Shown here: piece by piece, positions 1-50,279 of the stretch
Layout: every line of letters begins with the position of its first letter
Position numbering within the stretch: the stretch's first letter is position 1
From: Chloroflexota bacterium
GTDB lineage: Bacteria > Chloroflexota > Dormibacteria > Dormibacterales > Dormibacteraceae
Direction: 5' to 3'
Assembly: GCA_005879985.1 (NCBI GenBank)
Contig: VBIA01000125.1
Location: 10,861-61,139, forward strand
Length of the DNA: 50,279 nt
Notes under the pieces: model-generated
Database searches by the model: none
Seen by the model: only the letters and a program-made list of their open reading frames with translations
Told to the model about the DNA's origin: nothing
Made by a program: the position numbers and the translations under genes

Positions 1-1159
1 CGTCCATTCGCCGCCAGGCCTCGAACACGTGCAGCCGGTGCGGCCCGGATTCCATCTCGATATGTCTTGATTCGAGGGCGAGGTTCTTGCTGTTGGGATG
101 GATCTTCTCGCCGTGCGCCGCGAGGACGCGCGTGACTGGGTCCTGCGCGAGCCACTCGATCTCGAGGCCCGGAACCTGCTTGCGCAGCTCGTCCGCGATC
201 GCCACATCGCGGCGTGCGTGTCCGAGGCCGATCGGAGAGGACACGTAGAGGGCGCGGCGCGGCCGCTTCAGCGCACGTCGCACCGCGGGCCGAGAAGGCG
301 GAGACAGCAGGAATTCGCCCAGGGCCAGGTTCACGGCCACCGGATCGCGCAGGTGCGGCCCGTGCCCAGAGCCTTCCATCGTCAGTAGGCGACCGCCGGT
401 CAGCTCAGCGAGGGCCAACCCGTTGGCGTGGAGAACGATCTCGTCCTCATCCCCATGTATGACGAGCACCGGGCAGGTGATTGCCCGCGCCAGCCGCTCC
501 GATTCAGCCCGGTCGAGTCCCGCGGCGCGCTCTGTCGCGATCAGCACCTGCGGGGTCGTCTCGAGGCCCCAGTTGACCGCATCCTCGATGGGCTTGGTCG
601 AGTGAGGCTCGGGAAACATGCTGCTGAAGAAGGTTTCGAGGAAGCCGCGATGATCCTGAAGCCAGTAGTTGGCGTTGAACTTCTGCCAGCTGTCGTATTC
701 GTCGCGGACGTCATCGAAGGTGGCGTTGACCGCGTCTCTCAGCGGCTGCCACGGCTCGAGCCGGACGCCGGGACCGATGAATGCGAGCCGCGTTACGCGC
801 TCTGGGTGTCGCGCCGCGATCATCAGCCCCCAACGCGCGCCGGCCGAAAGGCAGACCAGCGCCGCCGACCCGATGCCGCAGTCGTCCATCACCGCGAGCG
901 CGTCTGCGACGAACTCCTCATCGGAGTACGCCTCGGGCTCGAGGGGCCGATCGGATCTGCCGTTGCCGCGTCCGTCCATGACCAGCACGCGGCAGCGGCT
1001 CGCCAGGTAGGGGATCTGTTGCTTCCAGTGGCGCGAGTGGATGATCGACCAGGTTGGCATGAGGAACACGGTGCGGTCGCCCTCGCCGTACACCTCCCAG
1101 TGCAGGCGAACCCCACCGCGCGTCGTGTCGCCATCCCGAACGGGCTCAATCGCTCTCAT
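1..1159 (-). CDS. alpha/beta hydrolase fused to a glycosyltransferase-like domain (3' end beyond window)
   Basis: The reverse strand is open from an ATG at 1159 to the window edge, about 386 codons, with no stop. The first ~280 residues are an alpha/beta hydrolase: an HWEVYGEGD start, a nucleophile elbow CLSAG (Ser replacing the usual GxSxG context), then VLVIHGDEDEIV for the acid region and EGSGHGPHL for the catalytic His. After a short linker a second domain begins with YVSSPIGLGHARRD, the typical N-terminal signature of MGT/UGT-like glycosyltransferases, and runs off the window. The domain identities are read from motifs. The hydrolase reaction, sugar donor and acceptor cannot be inferred. 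The stretch 1160-1185 before the gene holds no other gene. Confidence 0.8.
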   Translation of the reverse strand, partial: MRAIEPVRDGDTTRGGVRLHWEVYGEGDRTVFLMPTWSIIHSRHWKQQIPYLASRCRVLVMDGRGNGRSDRPLEPEAYSDEEFVADALAVMDDCGIGSAALVCLSAGARWGLMIAARHPERVTRLAFIGPGVRLEPWQPLRDAVNATFDDVRDEYDSWQKFNANYWLQDHRGFLETFFSSMFPEPHSTKPIEDAVNWGLETTPQVLIATERAAGLDRAESERLARAITCPVLVIHGDEDEIVLHANGLALAELTGGRLLTMEGSGHGPHLRDPVAVNLALGEFLLSPPSRPAVRRALKRPRRALYVSSPIGLGHARRDVAIADELRKQVPGLEIEWLAQDPVTRVLAAHGEKIHPNSKNLALESRHIEMESGPHRLHVFEAWRRMD

Positions 1160-1185
1160 GCCAATCGGACCTCTTAGTTTGGGCA

Positions 1186-1213
1186 GGGCGGGCGGTGATG
1201 CAACCGCCCGCCC
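1186..1213 (-). terminator. GC-rich hairpin downstream of the methyltransferase gene
   Basis: An 11-bp perfect stem (GGGCGGGCGGT / ACCGCCCGCCC) with a 6-nt loop lies 16 bp past the methyltransferase stop and 27 bp before the next gene on the same strand. No U-run follows on the minus strand, so it is either a non-canonical terminator or an attenuating or stabilising hairpin. Confidence 0.45.
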
Positions 1214-1228
1214 CATGATGCAGGCCGG

Positions 1229-2302
1229 CTAGGGCCGGACTTCGTAGACCACGTTGAACGGCGTCTCATTGATGCGGCGGAAGCGGGTGAATCCGGCGGC
1301 CGTCACGACGTCGCGGATCTTCTTCTCGCCGGCCTGGGCGCCGAGCGCAAGCCCGACCTCCTGCGACAGGGAGTTGGGGACGCACAGGAATGTGGAGAAC
1401 GCGTAGTAGGCGCGCCCGACCGGGTTCAGGTTCTGCTCGACCGTGTCACCGGCGAGGGGCTCAACGATGAGCCAGGTGCCGTCGGCGGCCAGCGCCTGCT
1501 TGATGTGCTTGGCCACGCCCACCGGGTCGCCCATGTCGTGCAGCGAGTCGAAGACGGCGATGAGGTCGTAGCCCGAGCCGGGGAACGAGGACGCGGACGC
1601 GACGTCGAACTGCAGGCGGTTGCTGAGGCCGGCGTCCCTGGCCTTCTTGCGTGCCAGCGCGATCGATTCCTTGTGGTAGTCGAAGCCCGTCACCTTCGAG
1701 CGCGGATAGGCCTCGGCCATCAGCCGCGAGGACGCGCCCAGCCCGCAGCCGATGTCGGCGATCCGCGCGCCGACGCGGAGCTTCTCCTCGATGCCGTCGA
1801 GGGCCGGGATCCAGGTCGAGACCAGGTTGGCGTTGTAACCGGGGCGGAAGAACCGCTCGCAGCCCGTGGAGACGCCCAGGTCGTGCTGGTGCCAGCCGAA
1901 TCCTGCGCCGCTGCGGAAGCTCTCCTCGATGTGAGGCTCGGCCTTGATCGTGGCCATGGCCAGCTCGAACGCGCCGCAGACAAACGCTGGGCTGTTCTCG
2001 TCCGCCAGCGCCATCGCCTGCTCGGCCGGGAGCTCGTACCTCTGCGTCGACGGGTCGTACGTCACGTAGCCGCCGGCGGCCTGGGCGTTGAGCCACTCGC
2101 GGACGTAGCGCTCGGCCGTCCCGGTCTTCTCCGCCAGGTCGCCTGACGACATCGGACCCGCGCCCGCCATCGCCCGGTAGAGGCCCAGCCGGTCACCGGC
2201 AACGATGAGCCCCGCGTTTACGGTCGCGCCGAGCTCGCCGATGACCTGCCCGAGAAACGCCATCAGCTTGTCCATGTCGGGAGCCTGAGTCTGAACTGCC
2301 AT
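1229..2302 (-). CDS. class I SAM-dependent methyltransferase, Rv2258c-like, with N-terminal winged helix
   Basis: This 357-residue protein has a small winged-helix/dimerisation region (about residues 20-95, with the ERYVREWLNAQAAGGYV segment) followed by a Rossmann methyltransferase core. The SAM-binding motif I is ADIGCGLGASSR near residue 185, motif II includes GFDYHKESI, and FDSLHDMGDP occupies the motif IV position. This two-part layout matches mycobacterial Rv2258c and related small-molecule methyltransferases. The ATG at 2302 is preceded by GGAGGT (2309-2314 on the opposite strand), which fixes the start. It diverges from the LuxR-type regulator with almost no spacer. The substrate is unknown. 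Confidence 0.85.
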   Translation of the reverse strand: MAVQTQAPDMDKLMAFLGQVIGELGATVNAGLIVAGDRLGLYRAMAGAGPMSSGDLAEKTGTAERYVREWLNAQAAGGYVTYDPSTQRYELPAEQAMALADENSPAFVCGAFELAMATIKAEPHIEESFRSGAGFGWHQHDLGVSTGCERFFRPGYNANLVSTWIPALDGIEEKLRVGARIADIGCGLGASSRLMAEAYPRSKVTGFDYHKESIALARKKARDAGLSNRLQFDVASASSFPGSGYDLIAVFDSLHDMGDPVGVAKHIKQALAADGTWLIVEPLAGDTVEQNLNPVGRAYYAFSTFLCVPNSLSQEVGLALGAQAGEKKIRDVVTAAGFTRFRRINETPFNVVYEVRP

Positions 2303-2320
2303 TTCGAAACCTCCAGCAAA

Positions 2321-5300
2321 TTGGGATGCGACGACCGTAGGGCTGGAGACGCAGGCATCGCATCAGGGGCCCCACCTAGTAGTTGGCGTGACAATTACGC
2401 CGTGCTCTTCGGCCGCGAAGGCGAGGTACGGGTGGTGGGCCAGGCGCTGGCGGCGGCGCGCGTGGGCAAGAGCACCCGACTCGTCATTCGGGGCGAGCCA
2501 GGCATCGGCAAGTCGGCGCTGCTCGAGCAGGCGGTGGCCGACGCGGGGCCGATGCGGCTGCTGTCGGCGCACGGCGTCGAGTTCGAGGCGAGCGTGCCAT
2601 TCGCCGGGCTGCACGAGCTGCTTGGGCCGGCGCTTCGGCTCCTCGACAAGTTGCCGCCGGTCCACGCGGCTGCCCTGCGCTCGTCGCTCGGCCTGGGTGA
2701 GCGCATCGAGGCCGACCGGCTAATCGTCGGCGCCGCCGTGCTGGGTCTGATCTCCTCCTACGCCGAGAACGGGCCGCTGCTGGTGACAGTGGACGACGCG
2801 CACTGGCTGGACGCCGCGTCGGCCGAAGCGATCGCCTTCGCTGCCCGCCGGCTGGTGGCCGACCCTGTCGCGATCCTGGTGGCCGTGCGCGAAGGTCACG
2901 ACTCGCCCTTCCTGACGGCGGGCTGGCCTGAGGTCGAGCTGCGCGGGCTCGACCGGGACGCTGCGGCACACCTCCTCGAGGAGCTCGCGACAGTACCGAC
3001 CAGTGATTCACTCGACCGGCTGCTCCGCGCCACCGACGGCAACCCGCTGGCGCTGGTGGAGCTGGCGCGGAGCGATCCGCAACCTGCCGGCGCGCCGCAC
3101 CTCGACCTGCCGGTCGTGACCAGCCTGGAGCGGGCTTACCTGCGCCGGGCTGACGGCCTCTCGGTTGGTGCGCGGCAGGTTCTGCTCCTGATGGCCGCAT
3201 CCGGGGTCTTGGACCTGGGGCTCATGCGCCGCGCCGCGGCCGCCCTCGAGATCGGGGAAAAGGCCGTGGAGGAGGCTGAGGCGGCCGGCTCGCTGCTCCG
3301 GGTGAGCGGCGATCACGCCGACTTCGTCCATCCCCTCGCGCGGGCTGCGATCTACCACGCTGCGTCCCCCGCACAGCGCCGCGCCGCGCATGGCGCCCTG
3401 GCCGGCGCAATGGTCGGCGCCGACGACCTTGACCGGCGCGCCTGGCACCTGGCGGGCGCCACGACAGGCTGGGACGCCGAGGCCGCAGGCGCGCTGGCGC
3501 AGGCCGCGCAGCGGGCCCGCGAGAGCACCGCCTACAGCGCTGCCGCCGCTGCCCTCGCCGAGTCAGCCCGACTCACGGAGGATCTGAGCCTTCGCTCCGA
3601 TCGGCTCTTCAGGGCCGCCGAGAACGCCTGGCTCGGCGGCGACGCTGCCCGCTCCATCGGGCTGCTTGCGGCGGCCAGAAAGCTGACGAATTCGACCGTG
3701 GCGTTGGTCGACATCGACAGCCTGGACGGACACATCGCCATGCGGCGCGGCTCAGTGATCGAGGGCTACCGCACGCTCACGACGGCCGCCGCCACGATCG
3801 AGGCGGTGGATCGGCTGAAGGCGGTCCGCATCCTGGCCGACGCGGCGCTGTCCACGATCTGGGCCGGGCAGCCTGACGAGATGCGCGTGGCCGCGACCAG
3901 AGCAATGCAACTGCTCGAGAAGGGAGATCCGCCCGAGCCGGCGGTGTTCGCGCACGTTTCGTACGGCGCGCTGGCGATCCTTGCGGGCCACGGCTCCGAT
4001 GGGGCGCGGCGGCTCCACGAAAGCGTCGCGCTCTTCGGCAAGGTACCGGCCGAGAGCGTCGATCCGCTGCTGCTGATGTGCACTGGCATAGCGGGCCTGT
4101 TTCTGCGTGAAGCGCAGGTTGGGCGCGAGCTGCTGGATCGGGCACTTAGGCAGGCGCGTGAGCACGCCCCGACCGCAGCGCTGCCGATGGTCCTCTTCAT
4201 GCTCGGACGCGATGACGCGGCCACCGACCATTGGGCCATGGCGCGGGCGCAGTACGAGGAGTCGGAGCGCGTCGCGCGCGAAACGACGCAGTTCACGTGG
4301 CTGGCGGGGGCTGTCGCAGGCCTTGCCTGGCTGGACGCGCTCGAGGGCCACGCGGAGGAGTGCCGGACACATGCAGCAGAGGCCCGGCAGGTGTCGGAGC
4401 AGTACGGCATGGGGTTCTTCAAGGCGTGGTCGATGATCGCCCTGGGCCAGTTGGAGCTAGGCCTCGGCAACCCGCAGGCGGCGATGACGCACTTCGCCGA
4501 ATGCACCCATTTCCTGAAGGAGCTGGCGATCGACGACCCTGATCTTTCGCCCGCCCCGGACATCGTGGACGCGCTTGTCCGCCTCGGCCGAGTCCCCGAA
4601 GCACAGGCCATCAGCGACGAATACACGCGGCGCGCTGAGGAGAAGGGCTTGCCCTTCGCCCTCGCCCGCGCCGCACGCGCACGTGCGCTTCTCGCGGACG
4701 ACCGCGCGTTCGCCGCGGAGTTCGAAGCCGCGCTGCGCCATCACGAGAGCACGCCTGACGTGTTCGAGGGAGCCAGAACGCGCCTCTACTACGGCGAGCG
4801 GCTCCGCAGGACGCGGCGGCGCGTCGACGCCAGGAAGCAGCTGCGAGCCGCGCTCAATTCTTTCGATCAGCTGGGCGCCGCCACCTGGTCCGAGCGCGCC
4901 CTGGCAGAGCTCGAGGCCAGCGGAGAGACCGCCCGAGTTCGCGACGACCCCCATCGGCAGCAGCTGACACCGCAGGAGCTGCAGGTCGCCCTCATCCTGG
5001 CCGAGGGTTCAACCACGCGCGAGGCGGCGACCAAGCTGTACTTGAGCCCGAAGACGGTCGAATACCACCTGCGCCATGTCTACGACAAGCTCGAGGTTCG
5101 CACCCGCGACGACCTGCGCGCGGCCCTGCTGGAACAGACACGGCCGGTGAGCACGCGCAAAGCGCTGATGTTCACGGACCTCGCAGGCTCCACGGCGCTG
5201 GTGGAGGCGATCGGCGATGCCGCGTGGCACAACCTGAGCGTCTGGCTGGACGGCGAGCTGCGCAGCCGCTTTCAGGCGCATCACGGCCATGAGGTGGACC

Positions 5301-5644
5301 ACGCAGGCGATGGGTTTTTCGTGCTGTTCGGCTCGGCGCGCGATGCTGTCGACTGCGCCATCGACGTGCAGCGCCGGCTCCTGACCCACCGGCGCCTGCA
5401 TGGCTACGCGCCGCAGCTGCGAATCGGTATCCACGTGGGCGAAGTGAGCGACTCGGGTTCGGCGGTCCGGGGCGCCGCGGTGCACCGCGCTGCGCGGCTC
5501 TGCGCGGCGGCCGGGCCGGACGAGATCCTCGCGTCGCGCGAAGTGCTGGAGTCGAGCGGCAGGCCGCTGACCGGGCTCAAGACGATGGCGCTGAAGGGCA
5601 TGAAGGATAAGGTCGAGGCCGCCGAGATCAGCTGGCAGGGTTAG
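2321..5644 (+). CDS. large ATPase regulator with LuxR HTH and C-terminal class III cyclase-like domain
   Basis: This LuxR-family ATPase (LAL/STAND type) has a Walker A GEPGIGKS at residues 58-65, a Walker B LLVTVDDAHWLD near 153, a long TPR-like helical middle, a LuxR helix-turn-helix near 881-935 (LTPQELQ to TREAATKLYLSPKTVEYHLR) and a class III cyclase domain from ~947 to the end. The two metal aspartates are present (FTDLAGST, GDGFFVLF). The substrate-selecting Lys position reads Asp (EVDHAGD) and the transition-state Asn reads His (AVHRAARL), so cyclase activity is doubtful and the domain may only bind nucleotide. The first in-frame ATG is 2321, but GTG 2402, just before LFGRE, fits the family better. 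It probably activates nearby genes, but the target is unknown. Confidence 0.87.
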   Translation: MGCDDRRAGDAGIASGAPPSSWRDNYAVLFGREGEVRVVGQALAAARVGKSTRLVIRGEPGIGKSALLEQAVADAGPMRLLSAHGVEFEASVPFAGLHELLGPALRLLDKLPPVHAAALRSSLGLGERIEADRLIVGAAVLGLISSYAENGPLLVTVDDAHWLDAASAEAIAFAARRLVADPVAILVAVREGHDSPFLTAGWPEVELRGLDRDAAAHLLEELATVPTSDSLDRLLRATDGNPLALVELARSDPQPAGAPHLDLPVVTSLERAYLRRADGLSVGARQVLLLMAASGVLDLGLMRRAAAALEIGEKAVEEAEAAGSLLRVSGDHADFVHPLARAAIYHAASPAQRRAAHGALAGAMVGADDLDRRAWHLAGATTGWDAEAAGALAQAAQRARESTAYSAAAAALAESARLTEDLSLRSDRLFRAAENAWLGGDAARSIGLLAAARKLTNSTVALVDIDSLDGHIAMRRGSVIEGYRTLTTAAATIEAVDRLKAVRILADAALSTIWAGQPDEMRVAATRAMQLLEKGDPPEPAVFAHVSYGALAILAGHGSDGARRLHESVALFGKVPAESVDPLLLMCTGIAGLFLREAQVGRELLDRALRQAREHAPTAALPMVLFMLGRDDAATDHWAMARAQYEESERVARETTQFTWLAGAVAGLAWLDALEGHAEECRTHAAEARQVSEQYGMGFFKAWSMIALGQLELGLGNPQAAMTHFAECTHFLKELAIDDPDLSPAPDIVDALVRLGRVPEAQAISDEYTRRAEEKGLPFALARAARARALLADDRAFAAEFEAALRHHESTPDVFEGARTRLYYGERLRRTRRRVDARKQLRAALNSFDQLGAATWSERALAELEASGETARVRDDPHRQQLTPQELQVALILAEGSTTREAATKLYLSPKTVEYHLRHVYDKLEVRTRDDLRAALLEQTRPVSTRKALMFTDLAGSTALVEAIGDAAWHNLSVWLDGELRSRFQAHHGHEVDHAGDGFFVLFGSARDAVDCAIDVQRRLLTHRRLHGYAPQLRIGIHVGEVSDSGSAVRGAAVHRAARLCAAAGPDEILASREVLESSGRPLTGLKTMALKGMKDKVEAAEISWQG

Positions 5645-5653
5645 CCAGCCGCG

Positions 5654-6364
5654 TCAGCAGCCGAGCTGTTCGGCCAGGTCGATGAAGCTGGTCGCCTGGA
5701 TGTCCGAATCCGGGTCCGGAAGCCGGTCCGCCCCGCCGCCAGGTCCCTTCTCGAGCGGGCGCTCGACGAACGCGGTGCGCAAGCCCGCGGCCTGGGCCGC
5801 GCGCAGGTCGCCTTTGTGGGCCGCCACCATCATCACGCGGTCGGGCGCAACTCCAAGAGCCGATGCGGCGCCAAGGTAGATCTCCGGATCGGGCTTGTAG
5901 TGGTGGAAATCCTCCGCCGACATGAGCCGCGTAAACGGCAGGCCGGCGTGGCGGACCAGGCCTTCCTGCTGGGAGCGATTGCCGTTCGACAGCGTGGACA
6001 CGACATAGCGTGGCTGGAGCCTTTTCAGGCCCTCGACAGCGTCGGGCCACGGCGGAAGCCGCTCCCAGGCCTGGGTCAGCTCGTCGCGATCCGCGCTGCC
6101 GAAGCCATCCAACCCGAGGTCGCGCAGCACCTCGTCGAGGGAAGCGCGGTGCAGCTGGTCGAAGTTGGTCCATGGCAGCTCACCGGTCCTCACCTTGGCC
6201 ATGTAGGGCAGGTACAGCGCGCGCCAGGCGTCGGCGAGGCGCTCCCAGTCGGCTTCCACACCACGCAGGTTGCCCAGCCGGCGGGCTTCGGCGATGACGC
6301 CTGTGCGCCAGTCGACCACCGTCCCGAAGACGTCGAACGTGAACGCTCTTACCTCGAAGCCCAC
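5654..6364 (-). CDS. HAD-superfamily haloacid dehalogenase type II-like hydrolase
   Basis: The 236-residue protein has the HAD motifs in order: the nucleophile in FTFDVFGTVVDW (residues ~8-19), Ser/Asn motif II in STLSNGN, Lys motif III in HYKPDPEIY, and the acidic motif IV region VMMVAAHKGDLRAA. Length and motif context match (S)-2-haloacid dehalogenases, which hydrolyse 2-haloalkanoic acids to hydroxy acids through an aspartyl ester; many members act on other substrates. It starts at GTG 6364, 2 nt after the stop of the LLM gene, so it is the last cistron of the 9226-to-5654 operon. It converges on the regulator gene, leaving only 9 bp between the stops. Confidence 0.83.
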   Translation of the reverse strand: MGFEVRAFTFDVFGTVVDWRTGVIAEARRLGNLRGVEADWERLADAWRALYLPYMAKVRTGELPWTNFDQLHRASLDEVLRDLGLDGFGSADRDELTQAWERLPPWPDAVEGLKRLQPRYVVSTLSNGNRSQQEGLVRHAGLPFTRLMSAEDFHHYKPDPEIYLGAASALGVAPDRVMMVAAHKGDLRAAQAAGLRTAFVERPLEKGPGGGADRLPDPDSDIQATSFIDLAEQLGC

Positions 6365-6366
6365 CG

Positions 6367-7278
6367 CTAATCCGCCGGGCGTGAGGCCTCGAGGAGGCGG
6401 CGCACGGTGTCGCTGTAGTCGCTGAGGTTCGGTCGCGCCAGCCGCACCACGATCTCATGCGCGCCCGCCGCGCGGTAGGCGGCGAACCATTCGGCGGCCG
6501 ATTCGAGTGTTCCCGCGTGGAGCGCCATGCCTTTGGCCATCACCTCTGCGGGGACCCCGTAGTAGGCAAGCATGTAGGCGTTCAACTCGGCCGCCGCGTC
6601 GCTCGCGCTGTCGGAGACGGCGACCGTGAGGTACACCCCCGTGGCGATGCTGCCTGGATCCCGGCCGGCCCTCTCGGCTGCCGCATGCACGGCGCGCAAG
6701 CCCGAGGCGTAATCAGACGGCGTGGGGCTCAGCGGCAACCATCCTTCGAACCGCTCGCCGGTGAGGCGCAGCATCCGCGGACCGGTGCCGCCCACCCAGA
6801 CCGGCGGACCGCCCGGATTGAAAGGACGCGGCTGCAGCTCGATTCCGGGCTCCTCGTTGCGCCACAACCGCCGGCATCTCTCGATGGCGGCGAGCATCCC
6901 GCCGACCCGCCGGTCGCTCGGCACGCCGACCGCCTTCAGCTCCGCGTGCGTGCCGGGCAGCTCGGCGCCGGGCCCGATGCCCACGACGACGCGACCCCTG
7001 GCGATCCGATCGACGGTGGCCAGCTGGTGGGCAAGCGAAACAGGGTGCCGCAACAGCGGCAGCAAGACCGCGGTGCCCAGCTGCACACGTCTTGTTGCTC
7101 CGGCGATGGCGCCGAGAAGCGCCACCGGCTCGCCGCGCGGACGGGCCAGCAGAGAGTCACCTACCCACACCGAATCGAAGCCTGAGCTCTCCGCCTCGAC
7201 GGCGGTCTGGACCAGCGAAGCGAAGTCGCTGTCGGCCCAGAGCAGAACCTCGCGAGACGGCAGCAGCAGTCCGGTCAT
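6367..7278 (-). CDS. LLM-class (bacterial luciferase-like, probably F420-dependent) oxidoreductase
   Basis: The 303-residue TIM-barrel protein has an N-terminal AVEAESSGFDSVWVGDSLL segment, followed by GAIAGATRRVQLGTAVLLP, then GRVVVGIGPG and PPVWVGGTGPRMLRL, the usual landmarks of the luciferase-like monooxygenase family. In high-GC Gram-positives and Chloroflexota such proteins commonly use coenzyme F420; flavin use cannot be excluded from sequence. Its ATG overlaps the TGA of the aldo-keto reductase (ATGA, 7275-7278), indicating translational coupling. Another LLM protein lies at 31534-32547, but the two differ in length and context. The substrate is unknown. Confidence 0.85.
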   Translation of the reverse strand: MTGLLLPSREVLLWADSDFASLVQTAVEAESSGFDSVWVGDSLLARPRGEPVALLGAIAGATRRVQLGTAVLLPLLRHPVSLAHQLATVDRIARGRVVVGIGPGAELPGTHAELKAVGVPSDRRVGGMLAAIERCRRLWRNEEPGIELQPRPFNPGGPPVWVGGTGPRMLRLTGERFEGWLPLSPTPSDYASGLRAVHAAAERAGRDPGSIATGVYLTVAVSDSASDAAAELNAYMLAYYGVPAEVMAKGMALHAGTLESAAEWFAAYRAAGAHEIVVRLARPNLSDYSDTVRRLLEASRPAD

Positions 7279-8057
7279 ACGCGCTGTTCGAGCGTCGACA
7301 GATCGGCCTCGCTCAACTCCATCTTCGACGCGGCCAGGTTCTCCTCGAGATGCGCTGGCGACAGGGTGCCGGGGATGGGCAGCATCACTGGCGAGCGTTT
7401 CAACAGCCAGGCGAGTGCGACCTGCTGCGTGCTGGCGCCCTTGCGCCTTGCGAGCTCTTCGAGCGCACGACCTTCGGCGCCGTGCAGCGGATAGAACGGC
7501 ACGAACGGAATGCCCTCGCGGGTGCAGTAGTCGACCTCAGCGTCGTGCTTCCGCTCCGACAGGCTGTACTGGTGCTGCACGGCGGCGATCGGTACCACTT
7601 TGCGCGCTCGCTCGATCTGCTCGACGGTCACCTGCGAGACTCCGACGTTGCGAATGACGCCGCGGTCCACGTACTCCTTGATCGCAGCCAGGCTCGTCTC
7701 GATAGGAACGTTGGGGTCGACGCGGTGCAGGTAGTACAGTGCGATGCTCTTGCCGCGAAGCCGGCGCAGGCTCTCGTCGATCTCTGAGCGGATCACTGCC
7801 GGCGAGCCCCCATTGAATCCGCCTTTGGTGGCCACGATGACGTTGTCGGGTATGGGGGAGAGCGCGGCCCCGATCGTCTCCTCGCTCTGCCCTCCCGTGT
7901 ACAGGTGCGCGGTGTCTATCACCTGCACCCCCGCCGCAATCGCGGCCTTGATGAACGCGATGTTCGTGTGCGTATTCGTGAGCCGATTGGTGCCCAGGCC
8001 GATACGCGCCATCTCGACGCCGGCGAACTTCACCCGCTCATCCCCACGGGCGAGCAC
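7275..8057 (-). CDS. aldo/keto reductase
   Basis: This NAD(P)H-dependent carbonyl reductase has an (alpha/beta)8 barrel. Catalytic residues are visible as Asp and Tyr in VQVIDTAHLYTGG, Lys in VIVATKGG and His in ALYYLHRVDP. The C-terminal cofactor region includes LPIPGTLSPAHLEENLAA. The open frame permits a start at 8057, but GTG 8033, five bases past the upstream stop, begins the protein at VKFAGVEMARIGLG, which fits the family. It sits third in the operon between the PPOX and LLM genes, overlapping the latter by 4 nt. The physiological substrate is not identifiable. Confidence 0.86.
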   Translation of the reverse strand: MLARGDERVKFAGVEMARIGLGTNRLTNTHTNIAFIKAAIAAGVQVIDTAHLYTGGQSEETIGAALSPIPDNVIVATKGGFNGGSPAVIRSEIDESLRRLRGKSIALYYLHRVDPNVPIETSLAAIKEYVDRGVIRNVGVSQVTVEQIERARKVVPIAAVQHQYSLSERKHDAEVDYCTREGIPFVPFYPLHGAEGRALEELARRKGASTQQVALAWLLKRSPVMLPIPGTLSPAHLEENLAASKMELSEADLSTLEQRV

Positions 8058-8448
8058 GCACCGGGTGGATCGTCACGATCACACGGCTCTCGCCCGGCCG
8101 GTCTCGCGAGCGCAGGTCGACGCCGTACTTGGCGCCGACCAGGTCTGCGAACTTGTAGTCGGAATCAGGCTGAATCTCCGCGTCGCCCCGCAGTTCCACA
8201 TACCGATGAGGATTGGCGTGATCGAGGAGAACCACGCTGACCTTTGGGTTGCGCCTGAGGTTCTTCGTCTTCTGCCGGCTGGTGTTGAGCGAGACCTTCA
8301 CCGTGCCGTCTTGCGCCAGGAACCACAGTGCCGACACCTGCGGCCGTCCGTCAGGACCGACCGTCGCCATGATCGCGACGCGTGACTGCAGGAGATCGCG
8401 ATGGCTCTCGGGAATCGACTCAGGCGGGTCGGGCACTCGCTCCATCAT
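8038..8448 (-). CDS. PPOX-class (pyridoxamine 5'-phosphate oxidase fold) probably F420-binding protein
   Basis: About 136 residues form a split-beta-barrel flavin/F420-binding fold: VAIMATVGPDGRPQVSALWF, then NLRRNPKVSVVLLD and a C-terminal VIVTIHPVRA. Members reduce or oxidise small substrates with F420, or bind FMN or heme. The frame is open from 8469, but the tandem ATGs at 8448/8445 are preferred because the leader before them lies deep inside the upstream hydrolase gene. Even so it overlaps that gene by 29 nt. Adjacent LLM and AKR genes suggest a small redox or detoxification operon, which is inference. Confidence 0.8.
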   Translation of the reverse strand: MMERVPDPPESIPESHRDLLQSRVAIMATVGPDGRPQVSALWFLAQDGTVKVSLNTSRQKTKNLRRNPKVSVVLLDHANPHRYVELRGDAEIQPDSDYKFADLVGAKYGVDLRSRDRPGESRVIVTIHPVRARPWG

Positions 8449-9226
8449 GCACAAACTCTCGAATGGCATCGAGCAACTGCCCGGGCGTCTCGATTTGAGG
8501 AAGATGCCCCGTCTTCTCGAGTAGTTGGAACCTGGCTCCGGGAATCGCGGCAGCGAGCGCTCGGCCGTAGTCGGGGTTGGCGATGCGATCCGCGTCGCCC
8601 CAGAGAACCAGCGCCGGCTTCGTCACGCGGAGAAGCCGGAGCGCCAGGCTCGGGTCGTTCATCGAGGCGCCGGCGTACACGGTGAGGGTCGCGCGATTTC
8701 CGGCCATCGCCTGGAGCGCCTCCGGCGGCAGCTTTGTCGGGTCGATCCCGAATTTGTCGGGTTCGTGGTAGCTGTGCTCCGCGACCTGTCGCGGAGTGAG
8801 CGAGAAGAAGTCGACCACCGGGTTGCCGGGAACCTCGATGCCGACCGCGTCGACGAGGATGAAAGCGCTGGCGCGCGCGCTCTTGAGCAGCGCCATCTCG
8901 GCCGCGATCCATCCGCCGATGGAGTTCCCCACAACCGTTACGTCCGGCAGCTCGAGCGCGTCGATCAGGGCCGCATACAGCTCGGCGAGACCGCGAACGG
9001 AGTTCAGCCAGTCGGGTCTAGCTGTGCCCGCGAACCCGGGATGTGTCGGCGTGATCACGCGCGCGGGCTGGGCGGCAAGCATGTCAGCGAAGGCGCTCAT
9101 CGTCAGCGGCCCACCGCCGCCGTGCAGGAGGAGGAACGGCGGTCCCTCGCCGCGCTCCGCGACCGTGACCTCGACCCTGCCGAGGTTCGCCACCGGGATG
9201 TCGTACTTGCGAGTCATCGGGTCCAT
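8420..9226 (-). CDS. alpha/beta hydrolase
   Basis: The 268-residue protein has an oxyanion HGGGG loop (LLLHGGGGPL), the nucleophile elbow VVGNSIGGW (Ser near 103), the acid segment LVLWGDADRI and the catalytic His in EKTGHLPQIE, so the triad is complete. It most resembles C-C hydrolase/esterase-type members. It is the first gene of the five-gene minus-strand operon and diverges from the MarR gene. A minus-strand TACAAT at 9239-9234 lies only 7 nt before the ATG, with TTGCGT 17 nt further upstream, so the transcript may be leaderless. Confidence 0.84.
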   Translation of the reverse strand: MDPMTRKYDIPVANLGRVEVTVAERGEGPPFLLLHGGGGPLTMSAFADMLAAQPARVITPTHPGFAGTARPDWLNSVRGLAELYAALIDALELPDVTVVGNSIGGWIAAEMALLKSARASAFILVDAVGIEVPGNPVVDFFSLTPRQVAEHSYHEPDKFGIDPTKLPPEALQAMAGNRATLTVYAGASMNDPSLALRLLRVTKPALVLWGDADRIANPDYGRALAAAIPGARFQLLEKTGHLPQIETPGQLLDAIREFVHDGASARPA

Positions 9227-9234
9227 ATCAGGAA

Positions 9235-9262
9235 TTGTATATCAATACTTTTAGATACGCAA
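9235..9262. promoter_or_regulatory. imperfect inverted repeat over the divergent promoter; likely MarR operator
   Basis: Arms TTGTATATC and GATACGCAA (7 of 9 positions complementary, 10-nt spacer) lie between the hydrolase start and the MarR gene in an AT-rich island. The repeat covers a minus-strand TTGCGT-17-TACAAT promoter. Its size and placement fit a MarR dimer site that regulates both the operon and the regulator itself; the assignment is inferred. Confidence 0.5.
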
Positions 9263-9288
9263 GCTTAGATGTCGGCTATCCTGACGCC

Positions 9289-9726
9289 GTGCCGACAAGC
9301 CTCCAGGACCTTGGTCGGGCCGTCAAGCAGCTGCAGTACCGGCATCACAGAGGCATGGACAGCCGGCTGCGAGCGGCAGGAACCTCGCTTCCCCAGTGGG
9401 ATGCCCTTCGAGCGATCTCACGACGGCCGAGCTCCTCGGCGCACGCCCTTGCGGAGATGACCTTCCAGACCGACCAGTCCTTCGGCGCCCTGGCCAACCG
9501 GCTGGTCGGAAGAGGTCTGATCGAACGCGTCGCGGGGCCGGGGCGCGCCATCCGGCACCGGCTCACCGCTAAAGGCGAGGCGACCCTGCGGAAGGGCTAC
9601 CAGGTGATCGACGAGGTGTTCGAGTCATCCTTTGCGCCCCTGACCGGGCGCCAGCGGGAAGAGCTCTACTCGCTGATCAGCCGGGTCCTCACCGAAGGAG
9701 ATCCCCCACAGCGGGTCGGGCTGTGA
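9289..9726 (+). CDS. MarR-family transcriptional regulator
   Basis: About 145 residues form a winged-helix regulator: an N-terminal dimer helix (LQDLGRAVKQLQYRHHRGM), a DNA-binding helix pair around LAEMTFQTDQSFGALANRL, and a wing GLIERVAGPGRAIRHRLT followed by C-terminal helices. The open frame begins at 9235, but GTG 9289 (VPTSLQDL) gives a normal MarR start; the upstream codons fall in the AT-rich operator region. Divergence from the hydrolase-PPOX-AKR-LLM-HAD operon suggests it represses that operon until a ligand, perhaps an operon substrate, binds. Confidence 0.82.
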   Translation: MPTSLQDLGRAVKQLQYRHHRGMDSRLRAAGTSLPQWDALRAISRRPSSSAHALAEMTFQTDQSFGALANRLVGRGLIERVAGPGRAIRHRLTAKGEATLRKGYQVIDEVFESSFAPLTGRQREELYSLISRVLTEGDPPQRVGL

Positions 9727-9792
9727 GCCTTCGCCCGCGTGCGGGACCAAAACTCACAACTGAATCCAAGGTGATTCTGAGGTTCGGCTGAC

Positions 9793-10128
9793 ATGATCAC
9801 TGTCATGAAGAGGAAACCTGCCCTGACGCTTGCGGTTGTGATCGGCGCCGCCTTGGTGCTGGGCGTCCTGCTCGGCGTTACGGCGCTGGCGAACGGCGGT
9901 TACGCATCGGCCAACGGCACCTTTCTCGCCGCGGCCTCTCCGTCACCCTCGCCACGATCCAACGAGACGGCCGCGCACGAGCAGAACGAGACAGCGGCGC
10001 AGGAGGCCGCCGAGAACAACGGCACGTTCCACCCGGGAGGTGCGGGCGGCCACCACGGTCCCTCCAACGAGACGCCGGCCCACGAGGCGACGGAGTCCGC
10101 GGCCCAGGAGGCGGCTGAGCAGACCTAG
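9793..10128 (+). CDS. small secreted or membrane-anchored protein with NETAAHE/NETAAQE repeats
   Basis: The 111-residue protein has a positively charged start (MKRKPA) and a 20-residue hydrophobic segment (LTLAVVIGAALVLGVLLGV), so it is an N-terminal anchor or signal peptide. An Ala/Ser/Pro stretch and a low-complexity acidic tail follow, in which NETAAHEQ, NETAAQEA and NETPAHEA recur. GAGG sits 9 nt before ATG 9793; ATG 9805 is an alternative. Its stop shares a CTAG with the stop of the opposite gene. I recognise no family; an exported repeat protein at the envelope is the most that can be said. Confidence 0.65.
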   Translation: MITVMKRKPALTLAVVIGAALVLGVLLGVTALANGGYASANGTFLAAASPSPSPRSNETAAHEQNETAAQEAAENNGTFHPGGAGGHHGPSNETPAHEATESAAQEAAEQT

Positions 10129-11444
10129 CTGAACACCGGCACGTTCACGCGGTGCCAGGTGGCTCCGGCATCGGACGTGGAGAGGATGCCGTTCACGTTC
10201 TGGTCGCCGGTCACGTCGAGCGCGTAGCCGTGCGTGGCGTCCTTGAATGTCATCTCCAGGATGCGCCAGGTCTGATGGGTGACGGTCCAGCTGATCCCCC
10301 CATCCGCGGTGCGCGCGACGGCGGGGCCGGTTTGCACGTTATCGCCGCCGGTCAGCGACTGGCTGGTCAGCCAGAGGTGCTGCGAGTCCAGGATCGTGAT
10401 CGAGAGGATGTCACCGACCGGCGCGAAGCCCACAGGAGCGGGCCGGCCCGCCTGACTCCATGTGGCGCCGCCGTCATGCGTCACATAGAAGTACAGCTGG
10501 TTGGCGGTGGCATTGTCCGGGCCGTTGACGTCGCGAAAAGCGATCGGCAGGATGCCGTCCTGGCCGTTGAAGACGGGTTGCGAGTATGTGAGCGTTGTGC
10601 CTGCCAACCGATGCATTCCGCCCACCGGCTTCCAGGTGTGGCCTCCATCATCGCTCGTGAAAAGCAGTCCGTCCCCGAGGTACCACCCGCGTTGCGGGTC
10701 GCTGAAGGTCACGTGGTACATGCCGACGCCGTAGACCCAGCTCATCGGCGCCGACTGCGGCAGCCCGCCGACCAGCTTCCAGCTCTTGCCTCCATCGCTC
10801 GAGGAGTAGAGGACGTCCGAGCCCAGTCCCGTCGCCGGAGAGCCGGCATCGATCCAGCCGTGCAGCGCGTCGAGGAAGAAGACACCGCTGACTGGGAAGC
10901 CCGGATCCGGCAGCTGTGTCCACGTCGCCCCGCCATCCCAAGTGCGGTAGAGCGAGACGTGTTGGCTTGCCGGCCGGCATCCGGTGGACGTGCAGTCAGT
11001 GAGGTCCATCTCGATCGACCAGATGAAGCCGTTCTTGCCGAACATCTCCATCCCGTCGTACACGCCCATGAAGTGAAGTCGGTCGGCCCAAGTGCGGCCG
11101 CCGTCCGGCGACTGAAGCAGCACATTGCTGCCGCGCCGCTGCACGATGAAGAGAGAGTCGGGAGTCACGGCGGCCAGCGAGTACGCGAGCGGCTCCGTGC
11201 CTGGGTTGGACCCCGGGATCGTGATGCCCAGCCGGTTCAGCACCGTTGGCGCGATCAGCGCCACGACCACGAGCGCCGCCAGGCCGGCGGCGAACGCCGC
11301 GGCGACCCGCGGCTTCGACACGGTGCGCGGTCGCGGCTCGTGCCACGGAATGGCCGCGACCACCCGATCCTCGAGGCCCGGACTCGGCTCATAGACATCG
11401 GCGAAGGCGTCGCGGACTTCGACGGTCAGGCGCTCTTCGTTCAT
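10125..11444 (-). CDS. membrane protein with short cytoplasmic N-terminus and extracellular Asp-box (BNR/Ycf48-like) repeats; putative sensor partner of the sigma factor
   Basis: The 439-residue protein has ~45 cytoplasmic residues (VRDAFADVYEPSPGLEDRVV), one transmembrane helix (about 46-68) and an exterior domain with seven Asp-box-type motifs: SPDGGRTW, TWDGGATW, SSDGGKSW, SDDGGHTW, THDGGATW, TADGGISW, SDAGATWH. Asp-boxes mark sialidase/Ycf48-like beta-propellers. Its ATG overlaps the TGA of the upstream ECF sigma gene (11441-11444), the usual position of an anti-sigma factor. No HxxxCxxC zinc finger is visible in the N-terminus, so anti-sigma activity is inferred from context, and the N-terminal tail may be a different sigma-binding module. 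Confidence 0.75.
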   Translation of the reverse strand: MNEERLTVEVRDAFADVYEPSPGLEDRVVAAIPWHEPRPRTVSKPRVAAAFAAGLAALVVVALIAPTVLNRLGITIPGSNPGTEPLAYSLAAVTPDSLFIVQRRGSNVLLQSPDGGRTWADRLHFMGVYDGMEMFGKNGFIWSIEMDLTDCTSTGCRPASQHVSLYRTWDGGATWTQLPDPGFPVSGVFFLDALHGWIDAGSPATGLGSDVLYSSSDGGKSWKLVGGLPQSAPMSWVYGVGMYHVTFSDPQRGWYLGDGLLFTSDDGGHTWKPVGGMHRLAGTTLTYSQPVFNGQDGILPIAFRDVNGPDNATANQLYFYVTHDGGATWSQAGRPAPVGFAPVGDILSITILDSQHLWLTSQSLTGGDNVQTGPAVARTADGGISWTVTHQTWRILEMTFKDATHGYALDVTGDQNVNGILSTSDAGATWHRVNVPVFS

Positions 11445-11968
11445 GTAGTCACCTCTGCGGCCAAGAGCTCGGAGCGCAGTCGTCGGGTGACGCGGTGCAG
11501 CCGCGACTTAACCGCGCCCACGCGGATGCCGAGGACCTGCGCCGTCTCGCTCGCGGGCAGGTCGAGAACGAAGTAGAGGTGGATGAGGAGGCGGTCGTTG
11601 TACGGAAGTCGCTCGATCTGCCGCCGCAGGTCGATGCCCGTCGCCACATCGTGCCGTCCTTGCGCCGCGCGTTCGGCCGGCTCGGGGAAGCGCAGCACCG
11701 ACCACCAGCGCTCCCGCCTCGCCATCCGGCACTCGTTGGCGACGATCGCAAGAAACCAGGGCCGAGCCGTGCCCAGCTCGGGCCGGATGCGGTGGCGGTG
11801 GCGCCATCCCTTGAGCGCCATCTCCTGCACCGCGTCCTCGGCGGCTCCACGCTCGCCGAGCATCGCCAGGGCCAGCCGGAAGGCAGGTTGAATCACGGGT
11901 CGCAGGACCTCCTCGAACGCATGGCGGTCGCCCTGCCGAGCCCGGCTCAGCAGGTCGATCTCATTCAT
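11441..11968 (-). CDS. ECF-type RNA polymerase sigma factor
   Basis: About 175 residues carry the sigma2 region (LSRARQGDRHAFEEVLR, then GAAEDAVQEMALKGWRH) and sigma4 (IERLPYNDRLLIHLYFVLDL, ETAQVLGIRVGAVKSRLHRV), joined by a short linker with ARPWFLAIVANECRMARR. It directs RNA polymerase to a dedicated promoter set. ATG 11968 (MNEIDLL) is preferred to GTG 11986. The downstream gene, overlapping by 4 nt, encodes a membrane protein with an external Asp-box domain, so signal reception outside the cell is plausible. The stretch 11969-12075 is the divergent promoter region toward the hydrolase; no clear ECF site was found. Confidence 0.83.
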   Translation of the reverse strand: MNEIDLLSRARQGDRHAFEEVLRPVIQPAFRLALAMLGERGAAEDAVQEMALKGWRHRHRIRPELGTARPWFLAIVANECRMARRERWWSVLRFPEPAERAAQGRHDVATGIDLRRQIERLPYNDRLLIHLYFVLDLPASETAQVLGIRVGAVKSRLHRVTRRLRSELLAAEVTT

Positions 11969-12075
11969 GTTTCCCGTCAAATGCACGAGAGGCCATCAAA
12001 GTTTCGTGGGATCGATGAGTTTGGGGCTGCCGACGGGTCTAAACACGTAGAAATCCAACTCGGAGGTCACGCAAT

Positions 12076-12921
12076 ATGGCAACCACGACGACTTACACCA
12101 AGGAGACGCTCGAAGTCCCCGGCGCAACCCTGTACTACGAGGTCCGCGGCAGCGGCCCCGTGCTTCTCATGATGCCTGGCGGCCCGGCCGACGCGACCAC
12201 GTTCCGCCGGATCGAGAACGATCTGGCAAAGCGATTCACGGTTGTGACGTACGACCCGCGCACCTACTCGCACAGCGTCCAGAAGGAGCCCGTCGAGGAC
12301 TCACAGATGGTGCAGGTGTTCGCGGACGACGTGCACCGGCTGCTCAAGAAGGTCGCCGGCGACGACAAGTCGTGCATCTTCGCGAGCAGTGGCGGCGCCA
12401 CGATCGCACTGGACCTGATCGCCAAGCACGCCGAGCAGATCGACACCGTGATCCTGCACGAGCCGCCGTCGCCCTCGCTGTTGCCAAACAAGGCGGAGGC
12501 GCGAGCGGGCTTCGATGACGTCTGCGACACCTGCGAGAAGGAAGGCCTGTTCCCGGCCATGCAGAAGTTCATGGTCCTCGTCGGCGTGCAGGGCGGCCCG
12601 CCGCAGGCCGACCACGAGCCGACGCCGGAGGAGAAGGAGCAGCAGGCCCTGATGATGGGCAACATGAGCTACTTCTTCGGCCGCTACATCCGCAATATCG
12701 GGCGCTACGAGCCCGACCTCGACGCCGTCGCCCAGGCGCCTTGCCGGGTGATCGGGGCGATCGGCGCGGAGTCGAACGACAGCCAGCTCGCGTGCGCGGG
12801 CGGCAAGCGGGTGGCCCAGATCGCCGGCGGTGAGCCTGTCGTTTTCCCGGGTGACCACGGCGGCTTCGACGGCAAGCCGAAGGAGTTCGCGGCGAAGCTG
12901 ATCGATGTGCTGGGGAAATAG
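12076..12921 (+). CDS. alpha/beta hydrolase
   Basis: The 281-residue protein has VLLMMPGGPADATTF as the oxyanion loop, Ser in CIFASSGGATIALD as the nucleophile elbow, and the catalytic His in FPGDHGGFDGKP. GGAGGT lies a good distance before ATG 12076. It belongs to a branch often found beside sigma or TetR regulators, with esterase or haloperoxidase-like activity; the substrate is unknown. The ECF sigma gene starts only 20 nt after its stop, so the two are probably co-transcribed, and the sigma factor may control this gene. Confidence 0.82.
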   Translation: MATTTTYTKETLEVPGATLYYEVRGSGPVLLMMPGGPADATTFRRIENDLAKRFTVVTYDPRTYSHSVQKEPVEDSQMVQVFADDVHRLLKKVAGDDKSCIFASSGGATIALDLIAKHAEQIDTVILHEPPSPSLLPNKAEARAGFDDVCDTCEKEGLFPAMQKFMVLVGVQGGPPQADHEPTPEEKEQQALMMGNMSYFFGRYIRNIGRYEPDLDAVAQAPCRVIGAIGAESNDSQLACAGGKRVAQIAGGEPVVFPGDHGGFDGKPKEFAAKLIDVLGK

Positions 12922-12941
12922 CCGCGGTTAAAATCGATCTC

Positions 12942-13922
12942 GTGGGGGAAACAGCGGTTTCAACCGCGACCGATCTCGGCGAGCTCGAGCAATACCGGTC
13001 GCAGCTGACCTCGTACTGCTACCGGATGCTCGGCTCGCCGTTCGATGCTGAGGATGCCGTGCAGGACGCGCTCGTCCGCGCATGGCGCAGCCGCGATCGC
13101 TTCGAGGGTCGCGCGGCGCTTCGTTCGTGGCTCTACCGGATCGCGACCAATGTTTGCCTGGACATGATCAAGAGCCGGCAGCGCCGCATCCGCCCGATGG
13201 AGCTCGGCCCCGCGCAGGAACCGGTCGAGAAGAACCTCAACGTCAGGCCGGAGGCCACCTGGCTCGAGCCGATCCCTATCCAGCTCGTGGCCCCGGATCC
13301 CGACCCCGCTGACGTGGCGGTGGAGAAGGAATCCATCCGCCTGGCGCTCGTGGCGGCCTTGCAGCACCTGCCGGCTAAGCAGCGCGCGGTACTCATCCTG
13401 CGCGAGGTGCTGCGCTGGGAGGCGTCTGAGGTCGCGCAGCTGCTGGACACGACGGTGCAGTCGGTAAACAGCGCGCTCCAGCGGGCTCGCGCCACGCTGG
13501 CGAAGAGCAACCTGAGCACGGCGGACCCTGCGCCGCGCCTCAGTGACTCCGACACGGCAATGCTCGAGCGCTATGTTTCGGCGTTCGAGCGCTACGACCT
13601 GTCGGCGCTCACGGCCCTCATCCGCGAGGACGCCACCCAGTCGATGCCGCCATTCGACATGTGGCTCAGCGGACGCGACGACATCATGACCTGGTGGTTC
13701 GGGCCCGGTATCGGCTGCAAGGGCTCGCGCATGCTGCCGGCGATCAGCGCCAACGGCATGCCAACGTTCGGCCAGTACAAGATCGACCCGGAAGGCGGCT
13801 ACACGCCGTGGGCGCTCCAGGTCCTGGAGCTGAAGGACGGGAAGATCGGGGAGTTCACGTTCTTCCTGGACACCGCACGGCTCTTTCCGCTATTCGGGCT
13901 GCCGCTGCACCTCGACTCTTAG
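12942..13922 (+). CDS. ECF sigma factor with C-terminal SnoaL-like domain (SigG/SigX5-type)
   Basis: The 326-residue protein has sigma2 (SYCYRMLGSPFDAEDAVQDA and RSWLYRIATNVCLDMIKSR), sigma4 (LQHLPAKQRAVLILREVL, then TTVQSVNSALQRARATL), and from ~200 a SnoaL-like extension (LSALTALIREDATQSMPPFD, then DDIMTWWFGPG). Sigma factors of this SnoaL-tailed class lack a classical anti-sigma factor, and the C-terminal domain is thought to modulate activity. The start is GTG 12942 with no strong Shine-Dalgarno, consistent with coupling to the hydrolase 20 nt upstream. The 3' end overlaps the opposite STAS gene by 33 nt. Confidence 0.85.
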   Translation: MGETAVSTATDLGELEQYRSQLTSYCYRMLGSPFDAEDAVQDALVRAWRSRDRFEGRAALRSWLYRIATNVCLDMIKSRQRRIRPMELGPAQEPVEKNLNVRPEATWLEPIPIQLVAPDPDPADVAVEKESIRLALVAALQHLPAKQRAVLILREVLRWEASEVAQLLDTTVQSVNSALQRARATLAKSNLSTADPAPRLSDSDTAMLERYVSAFERYDLSALTALIREDATQSMPPFDMWLSGRDDIMTWWFGPGIGCKGSRMLPAISANGMPTFGQYKIDPEGGYTPWALQVLELKDGKIGEFTFFLDTARLFPLFGLPLHLDS

Positions 13923-14135
13923 GGTTTCCGACAGCCCGCAGAGCTCGATCAGCTCGCACAGCGCTGGGCTGGCGTTCTCGATCGACAGATCACCGCCGCG
14001 CTCGATGGCGGCCAGCTGGAGATACGCCATGCACTCGATGGTTCCGGCGTCGGGCTCGGGTGCCGAGGCGCAGTCCAGGTTGATCTTTCCGATCTTCATC
14101 TGAAGCTTCAGACCGCCGCCGTCCACGAAATTCAT
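13890..14135 (-). CDS. small STAS-domain protein (anti-sigma antagonist-like)
   Basis: The 81-residue protein has a core CMAYLQLAAIERGGDLSIEN followed by SPALCELIELCGLSETL that matches the C-terminal half of MlaB/SpoIIAA-like STAS domains, where a helix-strand-helix unit follows a conserved acidic position. The first 30 residues (KINLDCASAPEPDAGTIE) would supply the first strands, with the phospho-acceptor position occupied by Asp/Ala rather than Ser. It overlaps the 3' end of the sigma gene tail-to-tail and diverges from the MFS gene. A role in sigma regulation is inferred from family and position only. Confidence 0.68.
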   Translation of the reverse strand: MNFVDGGGLKLQMKIGKINLDCASAPEPDAGTIECMAYLQLAAIERGGDLSIENASPALCELIELCGLSETLRVEVQRQPE

Positions 14136-14153
14136 CGGCCGACCGATGAGTTG

Positions 14154-14171
14154 TGACTTGCATGCAAGTCA
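14154..14171. promoter_or_regulatory. perfect 18-bp palindrome TGACTTGCATGCAAGTCA before the MFS gene
   Basis: Every base of TGACTTGCATGCAAGTCA is self-complementary. It lies between the divergent STAS (start 14135) and MFS (start 14180) genes, 8 nt before the MFS ATG, where a bound dimeric repressor would block transcription or translation initiation. No regulator gene is adjacent, so the protein is unidentified. Confidence 0.6.
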
Positions 14172-14179
14172 TAAGGGGC

Positions 14180-15622
14180 ATGAAGACGAACACGCGCTGG
14201 CCGTCGCTGATCGTGCTCTGCATCGGGTTTCTGCTGATCGTCGTGGACATGACCATCGTCAACGTTGCGCTGCCATCAATCCAGCGCGACCTCCAGTTCA
14301 CGCAGGCGGGCCTGGCGTGGGTCGTCAACGCTTACCTGATCGCCTTCGGCGGCCTGCTCCTGCTGGCCGGCCGGCTTGGCGACCTTTTCGGGCGCAAGCG
14401 CACGTTCCTCATCGGACTCGGCATCTTCGTCGGAGCTTCGGTGCTGTGCGGCCTGTCCTTCAACCAGCCGATGCTGATCGCGGCCCGGTTCGTGCAGGGC
14501 ATCGGCGGGGCGGTCAGCTCAGCCGTGATCCTGGCCATGATCGTCACGCTGTTCCCTGAGCCCGACGAGCAGGCCAAGGCCTTCGGAGTGTTCAGCTTCG
14601 TTGCCTCCGCGGGCGCGGCCATCGGCCTTCTCGCCGGCGGTCTCATCACCCAGGCCGTGAGCTGGCACTGGATCTTCTTCGTCAACGTGCCCATCGGCGC
14701 GGTCACGGCTGTGGCGGCGGCGCGACTGCTCGCAAATGACCGCGGTCTCGGCGTGAGCCGCGGAGCCGACGTGCTCGGCGCACTTCTCGTCACCGGCTCG
14801 CTCATGCTCGCCGTCTACACCATCGCGGAGTCGTCGGTGTACGGACTCGCCTCCACGCACACGCTGGTCACCGGATCGATATCGCTCGTCCTGCTGGCCG
14901 CGTTCATCGCGCGCCAGGCGATGGCGAGCAACCCGATCCTGCCGCTGCGGCTGTTTGCGTCGCGCAAGCTCGCGGCTTCGAACGCGGTGCAGGCGCTCAT
15001 GTCGTCCGCCTTCTTCGGATTCTTCTTCCTCGGCTCGCTCGACCTCCAGCGCGTGCTTGGCTACGGCCCGATGGCGATCGGCCTGGCGTTCCTGCCGGTG
15101 GCCGCGGTCATGGCCGCCTTCTCGATCCGCTTCTCGGCACAGCTAATCGGCCGGTTCGGGCCGGTAGCGGTGCTCGCGGCCGGCCAGGGCGTGGCCGCCG
15201 TCTCGCTCGCGATGCTGGCGCTCGGACCGACCGACGCGAATTACGCGATCCACTTCATGTTCCCGCTGGCGCTGCTCGGGCTGGGCGGCGGTCTGTCGTT
15301 CCCCGCGCTGACGATCATCGCGATGTCAGGAGTCTCGCCGGCCGACGCGGGCATGGCCTCCGGCGTGTTGAACACGACCGGACAGGTTGGAGGAGCCCTC
15401 GGGCTCGCCGTGCTGGCCACGCTCGCAGGCTGGCGGACACTGAGCCTCGCCGGCGACGGCGCCGCAACCGCGGCGGCGCTGGCCGGCGGATATCACCTCG
15501 CCTGGCTTGCCGGGGCTGGCGCTGTCATCGCCACGCTTGCGCTGGTGGTGACGGTGCTGCGCGTCAAGCAGCCGGCCGCGGTGGAGATGCCGAACGCCGA
15601 GTGCTGCGAGGCCGCCGCCTAG
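14180..15622 (+). CDS. MFS drug/proton antiporter, DHA2 (EmrB/QacA) type, 14 TM
   Basis: The ~480-residue membrane protein opens with LIVLCIGFLLIVVDMTIVNV, the DHA2 motif D1 region, and has motif A GRLGDLFGRKR between TM2 and TM3 and motif C-like glycine-rich helices (GAAIGLLAGGLITQ). About 14 hydrophobic segments are recognisable. Such proteins export drugs or other amphiphiles with proton antiport. ATG 14180 is preferred; earlier in-frame starts (14153 GTG, 14162 ATG) would translate through the 18-bp palindrome. The AAGGGG just before the ATG is too close to be an ideal Shine-Dalgarno. The palindrome suggests ligand-responsive repression. Confidence 0.87.
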   Translation: MKTNTRWPSLIVLCIGFLLIVVDMTIVNVALPSIQRDLQFTQAGLAWVVNAYLIAFGGLLLLAGRLGDLFGRKRTFLIGLGIFVGASVLCGLSFNQPMLIAARFVQGIGGAVSSAVILAMIVTLFPEPDEQAKAFGVFSFVASAGAAIGLLAGGLITQAVSWHWIFFVNVPIGAVTAVAAARLLANDRGLGVSRGADVLGALLVTGSLMLAVYTIAESSVYGLASTHTLVTGSISLVLLAAFIARQAMASNPILPLRLFASRKLAASNAVQALMSSAFFGFFFLGSLDLQRVLGYGPMAIGLAFLPVAAVMAAFSIRFSAQLIGRFGPVAVLAAGQGVAAVSLAMLALGPTDANYAIHFMFPLALLGLGGGLSFPALTIIAMSGVSPADAGMASGVLNTTGQVGGALGLAVLATLAGWRTLSLAGDGAATAAALAGGYHLAWLAGAGAVIATLALVVTVLRVKQPAAVEMPNAECCEAAA

Positions 15623-15652
15623 GGCGAAGCCGGCGCCTAACATGGCGTCACC

Positions 15653-16125
15653 TTGGCGCCGGCAGCATTCCTCTTCTCGATCGCGGGCTTGAGCGTTTCG
15701 CTCGCGGGTTTTCCGGTCTGGTCGCTGCGTTTCGGCGCGGCAGCGAATGGAAGCCCATCGATTCGTACCGGCTGCGCCAGATTCCGGAGATGGGCCTCGC
15801 CACTGCGGGCCTTGTGCTCATCACCATCCCAGTCGCCGATACCACGCACAACCCGATCGCGACTGTTCAGATCGTCAGCGGCCTCGCCCTGCTGTTCACA
15901 GTCGCGCACATCGCCGCGCTCGCGATACGCAGCAGGGATCGCGGGATCGTGTTGCCGCCCGCGTCGGTCGGCGTTGCTACTGTGATCGACCTTGTCGTCA
16001 TCGGCGCCGGTGCAGCCAGCCTCGCCCTCGGCTCAGCGACGACCTTCGAGTGGTTGCTTCTCGCGCTGCTGGCCCGGCCGATGCTCGCGGTCGTGCTCGT
16101 CCTGACCGAGCTGCCTTCAGCCTAG
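15653..16125 (+). pseudogene. small multi-TM hypothetical protein broken by a one-base frameshift
   Basis: Two frames each hold part of one protein. The first (TTG 15653 on) reads AAFLFSIAGLSVSLAGF; the second reads SGLVAAFRRGSEWKPIDSYR and continues through three further hydrophobic segments to TAG 16125. They meet at a TTTT run (15709-15712). Adding one T would join LAGF to SGLVAAFRRG in one frame. This is either a genuine frameshift or a homopolymer sequencing error. The restored product would be ~157 residues with about four membrane helices; no function is recognised. It follows the MFS gene by 30 nt. Its stop shares CTAG with the opposing gene. Confidence 0.6.
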
Positions 16126-17024
16126 GTAACCAGCACCCGGCGAATTTCGGGGAGGCCTTTCGCCAGCTGCGACCACGATCGGCCTTTGTCGGTCGAGGTG
16201 AACAGGCGTCCGTCCTCCGAGCCGAACGCCGCAAGCGAGCCGTCGGGCTTCGCGTCGAGGCAGTAGGTGTCGATGTTGTGCCCGAACCAACCGGGAAGCC
16301 CGCCGTCGCATCGCTCGAACGAGCTTCCGTCGATGGGTCCGCGGTAGACGGCGCTCCGCCCGCCGCGCGGTCCGGTCGACGCGGTCAGCAGGATCGTGTC
16401 GCCGCATACCGCTACGGCCCGGCAGTACGACGCGTGCAGGCCTTCGTCCGAGGTGCTCCAGGTCGCGCCCTTGTCGCCGCTGACGCTCAGCCCGCCGGCG
16501 CCCGCTGCGTAAACGTTGCCGTGGCCCGTGGTCACCTGGTGCACGTCCGCCTCGATCTCGATCGTCGCCTGCCACGACTTGCCGTGGTCCTGCGAGCGGA
16601 GGACGCCGCCGACGTGCACGTTCACGTAGACCGTGTCGCCGTCCTCGGTGAGAGAGCGCGTGTCCGGTGGGCCGCCCCACGGCGTGAACCACTCCTTGCG
16701 GCCCGGCGCGCGCTCGAATGAATCGACCCGCTCCACGCCCTTGCCGGCGATGCGACAGAGGCGGGCCCTCGACGTGCCGACGATCACGCCCGCGCGTGTG
16801 TCCGCGATGCATTTGGCCTGCAGGCCGCTCATACGCGCGACGCTGAACCACCACTCGACGCCCGCGGTGTGCACAATCTCGCGACCGTCGAGGATGGCCC
16901 ACAGCTCCCACCCTTCGGGCGCCACATGCGTGATAGCGCGTCCCTCGTGCTCGCCTCGGTGGTTGCCTGTGGACAGGTCGAATCGATGCAGCCCGTCGTT
17001 GGTTCCGACCAGGATCTCTGCCAA
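16122..17024 (-). CDS. beta-propeller (Asp-box/BNR, WD40/YVTN-like) protein
   Basis: The 300-residue protein is made of repeated four-stranded blades with Asp-box-type turns: RSQDHGKSWQA, VSGDKGATWST, TSTDKGRSWSQ, with degenerate copies such as VGTNDGLHRFD at the start. No signal peptide is visible, so it is probably cytoplasmic. Such propellers are usually ligand- or protein-binding, and sialidase-type catalytic arginine/tyrosine residues cannot be picked out. It lies 12 nt after cydB on the same strand and may be co-transcribed with the oxidase genes, though a link to oxidase assembly is speculative. Confidence 0.75.
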   Translation of the reverse strand: MAEILVGTNDGLHRFDLSTGNHRGEHEGRAITHVAPEGWELWAILDGREIVHTAGVEWWFSVARMSGLQAKCIADTRAGVIVGTSRARLCRIAGKGVERVDSFERAPGRKEWFTPWGGPPDTRSLTEDGDTVYVNVHVGGVLRSQDHGKSWQATIEIEADVHQVTTGHGNVYAAGAGGLSVSGDKGATWSTSDEGLHASYCRAVAVCGDTILLTASTGPRGGRSAVYRGPIDGSSFERCDGGLPGWFGHNIDTYCLDAKPDGSLAAFGSEDGRLFTSTDKGRSWSQLAKGLPEIRRVLVT

Positions 17025-17036
17025 CTCGCGATAACG

Positions 17037-18047
17037 CTACTCGACGAGCTTGGTGCGCTGGTCGAGGTAGATGAGCAGCCCAAGGGCGGGCGCGATGACG
17101 AGCGCGAGGCCGGCGGTCACGACGAGCAGCAAGACCTGCGTGGCGTACGGCGCGATGGCCTGCGAGATCGTTAGCTGTCCGGGCAGCACGTAGGGCGACT
17201 GCGCGAACGCCCAGGCGAAAACCATGGACCCGACCGCCGCCACAGTCAGAAGGCGGTAGAAGCGGAAGATGCCGCGCCACAGCAGGAACGCGACCAGCGG
17301 GGTGGCGAGCATCGTGACGAGCGCGAAGGGCAGGCCGGGGCCCGCCAGCATCGATCGGAAGAGCGTAGGGCTCTGCACGCCGATGGCGACCAGCGCCGCG
17401 GTGCCTGTCGCGATGAGGACAATCGCGGCGACCACCGCCCGGCGGCGAAAGTAGGCGGTCATCTCGGCGTCGCCAACTCGCCGAGCGTCGCCGACCAGGA
17501 ATGAGGCTCCGCTGAATGCCGTGGCGGCGACCGATACAACCCCGAACCCGATCGACATTGGGCTGAACCAGACCTCCCAAACGGACCGGCTTGGCTCGAG
17601 CAACCCGACGCGGCCAGACGCGATCGCGCCGAGGCAGGCGGCGAAGAAGAACGGGGTGAGGATCGACGAGATGCCGAAGACGAGGTCGGCCGCGCGATGC
17701 GTGCGCGGATCCTCGGCGATGTGCCGGAAAGCAAAGAAGGCGCCGCGCAGGATCAGGCCGAGGAGCGCGAGCGCGAAGAGCAGGTACAGGCTGGCGAACG
17801 CCGACTGGAACAGGAGTGGGAATCCGGTCCAGCAAACGACGATGCTCAGGACGAGCCACACGTTGTTGACCTCCCACACCGGGGCCATCGCGAGGTCGAT
17901 GAGGTGGCGGGCTTTGTGGCCGGTCGGGCTGTTGCCCGCGAGCAGATCCCAGATGCCGGCGCCGAAATCCACTCCGCCGGCGGTGCTGTAGGCCGTGATG
18001 CCGAGCAGCAGCACCAGCGCGACAGTGTTGGGAAGCAGGGCGCTCAT
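17037..18047 (-). CDS. cydB: cytochrome bd ubiquinol oxidase subunit II
   Basis: The 336-residue membrane protein has about eight to nine hydrophobic helices. Subunit II landmarks are TAYSTAGGVDFGAGIWDLL at the N-terminus, APVWEVNNVWL in helix 2 and FFFAACLGAI midway. CydB supports the heme-bearing subunit I in quinol oxidation and O2 reduction to water without proton pumping, typically at low oxygen. ATG 18047 is chosen because it gives the canonical N-terminus and overlaps the cydA TGA (ATGA). The frame stays open ~115 codons upstream, but that part is antisense-like low-complexity and lies inside cydA. Confidence 0.9.
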   Translation of the reverse strand: MSALLPNTVALVLLLGITAYSTAGGVDFGAGIWDLLAGNSPTGHKARHLIDLAMAPVWEVNNVWLVLSIVVCWTGFPLLFQSAFASLYLLFALALLGLILRGAFFAFRHIAEDPRTHRAADLVFGISSILTPFFFAACLGAIASGRVGLLEPSRSVWEVWFSPMSIGFGVVSVAATAFSGASFLVGDARRVGDAEMTAYFRRRAVVAAIVLIATGTAALVAIGVQSPTLFRSMLAGPGLPFALVTMLATPLVAFLLWRGIFRFYRLLTVAAVGSMVFAWAFAQSPYVLPGQLTISQAIAPYATQVLLLVVTAGLALVIAPALGLLIYLDQRTKLVE

Positions 18048-19429
18048 GCCCGTGGTCCGTAGGGGACGCGAACCTCCGGCTCTCTCGCCTCGGTCGCATC
18101 CTCGCGCCGCCACCTCGCCGCGAGCTTCAGCAGCAGCGTGATGAAGAAGTACGCGATCAGCGCGTACACGACGACCAGTACCGAGAGCATCGTCCACACG
18201 AACGCCGCGGGCGCGTCGGTCACGGCGTCGGAGACGCGCATCACGTCGTAGACGATCCACGGCTGCCGCCCGACCTCGGTGGTGACCCATCCCGACTCGA
18301 CCGCCAGGTACGACCCGATGCCGGCGAGCGCGGCGAGCCTGTAGAACAAGACGCTGTCGGGCAGCTTGCGCCGCCGCGCCAGGATCCAGAGGTACCACGC
18401 CGAGAGTGCCGCGCCGACAGTGCCGAGGCCGACCATCAGGTCGAAGGCGAGATGGGCGATGTTGCTCTCGACGATGTTCGGCCGAGCGTCGGGCGCGAAC
18501 GAGGTCAGCCCGCGAATCACCGCGTTCGGCGAATAGCCGACCAGGATCGAGTCGAGCGACGGAAGCTCGACCCCGAGGTGGATGGCGCCCGAGCTGTCGA
18601 GCACGCCGCCGACGACCTCAGGGTTGTGGTCGCGCGTCGTCCACGTGATCTCCATCGCGGCGAACTTGGCCGGTTGGTCCTGCACGAGTGCGCGCGCGGC
18701 CAGGTCACCGACCACCAACTGCACGGGCGTCAGCGCAGCGGCGACCGTGAATGGGACCGCGAACGCGAGCCGCTGGTAGTGGTCTCGTTTGCCCCGCAGC
18801 CAGGCGACCGCGTACACCGACGCGATCACGAATCCCGCGGTGATGTAGATCGCGAGCAGGAAGTGCCAGAACTCGTAGGCGAGCGCCGGCGTGAAGAGCG
18901 CGGCCATGGTATCGACGCTCACCAGCCGGCCCGCGTCGATCGTCACCCCGCCCGGCGTGTTCATCCAGGAATTGGCCGATAGCACCCCGAAAGCGCCGAG
19001 CAGGCCGGCGGGCGGGAGAGCGAGGCCGGTGAGGAAATGCGCCCGCGGCGAAAGGCGCTTCCAGCCGTACAGGTAGATGCTGATGAAGATCGCCTCCATG
19101 AAGAAGGCGAGGCCTTCGATCGCGAAGCCCAGGCCGAACGCAGCGCCGAAGCGGCCCATCATGCGCGGCCACAAGATGCCGAACTCGAATGAGAGGATCG
19201 TCCCGGTCACTGCGCCGACGGCGAACTGCACGGCCATCACCACCGACCAGCGCCGCGCGATCTTCAGCGCGATGGGGTCCTTGCGCCAGATCCCGATTCC
19301 TTCCATCAGGAGCGTCAGCGTCGGCATCGCCACGCCGAGCGGCACCAGGAGGATGTGCGACGCGAGCGTAAACGCCATCTGGATGCGGCTCGGCAGCAGC
19401 GCCTCGCCGGCCAGCCAGAGGGCAGCCAC
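18044..19429 (-). CDS. cydA: cytochrome bd ubiquinol oxidase subunit I
   Basis: The 461-residue protein binds hemes b558, b595 and d. Visible landmarks are the first-helix His in RIQMAFTLASHILL, the LAYEFWHFLLAIYI helix with its heme His, the Q-loop start KFAAMEITWTTRDHNPE, and the conserved GRQPWIVYDVMR late in the protein. The Q-loop is short, as in the S-type (CIO-like) subfamily. Start GTG 19429 gives an N-terminus like those enzymes. The gene diverges from the Crp/Fnr regulator across 72 bp, which suggests oxygen- or redox-responsive control, although no clear FNR/CRP palindrome is visible there. cydDC export genes are not in the window. Confidence 0.92.
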   Translation of the reverse strand: MAALWLAGEALLPSRIQMAFTLASHILLVPLGVAMPTLTLLMEGIGIWRKDPIALKIARRWSVVMAVQFAVGAVTGTILSFEFGILWPRMMGRFGAAFGLGFAIEGLAFFMEAIFISIYLYGWKRLSPRAHFLTGLALPPAGLLGAFGVLSANSWMNTPGGVTIDAGRLVSVDTMAALFTPALAYEFWHFLLAIYITAGFVIASVYAVAWLRGKRDHYQRLAFAVPFTVAAALTPVQLVVGDLAARALVQDQPAKFAAMEITWTTRDHNPEVVGGVLDSSGAIHLGVELPSLDSILVGYSPNAVIRGLTSFAPDARPNIVESNIAHLAFDLMVGLGTVGAALSAWYLWILARRRKLPDSVLFYRLAALAGIGSYLAVESGWVTTEVGRQPWIVYDVMRVSDAVTDAPAAFVWTMLSVLVVVYALIAYFFITLLLKLAARWRREDATEAREPEVRVPYGPRA

Positions 19430-19501
19430 GATCGAAAACTAGCACCGAACCGATCAGCGCTGCCTGACACGCCGGAGACGTTTGCGGATGATGTAGGGCG
19501 C

Positions 19502-20170
19502 ATGAAGCAGCCGGATGACGCGCTCGCCGTCCTCCGCCGGTCGCGCCTCTTCGACAGCGCCTCCCCTGGAGATCTGGCTGCCCTGCTGAAGGAATCACGC
19601 TGGCGGAAGTACCCGGCCGACTCCTACCTCTTTCGCGAGGGCGACCCCGCCGACCACCTGCTCATCGTCGCGAGCGGCGAGGTGAAGATCTCGCGGGCCA
19701 CGGAGTCGGGCAGCGACGTGGTGTTCGCGGTGCTCGGCCCGGGCGACGCGCTGGGCGAGCTGGGCGCTCTGGAAGAAGGTGCGTCACGAAGCGCTGACGC
19801 CAGGGCGCTTTCGGAGGCCGAGTGCCTGGTCATCCACCGGCCCGCGCTGGTGCGGTTCCTGACGGCCCACCCCGCGGCGATGTGGGGCGTGGTCAACGTG
19901 CTGACGTCCTACATCCGTACCAAGGACGAGGCGTTCGTCGACCTGGCGGTTCGCGACATCCCCGGGCGCGTGGCGCGCAAGCTCCTCGACCTGGCCGGGA
20001 CGCAGAGCACGTTCGCGCTGTCGCAGTCGACGCTCGCCGGCCTGGTAGGCGCCAGCCGCGAGAACGTCAACCGCGCCCTTTCGCGCTTCGCCTCGCTCGG
20101 CTACATCAGCCTCGACCGCGGCCGAATCACGCTGCTGCGGCCAGACGAGCTGCGGCGACGCGGGGAGTGA
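19502..20170 (+). CDS. Crp/Fnr-family transcriptional regulator
   Basis: The 222-residue protein has a cyclic-nucleotide-binding beta-roll (YLFREGDPADHLLIVASGEV; GDALGELGALEEG) and a C-terminal winged helix (TLAGLVGASRENVNRALSRF followed by GYISLDRGRITLL). No N-terminal cysteine cluster is present, so it is not an FNR-type iron-sulfur sensor. GELGALEEG followed by SRSADARA resembles a degenerate phosphate-binding cassette, so cAMP binding is possible. ATG 19502 is chosen; the open frame upstream to 19355 runs back across the divergent promoter. It likely regulates cydAB, and two cyclase-domain proteins in the window make a cAMP link worth testing. Confidence 0.86.
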   Translation: MKQPDDALAVLRRSRLFDSASPGDLAALLKESRWRKYPADSYLFREGDPADHLLIVASGEVKISRATESGSDVVFAVLGPGDALGELGALEEGASRSADARALSEAECLVIHRPALVRFLTAHPAAMWGVVNVLTSYIRTKDEAFVDLAVRDIPGRVARKLLDLAGTQSTFALSQSTLAGLVGASRENVNRALSRFASLGYISLDRGRITLLRPDELRRRGE

Positions 20171-20255
20171 TGAACAGCACAGGCGGTGCGTGATGCGCGG
20201 CATAGGCCGCGCGCCCTTCGGCCTCCATGCTGGCCGTCGAAGGAGGTCGGGAGAG

Positions 20256-20393
20256 ATGAGCGAGAACTACCACGAGTACGTGCGCAGGATGGCCCAGGTC
20301 CGAGCGGGGCGAGAGGGAAACCGGCCGCTGCACCGCCAGCTCGTCGAGCTGCTGCAGTTCGTGCTGGAATGCGAAGCCGCGTGGCTTGACTGA
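20256..20393 (+). CDS. 45-residue peptide upstream of the YcaO-TfuA genes; candidate modified-peptide precursor or small partner
   Basis: A short ORF of 45 codons starts at ATG 20256, 8 nt after a perfect AAGGAGGT (20240-20247), far stronger than the Shine-Dalgarno of most neighbours. The product begins MSENYHEYVRRMAQVR, has a charged middle, then a helical hydrophobic stretch QLVELLQFVLE and ends CEAAWLD, with its single Cys near the C-terminus. A longer in-frame start at 20193 exists but lacks a ribosome site. It is the first gene of a same-strand run that includes YcaO and TfuA. It has no recognisable family; precursor status is inferred from position and size only. Confidence 0.6.
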   Translation: MSENYHEYVRRMAQVRAGREGNRPLHRQLVELLQFVLECEAAWLD

Positions 20394-20413
20394 ATCCAGC
20401 CCACGAATACAAT
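20386..20413 (+). promoter_or_regulatory. sigma-70-like promoter TTGACT-16-TACAAT
   Basis: The -35 box TTGACT (20386-20391) and -10 box TACAAT (20408-20413) are separated by 16 nt, each differing from consensus at one position. The -35 box overlaps the stop codon of the 45-residue ORF. Transcripts would begin near 20420 and carry the 92-residue gene, YcaO and TfuA. Confidence 0.65.
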
Positions 20414-20473
20414 TCGGCCACCCGCTGCTGAGGCGGCGTCCGGCTTGCATCGAGCAGGAGGTGAAGACAAGCC

Positions 20474-20752
20474 ATGGCTGAGGAACCGCTCCACGCTGGG
20501 GTTCTGATCTCGGGCGCAACGGGCCGAGTCTTTTGGATCCGCGACGACGATGACACGCCGAAGGAGATCCTGCGCGAAGAACAGGAAGACCTGCTCGAGG
20601 GGGCCCAAGCCTTCGCGGAAAGACGGGGCAACCAGTTTATGACGATGCCCCTGCCTGAGGAGCTGTTCCAACTGCTCGACGCAGCGTTCGGACCGCTCGC
20701 TCCTAACGGCGTCGTTCACCACAAGACTTTCCACATGGGCGGGCGCTCCTAG
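20474..20752 (+). CDS. 92-residue acidic protein of the YcaO-TfuA locus, function unknown
   Basis: ATG 20474 follows AGGAGGTGA (20456-20464) at optimal spacing. The protein starts MAEEPLHAGVLISGATGRVF, has an acidic WIRDDDDTPKEILREEQEDL segment, a helix-rich centre and a His-containing tail GVVHHKTFHMGGRS. It has no signal peptide, no membrane segment and no Cys. I do not recognise the family. It is the gene immediately before YcaO (14 nt gap) and has its own promoter, so it is either the substrate, a peptide-recognition partner, or an unrelated small protein. Its globular-looking body argues against a simple leader-core precursor, though the His/Thr-rich tail could be modified. Confidence 0.7.
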   Translation: MAEEPLHAGVLISGATGRVFWIRDDDDTPKEILREEQEDLLEGAQAFAERRGNQFMTMPLPEELFQLLDAAFGPLAPNGVVHHKTFHMGGRS

Positions 20753-20766
20753 CGGTCTGGCGCTGC

Positions 20767-21984
20767 ATGGGGCTGGTCAAGGCCTATCGCGCCGGAACGC
20801 ACCGTTCGGTGGCGCCTGACGAGACCGTCCGCCGGGCGTGGCGGTTGGCGCCCGTCATGGGCATCACCCGCATAGGCAATGTCACGGGCCTGGACGTGGT
20901 CGGCGTTCCGGTCGTCATGGTCATCCGGCCCAACGCGCGCTCGCTGGCGGTGGCACAAGGCAAAGGCCTCACCCTGGCCGCGGCCAGGGCGTCCGGCCTG
21001 ATGGAGTCCATAGAGAGCTACCACGCCGAGACGATCACGCTGCCGCTGCGCTACTGCAGCCTCAACGAGCTGCGTTATGCCCATCGAGTCGTGGATCCGT
21101 CGCAGTGGCCGGCCGTGGCGACAAGCTCGTTTCACCCGAATTTGCGGCTGCTCTGGTGCGAAGGCAGGGATCTCATGGACGGCGAGCCCGCCTTCGTCCC
21201 TTACGAGCTGGTCCACACCGACTACACGTGGCCCCAGCCGGCCGGCAGCGGATGCTTCGCAGCTTCGTCTAACGGACTTGCATCAGGCAACCATATGCTC
21301 GAGGCGATCAGCCACGCGATCTGTGAAGTCGTCGAGCGCGACGCCAACACGCTCTGGATGCTCCGTCAGCCAGGCGATCGTGAGTCTCGGCAGCTTGACC
21401 TGTCCACGATCGACGACGTGGCTTGCGCGGAGGTCATCGGCAAGTTCGAGGCAGCAGGCCTCATGGTCAGCGCGTGGGACATGACCACAGACATCGACAT
21501 CGCGTCCTTCTACTGTGTCGTCTTCAATGCTTCCGAAGATCCAACCCGCTGGTTGCCGCCGGCGGCTGGGGCTGGCAGCCACCCATCGCGCGCGATCGCG
21601 CTTCTGCGCGCCCTGACGGAGGCCGCGCAGACGAGGCTCGTGCAGATATCGGGGTCGAGGGATGACGTCGGCCGGGACAGCTATACGCGCCATCGCTATG
21701 CCGGAGTCCTGGACGAACTGCGTGCTCACGCCGGGCGGCCCGGACCGCGCAACTTTCGCGACGCACCCGACTGCGATGCCGACACTTTTGAGGATGACGT
21801 CGCCTGGCTTTTGACCCGCCTGCGGAAGGCCGGTGTGAATCACGTGGTCGCCATCGACCTCACCAACGCCGCGTTCAAGCTCCCGGTAGTGCGTGTCTTG
21901 ATACCCGGCCTCGATGGACCGCATGAAGTGCCCGGTTACGTTGCCGGCGTGCGCGCGCAGGCCATGCTGGCCGCGCCGTCGTGA
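20767..21984 (+). CDS. YcaO-domain ATP-dependent cyclodehydratase/thioamide-forming enzyme
   Basis: The 405-residue protein has YcaO ATP/Mg-binding signatures in order: ARASGLMESIESYHAE (~75-90), EAISHAICEVVERDA (~179-193) and RALTEAAQTRLVQISGSRDD (~281-300). YcaO enzymes phosphorylate a peptide amide oxygen. With TfuA, the known outcome is replacement by sulfur to give a thioamide, as in methyl-coenzyme M reductase and thioamitides. Its ATG lies 14 nt after the 92-residue gene, and its end overlaps the TfuA start by 4 nt (GTGA), so the two are translationally coupled. No E1-like or ocin-ThiF partner gene is nearby, which favours thioamidation over azoline formation. Confidence 0.9.
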   Translation: MGLVKAYRAGTHRSVAPDETVRRAWRLAPVMGITRIGNVTGLDVVGVPVVMVIRPNARSLAVAQGKGLTLAAARASGLMESIESYHAETITLPLRYCSLNELRYAHRVVDPSQWPAVATSSFHPNLRLLWCEGRDLMDGEPAFVPYELVHTDYTWPQPAGSGCFAASSNGLASGNHMLEAISHAICEVVERDANTLWMLRQPGDRESRQLDLSTIDDVACAEVIGKFEAAGLMVSAWDMTTDIDIASFYCVVFNASEDPTRWLPPAAGAGSHPSRAIALLRALTEAAQTRLVQISGSRDDVGRDSYTRHRYAGVLDELRAHAGRPGPRNFRDAPDCDADTFEDDVAWLLTRLRKAGVNHVVAIDLTNAAFKLPVVRVLIPGLDGPHEVPGYVAGVRAQAMLAAPS

Positions 21985-23336
21985 ACGCTGTCATCTTCAC
22001 GGGGCCCACCCTGAGCGCGGCGGAGGCGCAGCGTGAGCTCGAGGCCACGTACCTCCCTCCGGCCGCAGAAGGCGACGTATACCGCACGGCACGGAAAGGC
22101 CCCCAGGTGATCGGCATCATCGATGGTCATTTCGAGCGCCAGCCGGCGGTCTGGCACAAAGAGATCCTCTGGGCGATGAGTCGCGGCATTCATGTCTTCG
22201 GCGCGGCGAGCATGGGCGCACTGCGCGCCGCTGAGCTCGAGGTTTTTGGCATGGAAGGCGTGGGTTCGATCTTCGAGGCTTACCGCACCGGCGCGTTGGG
22301 GGACGACGACGAGGTCGCCGTGGCGCAGGCTCCCGCCGAGCTTGGCTTCCGCGCCCTCTCCGACGCCATGGTCGACATTCGTCACACGCTCGGCCTGGCT
22401 GTCCAGGCAAGCGTTCTGACGGCACCGATCGCCGCGGCGGTCGAGTCCATCGCGAAGGCTCTCTTCTATCCAGACCGCAGATACGCACGTGTGGTGCAGG
22501 ACGCCCGCGAGGTGGGGCTGCCTCCCGCCGAGCTCGCAGCACTGGAGGCCTGGCTGCCGGTGGGCAGGGCCTCACTCAAGCGCGAGGACGCGCTGGCGAT
22601 GCTGCGTACCATCCGAGATCGGCTCGCATCCGGGCTCGCGCCGAAGGCCGTGCGCTATGCGTTCGAGAACTCCTCGATGTGGGAGGCGGCTTGGCGCCTG
22701 GCCGGGGAGTCAGACGAATCTGATGTCATCCTGCTCGACTCGGTCCTCGACGAGCTGCGTCTCGAGGGCGAGGCCTACCTTCGCGTGCAACAGGCCGCGC
22801 TGACACGAGTTCTCGCCATCAAACATTCCTATGTGCAAGGCCTTGCGCAGGGCGGGCCTCAGCGAGTGTTCGCGGAGAGGCGCCTCTGGAGCCGGCACAA
22901 CGTCACCAATGCCGATGACCGCCGGCGCTGGATGGGGGCGAACCATGTCGACGACGCCCGCCTGCAGGGCCTGCTCGAGGATGAGGCTCGTGTCGGCTGG
23001 ATCACTAGCCTGGCCGGGCTCGACGCCAAGGGCTACATCCTGGATCAGCTCCGGGTGTCGGGAGATTATCCGCGGCTGGTCGAGCGACTGCGGGCCAAGC
23101 AGGCGGCCCTCGCCGCGCAAGGGATGGAAGACCCAACGCTCGAGGCCGCAGGACTGGCAGTGGACGAGCTGCACAGGTGGTATTTCGAGGAACGGCTCGG
23201 CCGCGCTGTGCCTGCCGACCTGTATGCGTACGTCGCCAACGTGGGCTACACCGGACTCGCTGCGTTCCATGCATCTGTCCTGCGCGAGTTCTGCTTCGTC
23301 AACGGGAGCCCGGTCACGACGCGTACCCAGGACTAG
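21981..23336 (+). CDS. TfuA-like protein with long C-terminal extension
   Basis: The 451-residue protein starts at GTG 21981 inside the YcaO stop. The N-terminal ~150 residues show the TfuA core: VIFTGPTLSAAEA, QVIGIIDGHFERQPAVWHKE, and ASMGALRAAELEVFGMEGVG, followed by YRTGALGDDDEVAV. TfuA is the usual partner of YcaO in thioamide formation and is thought to aid sulfur delivery. The remaining ~280 residues are helical and charged (WRLAGESDESDVILLDSVLD; RRWMGANHVDDARLQGLLED), with no family I recognise; they may recognise substrate. Nothing about its composition differs from its neighbours. Confidence 0.87.
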   Translation: MNAVIFTGPTLSAAEAQRELEATYLPPAAEGDVYRTARKGPQVIGIIDGHFERQPAVWHKEILWAMSRGIHVFGAASMGALRAAELEVFGMEGVGSIFEAYRTGALGDDDEVAVAQAPAELGFRALSDAMVDIRHTLGLAVQASVLTAPIAAAVESIAKALFYPDRRYARVVQDAREVGLPPAELAALEAWLPVGRASLKREDALAMLRTIRDRLASGLAPKAVRYAFENSSMWEAAWRLAGESDESDVILLDSVLDELRLEGEAYLRVQQAALTRVLAIKHSYVQGLAQGGPQRVFAERRLWSRHNVTNADDRRRWMGANHVDDARLQGLLEDEARVGWITSLAGLDAKGYILDQLRVSGDYPRLVERLRAKQAALAAQGMEDPTLEAAGLAVDELHRWYFEERLGRAVPADLYAYVANVGYTGLAAFHASVLREFCFVNGSPVTTRTQD

Positions 23337-23349
23337 GATTCGCGGCATC

Positions 23350-26300
23350 GTGGCCGCGGTCAGGGCGCTGTGTCCCGTGCTCGTCGGCAGAGAGGCCGAG
23401 CTCATCGAACTCGAGGACGCGCTGCTCGCGGCGGCGCGTGGCGAGGGTCGTATGGTGCTGATCGCGGGCGAGGCCGGCATCGGCAAGACACGGCTCGTGA
23501 GCGAGGCGGGCGACCGAGCCCGGGGCCTGCGCATGAAGGTGTTTACCGGGGCATGCTCCGAGGCTCCGATGGCGATGCCGTATCTGCCGTTCCTGGAGGC
23601 ACTTGGTAACTACGTCGCCCGCGCGGATCTGCAGACGCTCCGAGCCAACCTCGGGCGATCCGCGGTGGCCCTGGGCAATCTCTTTCCGCGCCTTGGTACG
23701 TTGCCGGCCGAGGCGGACGATCCCAATCACGCGAAGCTGCGCCTCTTCGAAGGCATCCTCCAACTGCTCGAATCAGTGGCCGCGGAAGCCGGCCTCCTGC
23801 TCGTGATCGAGGATCTGCACGGTGCTGACGCGTCGACCCGGGAGCTGATCGACTACCTGGCGCGCCGCGTGCAGGGCACACGCATGCTGCTGCTGGTTAC
23901 ATACCGAGCCGAGGAGCTCGGCCGCCACCACCCGTTGCTCCACGATTTGCAGGCCTGGCGGCGCAACGCCCTGGCCCAGGTCATAGAGCTGAACTCCCTT
24001 GATGTGCAAGAGGTCGCTTCGGTGGTCGAGGCCATCCTCGACGAGCCGGGCAGCCAAGAAATCAGCAAGTTGCTTCTCGAGCGCAGCGACGGCAACCCGT
24101 TCGTGATTGAAGAGCTGATCAAAGAGGCGCTTGAGGCGGGCGATATCTTTCGTACAGAGCGTGGCTGGGAACGCAAAGAGCTGAGCGAGCTCCGGCTGCC
24201 CCGCACAGTGCGCGACACGATCCTCCTGCGCTTGGACCGGCTCAGCCCGGAGCAGGTTGGCATGCTGCGCGCGGCCGCGGTTCTCGGCGACAGGTTCACC
24301 GACGCGACCCTTATCGCCGTCGCGGGCCAAGACCTGAGCGCGATCCGGGAGGCGCTGCGGGCTTGCGTCCAGCAGCAGCTCGTGCGTGAGGAAGCTCACG
24401 CCGGCGGCACCTATCACTTTCGCCACTCGCTCACGAGGGACGCGGTTTATGAAGACCTGGTCTCGACGGAGCGGCAGGAGTTCCACAGCCGAGCCGCTGA
24501 CGCGTTGTCAAATCAGCCAGGGTCCGGCGCGGTTGACATCGCGCGCCACCTCATCGCCGCGGGCCGCACTGACGAGGCCGTGCCGGTGTGCTTGCAGGCC
24601 GCGGGCGAGGCCGAGGAAACGTGGTCGATGACCGACGCAGCCGATCTCTACGAACAAGCCCTGGCGCACATACCGGAACCGCTGCGCCGTGCCTCCGCGC
24701 TCCAGCGCCTGGGCACCTGCCTCCTTTACGCCAACCGGCCGGGTGCGGCGGGTGCGGCGGAGCGGTGCCTGGAAGAGGCGGTCACGCTGTTCGACGCTGC
24801 CGGCCGCGAGGTCGAAGCGGCGCGCGTGCGGGTCGCCCTTTCCGACTCGTATTACCCGCGCATGCGACACGGTCCCGCAGAAGCACAGCTGCACAGGGCG
24901 ATCGCGATTCTGGAGCCGTTGGGCCCGAGTCCGGAGCTCGCGGACGCCTATAACCACCTTGCGTTCTTCCGCATCGTGCAGATCGACGGACCCTCGTGCG
25001 CTGCCTGGGCGAAGAAGGCGCTGGCGGCTGCGGAAGCCACGGGCGCGGGCATGGCCCTCGTCCGTGCGCAGGACCTCTTCGGCCTTGGCCTGGCATGCGA
25101 GGGGTTCGTCGACGAGGCCATCGAATGGCTCGACCGTTCAGCCGAAGGTGCGATCTCGCGCGGTTGGAGCTGGTTCGCCCTGGCGGCCATGAACAACACG
25201 CTTCTGTTCTTGCCCCTGGAGCGGTGGGACGAGGCGCCCGCGCGGGTCGAACGCATGCGGGCGGTCGACCCGCACCAATTCGCGACCTTGAACAGCCAGG
25301 CGATGCTGGCGATCGGGCAGGGCGTGCCCGCGCGCGCAGCCGATATCGCTGAGATGGCCAGGCAGATGTCCGCTAATCGCGATTGGACGGTCGGCGTGCT
25401 GTGGACGAACTGCACGCTCGTGCACGCCTATACCGCCCTGGGCCGGCTCGACGATGCTCGCCGGGCGCTGCCGGCTGCCCGCCTCGCGGTGGACAAGCAG
25501 GACCAGCTCTCGCGCTGGGGAGCGGAGCTGACGCTGGCCGTGGCAGGAGGCGCAGATCAGGAAGAGGCGGTGGCGGGGCAGCCGGTCGACAACCTGGTGA
25601 CCGGCTGGCCATGGGCGCTGGAGCGTGCGCTTGCGCTGCAGGCGCTGGTCGACCTGGGCGCTGTTGACCGCGTCGAGGCCCAGTTGCGGGATGCGCCAGA
25701 CACGGGCTTCTTCCTCGCGGTCCGGATCGACGTTGCTCGCGCAAGACAGGACTACGGCACCGTGTTGGCAACCGCGCCGCCGTTTGTCGAGCTGGCGAGC
25801 CGCGTAGGTGCCTGGTTCTTCGCCAACCGGGCGCTGCTGGCACTCGCCGAGGCGGCGGCGCGATCAGGCACCCGCGAAGCCGCAGCCTTGATCTTGGAGC
25901 AGGTCGTGAGCAGCGCGCAGGAGCGCGAGCACAGGGGCCAGCAAAGCCAGGCTGTGGAGTTGGCGAGAAAGCTGGACATCCCTCTGCACGTCCCGGAGCC
26001 GCCGGCTCACGCCGCAGAGCCGATGGCCACCGGTGAACGCTTTGTCACCGTGCTGTTCGCCGACATCCGCGGCTACACCGAGATGAGCCGCTCCACGGCG
26101 CCGGCCGTGATGGCGGACAAGATTGCGTCGCTGCAGCGGTCAGCAGCTCGTGAGGTGGCGCGGCATCACGGAACGGTCGACAAGTTCGCCGGCGATGCCG
26201 TGATGGCGACCTTCAACGTCAGCGGCCAGTCTGTGGATCACGCGAGCCATGCGCTTCGCGCGGCGGTGGCCATGAGGGATCGCGCGCGCTACATGGGCAT

Positions 26301-26544
26301 CGCGCTCGGCATCGGCATCGCCACCGGGCCGGCCATTGTCGGACGCCTTAGCAAGAACGCGAATCTCAGCGTCCTCGGCGAGACGACCAACCTCGCGTCG
26401 CGGCTGCAGGCGCAGGCAGGGCCCAACCAGATCGTGCTCAGTGAGGAGGCATGGAAGCGGCTCCGCGATCGGGGCGACGCCCCGCTCGAGATGCTCGAGC
26501 TCAAGGGGTTCACGGATCCGGTGCCCGCATATCGCATGGTCTGA
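23350..26544 (+). CDS. AAA/STAND ATPase regulator with TPR-like repeats and C-terminal class III adenylate cyclase
   Basis: The 1064-residue protein starts at GTG 23350 (VAAVRALCPVLVGREAEL), 13 nt after TfuA. The order is Walker A GEAGIGKT at ~40-47, Walker B LLLVIEDLHGAD near 150, helical repeats to ~890, then a class III cyclase. The cyclase has FADIRGYT (metal Asp), DKFAGDAVMATF (Lys plus second Asp) and LGETTNLASRL (Thr, transition-state Asn and Arg), so all catalytic residues are present, and Lys/Thr suit adenine. No DNA-binding HTH is visible, unlike the paralogue-like protein at 2321-5644. It may make cAMP in response to a signal read by the ATPase/repeat part. The frame continues open far upstream inside TfuA; that part is not coding. 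Confidence 0.88.
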   Translation: MAAVRALCPVLVGREAELIELEDALLAAARGEGRMVLIAGEAGIGKTRLVSEAGDRARGLRMKVFTGACSEAPMAMPYLPFLEALGNYVARADLQTLRANLGRSAVALGNLFPRLGTLPAEADDPNHAKLRLFEGILQLLESVAAEAGLLLVIEDLHGADASTRELIDYLARRVQGTRMLLLVTYRAEELGRHHPLLHDLQAWRRNALAQVIELNSLDVQEVASVVEAILDEPGSQEISKLLLERSDGNPFVIEELIKEALEAGDIFRTERGWERKELSELRLPRTVRDTILLRLDRLSPEQVGMLRAAAVLGDRFTDATLIAVAGQDLSAIREALRACVQQQLVREEAHAGGTYHFRHSLTRDAVYEDLVSTERQEFHSRAADALSNQPGSGAVDIARHLIAAGRTDEAVPVCLQAAGEAEETWSMTDAADLYEQALAHIPEPLRRASALQRLGTCLLYANRPGAAGAAERCLEEAVTLFDAAGREVEAARVRVALSDSYYPRMRHGPAEAQLHRAIAILEPLGPSPELADAYNHLAFFRIVQIDGPSCAAWAKKALAAAEATGAGMALVRAQDLFGLGLACEGFVDEAIEWLDRSAEGAISRGWSWFALAAMNNTLLFLPLERWDEAPARVERMRAVDPHQFATLNSQAMLAIGQGVPARAADIAEMARQMSANRDWTVGVLWTNCTLVHAYTALGRLDDARRALPAARLAVDKQDQLSRWGAELTLAVAGGADQEEAVAGQPVDNLVTGWPWALERALALQALVDLGAVDRVEAQLRDAPDTGFFLAVRIDVARARQDYGTVLATAPPFVELASRVGAWFFANRALLALAEAAARSGTREAAALILEQVVSSAQEREHRGQQSQAVELARKLDIPLHVPEPPAHAAEPMATGERFVTVLFADIRGYTEMSRSTAPAVMADKIASLQRSAAREVARHHGTVDKFAGDAVMATFNVSGQSVDHASHALRAAVAMRDRARYMGIALGIGIATGPAIVGRLSKNANLSVLGETTNLASRLQAQAGPNQIVLSEEAWKRLRDRGDAPLEMLELKGFTDPVPAYRMV

Positions 26545-26550
26545 ACATGG

Positions 26551-26673
26551 CACGGGGGAGGTCAATCGACACCGCCGCGCTTGCGTGGCGCCCCCCGTGG
26601 AACCCCCACGGAGTCAGCTCTTTGCGGGGTGGGCCCTTGAAGAGCATCGGTGACGGCCGGGATGAACCCGGCC
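26551..26673 (+). promoter_or_regulatory. possible structured leader with mutually exclusive hairpins
   Basis: The 260-bp gap 26545-26804 contains strong complementarity: 26551-26558 with 26592-26599 (8 bp), enclosing a 7-bp CUUG-capped hairpin (26573-26590); an alternative hairpin 26595-26611 that uses the same bases; 26617-26622 with 26640-26645; and GGCCGGG-ATGAA-CCCGGCC at 26655-26673. The competing pairings resemble a switch or attenuator before the small anchored-protein gene, or a terminator for the cyclase gene. It matches no riboswitch class I know. The rest of the gap to 26804 shows nothing definite beyond GAGGAAAT before the next ATG. Confidence 0.4.
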
Positions 26674-26804
26674 TCCGCCTCGACCTGAGCATGGCTGTGT
26701 GTCGGATATCACTCCTCATGTGTGTCGCGTGACATAGGAGCGGGTCACTCGCGTCCATACGCTCGCTTTGGTTCCGGCCAAATAAGAAATAGCGAGGAAA
26801 TACG

Positions 26805-27104
26805 ATGGAAGCGAGACGGACGTTTCAGGGATCGAAGAGCTACAGGCAGCTGTGGATCATTCTGGCGGCGCTCATGGCGGCGGCGGTCCTCGGTGTTGGC
26901 GGCGCATTCGTCGCCAGCGGCATGACCTCCAAGGCTCCGCAGATCGTCAAGACGTACGCGGCCCCCGGCACCGTTCTGAACCAGGACAACTACAGGAGCA
27001 CCGTGCCGCACGCGGCTCCGGGCACCGTCCTGAACCAGGACAACGACAGGGGTAGCGTGCCGAGCGTCAACAGCCCCAGCAAGCACAAGCAGACCGCCTT
27101 CTAG
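26805..27104 (+). CDS. small membrane-anchored protein with duplicated APGTVLNQDN motif
   Basis: The 99-residue protein has a basic N-terminus (MEARRTFQGSKSYRQ), one hydrophobic helix (LWIILAALMAAAVLGVGGAF, ~16-35) and an external tail in which APGTVLNQDN occurs twice, 18 residues apart, separated by YRSTVPHA. It ends in a basic SPSKHKQTAF. A purine-rich GAGGAAAT precedes ATG 26805. I recall similar exported tails as unnamed proteins in high-GC soil bacteria but cannot name a family. It is followed directly by a strong terminator, so it is the last gene of the plus-strand run starting at 20256. Confidence 0.7.
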   Translation: MEARRTFQGSKSYRQLWIILAALMAAAVLGVGGAFVASGMTSKAPQIVKTYAAPGTVLNQDNYRSTVPHAAPGTVLNQDNDRGSVPSVNSPSKHKQTAF

Positions 27105-27123
27105 AGCTCTCTCACCCTTCGGT

Positions 27124-27162
27124 GTGGAGCGGCGCCTCACCCCTGCGCCGCTCCACTTTTTT
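27124..27162 (+). terminator. rho-independent terminator
   Basis: A 12-bp perfect stem (GTGGAGCGGCGC / GCGCCGCTCCAC) with a 9-nt loop is followed by six T residues (27157-27162), 19 bp after the stop of the small anchored-protein gene. It is the clearest intrinsic terminator in the window and sits 8 bp before the stop of the opposing gene. Confidence 0.9.
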
Positions 27163-27170
27163 GTGTCGAG

Positions 27171-27578
27171 CTACTTCTTCACTCGCATCCGGTTGTTCTT
27201 GGCGTTGTGCTCGACCTCGGCGAGGCCGAGCTCCTCGAGCAGCGGCGGCATGTACATTCCGAAGCGGCCGCGCAGCCCCTTCTTGAGCCCATACCAGCCT
27301 TTGACCGGGTTGTTCGGCGAGCGTCCCCAGGCCTCGACCGTGCCGTCGGCTGCGGGCTTTTGCTCGTCGGCGCTGCCCAGCAGCATCCAGTCACCGTGCT
27401 TCTCGAGCATCGCGTGCAGATCCTCGATGGCGCTCATGTGGTAGCGCAGCTGCGTCGATCCGACCTGGCATACGATCGCCGGGGGATCGGCGTCGGGGTC
27501 GCGGTACATCGTGTAGTCCGATGTCCCGCTTGGGGTCTTCAGGCGCCACGGGTCGGCTTTGGTTCCCTTTCCAGGCAA
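27171..27578 (-). CDS. conserved hypothetical protein, 135 residues
   Basis: The start is TTG 27578, supported by a GGAGGAGGG ribosome site 7-8 nt upstream. The protein has a PWRLKTPSGTSDYTMYRD opening, a VCQVGSTQLRYHM strand pair, EKHGDWMLLGSADEQKPA and VKGWYGLKKGLRGRFGMYMP, ending in a basic NNRMRVKK. The pattern looks like a compact globular domain found in many high-GC bacteria, but I cannot assign a function. No signal peptide or membrane helix is present. It diverges from the serine hydrolase gene by ~85 bp. Confidence 0.75.
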   Translation of the reverse strand: MPGKGTKADPWRLKTPSGTSDYTMYRDPDADPPAIVCQVGSTQLRYHMSAIEDLHAMLEKHGDWMLLGSADEQKPAADGTVEAWGRSPNNPVKGWYGLKKGLRGRFGMYMPPLLEELGLAEVEHNAKNNRMRVKK

Positions 27579-27663
27579 GGTTTATCCCTCCTCCATGGCC
27601 GCGGCTCTGCGCCGCACGGCCCGTAGAAAGTACGCCATCGCGTTTCGTCTAGGCTGGGGCGCT

Positions 27664-28818
27664 GTGAGCGGCAGACTCGACTCGGCCGTGAGCCTGGTCG
27701 CAGGCTGGGTCGACGAAGGCGTGATACCGGGCGCCGCCCTGCTGGTGTCGCGTGGCGATGAGGTCCTGGTCGAGCGCTACTGGGGCATCGCCGACACGAG
27801 CCGCAAGGTCCGGGCCACAGCGGACACCCTGTGGAGCGTCGCCTCCATCACCAAGCCGGTCACGGCGGCGGCCTTCATGGCCTGCGTCGACCGCGGCTTG
27901 CTCAGCCCCGACACCCCGCTAACCGTTGTGCTGCCCGAGTTCGCGCGAGGCGTCGACGAGCGACCCTGGCGGCGCGACGTCACGCCACGCCACCTGCTGA
28001 CGCACACCTCCGGCCTCGCCGGGTTCAGCCGCGACAACCTCGCCATGCGCAAGAGCCACGCGCCGGTGGACGACTTCATCGCCTCGTTCATGGAGGAGGA
28101 CGTTCACTTCGAGCCTGGGCGGTGGCACCTCTACAGCTCGGTCGGCCTCGGCTTGATCGCCGAATGCGTGGGCCGCCGCGCCGGCAGCGGTAAGGACCGG
28201 GCGATGGAGGCTTACTGGAACGTCGCGCTCGACCTGCTGCACGAGCTGGGCGTCAACGACGCGGTGTTCCTGCCGGACGAAGAGCAGCAGCGGCGCATCG
28301 CGTGGGTCGAGTCGACTGGGCAGGAAGGCCTGGATTGGGAGATCGGCAATTCGAAATACTTCCGCTCGCTGGGATTCCCGTGGGGCGGCCTCTACGTCCG
28401 CGCCCGCGACGTGCTGACGTTCGTCTCGGCGTTCCTGCCGGGCAAGGATTCGAAGGCTCTCTCGGGCGCGGCGCGGGCCGCGATGATCACCCAGCAGGTC
28501 GCGCCGCCCGAGGCGCCGGCCTCAGTGGCGCCGACCCAGCGCGACGTGACCTGGGATCCGACGCGCCCGCCGCGCGCGCGCGTGCCCTGGGGATTGGGCT
28601 GGGAGGTCAGGGGCGGCGAGGCGAGCGACTACATGGGAGATCAGAGTCACAGCACCGCTTTCGGGCACTACGGCGCGAGCGGCTCGATCGCCTGGGCCGA
28701 CCCTGAGGAAGGACTGGCGGCGGTGCTGCTGACGAACCGCGCGTGGCAGTCGTGGTGGCCGGTGCACGAGCGTCGCACGGCGCGGCTGGCGAACGAGATC
28801 ATGGCCGCGCTCGACTGA
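27664..28818 (+). CDS. serine hydrolase, class C beta-lactamase/DD-peptidase-like
   Basis: About 384 residues of the beta-lactamase-related family carry the catalytic SxxK in SVASITKPV (~61), the Tyr motif in HLYSSVGLG (YSS in place of YxN) and the third motif HYGASGS (HxG) near the end. Members act as esterases, D-aminopeptidases or carboxypeptidases. GTG 27664 (VSGRLDSAVSLV) begins the protein where the family normally starts; in-frame ATGs at 27559 and 27595 add a basic leader that reads like untranslated sequence. No signal peptide is seen, suggesting a cytoplasmic esterase. The 3' end overlaps the opposing VOC gene by 20 bp. Confidence 0.84.
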   Translation: MSGRLDSAVSLVAGWVDEGVIPGAALLVSRGDEVLVERYWGIADTSRKVRATADTLWSVASITKPVTAAAFMACVDRGLLSPDTPLTVVLPEFARGVDERPWRRDVTPRHLLTHTSGLAGFSRDNLAMRKSHAPVDDFIASFMEEDVHFEPGRWHLYSSVGLGLIAECVGRRAGSGKDRAMEAYWNVALDLLHELGVNDAVFLPDEEQQRRIAWVESTGQEGLDWEIGNSKYFRSLGFPWGGLYVRARDVLTFVSAFLPGKDSKALSGAARAAMITQQVAPPEAPASVAPTQRDVTWDPTRPPRARVPWGLGWEVRGGEASDYMGDQSHSTAFGHYGASGSIAWADPEEGLAAVLLTNRAWQSWWPVHERRTARLANEIMAALD

Positions 28819-29197
28819 ACAGCTGCCACATCACGCCGGCCGACGTGTCCGGCACCGTCCAGACCACAATGTTTTCGCGCACCCGTACGGGCTCGTCGCT
28901 GGTGAAGCGCACTCCTTTGGCTTTCAGCTGCTCGATGAGCGCGAGCACGTCCTCGACCTCGAGGGCGATGTGCTCCACGCGCGCCTCGGCGTCGCCGAGC
29001 CTGCGTTCGCGTGCTGTCGCATCGGCGACCTGGACCAGCTCGACGTGCGCCCCTTCGCCATAGAACGCGGTGCTGACGCCGTCGGGGAGGGGCGGCGGCT
29101 GCAGCGTGAGCTCCAGCCCGAGCACGTCGCGCACGAACGCGCCTGTCCGCTCGAGCGACGCGACCACCACGCCGACGTGATCGACGCGGGCCTTCAT
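28799..29197 (-). CDS. VOC-superfamily protein (glyoxalase/methylmalonyl-CoA epimerase-like)
   Basis: The 132-residue protein has two beta-alpha-beta-beta-beta modules: RVDHVGVVVASLERTGAF at the start and ARVEHIALEVEDVLALIEQL in the second half. Metal ligand candidates are the His of VDHVGV, the Glu of HVELVQV, the His of VEHIALE and a late acidic residue, as in methylmalonyl-CoA epimerase and related metal enzymes. It is the last gene of a minus-strand set and overlaps the CoA-transferase stop by ATGA (29194-29197). With a CoA transferase, MaoC hydratase and SDR upstream, an acyl-CoA substrate is plausible but unproven. Confidence 0.82.
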   Translation of the reverse strand: MKARVDHVGVVVASLERTGAFVRDVLGLELTLQPPPLPDGVSTAFYGEGAHVELVQVADATARERRLGDAEARVEHIALEVEDVLALIEQLKAKGVRFTSDEPVRVRENIVVWTVPDTSAGVMWQLFSRARP

Positions 29198-30372
29198 GCC
29201 GAAGCGATCCTCGCCACGTCTTCGTCGGAGAAGCCCAGCTCGCCCAGGATCTCGCGGCTCTGCTCGCCGACCTCCGGCGGCAGGCGGCGCAGCTCAGGTT
29301 CGCCCGCGCCGTACCGCACGGGATGGCGCAGCGCCTTCACCTTGCCGGCGCGTGGGTGCTCCATCTCCAGGAACGGGTCCAGGTGGCGGACGGCCGGGTC
29401 GGCGAGGGCCTGGTCGATCGTCTGCACAGGCGCGCACCAGATGTGATGCGCACGAAGCCGTTCGATCAGGTCGGCGGTCGAGTGCCTGGCTACAAGCGGG
29501 CCGAGGGCTGAGCGGATCTCGTCGCGCCGGCTGAAAGCGATCGACGGATCGTCGAGCCCAGTCAGCGGCGGCTCGCCGAGTGCTTCGACCAGCGTCTTCA
29601 CGGGCGTCATCGAGATGACAGCGTGCCCGTCCGCGGTGCGGTAGACGCCGTACGGCGCGGAATGGAACGTGTCGGCGATCTCCTCGGAAGGGCGCTCGAG
29701 CTTCGCACCGTTCGCGGCGTACACAACCGGCTCGATCATGAGGTCGAACGCGGCCTGCACCATCGCGACCTCCAGCCGCTGCCCTTCACCGGTCCGTTCG
29801 CGGTGAAAGAGCGCCGCGAGAATACCCATCGCCAGCAGCGCGCCGCCGTGCTGGTCGATCACCGCCGCGCCGGCCACCACCGGGTCCTGGCCGGCGCGAC
29901 CCGTGAGCCACGCGACGCCGGACAGCCCCTGGATGAGAAGGTCCTGCCCGGGCAGGTCGCGGAACGGGCTGTCGCTGCCGTAACCCGACGCGGTCGCGTA
30001 GATGATGTCCGGCCGCACCTTGCGCGCCGCCTCGTAGCCCAGGCCAAGCCTCTCCATCGCGCCGGGCCGGAAGTTCGCCACCACCACGTCGGATTTCGCG
30101 ATGAGGCGGAGTGCTGCCTCGTGGCCGAGCTCCGATTTCAGATCGAGGACCAGGCTGCGCTGGTTGCGGTTGGCGAGCATGAAGAAGGTGCTCACGCCGT
30201 TGCGGAACGTCTCAGCGCCCGCCCAGTGGCGCTCCCACGCGCCCGCCGGCGCCTCGACCTTGACCACGTCCGCGCCGAGATCCGCGAGGTGCTGGACCGC
30301 GGCTGGCCCGAGAAGGAACTGCGTGAACGCCGCGATGCGAACGCCCTCGAGCGTGCGAAGGGGTGTGGTCAA
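29194..30372 (-). CDS. CaiB/BaiF-family (class III) CoA transferase
   Basis: About 392 residues. Family landmarks are GVRIAAFTQFLLGPAAVQHL followed by ADVVKVEAP at the N-terminus, LVLDLKSELG, VVVANFRPGAMERLGLGY, the catalytic Asp in AAVIDQHGGALLAM, and RTGEGQRLEVAM. These enzymes move CoA between carboxylic acids through a glutamyl- or aspartyl-anhydride/thioester. The start is TTG 30372, which overlaps the MaoC stop (TTGA); the frame is open to 30405 but that region is inside the MaoC gene. It is coupled to MaoC upstream and VOC downstream, suggesting degradation of an organic acid activated as a CoA ester. Confidence 0.87.
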   Translation of the reverse strand: MTTPLRTLEGVRIAAFTQFLLGPAAVQHLADLGADVVKVEAPAGAWERHWAGAETFRNGVSTFFMLANRNQRSLVLDLKSELGHEAALRLIAKSDVVVANFRPGAMERLGLGYEAARKVRPDIIYATASGYGSDSPFRDLPGQDLLIQGLSGVAWLTGRAGQDPVVAGAAVIDQHGGALLAMGILAALFHRERTGEGQRLEVAMVQAAFDLMIEPVVYAANGAKLERPSEEIADTFHSAPYGVYRTADGHAVISMTPVKTLVEALGEPPLTGLDDPSIAFSRRDEIRSALGPLVARHSTADLIERLRAHHIWCAPVQTIDQALADPAVRHLDPFLEMEHPRAGKVKALRHPVRYGAGEPELRRLPPEVGEQSREILGELGFSDEDVARIASA

Positions 30373-30803
30373 TCTACGAGCTGCATGATGTGGTCGGCGA
30401 CGCACACCAGCTCGCCCTGCTGGTTCTTCACCTCGACCTTCGAAGTGATCCGCTCACGCTCCCGATCGAGCGACGTGATCACGTACTCGATGTTGATGGT
30501 GTCGCCGAGGTAAACCGGCTTGATGAACCGGATGCGGTCGTAGCCGACGGATACCATCGGCCGCTCGAAGTCCTCGAGGATGTGCGTGGACGCGGCGGAC
30601 ATGTAGCCGACGATCAGGGCGCCGTGCGCGACGCGGTGACCCAGCGACGTGCGCTTGCAGTACTCCTCGTCGACGTGATTCGGGTCGAGGTCGCCGGTGA
30701 TGCCCGCGAACAGGTACACGTCCGACTCGCTGACGGTCTTGCTGAACCGTGTGCTGAGCCCGACAGTGATGTCGTCGATGCGCGTGCCTCCCACGGTCAC
30801 CAC
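30369..30803 (-). CDS. MaoC-like (R)-specific enoyl-CoA hydratase
   Basis: The 144-residue single hot-dog-fold protein has the hydratase-2 motif in [19 protein letters not shown] followed by [14 protein letters not shown], giving the catalytic Asp and His. Such enzymes hydrate trans-2-enoyl-CoA to (R)-3-hydroxyacyl-CoA or act on mesaconyl-like CoA esters. It overlaps the SDR upstream by 7 nt and the CoA transferase downstream by 4 nt. With the SDR it could carry out successive hydration and dehydrogenation of a CoA ester. The start at 30803 is GTG. Confidence 0.86.
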
Positions 30804-31537
30804 CAGTCGCTGCCGGCGGTGAGCCCACCGTCGACGAAGATGGTCTGGCCGGTGATGAAGCGCGCGCCGTCCGAGGCGAGGAAGACGGCGAGCGGCGCCA
30901 TGTCATCCGGCTCGCCGATGCGGCGCAGCGGTGTGTTGGCGATGGCGGCCTCGACGCGCTGTGGGTTGGCTTCCATGTAGCTCTGGACGAGCGGTGTCCG
31001 CGTGATCCCAGGCCCGATCGCGTTGACGGTGCATCCGCGCGGGCCCCACTCGACCGCCAGCGCGCGAACCATGGCCGACAGAGCGCCCTTGGTTCCCGAG
31101 TACGCCACGCGGAGGCGCTGGCCGTGCACCGCGCTCACCGACGAGGTGACGATGACCCGGCCGCCTGGCTTAGCCAGCAGAAGTGGCGCCATCACCTGGC
31201 ACGTGACGAAAACACCGTAGAAGTTCGTCTCGATGAGGTCGCGCAGCGAGGCCTCATCGAGATCGACCGCCTCGACCCGTTTGTTGGTGCCGGCGTTGGC
31301 GACCAGGATGTCGAGCTTCGGCAGCGAGTCCCGCAGCCTCTCCAGCGCAGCCCGGTCCCTGACATCGCACGCCTGGGCGTTGATGCCGGAGTGCTCGCCG
31401 TTCACGGCGTCGACGTTCTCGCGCATGCGGCTGACGGCGATCACCTCCGCCCCCTCGCCCGCGAGCGCGCGCGCGATCGCGAGGCCGATGCCCTTGGTGC
31501 CGCCGGTGACGAGGGCGGTCCGCCCCTGGAGGCTCAG
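30797..31537 (-). CDS. short-chain dehydrogenase/reductase with apparent CTG start
   Basis: About 246 residues of a classical [17 protein letters not shown] for NAD(P), VANAGTN, the catalytic Ser in [15 protein letters not shown] for Tyr/Lys, and the C-terminal [12 protein letters not shown]. The frame has no ATG, GTG or TTG within reach. The codon that starts the protein at the normal place is CTG 31537, which overlaps the LLM stop as CTGA, the same coupling geometry as its neighbours. The open frame runs on through the LLM gene to 32554, but that part is out-of-frame nonsense. The substrate is probably a 3-hydroxyacyl intermediate, by context. Confidence 0.83.
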
Positions 31538-32547
31538 GACGACGCTCCCGACGGAACCGCGCTCTTGAACGGCTCGAGCACGTGCCTCGCGAACAGGTCG
31601 AGCTGCGACAGGTCTGCAGTTAGGGTGTGCAGGAAGAGGTGCTCCACGCCGACATCGATGCGCTGCTGGATCCTGCGCTGCACGTCGTCGATGGTGCCGG
31701 TCAGGTACACGGCCTCGATGTAGTCCCAGGGCCGCTCGTCCGAAACGACCGCGAGCATTCGCGCGCGCTGCTCGGCGACGACCTCTTCGCGCTGCGTCTT
31801 CTCTGTGAGCCAGGCGAAGTTCTCGTGGGCTACGACAAATCCCTTGCGCTCTCGCGACGTGCCCTGGTGCTTCAGCTCTCCGTCGATCTCGTCGAGGTCG
31901 GCCGCGATCGAGTCTGGCGGCGACGTCGGGCGCGCGATCCAGCCGTCCCACCGGCATATGCGCCGCAAGACGTTGGCATCCATCCGTGCCTGCTCGGGCG
32001 ACGCCTGGTGCGCGTACTGGCGGCCGCCGGCCACCCACACCGGAGGCGGCGTGGTAAGCGGCTCGACGGTGATGTCGTTGAACTGGTGGTACTTGCCCTC
32101 GAACGACTGCTTCGGCGCCTTGAGCAGTTGCATCGACGCCTCGAGCACCTCGTCGGTGCGCCGGCCTCGCTGCTGGATCGTGCCGCCGGTCGACTCGAAC
32201 TCGGGCGGGTACCAGCCCGTGCCGATTCCGTAGATGAAGCGGCCGCCGGAGAGGTGCTGCAGCGTCGCGATCTCCTTGGCGAGCACCACCGGGTTGTGCG
32301 TTGGAAGCACCAGGACCGAGGTGCCGAGTTTGACGCGCGACGTGACCGCAGCCGCGTGGGCGAGCGTCATCAGCGGCTCGGTCCAGCTGACGCGATAGAA
32401 GCGGCGCGCGGTCAGCAGGTGGTCGGTGATGAACAGCGACTCGAAGCCGAGCTCCTCGGCGTGCGCGGCGAACCGGCGGATCTGATCTCCGTGCCGCTGC
32501 TCTGAACCGGGCAGCAGGTAGGACGGCAGGAAGACCCCCAGCTTCAA
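31534..32547 (-). CDS. LLM-class F420-type oxidoreductase
   Basis: The 337-residue TIM barrel starts at TTG 32547 with [11 protein letters not shown]. Landmarks are [53 protein letters not shown] and [16 protein letters not shown]. The pattern is typical of F420-dependent or flavin-dependent LLM enzymes that oxidise alcohols or ketones. It heads the minus-strand set LLM-SDR-MaoC-CoA transferase-VOC. It diverges from the DUF993-type gene with almost no spacer (TTG 32547 against ATG 32577 on the other strand), so promoters must overlap or lie within genes. Confidence 0.86.
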
Positions 32548-32576
32548 TGCTCAACGATTGTATGGTGGCTCTCCAG

Positions 32577-33740
32577 ATGGCTGAGAGCGTCAGGCTCCCG
32601 CGCGCCGGCCGCGAGGTCTACGACTACACCCCGAGCGGCCGTTTCCTGTACGCGGAGGGTGGCGCGCCGCCCCGCTCTCGCCTGCCGTACGCGGCGGTGC
32701 ACGTCGTCGCCGACTCGTTCGCCGACGTGAGCCCTGCGTCGCCGGCCGTCATCGATTGGGAGCGCACGCTCGCGTTCCGGCGCCACATCTGGAAGTACGG
32801 TCTCGGCGTCGCCGAGGCGATGGACACCGCGCAGAGAGGGATGGGCCTGGACTGGGAGGCGAGCAAGGAGCTCATCCGACGCTCGGTGGCTGAGGCGAAG
32901 GCGGTTGGCGGACGCATCGTGTGCGGCGCGCAGACCGATCACCTCGCGCACGGCTCGGCGCGCGATTTGCGCGACATCGAGGCCGCGTACGAGGAGCAGT
33001 GCGAGTACGTCGAAAAGGTGGGCGGCCAGGTCGTGGTGATGGCAAGCCGGGAGCTGGCCCGAATCGCGCGCGGTCCTGACGACTACGCGCGCGTGTACGG
33101 CCGGGTGCTGTCGCAGCTCAAGCAGCCGGCGCTCATCCACTGGCTGGGCGAGGCGTTCGACCCCGCGCTGCGCGGGTACTGGGGCCACGTCGACCTCGAC
33201 GGCGCGATGGATTCGTGCCTCGCCATCATCAGGGCCAACAAGGAGAAGGTCGAGGGCTTGAAGCTCTCGCTGCTCGACCAGAAGCGCGAGATCGTCATGC
33301 GCGCGCGCCTGCCTGAGGGCGTGCGCATGCTCACCGGCGACGACTTCGACTACCCGACGACGATCGGCGGCGACGGCACGCATCACAGCGATGCGCTGCT
33401 CGGCGCCTTCGACATGATCGCGCCCGCGGCGTCAGCTGCGCTGCTGGCGCTCGACGAGGGCGATGACCGGTCGTTCCACCAGATCCTCGAGCCAACCCTG
33501 CCGCTCTCGCGCCACGTGTTCGGCGCCCCGACCTTCTACTACAAGACCGGCGTCGTGTTCATGGCGTACCTGAACGGCCACCAGGACCACTTTCGGATGG
33601 TGGGCGGGCTCGAGAGCGGTCGGTCGGCGGTGCACCTGGCGAACATCTTCGTGCTCGCCGACAAGGCGGGACTGCTGCGCGACGCGGAGCTCGCGGTCGA
33701 CCGCATCCGTCCTGTGATGGCGGTCGCCGGCGTCAGCTAA
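32577..33740 (+). CDS. DUF993-type dihydrodipicolinate-synthase-like TIM-barrel protein
   Basis: About 387 residues. Landmarks include [20 protein letters not shown], then [46 protein letters not shown] and [20 protein letters not shown]. The Lys in GLKLSLLD fits the Schiff-base position of class I aldolase-like DHDPS relatives. The family's reaction is not established. ATG 32577 ([11 protein letters not shown]) is preferred over ATG 32562 and 32547, which would run over the opposite gene's start. It stands alone on the plus strand amid minus-strand catabolic genes, suggesting a role in the same pathway under separate control. Confidence 0.78.
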
Positions 33741-33750
33741 ACAGCGAGCG

Positions 33751-33803
33751 TTTGTATACAGCGGCGCGATAAATCCAGCGAATTTCGCGCGTTTGTATAC
33801 AAA
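33751..33803. promoter_or_regulatory. two TTTGTATACA boxes 41 bp apart, GntR/FadR-type operator-like
   Basis: TTTGTATACA (33751-33760) and TTTGTATACAAA (33792-33803, a perfect 12-bp palindrome) share GCG before them and lie about four helical turns apart. A further GCGAA-T-TTCGC inverted repeat lies between them. TTGTATACAA fits the TNGTNNNACNA pattern bound by many FadR-subfamily GntR proteins. The site lies between the ends of two converging genes, an odd place for an operator. Confidence 0.45.
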
Positions 33804-33823
33804 GCGTGTGGTCACAGCGTGGG

Positions 33824-34939
33824 CTAGCAGCACCTGTGATGCGGCTGCCTCGGCGGCTCTGGCGCTGCGCCCCGCGGCGGCGGGTTCAGGATGTCGCTCC
33901 AGGTGGGCTCCAGCGAGCGCATCTGATCCAGCGTTTCCTCCAGGCTCCAGTCCACGCCAAGAAAGCGCGAGTAGTTGCCGCCGAGCATCCGAGCGATGTC
34001 GTTCTGCGGAATCGGCGGATCGTCCCCCGCGGAGCGGTTGACCAGGGCGAGCTTGGGCAGCAGCGTCTCGGGGAACTCGAAGCCGGGATAGTCGGTCGCC
34101 CAGCACACGCGGCTGAGCGGACATCCCAGCTGCCTGGCTCGCCGCAAGAACCCATACGTCTCCCTCTGGTTGAGCGTGCTGTTGAGGAAGCTCATGTCGA
34201 GATAGACGTTGCGGTGTCGCGAAATCAGGACCATGCATTCATCCACCCAGGGATGGCCCGAGTGGCACACGAGCAAGCGCAGGTTGGGGAACGCGCGCGC
34301 GACGTCGTCCAGGAGCACGGGCCAGCCAAACAGAAGCACCGTGTCCCCAACTGGCGTGGTCGAGAGGTGGACCATGACCGGGATGTCCAGCTCGGCCGCC
34401 TTGGCGAAGATGGGAAACGCCAGGTCGCGGTCGTTTGGTGCCCAGTGGTCGTACATCGGGTAAAGCTTCAGGCCCGAGAGACGCAAATTTGTGATCGCAC
34501 GCTCGAGCTCGTCGACCGCGGCTTTCACGCCGCGGTGCCGCGGATTCACTGCCGACATTCCGATGAACGTGTCTGGGTGCTGGCGCACAAGTGCAGCGAT
34601 GTAGTCATTGCCCTTGTCGATGTCGGGTGGACCCTCGACTCCCGTCACGCCCGCGATGTCGACTGTTCCGCGCGCCTCGTAACGCGTGTACTGGGACGGC
34701 GCGACCGCCAGGATCGTGCACTTGTCGACACCGATGCCGGCGTGGTCGCGAATGAGCGTCTGCGGATCGATCGGCTCCCACAGGTACTCCAGGCCCTTCC
34801 AGTCCTCGTCCTGCGGGTCCCGGTCCTCGGGCAGCGAGCCGCGAGACTGGAAGTAGCCCATCGTCATCTCTTTGATGAAGCGCTCGTAGCCCGGGTACAG
34901 GCCCGCCGCCAGGACATGGTTGTGAGCGTCGATGATCAT
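33824..34939 (-). CDS. amidohydrolase (ACMSD/TIM-barrel, amidohydrolase-2 family)
   Basis: About 371 residues from ATG 34939. MIIDAHNHVLAAGLYPGYER gives the first metal motif (HxH-type), GLKLYPMYDHWAPNDRDLAF and MVHLSTTPVGD provide the middle ligand, LRLLVCHSGHPWVDE the next His, and CWATDYPGFEFPE the catalytic Asp. This matches decarboxylases/hydrolases such as ACMSD and gamma-resorcylate decarboxylase relatives. The start overlaps the amidase stop by ATGA. The Pro-rich C-terminus (NPPPRGAAPEPPRQ) beyond the last helix looks like read-through of non-family sequence. The open frame upstream of ATG is inside the amidase and is not used. Confidence 0.84.
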   Translation of the reverse strand: MIIDAHNHVLAAGLYPGYERFIKEMTMGYFQSRGSLPEDRDPQDEDWKGLEYLWEPIDPQTLIRDHAGIGVDKCTILAVAPSQYTRYEARGTVDIAGVTGVEGPPDIDKGNDYIAALVRQHPDTFIGMSAVNPRHRGVKAAVDELERAITNLRLSGLKLYPMYDHWAPNDRDLAFPIFAKAAELDIPVMVHLSTTPVGDTVLLFGWPVLLDDVARAFPNLRLLVCHSGHPWVDECMVLISRHRNVYLDMSFLNSTLNQRETYGFLRRARQLGCPLSRVCWATDYPGFEFPETLLPKLALVNRSAGDDPPIPQNDIARMLGGNYSRFLGVDWSLEETLDQMRSLEPTWSDILNPPPRGAAPEPPRQPHHRCC

Positions 34940-36347
34940 GTGGCTCCTCCGGCGCGGTGATATGTCGCTGCCCATGGCCGCGCCGCCTCGAAGGCGCCAC
35001 ATGCGGCCAGTAGCGTCTCGTCGGCGAAGCGTCGCGCCGCGACCTGTAGGCCGACCGGCAGACCATCCTTCGAAAGACCCGCGGGTATCGACGCGGCCGG
35101 GTGGCCGGTGAAGTTGTACGGGTAGGTCAGGCACCAGCCGATCCACGGATCGACGCGCTCGCCTTCGATCTCGCGGGGCCCCAGCGTGTTGCCGTTGGTC
35201 GCGTTGTCGACGGGCAGCGCGGCAAGCGTCGGGCTGACGATCAAGTCGTAACCGTCGAACACGTCCTGCAGTCCGTCGAGCACCTCGGTGCGGATCACGT
35301 CGTCGCGCCGGTAGTCCATCGCGCTCAGGCGATGGCCGAGGTCGAGGCTTTCGGCAAACTCGGGCGGCACCTCGTTGCGGTGAGACCCGCGCAGGTCGAT
35401 GCCCGTGCTGTGCTTGAGGCCTTCCGCTGACTCGGCCGCGCGCACCGCGCTCTGCCGCAGCCACGCGTCGCAGAGCTCAGCCTGGCCGCGTGGGAATTTC
35501 AGCTTCACCTCGTCGACCGTCGCACCGGCGCTTTCGAAGGCGCGCACCGCCTCGGCGGTGACCCCAGCGACCTCGCGCTGGATGGGGAAGACGCCGAGGT
35601 CCGGGCTCCAGGCCACGCGCAGGCCTTTGATGCCGCGCCGCGTAGCGGCCATGTAGTCCGCCGCATCCGGAGGCAGGCTGTATGGGTCGCGGTCCTCCGG
35701 CCCGCTGATTGCGTTCAGCATCAGCACCGCGTCGGCGACCGACCTCCGAACGACGGCTTGAAGCCGAACACGCCGCACCACGCCGCCGGGATGCGGATCG
35801 AGCCGCCGCCATCCGACCCCTGAGCGATCGGCGCAAGACCCGCCGCGACAGCGGCGGCGCTTCCGCCCGATGAGCCGCCCGCGTTCTTGCCGATGTGGAA
35901 CGGTGTGCTGGTCGGCCCGAACAGGTAGTTGTCGGTGATGCCCTTGTGGCCGAACTCGGGCGTGTTCGTCTTGCCGAGCACGATGGCGCCCGCGCGCTCG
36001 AGGCGCTCGACGTAGGTGGCGCTGGCGGCCGGCACGTAGTCCTTGAACGGCTTGCAGCCGAACGTGTTGGGCACGCCCGCCTTCATGTCGAACAGGTCCT
36101 TGATCGCGATCGGCAGTCCGAGCAGGGGTGGATGCTCCCGTTTGCCGGTAAGAGCCGTCTCCGCGTCGCGCGCCTTCTGCCTGGCCTCGTCAGCGAGCAC
36201 CAGCACGTAGGCGTTCAGCTCCTTGTTCAGCCGCCCGATGCGCTCGAGAAAGGCGTCCACGACTTCGACCGGCGACAGGTCGCGCCGCCCGATGCGCGCC
36301 AGCAGCTCTGTTGCGGGCATGAACGCGAGCTCGTCGTGAACCTTCAT
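34936..36347 (-). pseudogene. amidase-signature family gene, frameshifted with an apparent internal deletion
   Basis: The N-terminal half reads in one frame (ATG 36347 to stop 35721): LPIAIKDLFD with the catalytic Lys, NAGGSSGGSAAAVAAGL, and GSDGGGSIRIPAAWCGVFGF with the Ser residues, then FKPSFGG. The C-terminal half reads in another frame: RSVADAVLMLNAISGP through to the stop at 34936. In intact amidases about 20 residues separate the FG of FKPSFG from the [R/T]xVADA helix, whereas here they are adjacent around 35743-35748. The data therefore suggest loss of roughly 60 nt, not a multiple of three. The triad residues remain but the polypeptide would be truncated at 208 residues. It overlaps eda upstream by ATGA. 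Confidence 0.8.
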
Positions 36348-36976
36348 CTCGTCACCTCCCTCGTGACCGCCGCCAGCGCCCGCTCGACCAGAGGCGCCAC
36401 CACCTCAGGCCCCTCGGATGTGATCCGCCGAGCGGGGAACAGGGAAGAACCCATCGCCACCGCGACCGCTCCAGCCTTGAGGTAGGCGGCCGCATTTTCA
36501 GGCCCGATGCCGCCCGTCGGCACCAGGCGCGCCGCTGGAAACGGCTGCAGCAGAGCCGCCATGTAGGCGGGGCCGGTCGGCTCCGCGGGGAACAGCTTCA
36601 GCAGGTTGGCGCCAAGCCGCAGCGCGAGGTCGACCTCCGAGGGCGTGAACACCCCGGGCAGCATCGTGATGCCGGCGCGCTGGGCGGCCTGGACAAGGTC
36701 CGGGTTGAGGCCTGGCGCCACCAGGAACTGCGCTCCGGCGGCGACCGCGGCTTCCAGGTCCTTCGTGTGGCGGACGGTGCCGGCGCCGATCAATGCCCCG
36801 GGCCGCGCCGCGCGCAACCGCTCGATGGCCATGGCGGCGCTAGGCAGCGTGAACGTGACCTCGACGGCCTCGAGGCCTGCGTCGATCGCGCGTGTGCCGG
36901 CCGCCACCGCGAGATCGAGATCGTCGAGGCGGACGATGCCGATGAGCCTCGACGAGACGAGTCGATCGGAGCTCAC
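36344..36976 (-). CDS. eda: KDPG/KHG aldolase (2-dehydro-3-deoxyphosphogluconate aldolase)
   Basis: The 210-residue class I aldolase starts at GTG 36976, overlapping the kinase stop (GTGA). Visible features are GLEAVEVTFTLPSA with the catalytic Glu, GALIGAGTVRHTKDLEAAVA, FLVAPGLNPDLVQAA, LLKLFPAEPTGP with the Schiff-base Lys, and VPTGGIGPENAAAYLKAGAV. It cleaves 2-keto-3-deoxy-6-phosphogluconate to pyruvate and glyceraldehyde-3-phosphate. Coupling to the adjacent KDG kinase makes an Entner-Doudoroff-type ending for a sugar-acid pathway very likely. The frame is open upstream to 37498, but that is antisense to nothing and lies inside the kinase gene. Confidence 0.9.
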   Translation of the reverse strand: MSSDRLVSSRLIGIVRLDDLDLAVAAGTRAIDAGLEAVEVTFTLPSAAMAIERLRAARPGALIGAGTVRHTKDLEAAVAAGAQFLVAPGLNPDLVQAAQRAGITMLPGVFTPSEVDLALRLGANLLKLFPAEPTGPAYMAALLQPFPAARLVPTGGIGPENAAAYLKAGAVAVAMGSSLFPARRITSEGPEVVAPLVERALAAVTREVTR

Positions 36977-37929
36977 CGACCCACCTCGCGGCCCTCGCTC
37001 GCGATCAGCGCGCTGACGTCGGCGGCGTTGAGCCTGAACAGGTCGCCGCGAAGGCTCATCTTCAGCGCGCTCATCGCCAGCCCGCGCTCGAGCCCGAGCT
37101 CGAGCGAGCCGTCGACCAGGCCCCACACGAGGCCGGCGGTGAACGCGTCGCCCGCGCCCACGCGGTCCACCGTGTCGACGCGGTGGCCAGGGCGCTTGAC
37201 CGAGCCTTCCTTGTTGACCGCCACGGCGCCTTCGGTGCCGAGAGTCAAGACCACCGTCTCCACGCCGAGCTCCGAACGCAGGTGCGAAGCGGCTTTCTCG
37301 CCGCTGCCCTGCACGCTGAACAGGTCGCGCGCGTCCTCCAATGTGCAGATCACGACGTCGGCCATCCCCGCAGCCACCCTCGAGGCGTTCGCCGCGGCCT
37401 CGATGCCCCACAGCTTCTGCCTGTAGTTGACGTCGAATGTGACCCTGGCTCCTTGCTGCCGGGCCTCCCTCATCGCGCGCTGCGCGATCTCGGCGCACGA
37501 GGCGGAAAGGCCGAGAGTGATGCCGGAGACGTGCAGGAACTGCGTGTCGGCCACGTGCCGCCAGTCGAAGTCGTCGACCGATGCGCGCGCCATCGCCGAA
37601 CCTGAACGGTCGTAGGTCACGCTGATGGGACGCGGGGCGGACGCGAGCTCGACGAAGTACAGCCCGAGCCGAGCGTTCGGCACCCAGCGCACGAGGGACG
37701 TGTCAACGCCGCCGGCAGTCAGCGCGGTGGCGACGCGGTGGCCGAGTGGGTTGTCGGGCAGAGCTGAGACCCACGCCGACTTCAGCCCGACCCGCGCCGC
37801 GGCGTACGCGACGTTGGCCTCGGACCCCGCGACGTGAACCTCGAGCGCAAGCGCGTCCTCGATCAGGTCGCCCGCACGCACCGACAGCCGCAGCATGGCC
37901 TCGCCGAGCGTGACCAGCTGGTGATGCAC
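36973..37929 (-). CDS. kdgK: PfkB-family 2-keto-3-deoxygluconate kinase
   Basis: The 318-residue ribokinase-fold protein starts at GTG 37929 (HHQLVTLGEAMLRLS). LEVHVAGSEANVAYAAARVG is the substrate-binding GG/GSEAN region; FDVNYRQKLW and VVICTLEDARDLF match KDG kinases; DRVGAGDAFTAGL is PfkB signature 2 with the catalytic Asp. It phosphorylates KDG to KDPG for the aldolase encoded next (4-nt overlap). A MITE-like element starts 5 bp upstream, so its promoter or ribosome site may come from that element or from read-through. No good Shine-Dalgarno is seen. Confidence 0.88.
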   Translation of the reverse strand: MHHQLVTLGEAMLRLSVRAGDLIEDALALEVHVAGSEANVAYAAARVGLKSAWVSALPDNPLGHRVATALTAGGVDTSLVRWVPNARLGLYFVELASAPRPISVTYDRSGSAMARASVDDFDWRHVADTQFLHVSGITLGLSASCAEIAQRAMREARQQGARVTFDVNYRQKLWGIEAAANASRVAAGMADVVICTLEDARDLFSVQGSGEKAASHLRSELGVETVVLTLGTEGAVAVNKEGSVKRPGHRVDTVDRVGAGDAFTAGLVWGLVDGSLELGLERGLAMSALKMSLRGDLFRLNAADVSALIASEGREVGR

Positions 37930-37933
37930 GCCG

Positions 37934-38115
37934 TTAGCAGGCTGCTGAAAAAGTGATCGTCGGATCTGCGACGCCCATTTCGGCCCAGGCCGGCGTCGGC
38001 TCCTGCGCTCCTCGCTCAGGTATTTCCAATACGTTCGCTCCGGTGCTCGTCGCCTCCTTGGCCTGGGCCGCCTGTGCGCCGCAGCTCTCGACGCCCTTTT
38101 TCATCATCCTGCTAG
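37934..38115. mobile_element. 182-bp MITE-like repeat, copy 1
   Basis: This copy matches the one at 42815-42996 at 178 of 182 positions in the same orientation. The ends GCAGGCTGCTGAAAAAG and its inverted counterpart match at 15 of 17 positions and are flanked by TA on both sides, as expected for a TA target-site duplication. Internally CGGCCCAGGCC and GGCCTGGGCCG are perfect inverted repeats and GTATT/AATAC marks the centre, so the whole unit can fold into one long hairpin. It encodes no transposase. Its right-hand TA plus the first element base makes the TAG stop of the adjacent PLP-enzyme gene. Confidence 0.82.
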
Positions 38116-39395
38116 AAGTAAGTCATGACGGCGTCGATCACGCGGTAGCTGTCATCGACCAGCGGGATCAGCCGCCACTTGTCGAAGGCCGTGCATGGAT
38201 GCGAGATACCGCACCCGACGAGATCGCCGACTTGCAGATCCTCGGCGCCGTCCAGGCGCAAGTAAGCGTGCTGGTCGTTGGTGTTGAAGATGCTCGCCGC
38301 ATGCTCGAACTTGCGAGGCGCGTCGTGTCCTCTCTTGATGTATCGGGGCACGGGGAGATCCATGTCGTACGGCACATCGCGCTTGCCGAACCCGAGCAAT
38401 GCGAGGCCGGGCTCCGGCATCGACAGCGCCACGCCCCAGACCTCGAAAGCCTCCGCAAGCGGGTCTGTGCCAGCCAGCCGCGAGCCGAAGGGAGTGACCT
38501 CGTTGTAGTGCGCGGCGTCGTGTGTCAGGTAGCAGCCACTGCGCAGCACCGGCCGCACGGGTCGCGACAGCTGCCATGGGCCACCGAGCCCGGCGATGAC
38601 GCGATCGAAGAATGCACTTCCGCCGGCGGTCAGGACTATCTCATTGGCCTTCGCGAAGTGGCCGCTGGAATCAAGCTCCGATGTCAGCTTCCGGATCCGC
38701 GACAGCAGCACGTCGACCAATCCCAGCGACGCCTCCAGGCTCTCGCCGTGGATGATGCCCTCGAACGCCTCGACGCCGGCGAGCGTGACATGCGAGGAGG
38801 CCTTGATCGCCCGCGCGACCTCGAGGGCCTGCTCCTCGGTCCGGCAGCCGGTGCGCCCGCCGGCGAGGCCAAGCTCCAGCAGCACCTTGAAGCCCGGCGC
38901 TCGATCAAGCGCTTTCACGGCCGCCACCGAATCGACAAGGCAGTAGAAGTCGAACTCGGCGTCGCGCTTGATCTCGGCCGCGACCCAGTCGATCGAAGCC
39001 TCCTCGACGAGCTCGTTCGCGAGGATGATCCTGTCGGCGCCGAACTCGCGCCACAGCCGGACCTGCCAGGTGGTCGCGGCGGTGATCGCCCACGCGCCTG
39101 CCGCCAGCTGACGCTGCACCAGCTGCGGAGCCATCGAGGTCTTGGCGTGCGGCGCGAGCGAGAAGCCCGTCCGCGCGCACAGAGCAGCCATCTCGTCGAC
39201 GTTGTGCCGCAGAGGGGACTCCTTGAGCAGCATGACCGGCAGCATGAAGTCGCCTCCAAGCGCGTTCCAGCCCTTCTCGCGCACGCTGCGCACCTTCACG
39301 GGCGGGCCGGGCGGGAACGACTTGTAGCGCCAATCGATCACCTCGTCCAGGGGGCGGTCGAGGTCGAGCGACTGCGTCTTCGAAGTCGATGCCAT
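38112..39395 (-). CDS. PLP-dependent DSD1/D-threonine-aldolase-type enzyme (D-serine or D-glucosaminate dehydratase-like)
   Basis: The 427-residue protein with an alanine-racemase-like fold has the PLP Lys in FSLAPHAKTSMAPQL, KVLLELGLAGGRTGCRTEEQ, LTAGGSAFFDRV, and the C-terminal metal-site motif CGISHPCTAFDKWRLIP. Members deaminate D-serine-type amino acids or cleave D-threonine; D-glucosaminate dehydratase of Pseudomonas, which makes KDG, is to my recollection of the same family and size. The adjacent KDG kinase and KDPG aldolase favour that role. The stop codon TAG is formed by the end of the MITE-like repeat (38112-38114). It follows the isochorismatase-like gene by 3 nt. Confidence 0.82.
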   Translation of the reverse strand: MASTSKTQSLDLDRPLDEVIDWRYKSFPPGPPVKVRSVREKGWNALGGDFMLPVMLLKESPLRHNVDEMAALCARTGFSLAPHAKTSMAPQLVQRQLAAGAWAITAATTWQVRLWREFGADRIILANELVEEASIDWVAAEIKRDAEFDFYCLVDSVAAVKALDRAPGFKVLLELGLAGGRTGCRTEEQALEVARAIKASSHVTLAGVEAFEGIIHGESLEASLGLVDVLLSRIRKLTSELDSSGHFAKANEIVLTAGGSAFFDRVIAGLGGPWQLSRPVRPVLRSGCYLTHDAAHYNEVTPFGSRLAGTDPLAEAFEVWGVALSMPEPGLALLGFGKRDVPYDMDLPVPRYIKRGHDAPRKFEHAASIFNTNDQHAYLRLDGAEDLQVGDLVGCGISHPCTAFDKWRLIPLVDDSYRVIDAVMTYF

Positions 39396-39398
39396 CGG

Positions 39399-40034
39399 TT
39401 ACGCCATCTCCGCCAGCGCGTCCTGCGCGTTCACGACGCGACCGTACTTCATCGCCAGCGTCTGCAAGCTCGCTCGGTGGAGCTCTGGCGCGTAAGACGA
39501 AACGGCGTCGGCCACGACGGCCGCCTGGAAGCCCTCGTGGAACGCGCCTCGCGCCGTGTCCTCCACGCAGATCTGCGTGACCGTGCCCGAGATGAGCACC
39601 GTGTCGACGTTGCCGGCGTTCAGCAGGTCGGTCAGGCGCGTGCGGTGGAACGCGTTGTAGCCGTACTTGTCGAGCTGGTGCTCGCCAGGCCGCGGCTCGA
39701 GCTCATCGATAACGGCGATGCACTCGCGCTCGCCCTCGACGTCCCCGTATGACCGCATGAACCCAGGCCAGCAGCAGCAAGTCGGAGGCGCGATGACCTC
39801 CGACCACTTCCACATCAGCGTCGGCTCGGGCCCGGCGACGAAACGCGTGAACACGACGGGCCGTTTGCGCTCCCGGAACCACGCCAGGAGCTCCTGGTTC
39901 ACCTCGATCGTCTCCCGGGCGTCGGGAACCTCGAGCGGCGCGCCGACCCGGACGAAGTCATTCTGCATGTCGACCACGATCAGGGCCGACGTGTCCCGGC
40001 GCAGCTCGAAAGGGACTGGGGCGCCGTTGCTCAT
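39399..40034 (-). CDS. isochorismatase-family cysteine hydrolase
   Basis: The ~211-residue Rossmann-type hydrolase has the full catalytic triad: Asp in LIVVDMQNDFVRVG, Lys in HQLDKYGYNAFHRT and Cys in VTQICVEDTARGAFHEG. Such proteins hydrolyse amides (nicotinamide, N-carbamoylsarcosine, ureidoacrylate) or vinyl ethers. ATG 40034 (MSNGAPVPFELRRD) is preferred over the open-frame start at 40076. It is divergent from the TIM-barrel-like gene (62 bp apart) and 3 nt upstream of the PLP enzyme. An amide substrate would suit a locus that also holds a D-aminoacylase and an amidase, but this is inference. Confidence 0.85.
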   Translation of the reverse strand: MSNGAPVPFELRRDTSALIVVDMQNDFVRVGAPLEVPDARETIEVNQELLAWFRERKRPVVFTRFVAGPEPTLMWKWSEVIAPPTCCCWPGFMRSYGDVEGERECIAVIDELEPRPGEHQLDKYGYNAFHRTRLTDLLNAGNVDTVLISGTVTQICVEDTARGAFHEGFQAAVVADAVSSYAPELHRASLQTLAMKYGRVVNAQDALAEMA

Positions 40035-40096
40035 GTCCGGCCTGAAGGTAACATCCAGCGATCGAGACCACGGCATTCGCGTTCGCCACCGATCTC

Positions 40097-41302
40097 ATGG
40101 ACGAGGGCATGGACGCCGTGCTGGACAACGTCTCGGAGCGAGCCGGGCTGGGTGGGATAACGATGGCTGCCGCCTACCACCACGGGAGGGACGTCTTCCC
40201 GCACAACCCGGCGCGCAAGGTCCACTTCCTGGAAGGCGGCACCGTCTTCTTTCGACCCGACCCGACTCGCTACCAGGGCAGGGTCCTGCAGCCGCTGGTC
40301 AGCAAGCTGGCCCAAAAGAGCGATGTGCTCGCGGACCTCTGCCATGACGCGGCCGCCCGCTCGCTCCGCGTCCGTGCCTGGACCGTCTTTCTCCACAACT
40401 ACGCGCTCGGCGAGGCGCACCCAGAGTGCGCGAGCCGCAACGCGTTCGGCGACGCCCACCTGACCGACCTCTGCCCGAACAACCCGCAGGTTCGTGCGTA
40501 TGCCGCGGCTCTTTCCGCGGACATCGCGTCGAAGGGCGTGAACGCGGTCGTCGCGGAATCGCTGCACTTCCATGGGCTCGAGCACGGGTTCCACCACGAG
40601 CGCTACTTCATCGAGCTCGGGCCGCTCGGCCGCTACCTCCTCGGGCTGTGCTTCTGCGAGCACTGCCTCGCCGCGGCGCGGCGCGACGGCGTGGACGCCG
40701 GGCGGTTGCATCGGGAGGCGCGCGTCGAGATCGAGAACCGCTTCGCCACACAGCCGGACCTCGAGCCTGAGGATCTTGACAGGGCGGATCTCGGGTCGTT
40801 CGCGGGCGGCGAGCTGGGTGGCTACCTGGAGAGTCGAAGCAAGTCCGTCGCCTCGCTGGTGGCCGAATGCGCCGAGGCCGCGAAGGTCGAGGGCGCCGAT
40901 TTCGCTTTCATCGACCTGTCCGGCGCCATCAAGGGCTACGCGACCGGCCGCCCGCAGGGCGCCGCCGCGCCCGCGATCGCCTGGCAGTTCGGGATCGACG
41001 TCGGTGCGGTGGCGAAGGCCTGCGGCCAGGTGGAGGCGATCGGCTACGCCGCCGACCCCGAGCGGCTGAAGCTCGACCTGGCAGCGTACCGCTCGATCAT
41101 CGGGCCGGATCGCAAGCTGTCCGTGATCATGCGACCCATGGCGCCTGACTGCGACTCTGCGGACAACCTCGCGCGCAAGCTCGACGTCGCTCGCGCGGCG
41201 GATTGCGTCGAGGCCGGCTTCTACCACTACGGATTCATGCGCCTGGAGTCGCTCGACCTGATCCGCGAAGCGTCAGGACCGGCCGACCACCCTACCCGCT
41301 AG
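40097..41302 (+). CDS. hypothetical TIM-barrel/glycosidase-like protein
   Basis: The 401-residue protein has no confident family name. It has GGITMAAAYHHGRDVFPHNP, then LRVRAWTVFLHNYALGEAHPEC, NAVVAESLHFHGLEHGF, a CFCEHC cysteine pair reminiscent of a metal or structural site in hypothetical glycosidase-like proteins, and FAFIDLSGAIKGYATGRPQ. Alternating strands and helices suggest a barrel like alpha-amylase-family or DUF4434-type glycosidases. In-frame codons before ATG 40097 (IETTAFAFATDL) look like family sequence back to a stop at 40049, but contain no ATG/GTG/TTG. Convergent with the D-aminoacylase gene, overlapping it by 30 bp. Confidence 0.7.
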   Translation: MDEGMDAVLDNVSERAGLGGITMAAAYHHGRDVFPHNPARKVHFLEGGTVFFRPDPTRYQGRVLQPLVSKLAQKSDVLADLCHDAAARSLRVRAWTVFLHNYALGEAHPECASRNAFGDAHLTDLCPNNPQVRAYAAALSADIASKGVNAVVAESLHFHGLEHGFHHERYFIELGPLGRYLLGLCFCEHCLAAARRDGVDAGRLHREARVEIENRFATQPDLEPEDLDRADLGSFAGGELGGYLESRSKSVASLVAECAEAAKVEGADFAFIDLSGAIKGYATGRPQGAAAPAIAWQFGIDVGAVAKACGQVEAIGYAADPERLKLDLAAYRSIIGPDRKLSVIMRPMAPDCDSADNLARKLDVARAADCVEAGFYHYGFMRLESLDLIREASGPADHPTR

Positions 41303-42814
41303 CTCGCCGGTCGGCGCTCCATTCGCGACGGCGGCGCGGCCGTTGACCAGCACATGCGCGATGCCGGCCGGGCTCACGCGCCCGTTGTCCCACGTGCTGC
41401 GGTCGGCCAGGGTGGCCGCGTCGAAAACCGTGACGTCCCCGGCTCGGCCGCGCTGAAGGACCCCACGGTCGCGCAGCGAGAACCGTTCGGCCGGCCGTCC
41501 CGTCACCTTGTGCACCGCCTGCTCCAGCGTCAGCGTGCCGTCGCGAACGTACTCGCCAGCGATGCGCGCGAAGGTTCCGTAGCCGCGGCGGTGCGGACGG
41601 CTGCCCATGTAGATGCCGTCGGTGGAGCCGATATAAAGGGGATGGGCCAGCGAACGCTTGATGATCGCCTCGCCCGGGATCGACTGCGGCCAGTGATAGA
41701 TCGCGAGCGCGCGGCCGGCGTGACTCGACAGCAGGTCGAACATCGCATCCACGTCTTGCTGTTGCGACTCGCGGGCGAGCGTCCCGAGCTGCTTGCCCTC
41801 CAGCTGGCCGCCGGACTCGACGCAGCTCAACGTGATCGCCCCACGCTCGGCGATTCGCGCCGCGGTCTCGTCGCGCAGCCGGGCGCGCTGCGCGGGATCG
41901 TCAAGCCGGTGCATCGACGCCTCGTAGCCGCCGGCCTGCGCCCACTCGGGCAGCATCATCAGCAGGTGCGTGCAGGCCGCCGTGTACGGGTACATGTCGA
42001 AGCTGACGTCGACGCCCGATGCCTGCGCTTGGTCCAGCAGCCGCGCGGCGGTGTCGTCGACAGCGAGGTGGGAGATGTGCACCTTCACGCCTGACTGCTT
42101 GCCGATGTCGAAGCTCTCGCCGCATCCTCGCTCCAGCCGGACCCAGTAACCGCGCTGGTGCGGCGCGTACACGCCGCCGGTCGCCGCGACCAGCTTGCAC
42201 AGCTCGACCAGCTCGGACAGGGGCGAAAGCGCGCCCGGCTGGTACTCGAGGCCCGCGGCCATGCCCACGGCTCCGGCGTCCAGCCACTCGGTGAGGGCGC
42301 GCTTCATAGCCGTGAGCTGGTCGTCGGTCGGATCACCGCCGTCCCATCCCATCGCGGCGACCTTGATGGCCAGGTGCGGCGCCTGCGGCGCGAGGTTGCT
42401 GGGGATGCGGCCGCGGAACATCGACAGGTAGTCCGCAACGGTGGTCCAGTCCCAGCCGATGTCGGGGTCGCCGTAGAAGACCTGCAGGTAGTCCTTCACC
42501 TCGCGCAATCGCCGTGGTGGCAGTGGCGCCCAGCTGAAGCCGTCGGGCGACGTGAGCTCGGTGGTGACGCCATCGAGTACGCCGGCGAACTGGTCGACGC
42601 CGCCCAGCCGGGCCAGCTCCGAGTGCACGTGGACGTCGATGAAGCCGGGGGCGACGATCAGACCGGTCGCGTCGATGACCTGCTTTGCGCCGGCGCCGTC
42701 GATGCGGTCGACCGCCGCGATGCGGTCTCCGGCGATGCCGACATCGAGCCGGGCGCGAGGCGAGCCGGTGCCGTCCACGACCTCGCCGCCCCTGATCAGG
42801 ACGTCGAACTCCAT
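41273..42814 (-). CDS. D-aminoacylase/N-acyl-D-amino-acid deacylase family amidohydrolase
   Basis: The 513-residue protein has APGFIDVHVHSELARLG (metal His pair; usual HxHxD has Glu here), EYQPGALSPLSELVELCKLV typical of D-aminoacylase, VKVHISHLAV with a metal His, and YIGSTDGIYMG with the catalytic Asp. The C-terminal small beta domain is complete (GRAGDVTVFDAATL). It hydrolyses N-acyl-D-amino acids; in this context N-acetyl-D-glucosaminate is a possible substrate. The ATG at 42814 directly abuts the second MITE-like element, so no native 5' leader remains and the ribosome site must be within the repeat or replaced by read-through. Confidence 0.87.
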   Translation of the reverse strand: MEFDVLIRGGEVVDGTGSPRARLDVGIAGDRIAAVDRIDGAGAKQVIDATGLIVAPGFIDVHVHSELARLGGVDQFAGVLDGVTTELTSPDGFSWAPLPPRRLREVKDYLQVFYGDPDIGWDWTTVADYLSMFRGRIPSNLAPQAPHLAIKVAAMGWDGGDPTDDQLTAMKRALTEWLDAGAVGMAAGLEYQPGALSPLSELVELCKLVAATGGVYAPHQRGYWVRLERGCGESFDIGKQSGVKVHISHLAVDDTAARLLDQAQASGVDVSFDMYPYTAACTHLLMMLPEWAQAGGYEASMHRLDDPAQRARLRDETAARIAERGAITLSCVESGGQLEGKQLGTLARESQQQDVDAMFDLLSSHAGRALAIYHWPQSIPGEAIIKRSLAHPLYIGSTDGIYMGSRPHRRGYGTFARIAGEYVRDGTLTLEQAVHKVTGRPAERFSLRDRGVLQRGRAGDVTVFDAATLADRSTWDNGRVSPAGIAHVLVNGRAAVANGAPTGELAGRVVGRS

Positions 42815-42996
42815 TTAGCAGGCTGCTGAAAAAGTAGTCGTCGGATCTGCGACGCCCATTTCGGCCCAGGCCGGCGTCGGCTCCTGCGCTCCTCGCTCAG
42901 GTATTTCCAATACGTTCGCTCCGGTGCTCGTCGCCTCCTTGGCCTGGGCCGCCTGTGCGCCGCAGCTCTCGACGCCCTTTTTCATCACCCTGCTAA
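42815..42996. mobile_element. 182-bp MITE-like repeat, copy 2
   Basis: Same unit and orientation as 37934-38115, with four mismatches (GTAGTC for GTGATC, CACCC for CATCC, last base). TA flanks both ends and the TIR-like ends are GCAGGCTGCTGAAAAAG and its near-complement. Its left edge touches the ATG of the D-aminoacylase; its right TA plus the first element base makes the TAG stop of the upstream SDR. Together the copies bracket 38112-42814 (four genes). Confidence 0.82.
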
Positions 42997-43790
42997 GTCT
43001 CGAGTTTCTCGTCTTTGGCTTCGGTCAGCAGCTCGCGGGTCATGCGGTAGTTGCCGGCCAGCAGCCCGCCGTCGACAGTGAGGACGGTGCCCGTGATCCA
43101 CGCGGCGTCGTCGGAGGCGAGGAACATCGCGGCGTTGGCGATGTCCTCGGGCTCGCCCACGCGCCCGAGCGGATACCACTTGACCAGCCGCTCGAAGACC
43201 ACCGGGTCGCGGTCGATGCGCTCCTGCCAGATCGGCGTGCGGATCGTCCCCGGCGCGATCGCGTTGCAGCGAATGCCGTGGTGCCCGTAGCGCACTGCGA
43301 TGCCCTGCGTCAGGTTGATCACGCCGGCCTTCGCGGCGCTGTACGCCTCGTTGCCCAGTGCGGAGAGGCCGTTGACCGAGGTGATGTTGACGATGACGCC
43401 GCCGCGCCGGTCGATCATCGAGGGCAGCACCGCCTGGCTGCAGAGAAACACGCTCTTCAACACCACCGAGACGTCGCGCTCCCACGTCGGCTCGTCGATC
43501 TTCAGGACATCGTCGCCATCGGCGATGGCCGCGTTGTTGACGAGCACGTCGACGGGACCGAGCTTCGACGCGACCTCCTTCATCATCGTCTTCACGTCGG
43601 CGCCTTTGCTGACGTCGGCTCGGACCGCGTGGGCGGTGCCACCGATCTCGGCAGCCACCTCCCGGGCTTTGTCGCCTTTCCAGTCGATGACCGCCACCTT
43701 CGCGCCTTCGGCCGCGAACTTCTGAGCCATCACGCGGCCGATGCCGGAGCCGCTGCCGGTGACGACCACGACGCGGTCTCGGAAGCGCAT
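42993..43790 (-). CDS. short-chain dehydrogenase/reductase
   Basis: The 265-residue SDR starts at ATG 43790: VVVVTGSGSGIGRVMAQKFA for the cofactor, VLVNNAAIAD, Ser in NITSVNGLSAL, YSAAKAGVINLTQGIA with Tyr and Lys, and ITGTVLTVDGGLLAGNYR at the end. The frame is open to 44219 but that is inside the CocE gene. The last codons ACT TAG use the end of the MITE-like repeat as stop, so the native C-terminus may have been altered. It follows the CocE-type gene by 11 nt. The substrate may be a hydroxy acid of the same pathway. Confidence 0.87.
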   Translation of the reverse strand: MRFRDRVVVVTGSGSGIGRVMAQKFAAEGAKVAVIDWKGDKAREVAAEIGGTAHAVRADVSKGADVKTMMKEVASKLGPVDVLVNNAAIADGDDVLKIDEPTWERDVSVVLKSVFLCSQAVLPSMIDRRGGVIVNITSVNGLSALGNEAYSAAKAGVINLTQGIAVRYGHHGIRCNAIAPGTIRTPIWQERIDRDPVVFERLVKWYPLGRVGEPEDIANAAMFLASDDAAWITGTVLTVDGGLLAGNYRMTRELLTEAKDEKLET

Positions 43791-43801
43791 CCTGCCGGCG
43801 A

Positions 43802-45409
43802 CTACGAAACCAGCGGCAGCACGACACGGCTTGGGTGCGCCAAGTCGTGCAGCACCGTCTGGATGCCGACCCGCCGGTCGCTGAGCTTCTCGGTGCCGAC
43901 CGGGTTGCCCGTGTTCAGGTTTCGGTCCCAGTGCGGGAAGTGGCTCGACGCCACCTGCACGCGGACCCGGTGGCCGGCCTTGAAGACGTGTGCGCAGGTG
44001 CCGACATCGAGCGCGAACTCGGTCACGTTGCCCGCGGGGATGGGCCGGGCGCGATCGGTGCCGCCGGCGAAGCGAGCGCGCTGGATCGTCTCCTGGATGT
44101 TGATCGAGCGTCCCGACGGGTCGACGTCGCACACCTTCACGACCCAGTCGGTGTCGGGCTGGTTGGTGGCCGCGAACACGTGAGCAGTGCCCATGGGCGC
44201 CACGAAGTCCAGGCAGCACGAGCGGCCGCCGAAGCTCACGTTGGGCGTGGCGGGGTCGTAGGAGTAGGTGTCAGGCGACTCCGACGAGCCTGGCGTCTCC
44301 TCACTCAGGTAGCCGTCGCCGCTGATCGAGTTGGCGCGCGAGTGCGCGCGCAGGTGGAGCTGCCACTGGGTGGACTTTGGCGGCCAGTCCTCGAAGCCCT
44401 GCCAGCGGTTCGCGCCCGAGATGAAGGCCGCCACCCGCGGTCGCTTCGGCGGGTCGCCGTCGCGCAGCCACTGGTCGAAGAACTCGAGCTGCGTGGCGTC
44501 GACGCGGTTCCGTCCCTCGGGGCCGAAGTCGACGTCGCCGAAGGCCGGCATCCACGGCATGTGGTACCAGGGCCCGATCACCATGCGCGCCTCGTTCGCG
44601 CGCGGCCCGCGCCGGAAGCCAGCGTAGTTGGTCATCGTGCCCTCGAGGAACACGTCATAAAGGCCGCCCACCGCCATGGCAGGCACGTCTATGCTGTCGA
44701 GCTTGTCGGTGACGTCCCACTTCGACCAGTAGGCGTCCTTGGTCTCGTGCTGCAGCCAGTCGCTGAAGAAACCGCCCGGCGTGCCTGGGGTGAGGTTCGG
44801 GATGGCCGACAGCGGCAGCCACCAGTAGTAGTCGTTCATCTTGGCGTACATGGCGGCGAGCGTCGGCTCGAGGTCGGGATCGCGCCGCCGCGCGACGTCG
44901 TCGGCGAGGAATGTCGCCCACGAGGCGTTGAACGCGAGCGCGAACGCGCCGTTGTTGTAGGCCCAACCCTCGTACAGGTCGGGGCTCGTCATCGCCGGGA
45001 CCATGCAGCGGAGTCCGTCGTGCTTGCGCGCCGCGATCTGCAGCTGCGTGTGGCCTGGATACGAGAAGCCGTACATGCCGATGCGGCCGTTCGAGAACGG
45101 CAGAGAGCCGAGCCACGCCATCGTGTCCTCGCCGTCGTCGCCCTCGTGCTCGAACGGCGTGAACTCGCCTCCCGAAGCCCAGCGCCCGCGCACGTCCTGG
45201 ACCACCGTCGCGTAGCCCTGGCGCGCGTACCAGGACGGGTGCGCGTAGCACAGGTCCTCGCCCTGGCTCTTGTCATAGGGGAGGCGGATGAGCAGCACCG
45301 GATGCTTGCCGCCGCCGGCCGGCCGCCACACGTCGGCCTTCAGCACGGTGCCGTCGCGCATCTTCGCCTCGAGCGTCTCGGAAACGATCGTCTCGCTCAT
45401 CACCTTCAT
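43802..45409 (-). CDS. CocE/NonD-family alpha/beta hydrolase (X-Pro dipeptidyl-peptidase S15-like)
   Basis: The 535-residue protein: VWRPAGGGKHPVLLIRLPYD at the N-terminus, YATVVQDVRGRWASGGEF, nucleophile Ser in IGMYGFSYPGHTQLQ, a lid, DVPAMAVGGLYDVFLEGT for the acid region, GPWYHMPWM with the His, then a C-terminal jelly-roll domain (GHRVRVQVASSHFPHWDRN). Family members are acyl esterases, cocaine esterase or glutaryl-7-ACA acylase relatives. No signal peptide is visible. The stop of the RraA gene and its start overlap as ATGA (45406-45409). The substrate is unidentified. Confidence 0.87.
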   Translation of the reverse strand: MKVMSETIVSETLEAKMRDGTVLKADVWRPAGGGKHPVLLIRLPYDKSQGEDLCYAHPSWYARQGYATVVQDVRGRWASGGEFTPFEHEGDDGEDTMAWLGSLPFSNGRIGMYGFSYPGHTQLQIAARKHDGLRCMVPAMTSPDLYEGWAYNNGAFALAFNASWATFLADDVARRRDPDLEPTLAAMYAKMNDYYWWLPLSAIPNLTPGTPGGFFSDWLQHETKDAYWSKWDVTDKLDSIDVPAMAVGGLYDVFLEGTMTNYAGFRRGPRANEARMVIGPWYHMPWMPAFGDVDFGPEGRNRVDATQLEFFDQWLRDGDPPKRPRVAAFISGANRWQGFEDWPPKSTQWQLHLRAHSRANSISGDGYLSEETPGSSESPDTYSYDPATPNVSFGGRSCCLDFVAPMGTAHVFAATNQPDTDWVVKVCDVDPSGRSINIQETIQRARFAGGTDRARPIPAGNVTEFALDVGTCAHVFKAGHRVRVQVASSHFPHWDRNLNTGNPVGTEKLSDRRVGIQTVLHDLAHPSRVVLPLVS

Positions 45410-46065
45410 AGGATTCCGTGCTCCTTGAACACCGCACGAAGGTTCGCGCCCTTGCGCAGGATGTCCCGCATCACGTCCTCGCCTGACACCTTGTCGAAGG
45501 CGAGACGTATCACCTCGTCCTCGACGTCGCGCGGCACCACCACCACGCCATCCTCGTCCGCGAGCAGCAGGTCGCCGTTGGAGACGGAAACGCCCGCGAC
45601 CGGGATCGTGCCGCGGATCGCGATCACCTCGAGCCGGCCCTTGGAGTCGGCGGGCGACAGGCCCCTTGCGAACACAGGGAACTTCATGTCGGCGATGCCC
45701 CAGCTGTCGCGGCTGAGCCCGTCGAGCACCACGCCGCGCCCACCTTTCGCGCGGGTGTGCGTGCTGAGCAGCTCGCCCCAGATGGCGGCGTTGGCGCGGC
45801 TCTGCACCGCGCCGACGACGACCTCGCCCGGCTCGATGCCGTCGAGCAGCTCCATCAACTTTTCGTAGGGGTTGTCCGGGAGCTTGCTGACCTCGACCGC
45901 GAGCATCGTGGCGGCGCGGCCGGCGACCTTCGCGCCGTTGTACAGCGGCCGCACCTCGTGGTCCAGCACCTGCTGCCGGTAGCCGTGGTCGTCGAGGATG
46001 TCGGCGAGCACCGACGAGTAGAGGTGCTCCGCGATGCGATCGAGATACGCGGCGTCGTAGCTCAT
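45406..46065 (-). CDS. RraA-family protein (4-hydroxy-4-methyl-2-oxoglutarate aldolase/oxaloacetate decarboxylase-like)
   Basis: The 219-residue protein starts at ATG 46065, overlapping the deacetylase stop (ATGA). Features are SSVLADILDDHGYRQQVLD, VAGRAATMLAVEV, GEVVVGAVQSRANAAIWGE, then GRGVVLDGLSRDSWGI, FPVFARGLSPADSKGR and SNGDLLLADEDGVVVVPRD. The GD-GVV and DG/RD residues are those that bind Mg2+ and 2-keto acids in the RraA aldolases, so it is more likely an aldolase or decarboxylase than an RNase E inhibitor. The open frame upstream to 46275 is inside the next gene. It could cleave a keto-acid intermediate of this pathway. Confidence 0.86.
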   Translation of the reverse strand: MSYDAAYLDRIAEHLYSSVLADILDDHGYRQQVLDHEVRPLYNGAKVAGRAATMLAVEVSKLPDNPYEKLMELLDGIEPGEVVVGAVQSRANAAIWGELLSTHTRAKGGRGVVLDGLSRDSWGIADMKFPVFARGLSPADSKGRLEVIAIRGTIPVAGVSVSNGDLLLADEDGVVVVPRDVEDEVIRLAFDKVSGEDVMRDILRKGANLRAVFKEHGIL

Positions 46066-47180
46066 CGGGCCGCGGACTTCGCCTTCAGCGCCTGAGCCAG
46101 TTTCGCCGCCTCGTCGATCACCGCGGCCTGGTGCGGCTGCAGGTTCTGGCCGCCCATCCCGGCGAGCAGCGGCAGCAGCGGGTCGTCGAGGCCGGTGCGC
46201 ACGCCGGCGAGCTCCTCCATGATCGCGAGCCCGCAGTAGGGGACGTACGCAGGTGAGTAGCCGCCTTCGTGGCATGCCATGAGGCGCCCGCCGCAGACAT
46301 CGCGCGCAGTGGCCAGCATGATCTGGGTCAGCTGCCGGTAGCCCTCGCTCGTCATCATCATCGAGGCCAGCGGGTCCATCGCGCTCGCGTCGAGACCCGA
46401 CGCGACGATGATCAGCTCCGGGCCGAAGCTGCGCAGCGCCGGCGCGACGACCTTCTCGAACGCCGCGACATATGCGCCCACGCCCGAACCCGCGGGCAGC
46501 GGGACGTTGATGTTGAAGCCTTGGCCCGCGCCGGAGCCGGCGTCGGTGATCGCGCCGGAGCCCGGCGGGAAGTTGTTGTCCTGGTGGATCGAGATCGTGA
46601 GCACGTTCGGGTCGGAGTAGAAGGCGTGCTCGGTGCCGTTGCCGTGGTGGACGTCCCAGTCGACGACCGCCACGCGCGACAAGCCGCGGGCCAGGCGCGC
46701 GTGCTGCACCGCGATCGCGACGTTGGCGAAGATGCAGAACCCCTTGCCGGAATCGCGCTCGGCGTGATGGCCTGGAGGCCGCACTAGCGCGTACGCGTTG
46801 TCGACCTTGCCATCGAGCACCGCGTCGACCGCGGTCATGCAGCCACCCGCGGCCAGCAGCGCTATCTCGTACGAGCCGTGGCCGAACGGCGTGAGGTCGC
46901 CCGCGTCGCCGCCGAGCGCGTCGCTCTCGCGCTTGATGCGGGCGACGTACTCGGGCGTGTGCAGGCGGAGGATCTCCTCTTCGGTCGCCGCGCGCGGCTT
47001 GAGCGGCACCAGGTGGTCAAAGAGGCCGCTGACCTCGACCAGGTTTTTGATCCGGCGCTTGCCCTCCGCGCTCTCGATGTGCGCGAAAGGCTGCACGGAG
47101 AGACCGGCGGGCATGACCCACGCCGATGTGCCGGTGTCGTGCCACATGTACAGCTCGTCCCAGACCAGGCCTGTGGTCAC
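46062..47180 (-). CDS. class II histone-deacetylase-like amidohydrolase (acetylpolyamine amidohydrolase type)
   Basis: The 372-residue arginase/deacetylase-fold protein has the catalytic His pair in ALVRPPGHHAERDSGKGFCI, zinc ligands in VAVVDWDVHHGNGTEHAFYS (Asp and His) and Asp in IVASGLDASAMDPLA, and a C-terminal CHEGGYSPAYVPYCGLAI with the Tyr. Start ATG 47180 overlaps the LivM stop (ATGA). Bacterial class II members deacetylate polyamines or other N-acetyl compounds. With a D-aminoacylase and D-glucosaminate-type enzymes downstream, another N-acetyl substrate is conceivable; this is not shown by the sequence. Confidence 0.88.
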   Translation of the reverse strand: MTTGLVWDELYMWHDTGTSAWVMPAGLSVQPFAHIESAEGKRRIKNLVEVSGLFDHLVPLKPRAATEEEILRLHTPEYVARIKRESDALGGDAGDLTPFGHGSYEIALLAAGGCMTAVDAVLDGKVDNAYALVRPPGHHAERDSGKGFCIFANVAIAVQHARLARGLSRVAVVDWDVHHGNGTEHAFYSDPNVLTISIHQDNNFPPGSGAITDAGSGAGQGFNINVPLPAGSGVGAYVAAFEKVVAPALRSFGPELIIVASGLDASAMDPLASMMMTSEGYRQLTQIMLATARDVCGGRLMACHEGGYSPAYVPYCGLAIMEELAGVRTGLDDPLLPLLAGMGGQNLQPHQAAVIDEAAKLAQALKAKSAAR

Positions 47181-48268
47181 AGCTCCTTCTCCACGTCATG
47201 TGGCGCCGTCGGACTGACCTCGACGTGCACCGGCGCTCCCTCCGGCGCCAGGTACTTGTCATACAGCCCGCGAACGACCGGCCACAGGCCCTGCGGAGCG
47301 AACACGGCGATGACGGCGATGATGAGGCCCAGCAGGAGCTCGCGGTAGTCGCCCAGCGCGACCAGGTACTGGTCGAGGGCGATGACGATGCCGGCCCCCA
47401 GGATGGGCCCGCCGAAGGTGCCCCAGCCGCCGATCACGATCATCGCCAGCAGGTCGATGATGCGCGGGAAGTCGAAGATCGTGGTCGAGATGCCGCCGTT
47501 GTAGTGCGTCGCGTAGCCACCTGCGAGACCGGTGAAGAACGCGCTGATGACGAAGAGCAGGAGGCGGATCCGGAACTGGTTGATGCCGCGGCTCACGCCA
47601 TACGTCTCCGAGTCACGCAGCGCCGTGACCGCGACGCCGAGCGGCGAGTGGATGACGCGCCAGATCACAAACGTCGCGATCGCGAACATGAACCCGGCGA
47701 CGTAGTAGAGGTAAATGGTGCGCTGGTCGCCGATCACGTTGTTGCCGAACGAGAAAGTCTGCACCGTCACGAGGCCGTAGCCGCCGCCGCTGATGAAGCG
47801 TGGCCCGGTCACCGTGAAAACTCGCGCGAGCTCGTGGAAGGCCAGCGTCAGGAGCACGACGTACACGCCGCGCAGGCGCAGAGTGGGCAGGCCTATGCCC
47901 AGCGCCGCAATGGACGCCACCAGCGGTGCGAACAGCACGGCCACGAATGGGTTCCAGCCAAGGCTGTGCACGAGCACGCCCGACGTCCAGCCGCCCACCG
48001 CGAACAGCGCCACCTGCGCGAAGGAATAGATGCCGCCGTAGCCCATGATCAGGTTCCACGACTGCGCAACGACCGCCTGGATGAAGAAGAGGATCAGCAG
48101 AGTGATCAGGTAGGTGCCGATGTCGAGCCGGACGAGCACGAACGGGAGCACGATCCCCACCAGCACCGTGCCGCCGATCGCATACAGCGGCACCCGCCTC
48201 CACGGCGCGGCTGACTCGTCCAGCGCAGGTCTCGCCGGAGCCACCGCGGCCGCTGTCGACGCGTTCAC
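47177..48268 (-). CDS. livM: Liv-type branched-chain amino acid ABC transporter permease (LivM)
   Basis: About 363 residues from GTG 48268. Nine to ten hydrophobic helices; family landmarks are SWNLIMGYGGIYSFAQVALF, GIGLPTLRLRGVYVVLLTLA, GVAVTALRDSETYGVSRGIN (the EAA-like coupling loop), AGGYATHYNGG and LAMIVIGGWGTFGGPILGAG. It is half of the membrane channel for a substrate-binding-protein-dependent importer of branched-chain or other organic solutes. The start overlaps the LivH stop as GTGA. No ATPase domain is fused. The binding protein gene is not in the window. Confidence 0.9.
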   Translation of the reverse strand: MNASTAAAVAPARPALDESAAPWRRVPLYAIGGTVLVGIVLPFVLVRLDIGTYLITLLILFFIQAVVAQSWNLIMGYGGIYSFAQVALFAVGGWTSGVLVHSLGWNPFVAVLFAPLVASIAALGIGLPTLRLRGVYVVLLTLAFHELARVFTVTGPRFISGGGYGLVTVQTFSFGNNVIGDQRTIYLYYVAGFMFAIATFVIWRVIHSPLGVAVTALRDSETYGVSRGINQFRIRLLLFVISAFFTGLAGGYATHYNGGISTTIFDFPRIIDLLAMIVIGGWGTFGGPILGAGIVIALDQYLVALGDYRELLLGLIIAVIAVFAPQGLWPVVRGLYDKYLAPEGAPVHVEVSPTAPHDVEKEL

Positions 48269-49095
48269 AGCCTGCGCACTTCGCCGATGCCGAACAGGCC
48301 GTTGGGTCGGAGGATCAGCATCAGGATGATCAGCACAAAGACGCCCGGCTGAGCCCACGCGACTCCGTAATACACCTCGACGAACGACTCGAAGATGCCG
48401 AGCACGAAGCCCGCCACGAGCGCGCCGCGGATGCTGCCGAGGCCGCCGAAGATGGTGACGATCAGGGCCTGGATCATCGGGTTGAAACCCGAGTTCGGGC
48501 TCAGGAAGAAGAATGGCGAAAGTAGGACGCCGGCGACGCCCGCGAGCGCGCCGCTGATGGCGATGACCGTGCCGTACGTGCGCTCGACCGGGATCGACAT
48601 CAAGCTCGCCGCCTCCTGCTGCTGCGAGACCGCGCGGATCGCCATTCCGTGCCGCGTGTAGGTGAGGTAGAAGTACACAACCGCGAAGAGGGCCAGCGAG
48701 GTGCCGATCACCAGCAAGCCCTGGTTGGTGATCTGCACGCCCGCGACGATGAAGTAGCCGGACAGCACCGCCGGCACGACCTTGTACTCAGGGTTGAAGA
48801 TGAGGAGCGCGGCAGCCGAAACCGCGATCGAGATTCCAACTGTGGCGATGATCGTCGCGTTGTCGAAGCCAGGCTTGCCGAGCACCGGCCTGATGAATCC
48901 GACGTGCATGGCGTAGGCAAATGCCGCGGCGGCCAGTACGCCGATCGGGAGCGCCACCAGGATGGGCAGATGAAGGCTGGAGGTCACCCAGTAGGCCGCG
49001 TAAGCACCGACCACGAAAATCGCGCCGTGGGCCAGGTTGAGCAAACGGACCGCACCCCATACCAGCGTCAGCCCGAGCGCCATCAGCCCGTACAC
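48265..49095 (-). CDS. livH: Liv-type ABC transporter permease (LivH), N-terminus cut by an amber codon
   Basis: Reading from ATG 49143, which overlaps the LivF stop (ATGA), the first codons give MTQAVQAVWGGILFG, then TAG (49098-49096), then VYGLMALGLTLVWGAVRLLN in the same frame, the canonical LivH start. Homologues have Tyr (TAC/TAT) at that codon, so one base makes an amber stop. A GTG immediately follows it (49095) and would restart a 276-residue protein that retains all hydrophobic helices from VYGLMALG on. The remaining protein has typical landmarks AIRAVSQQQEAASLMSIPVE and IVTIFGGLGSIRGALVAGF. It is either a functional restart, a damaged gene or a sequencing error. Confidence 0.85.
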   Translation of the reverse strand: MYGLMALGLTLVWGAVRLLNLAHGAIFVVGAYAAYWVTSSLHLPILVALPIGVLAAAAFAYAMHVGFIRPVLGKPGFDNATIIATVGISIAVSAAALLIFNPEYKVVPAVLSGYFIVAGVQITNQGLLVIGTSLALFAVVYFYLTYTRHGMAIRAVSQQQEAASLMSIPVERTYGTVIAISGALAGVAGVLLSPFFFLSPNSGFNPMIQALIVTIFGGLGSIRGALVAGFVLGIFESFVEVYYGVAWAQPGVFVLIILMLILRPNGLFGIGEVRRL

Positions 49096-49139
49096 CTAAC
49101 CAAAGAGGATTCCTCCCCAGACTGCCTGCACGGCCTGGG

Positions 49140-49841
49140 TCATCCGAGATAGCTCTCCAGCAGCGCTTTGTCCTGCAGCATTTTCTCGGCCGGGCCCTCC
49201 CGCACGAGCACGCCTGTCTCCAGCAGGTAGACGCGGTCGGCCAGTCCGGCGACGTGGTTCGCGTTCTCGTCGGCAAGGAGAATCGCCATTCCCGACTCTT
49301 TGACCCGGCGGATGCTGGCGTAGATCTGCTCAGTCGTTAAGGGAGCCAGTCCCAGGGAAGGCTCGTCGATGAGCAGGATCTTCGCCTTCGACATCAATCC
49401 TCGGCCGAGTGCGAGCATCCGACGTTCGCCGCCAGAGAGCGTCCGGGCGAGCTGGCGCCCGCGCTCCTTCAGCCAGGGAAAGAGTTCGTACACACGCCCC
49501 AGGCGCTGGTTGCGTTCGCTCCACGTCGCCCTCTGGTAGGCGCCCATCACGAGGTTCTCGAGCACCGTCATATCGGGGAACAGCAGGTCGCCCTGCGGGA
49601 TGTGAACCACGCCCGCCGCGGCAATGACGTCGGGTCGCCACCGCGTGATCTCCCTCTCGTCGAGCAACACCGATCCCGACCTCGGAGGGAGCAGGCCCGT
49701 GATGGCGCGCAGCAGGGTGGTCTTGCCGTGGCCGTTGGGCCCGAGCACGATGACGCCCTCGCCGTCCTTGACCGTGAGGTCGATGCCGTGCAGGACTTCG
49801 CTGCCCGCGTAGCCCGCCGTGAGCCCTTTGACCTCAAGCAT
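49140..49841 (-). CDS. livF: Liv-type ABC transporter ATP-binding protein (LivF)
   Basis: The 233-residue protein starts at ATG 49841 (MLEVKGLTAGYAGSEVLHGI). Walker A is LGPNGHGKTTLLRAITGLLP, the Q-loop/central part is HIPQGDLLFPDMTVLENLVM, the signature is TLSGGERRMLALGRGLM, and Walker B is KILLIDEPSLGLAP, with the H-loop occupied by DEN rather than His (LADENANHVAGL), which is usual for LivF. The start overlaps the LivG stop by 8 nt. It forms the nucleotide-binding pair with LivG. Confidence 0.92.
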   Translation of the reverse strand: MLEVKGLTAGYAGSEVLHGIDLTVKDGEGVIVLGPNGHGKTTLLRAITGLLPPRSGSVLLDEREITRWRPDVIAAAGVVHIPQGDLLFPDMTVLENLVMGAYQRATWSERNQRLGRVYELFPWLKERGRQLARTLSGGERRMLALGRGLMSKAKILLIDEPSLGLAPLTTEQIYASIRRVKESGMAILLADENANHVAGLADRVYLLETGVLVREGPAEKMLQDKALLESYLG

Positions 49842-50279
49842 CGGGGGCCTGCGGATCCGGTGCCAGCGGTCGCTGCACGCCGAGGTAGACCTCAATGACC
49901 TTCGGATCGCGAAGCACCTTCGATGGAGGGCCTTCCGCGATCTGCTGCCCGTGGTGGATCACCAGTATCCGATTCGCGAGGGCTTGGACCGCCTTCATCA
50001 CGTGCTCGATCATCAGGATCGTCACCCCTGTACGCGCGACGGTACGGATGAGCTCGATCATCTGCGAGCGCTCGGCCGGGTTCAGGCCGCCGACCGGCTC
50101 GTCGAGAAGCAGGAGCTGCGGCCGCATCGCGAGCGCGGTAGCGAGCATGAGTCGCTTTCGGGCGAGCACAGTCAGCTGACCGGCAAGCATGCGCTGGCGG
50201 CCGGCGAGCCCGCAGAGGGCGAGTGCGTCCAACGCGAACTCCCGCGCCTCGGTTTTGAACCAGAGCGTGGGGTGCTCGG
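49834..50279 (-). CDS. livG: Liv-type ABC transporter ATP-binding protein (LivG), 5' end beyond the window
   Basis: The last ~147 residues of a LivG-type ATPase are open to the window edge. The visible part has QLTVLARKRLMLATALA at the signature position (LSxGQ-like motif degenerate to LTVLA), Walker B QLLLLDEPVGGLNPAE, the H-loop VTILMIEHVMKAV, and the typical C-terminal GQQIAEGPPSKVLRDPKVIE and VYLGVQ. Walker A lies beyond the edge. The unusual signature may lower ATPase activity or be a genuine subfamily variant. The TTG near 50232 is internal, not the start. Confidence 0.87.
   Translation of the reverse strand, partial: EHPTLWFKTEAREFALDALALCGLAGRQRMLAGQLTVLARKRLMLATALAMRPQLLLLDEPVGGLNPAERSQMIELIRTVARTGVTILMIEHVMKAVQALANRILVIHHGQQIAEGPPSKVLRDPKVIEVYLGVQRPLAPDPQAPDA

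Follow-up and report, generated by a model that had tools for sequence, protein, structure and literature searches.

A four-gene YcaO-TfuA cassette of Chloroflexota with a candidate small-protein substrate and an ATPase-adenylate cyclase

The window analysed here, a stretch of 50,279 nucleotides from a soil Chloroflexota bacterium of the Dormibacteraceae (contig VBIA01000125.1), carries what comparison with its relatives indicates to be a cassette of four genes, coding for a 92-aa protein, a YcaO, a TfuA and an AAA16-TPR-adenylate cyclase, P0005 (Table 1). With moderate confidence, we interpret it as a signal-coupled thioamidation cassette, in which the 92-aa protein is the substrate and the ATPase-cyclase the sensor. 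The first-pass annotation of this DNA had proposed an undescribed YcaO-TfuA locus with two small upstream genes and a cyclase; the comparisons presented below bear out such a locus as a unit, with one of the small genes dedicated to it and with the cyclase. Gene sets of this kind, nearly always linked to a large signalling protein, occur in several bacterial phyla and seem to be undescribed; in the open-access literature, neither a YcaO-STAND NTPase nor a TfuA-adenylate cyclase link was found as a topic.

Table 1. Features of the cassette and its flanks (window positions).
Feature	Position	Strand	Evidence or remark
CRP/FNR-family regulator, linked neighbour outside core unit	19502..20170	+	PF00027 2e-24
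45-aa small protein, neighbour outside cassette	20256..20393	+	family in 21/42 genomes
Sigma-70-like promoter site, TTGACT-16-TACAAT	20386..20413	+	before four-gene unit
92-aa partner, proposed thioamidation substrate	20474..20752	+	N-terminal beta-hairpin GVLISGATGRVFWIRDDD; same 4/42 genomes as TfuA
YcaO, putative TfuA-associated backbone-activating ATPase	20767..21984	+	PF02624 5e-83
TfuA with extra ~235-aa C-terminal region	21981..23336	+	PF07812 7e-46
AAA_16 ATPase-TPR-class III adenylate cyclase (P0005), proposed sensor/output	23350..26544	+	PF13191 2.5e-26, PF00211 2.3e-16

The YcaO and TfuA domains are encoded side by side, by genes that overlap by 4 nt (GTGA), and P0005 starts 13 nt past the TfuA stop, as first annotated. 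The two small ORFs upstream, for which good Shine-Dalgarno sites had also been claimed, indeed have strong ones (GAAGGAGG for the 45-aa and GCAGGAGG for the 92-aa ORF); both are conserved at the same position in three other genomes with dN/dS <1 and, to judge from this conservation, behave as real genes. Concerning the promoter that had been placed ahead of the small genes and the pair, a promoter-like site does exist, but it lies between the two small genes, its -35 TTGACT running into the 3' end of the 45-aa coding sequence. Such sites number 2 in 7.9 kb vs 0.4 expected, and only the -10 TACAAT is common to the window and the three related loci L002-L004.

To delimit the unit we used a TfuA scan of the genome collection, which yielded 80 loci, and a co-occurrence sample of 42 genomes from the order. 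Four of the 42 encode TfuA, and exactly those four encode a member of the 92-aa family; close cyclase orthologs (69-94%) are likewise confined to them, while paralogs at 39-55% are more widespread. TfuA is also rare in the phylum as a whole (4/400 sampled genomes). The cassette is thus far known from four genomes in two genera, between which gene order is preserved at 58-69% identity. Three Chloroflexi soil genomes (L002-L004) retain the full order, and no close relative was found in which a YcaO-TfuA pair stands without the small ORFs and the cyclase.

The ordered unit first proposed began with the 45-aa gene. Its other four members are co-inherited, but the 45-aa family occurs in 21 of the 42 genomes, and because 17 of these carriers are without TfuA, it is best described as lineage-wide. 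At L099 (genome G035) the 45-aa gene adjoins crp with no cassette between them; in G036 and G037 the whole cassette separates the 45-aa gene from crp, and in the genus of the window the order is crp, 45-aa, cassette. Hence crp precedes the cassette in genus g1 and follows it in g12. These arrangements delimit a cassette of four genes, to which crp is a linked neighbour, and the 45-aa gene was rejected as a member.

As for the chemistry, YcaO and TfuA have homologs among solved proteins, archaeal ones included: YcaO aligns to PDB 6pe3 (8e-29) and TfuA residues 2-213 to PDB 6xp8. Both are homologous to the pair that thioamidates the McrA glycine, but they stay under the equivalog cut-offs: YcaO scores 218.7 bits against TIGR03266 (1e-64, cut-off 365) and TfuA 221.5 bits against NF033432 (8e-66, cut-off 235.2). 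Adjoining and overlapping genes are shared with other TfuA-associated YcaO systems as well (McrA-glycine thioamidation, thioviridamide-like, thiovarsolin and std RiPP clusters), and family membership suggests that the pair would install a thioamide. Liu et al. 2021 is reportedly the original work on the TfuA sulfide route. This route runs via a ThiS-type carrier (PMC13063428), and ThiS-family carriers are encoded elsewhere in the genome of the window.

The latter observation also speaks against the 92-aa protein being itself a ThiS-like sulfur carrier for TfuA. The AlphaFold2 (AF2) model, obtained from an alignment of four sequences (pLDDT 85.6, pTM 0.76), displays a bb-a-b-a-b order that resembles a beta-grasp, the window protein has a GG near its C-terminus, and weak Foldseek matches are mostly ubiquitin-like. 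However, these matches have TM-scores of ~0.2-0.3 with E >0.09, and the GG is not kept, the C-termini being LGRSAQEKSP in L002, WGRRLHR in L003 and WGRRLSR in L004. On the strength of C-termini and fold scores, we judge a carrier role very improbable. Searches with the model against the PDB and viral models gave no significant match, the protein has no Pfam or NCBIfam match, and plasmid searches with the small proteins yielded none.

The 92-aa protein is instead most likely the substrate of YcaO-TfuA, as suggested by co-occurrence, position and fast evolution. Its gene lies beside ycaO-tfuA, where a precursor would be expected, and is the fastest-evolving of the cassette in the window pairs: identity to L002 is 64% vs 88-94% for YcaO, TfuA and cyclase, identity to L003, between genera, is 33% vs 60-69%, and dN/dS in the window pairs amounts to 0.6-0.76 vs 0.12-0.22 for the other cassette genes. 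Between L003 and L004, dN/dS of the 92-aa gene is an ordinary 0.17. The N-terminal hairpin is best kept between genera (window GVLISGATGRVFWIRDDD, L003 GILMRGASGHLFFMRDGD), with 14/30 positions conserved there and 3/24 and 9/30 in the remaining parts; the C-terminal part is variable.

That YcaO-TfuA acts on an unlinked housekeeping protein, with the 92-aa protein in an accessory role as adaptor, regulator or chaperone, appears quite unlikely. Other YcaO enzymes do modify McrA (PMC5589413) and the ribosomal protein uL16 (PMC13063428), and a predicted folded protein could suit such a role, but the YcaO genes modifying uL16 have no TfuA nearby (PMC13063428), the presence of the cassette in 4/42 genomes is too patchy for a housekeeping modification, and the fast evolution of the 92-aa gene in the window pairs is unlike that of a conserved adaptor.

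A more serious alternative, possible though still on the unlikely side, is a thioamidated RiPP. Here the 92-aa protein would be the precursor, its C-terminal part would be modified, and proteins encoded elsewhere would cleave that part off and export it; the role of the cyclase would be limited to control of expression. The characterised bacterial YcaO-TfuA clusters do make RiPPs (PMC8120280, PMC13174530), and the RiPPER survey lists 797 peptide families (PMC8120280); the greater variability of the C-terminal part relative to the hairpin, and the Cys-rich tail DICTCVLAHWFMC at the sister locus L063, would fit this reading too. On the other hand, no E1-like, dehydrogenase, dedicated protease or exporter gene adjoins the cassette among its immediate neighbours in the window, in agreement with the first-pass annotation, which had noted that standard azol(in)e RiPP machinery was not adjacent. 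In place of the export and protease genes of TfuA-type RiPP clusters, the window has a small partner, predicted to be folded, and an ATPase-cyclase. The predicted compact fold takes in most of the C-terminal part. In this the model, built on four sequences, differs from most RiPP precursors and has the appearance of a folded protein. For comparison, locus L113 from another Chloroflexota family is RiPP-like: its YcaO-TfuA pair is 35-39% identical to that of the window, and its ORFs read as two precursor-like genes in tandem, together with genes for a radical SAM protein (B12-type), a peptidase (M16-type) and an MFS protein, with no match to the window cyclase.

The substrate reading gains from the wider family of YcaO enzymes. 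A profile built from small ORFs ahead of ycaO in other phyla found 22 proteins at 21 loci (L010 has two), most of which combine hairpin and helix with a conserved segment, G..CYLVNL..I, at the C-terminus. Among the members tested none matches Pfam, and NCBIfam gave two sub-threshold matches only; no database name was found for these hairpin proteins (A3), which come from myxobacteria, alphaproteobacteria and acidobacteria. In the YcaO tree the four Chloroflexota sequences fall beside the Terriglobia locus L063 (99/95), within a 28-row clade (89/94) that contains the window and every locus found with the profile. A hairpin protein directly precedes ycaO in 26/26 assessable clade loci, plus the window, a count which excludes L009, where the locus is cut off, and includes L011 and L029, where the small protein was identified by reading. 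Outside the clade, L077 alone shows the hairpin pattern in small ORFs before ycaO, and in background ORFs its frequency is 18/8313.

The second recurrent feature is a large signalling partner. Within ~6 kb, AAA_16-type proteins are present at 21/27 clade loci vs 4/53 outside, and kinases at 17/27 vs 4/53. Any kinase, AAA, cyclase or TIR-AAA is found at 25/27 clade loci, the two misses being short contigs. In all these clade counts, that of the hairpin proteins included, the loci are not phylogenetically independent. Architectures comprise kinase-AAA-TPR, kinase-TPR, kinase-cyclase-AAA (L011), TIR-AAA-TPR and, in the window, AAA-TPR-cyclase. The arrangement of a small hairpin protein with a kinase, cyclase or ATPase, as read from gene content, thus spans a multi-phylum clade. 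It should be noted that the conserved G..CYLVNL..I is among the best-conserved parts of the wider family, the opposite of a variable core, which argues further against the RiPP alternative.

The 92-aa family shares with the A3 proteins gene position, YcaO clade, a similar N-terminal hairpin and a nearby signalling protein, but it is without the C-terminal segment in which they mostly end. The two align over the hairpin only (hhalign P 0.031), and shuffle tests were mixed, from 0/1000 to no signal. Homology is therefore no more than suggestive, and since the similarity is limited to the hairpin, the link is argued more from position and tree than from sequence. Full-length homology, considered on the same data, was not established.

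Regarding P0005, a complete ATPase-cyclase had been annotated and is corroborated: AAA_16 and Guanylate_cyc domains are present, with weak TPR matches, and the motifs LFADIRG, VDKFAGDAVM and TTNLASR align to 1wc0. The two metal aspartates, the purine-binding lysine typical of adenylate cyclases and the Asn/Arg pair align to solved adenylate cyclases, which identifies a probable class III adenylate cyclase. Its AAA_16-TPR region is homologous to the TOMM kinase/cyclase fusion TIGR03903, likewise encoded beside a YcaO gene; the match is partial (3e-58, 197.6 bits vs a cut-off of 705.75), whereas the related proteins from L013 and L072 reach 1.6e-159 and 5.7e-141. Unlike the kinase-cyclase-AAA-TPR architecture of that family, P0005 lacks the kinase and bears its cyclase at the C-terminus, not ahead of the AAA domain.

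Combining these elements, the preferred signal-coupled cassette could work as follows. YcaO would use ATP to activate an amide in the backbone of the 92-aa protein. The sulfide for the thioamide would come from TfuA, drawing on a ThiS-type carrier in its thiocarboxylated form. The N-terminal hairpin is the likely recognition element and the variable C-terminal part the likely site of modification. The AAA-TPR-cyclase would sense a stimulus, possibly the modified 92-aa protein itself, and make cAMP, to be read by the linked CRP-type regulator; substrate, chemistry, site and direction of signalling are what we infer from the comparisons above. Points that weigh against this reading are the folded appearance of the four-sequence model, the ordinary dN/dS between L003 and L004, the hairpin-only alignment with A3, the lack of CRP sites above chance and the restriction of the cassette to four genomes. 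A broader reading, which we consider doubtful, is that of a widespread bacterial signalling module. In it, a small protein with a thioamidated backbone would serve a STAND-type ATPase as its ligand or its sensor subunit, and the ATPase would have a kinase, cyclase or TIR output; in the window this output would be cAMP read by CRP. If this were true, a protein thioamide would be a signal, and not an antibiotic or housekeeping modification. To our knowledge, few natural YcaO-TfuA substrates are known beyond those of methanogens and of a handful of peptide clusters from bacteria. The present analysis puts forward concrete families of candidate substrates, open to testing, from several phyla, tied to signalling proteins and not to export machinery. 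If one of the small proteins is modified, protein thioamidation would extend beyond antibiotics and housekeeping enzymes and take in small proteins under regulation.

CRP sites in the window are no more frequent than chance. The regulator aligns to mycobacterial CRP 3d0s (5e-33) and has a GELG...RSA pocket motif and an HTH with SRENVNR, motifs which we take to be those expected of a cAMP receptor; it combines a cNMP-binding domain with phosphate-binding cassette and a Crp-type HTH. Besides this regulator, the closest neighbours are ordinary genes, namely cydAB (cytochrome bd oxidase), DUF6855, a serine hydrolase of the beta-lactamase family and a CoA-transferase; an MFS-like ORF lies ~5 kb upstream, past cydAB.

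The TfuA protein of the window comprises 451 aa, whereas the solved TfuA (PDB 6xp8) has only 217. Among the 80 related loci, the majority share the additional C-terminal region of about 235 aa, for which Pfam offers no match. The small hairpin protein preceding ycaO occurs in duplicate in Corallococcus (L010), as two overlapping genes, and in Archangium (L061), where both copies lie within one protein.

Positions of the features discussed
Feature	Sequence	Positions	Remark
Second large ORF	window	2321-5644	1107 aa; start resembles AAA-type regulator
Cytochrome bd oxidase genes	window	17037-19429	divergent from CRP gene
TfuA	window	21981-23336	
99-aa protein	window	26805-27104	after cyclase gene
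Duplicated hairpin protein	Corallococcus L010	4004-4746	
Duplicated hairpin protein	Archangium L061	3573-4736	

The 99-aa protein carries the motif AAPGTVLNQDN as a repeat and likely contains a membrane segment, and its gene is followed on the 3' side by an inverted repeat and then a T run. Its counterpart in the Chloroflexi relative L002 is 85% identical, while in the relatives L003 and L004 the match is limited to the N-terminus. Upstream of the gene there are two weak CRP-like sites, no more than expected by chance. In L002 as well as in the window, the CRP/FNR-family regulator gene and the genes for cytochrome bd oxidase are oriented divergently, so this regulator may also control respiration.

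Outside the clade, several proteobacterial loci (L046, L055, L030, L076, L042, L053, L051, L059 and L074) have, no more than a few kb from YcaO-TfuA, a class III cyclase-like gene of about 600 aa that is different from the window cyclase. L113, from another Chloroflexota family, is likely a RiPP cluster; alongside YcaO-TfuA it encodes two precursor-like proteins in tandem, ending in GHGVSVGVVVSF and GHGVMVGVIVSF. Finally, the loci L040 and L038 are near-identical, yet labelled Anaerolineae and Alphaproteobacteria, a conflict that probably reflects a binning error in one of the two genomes.
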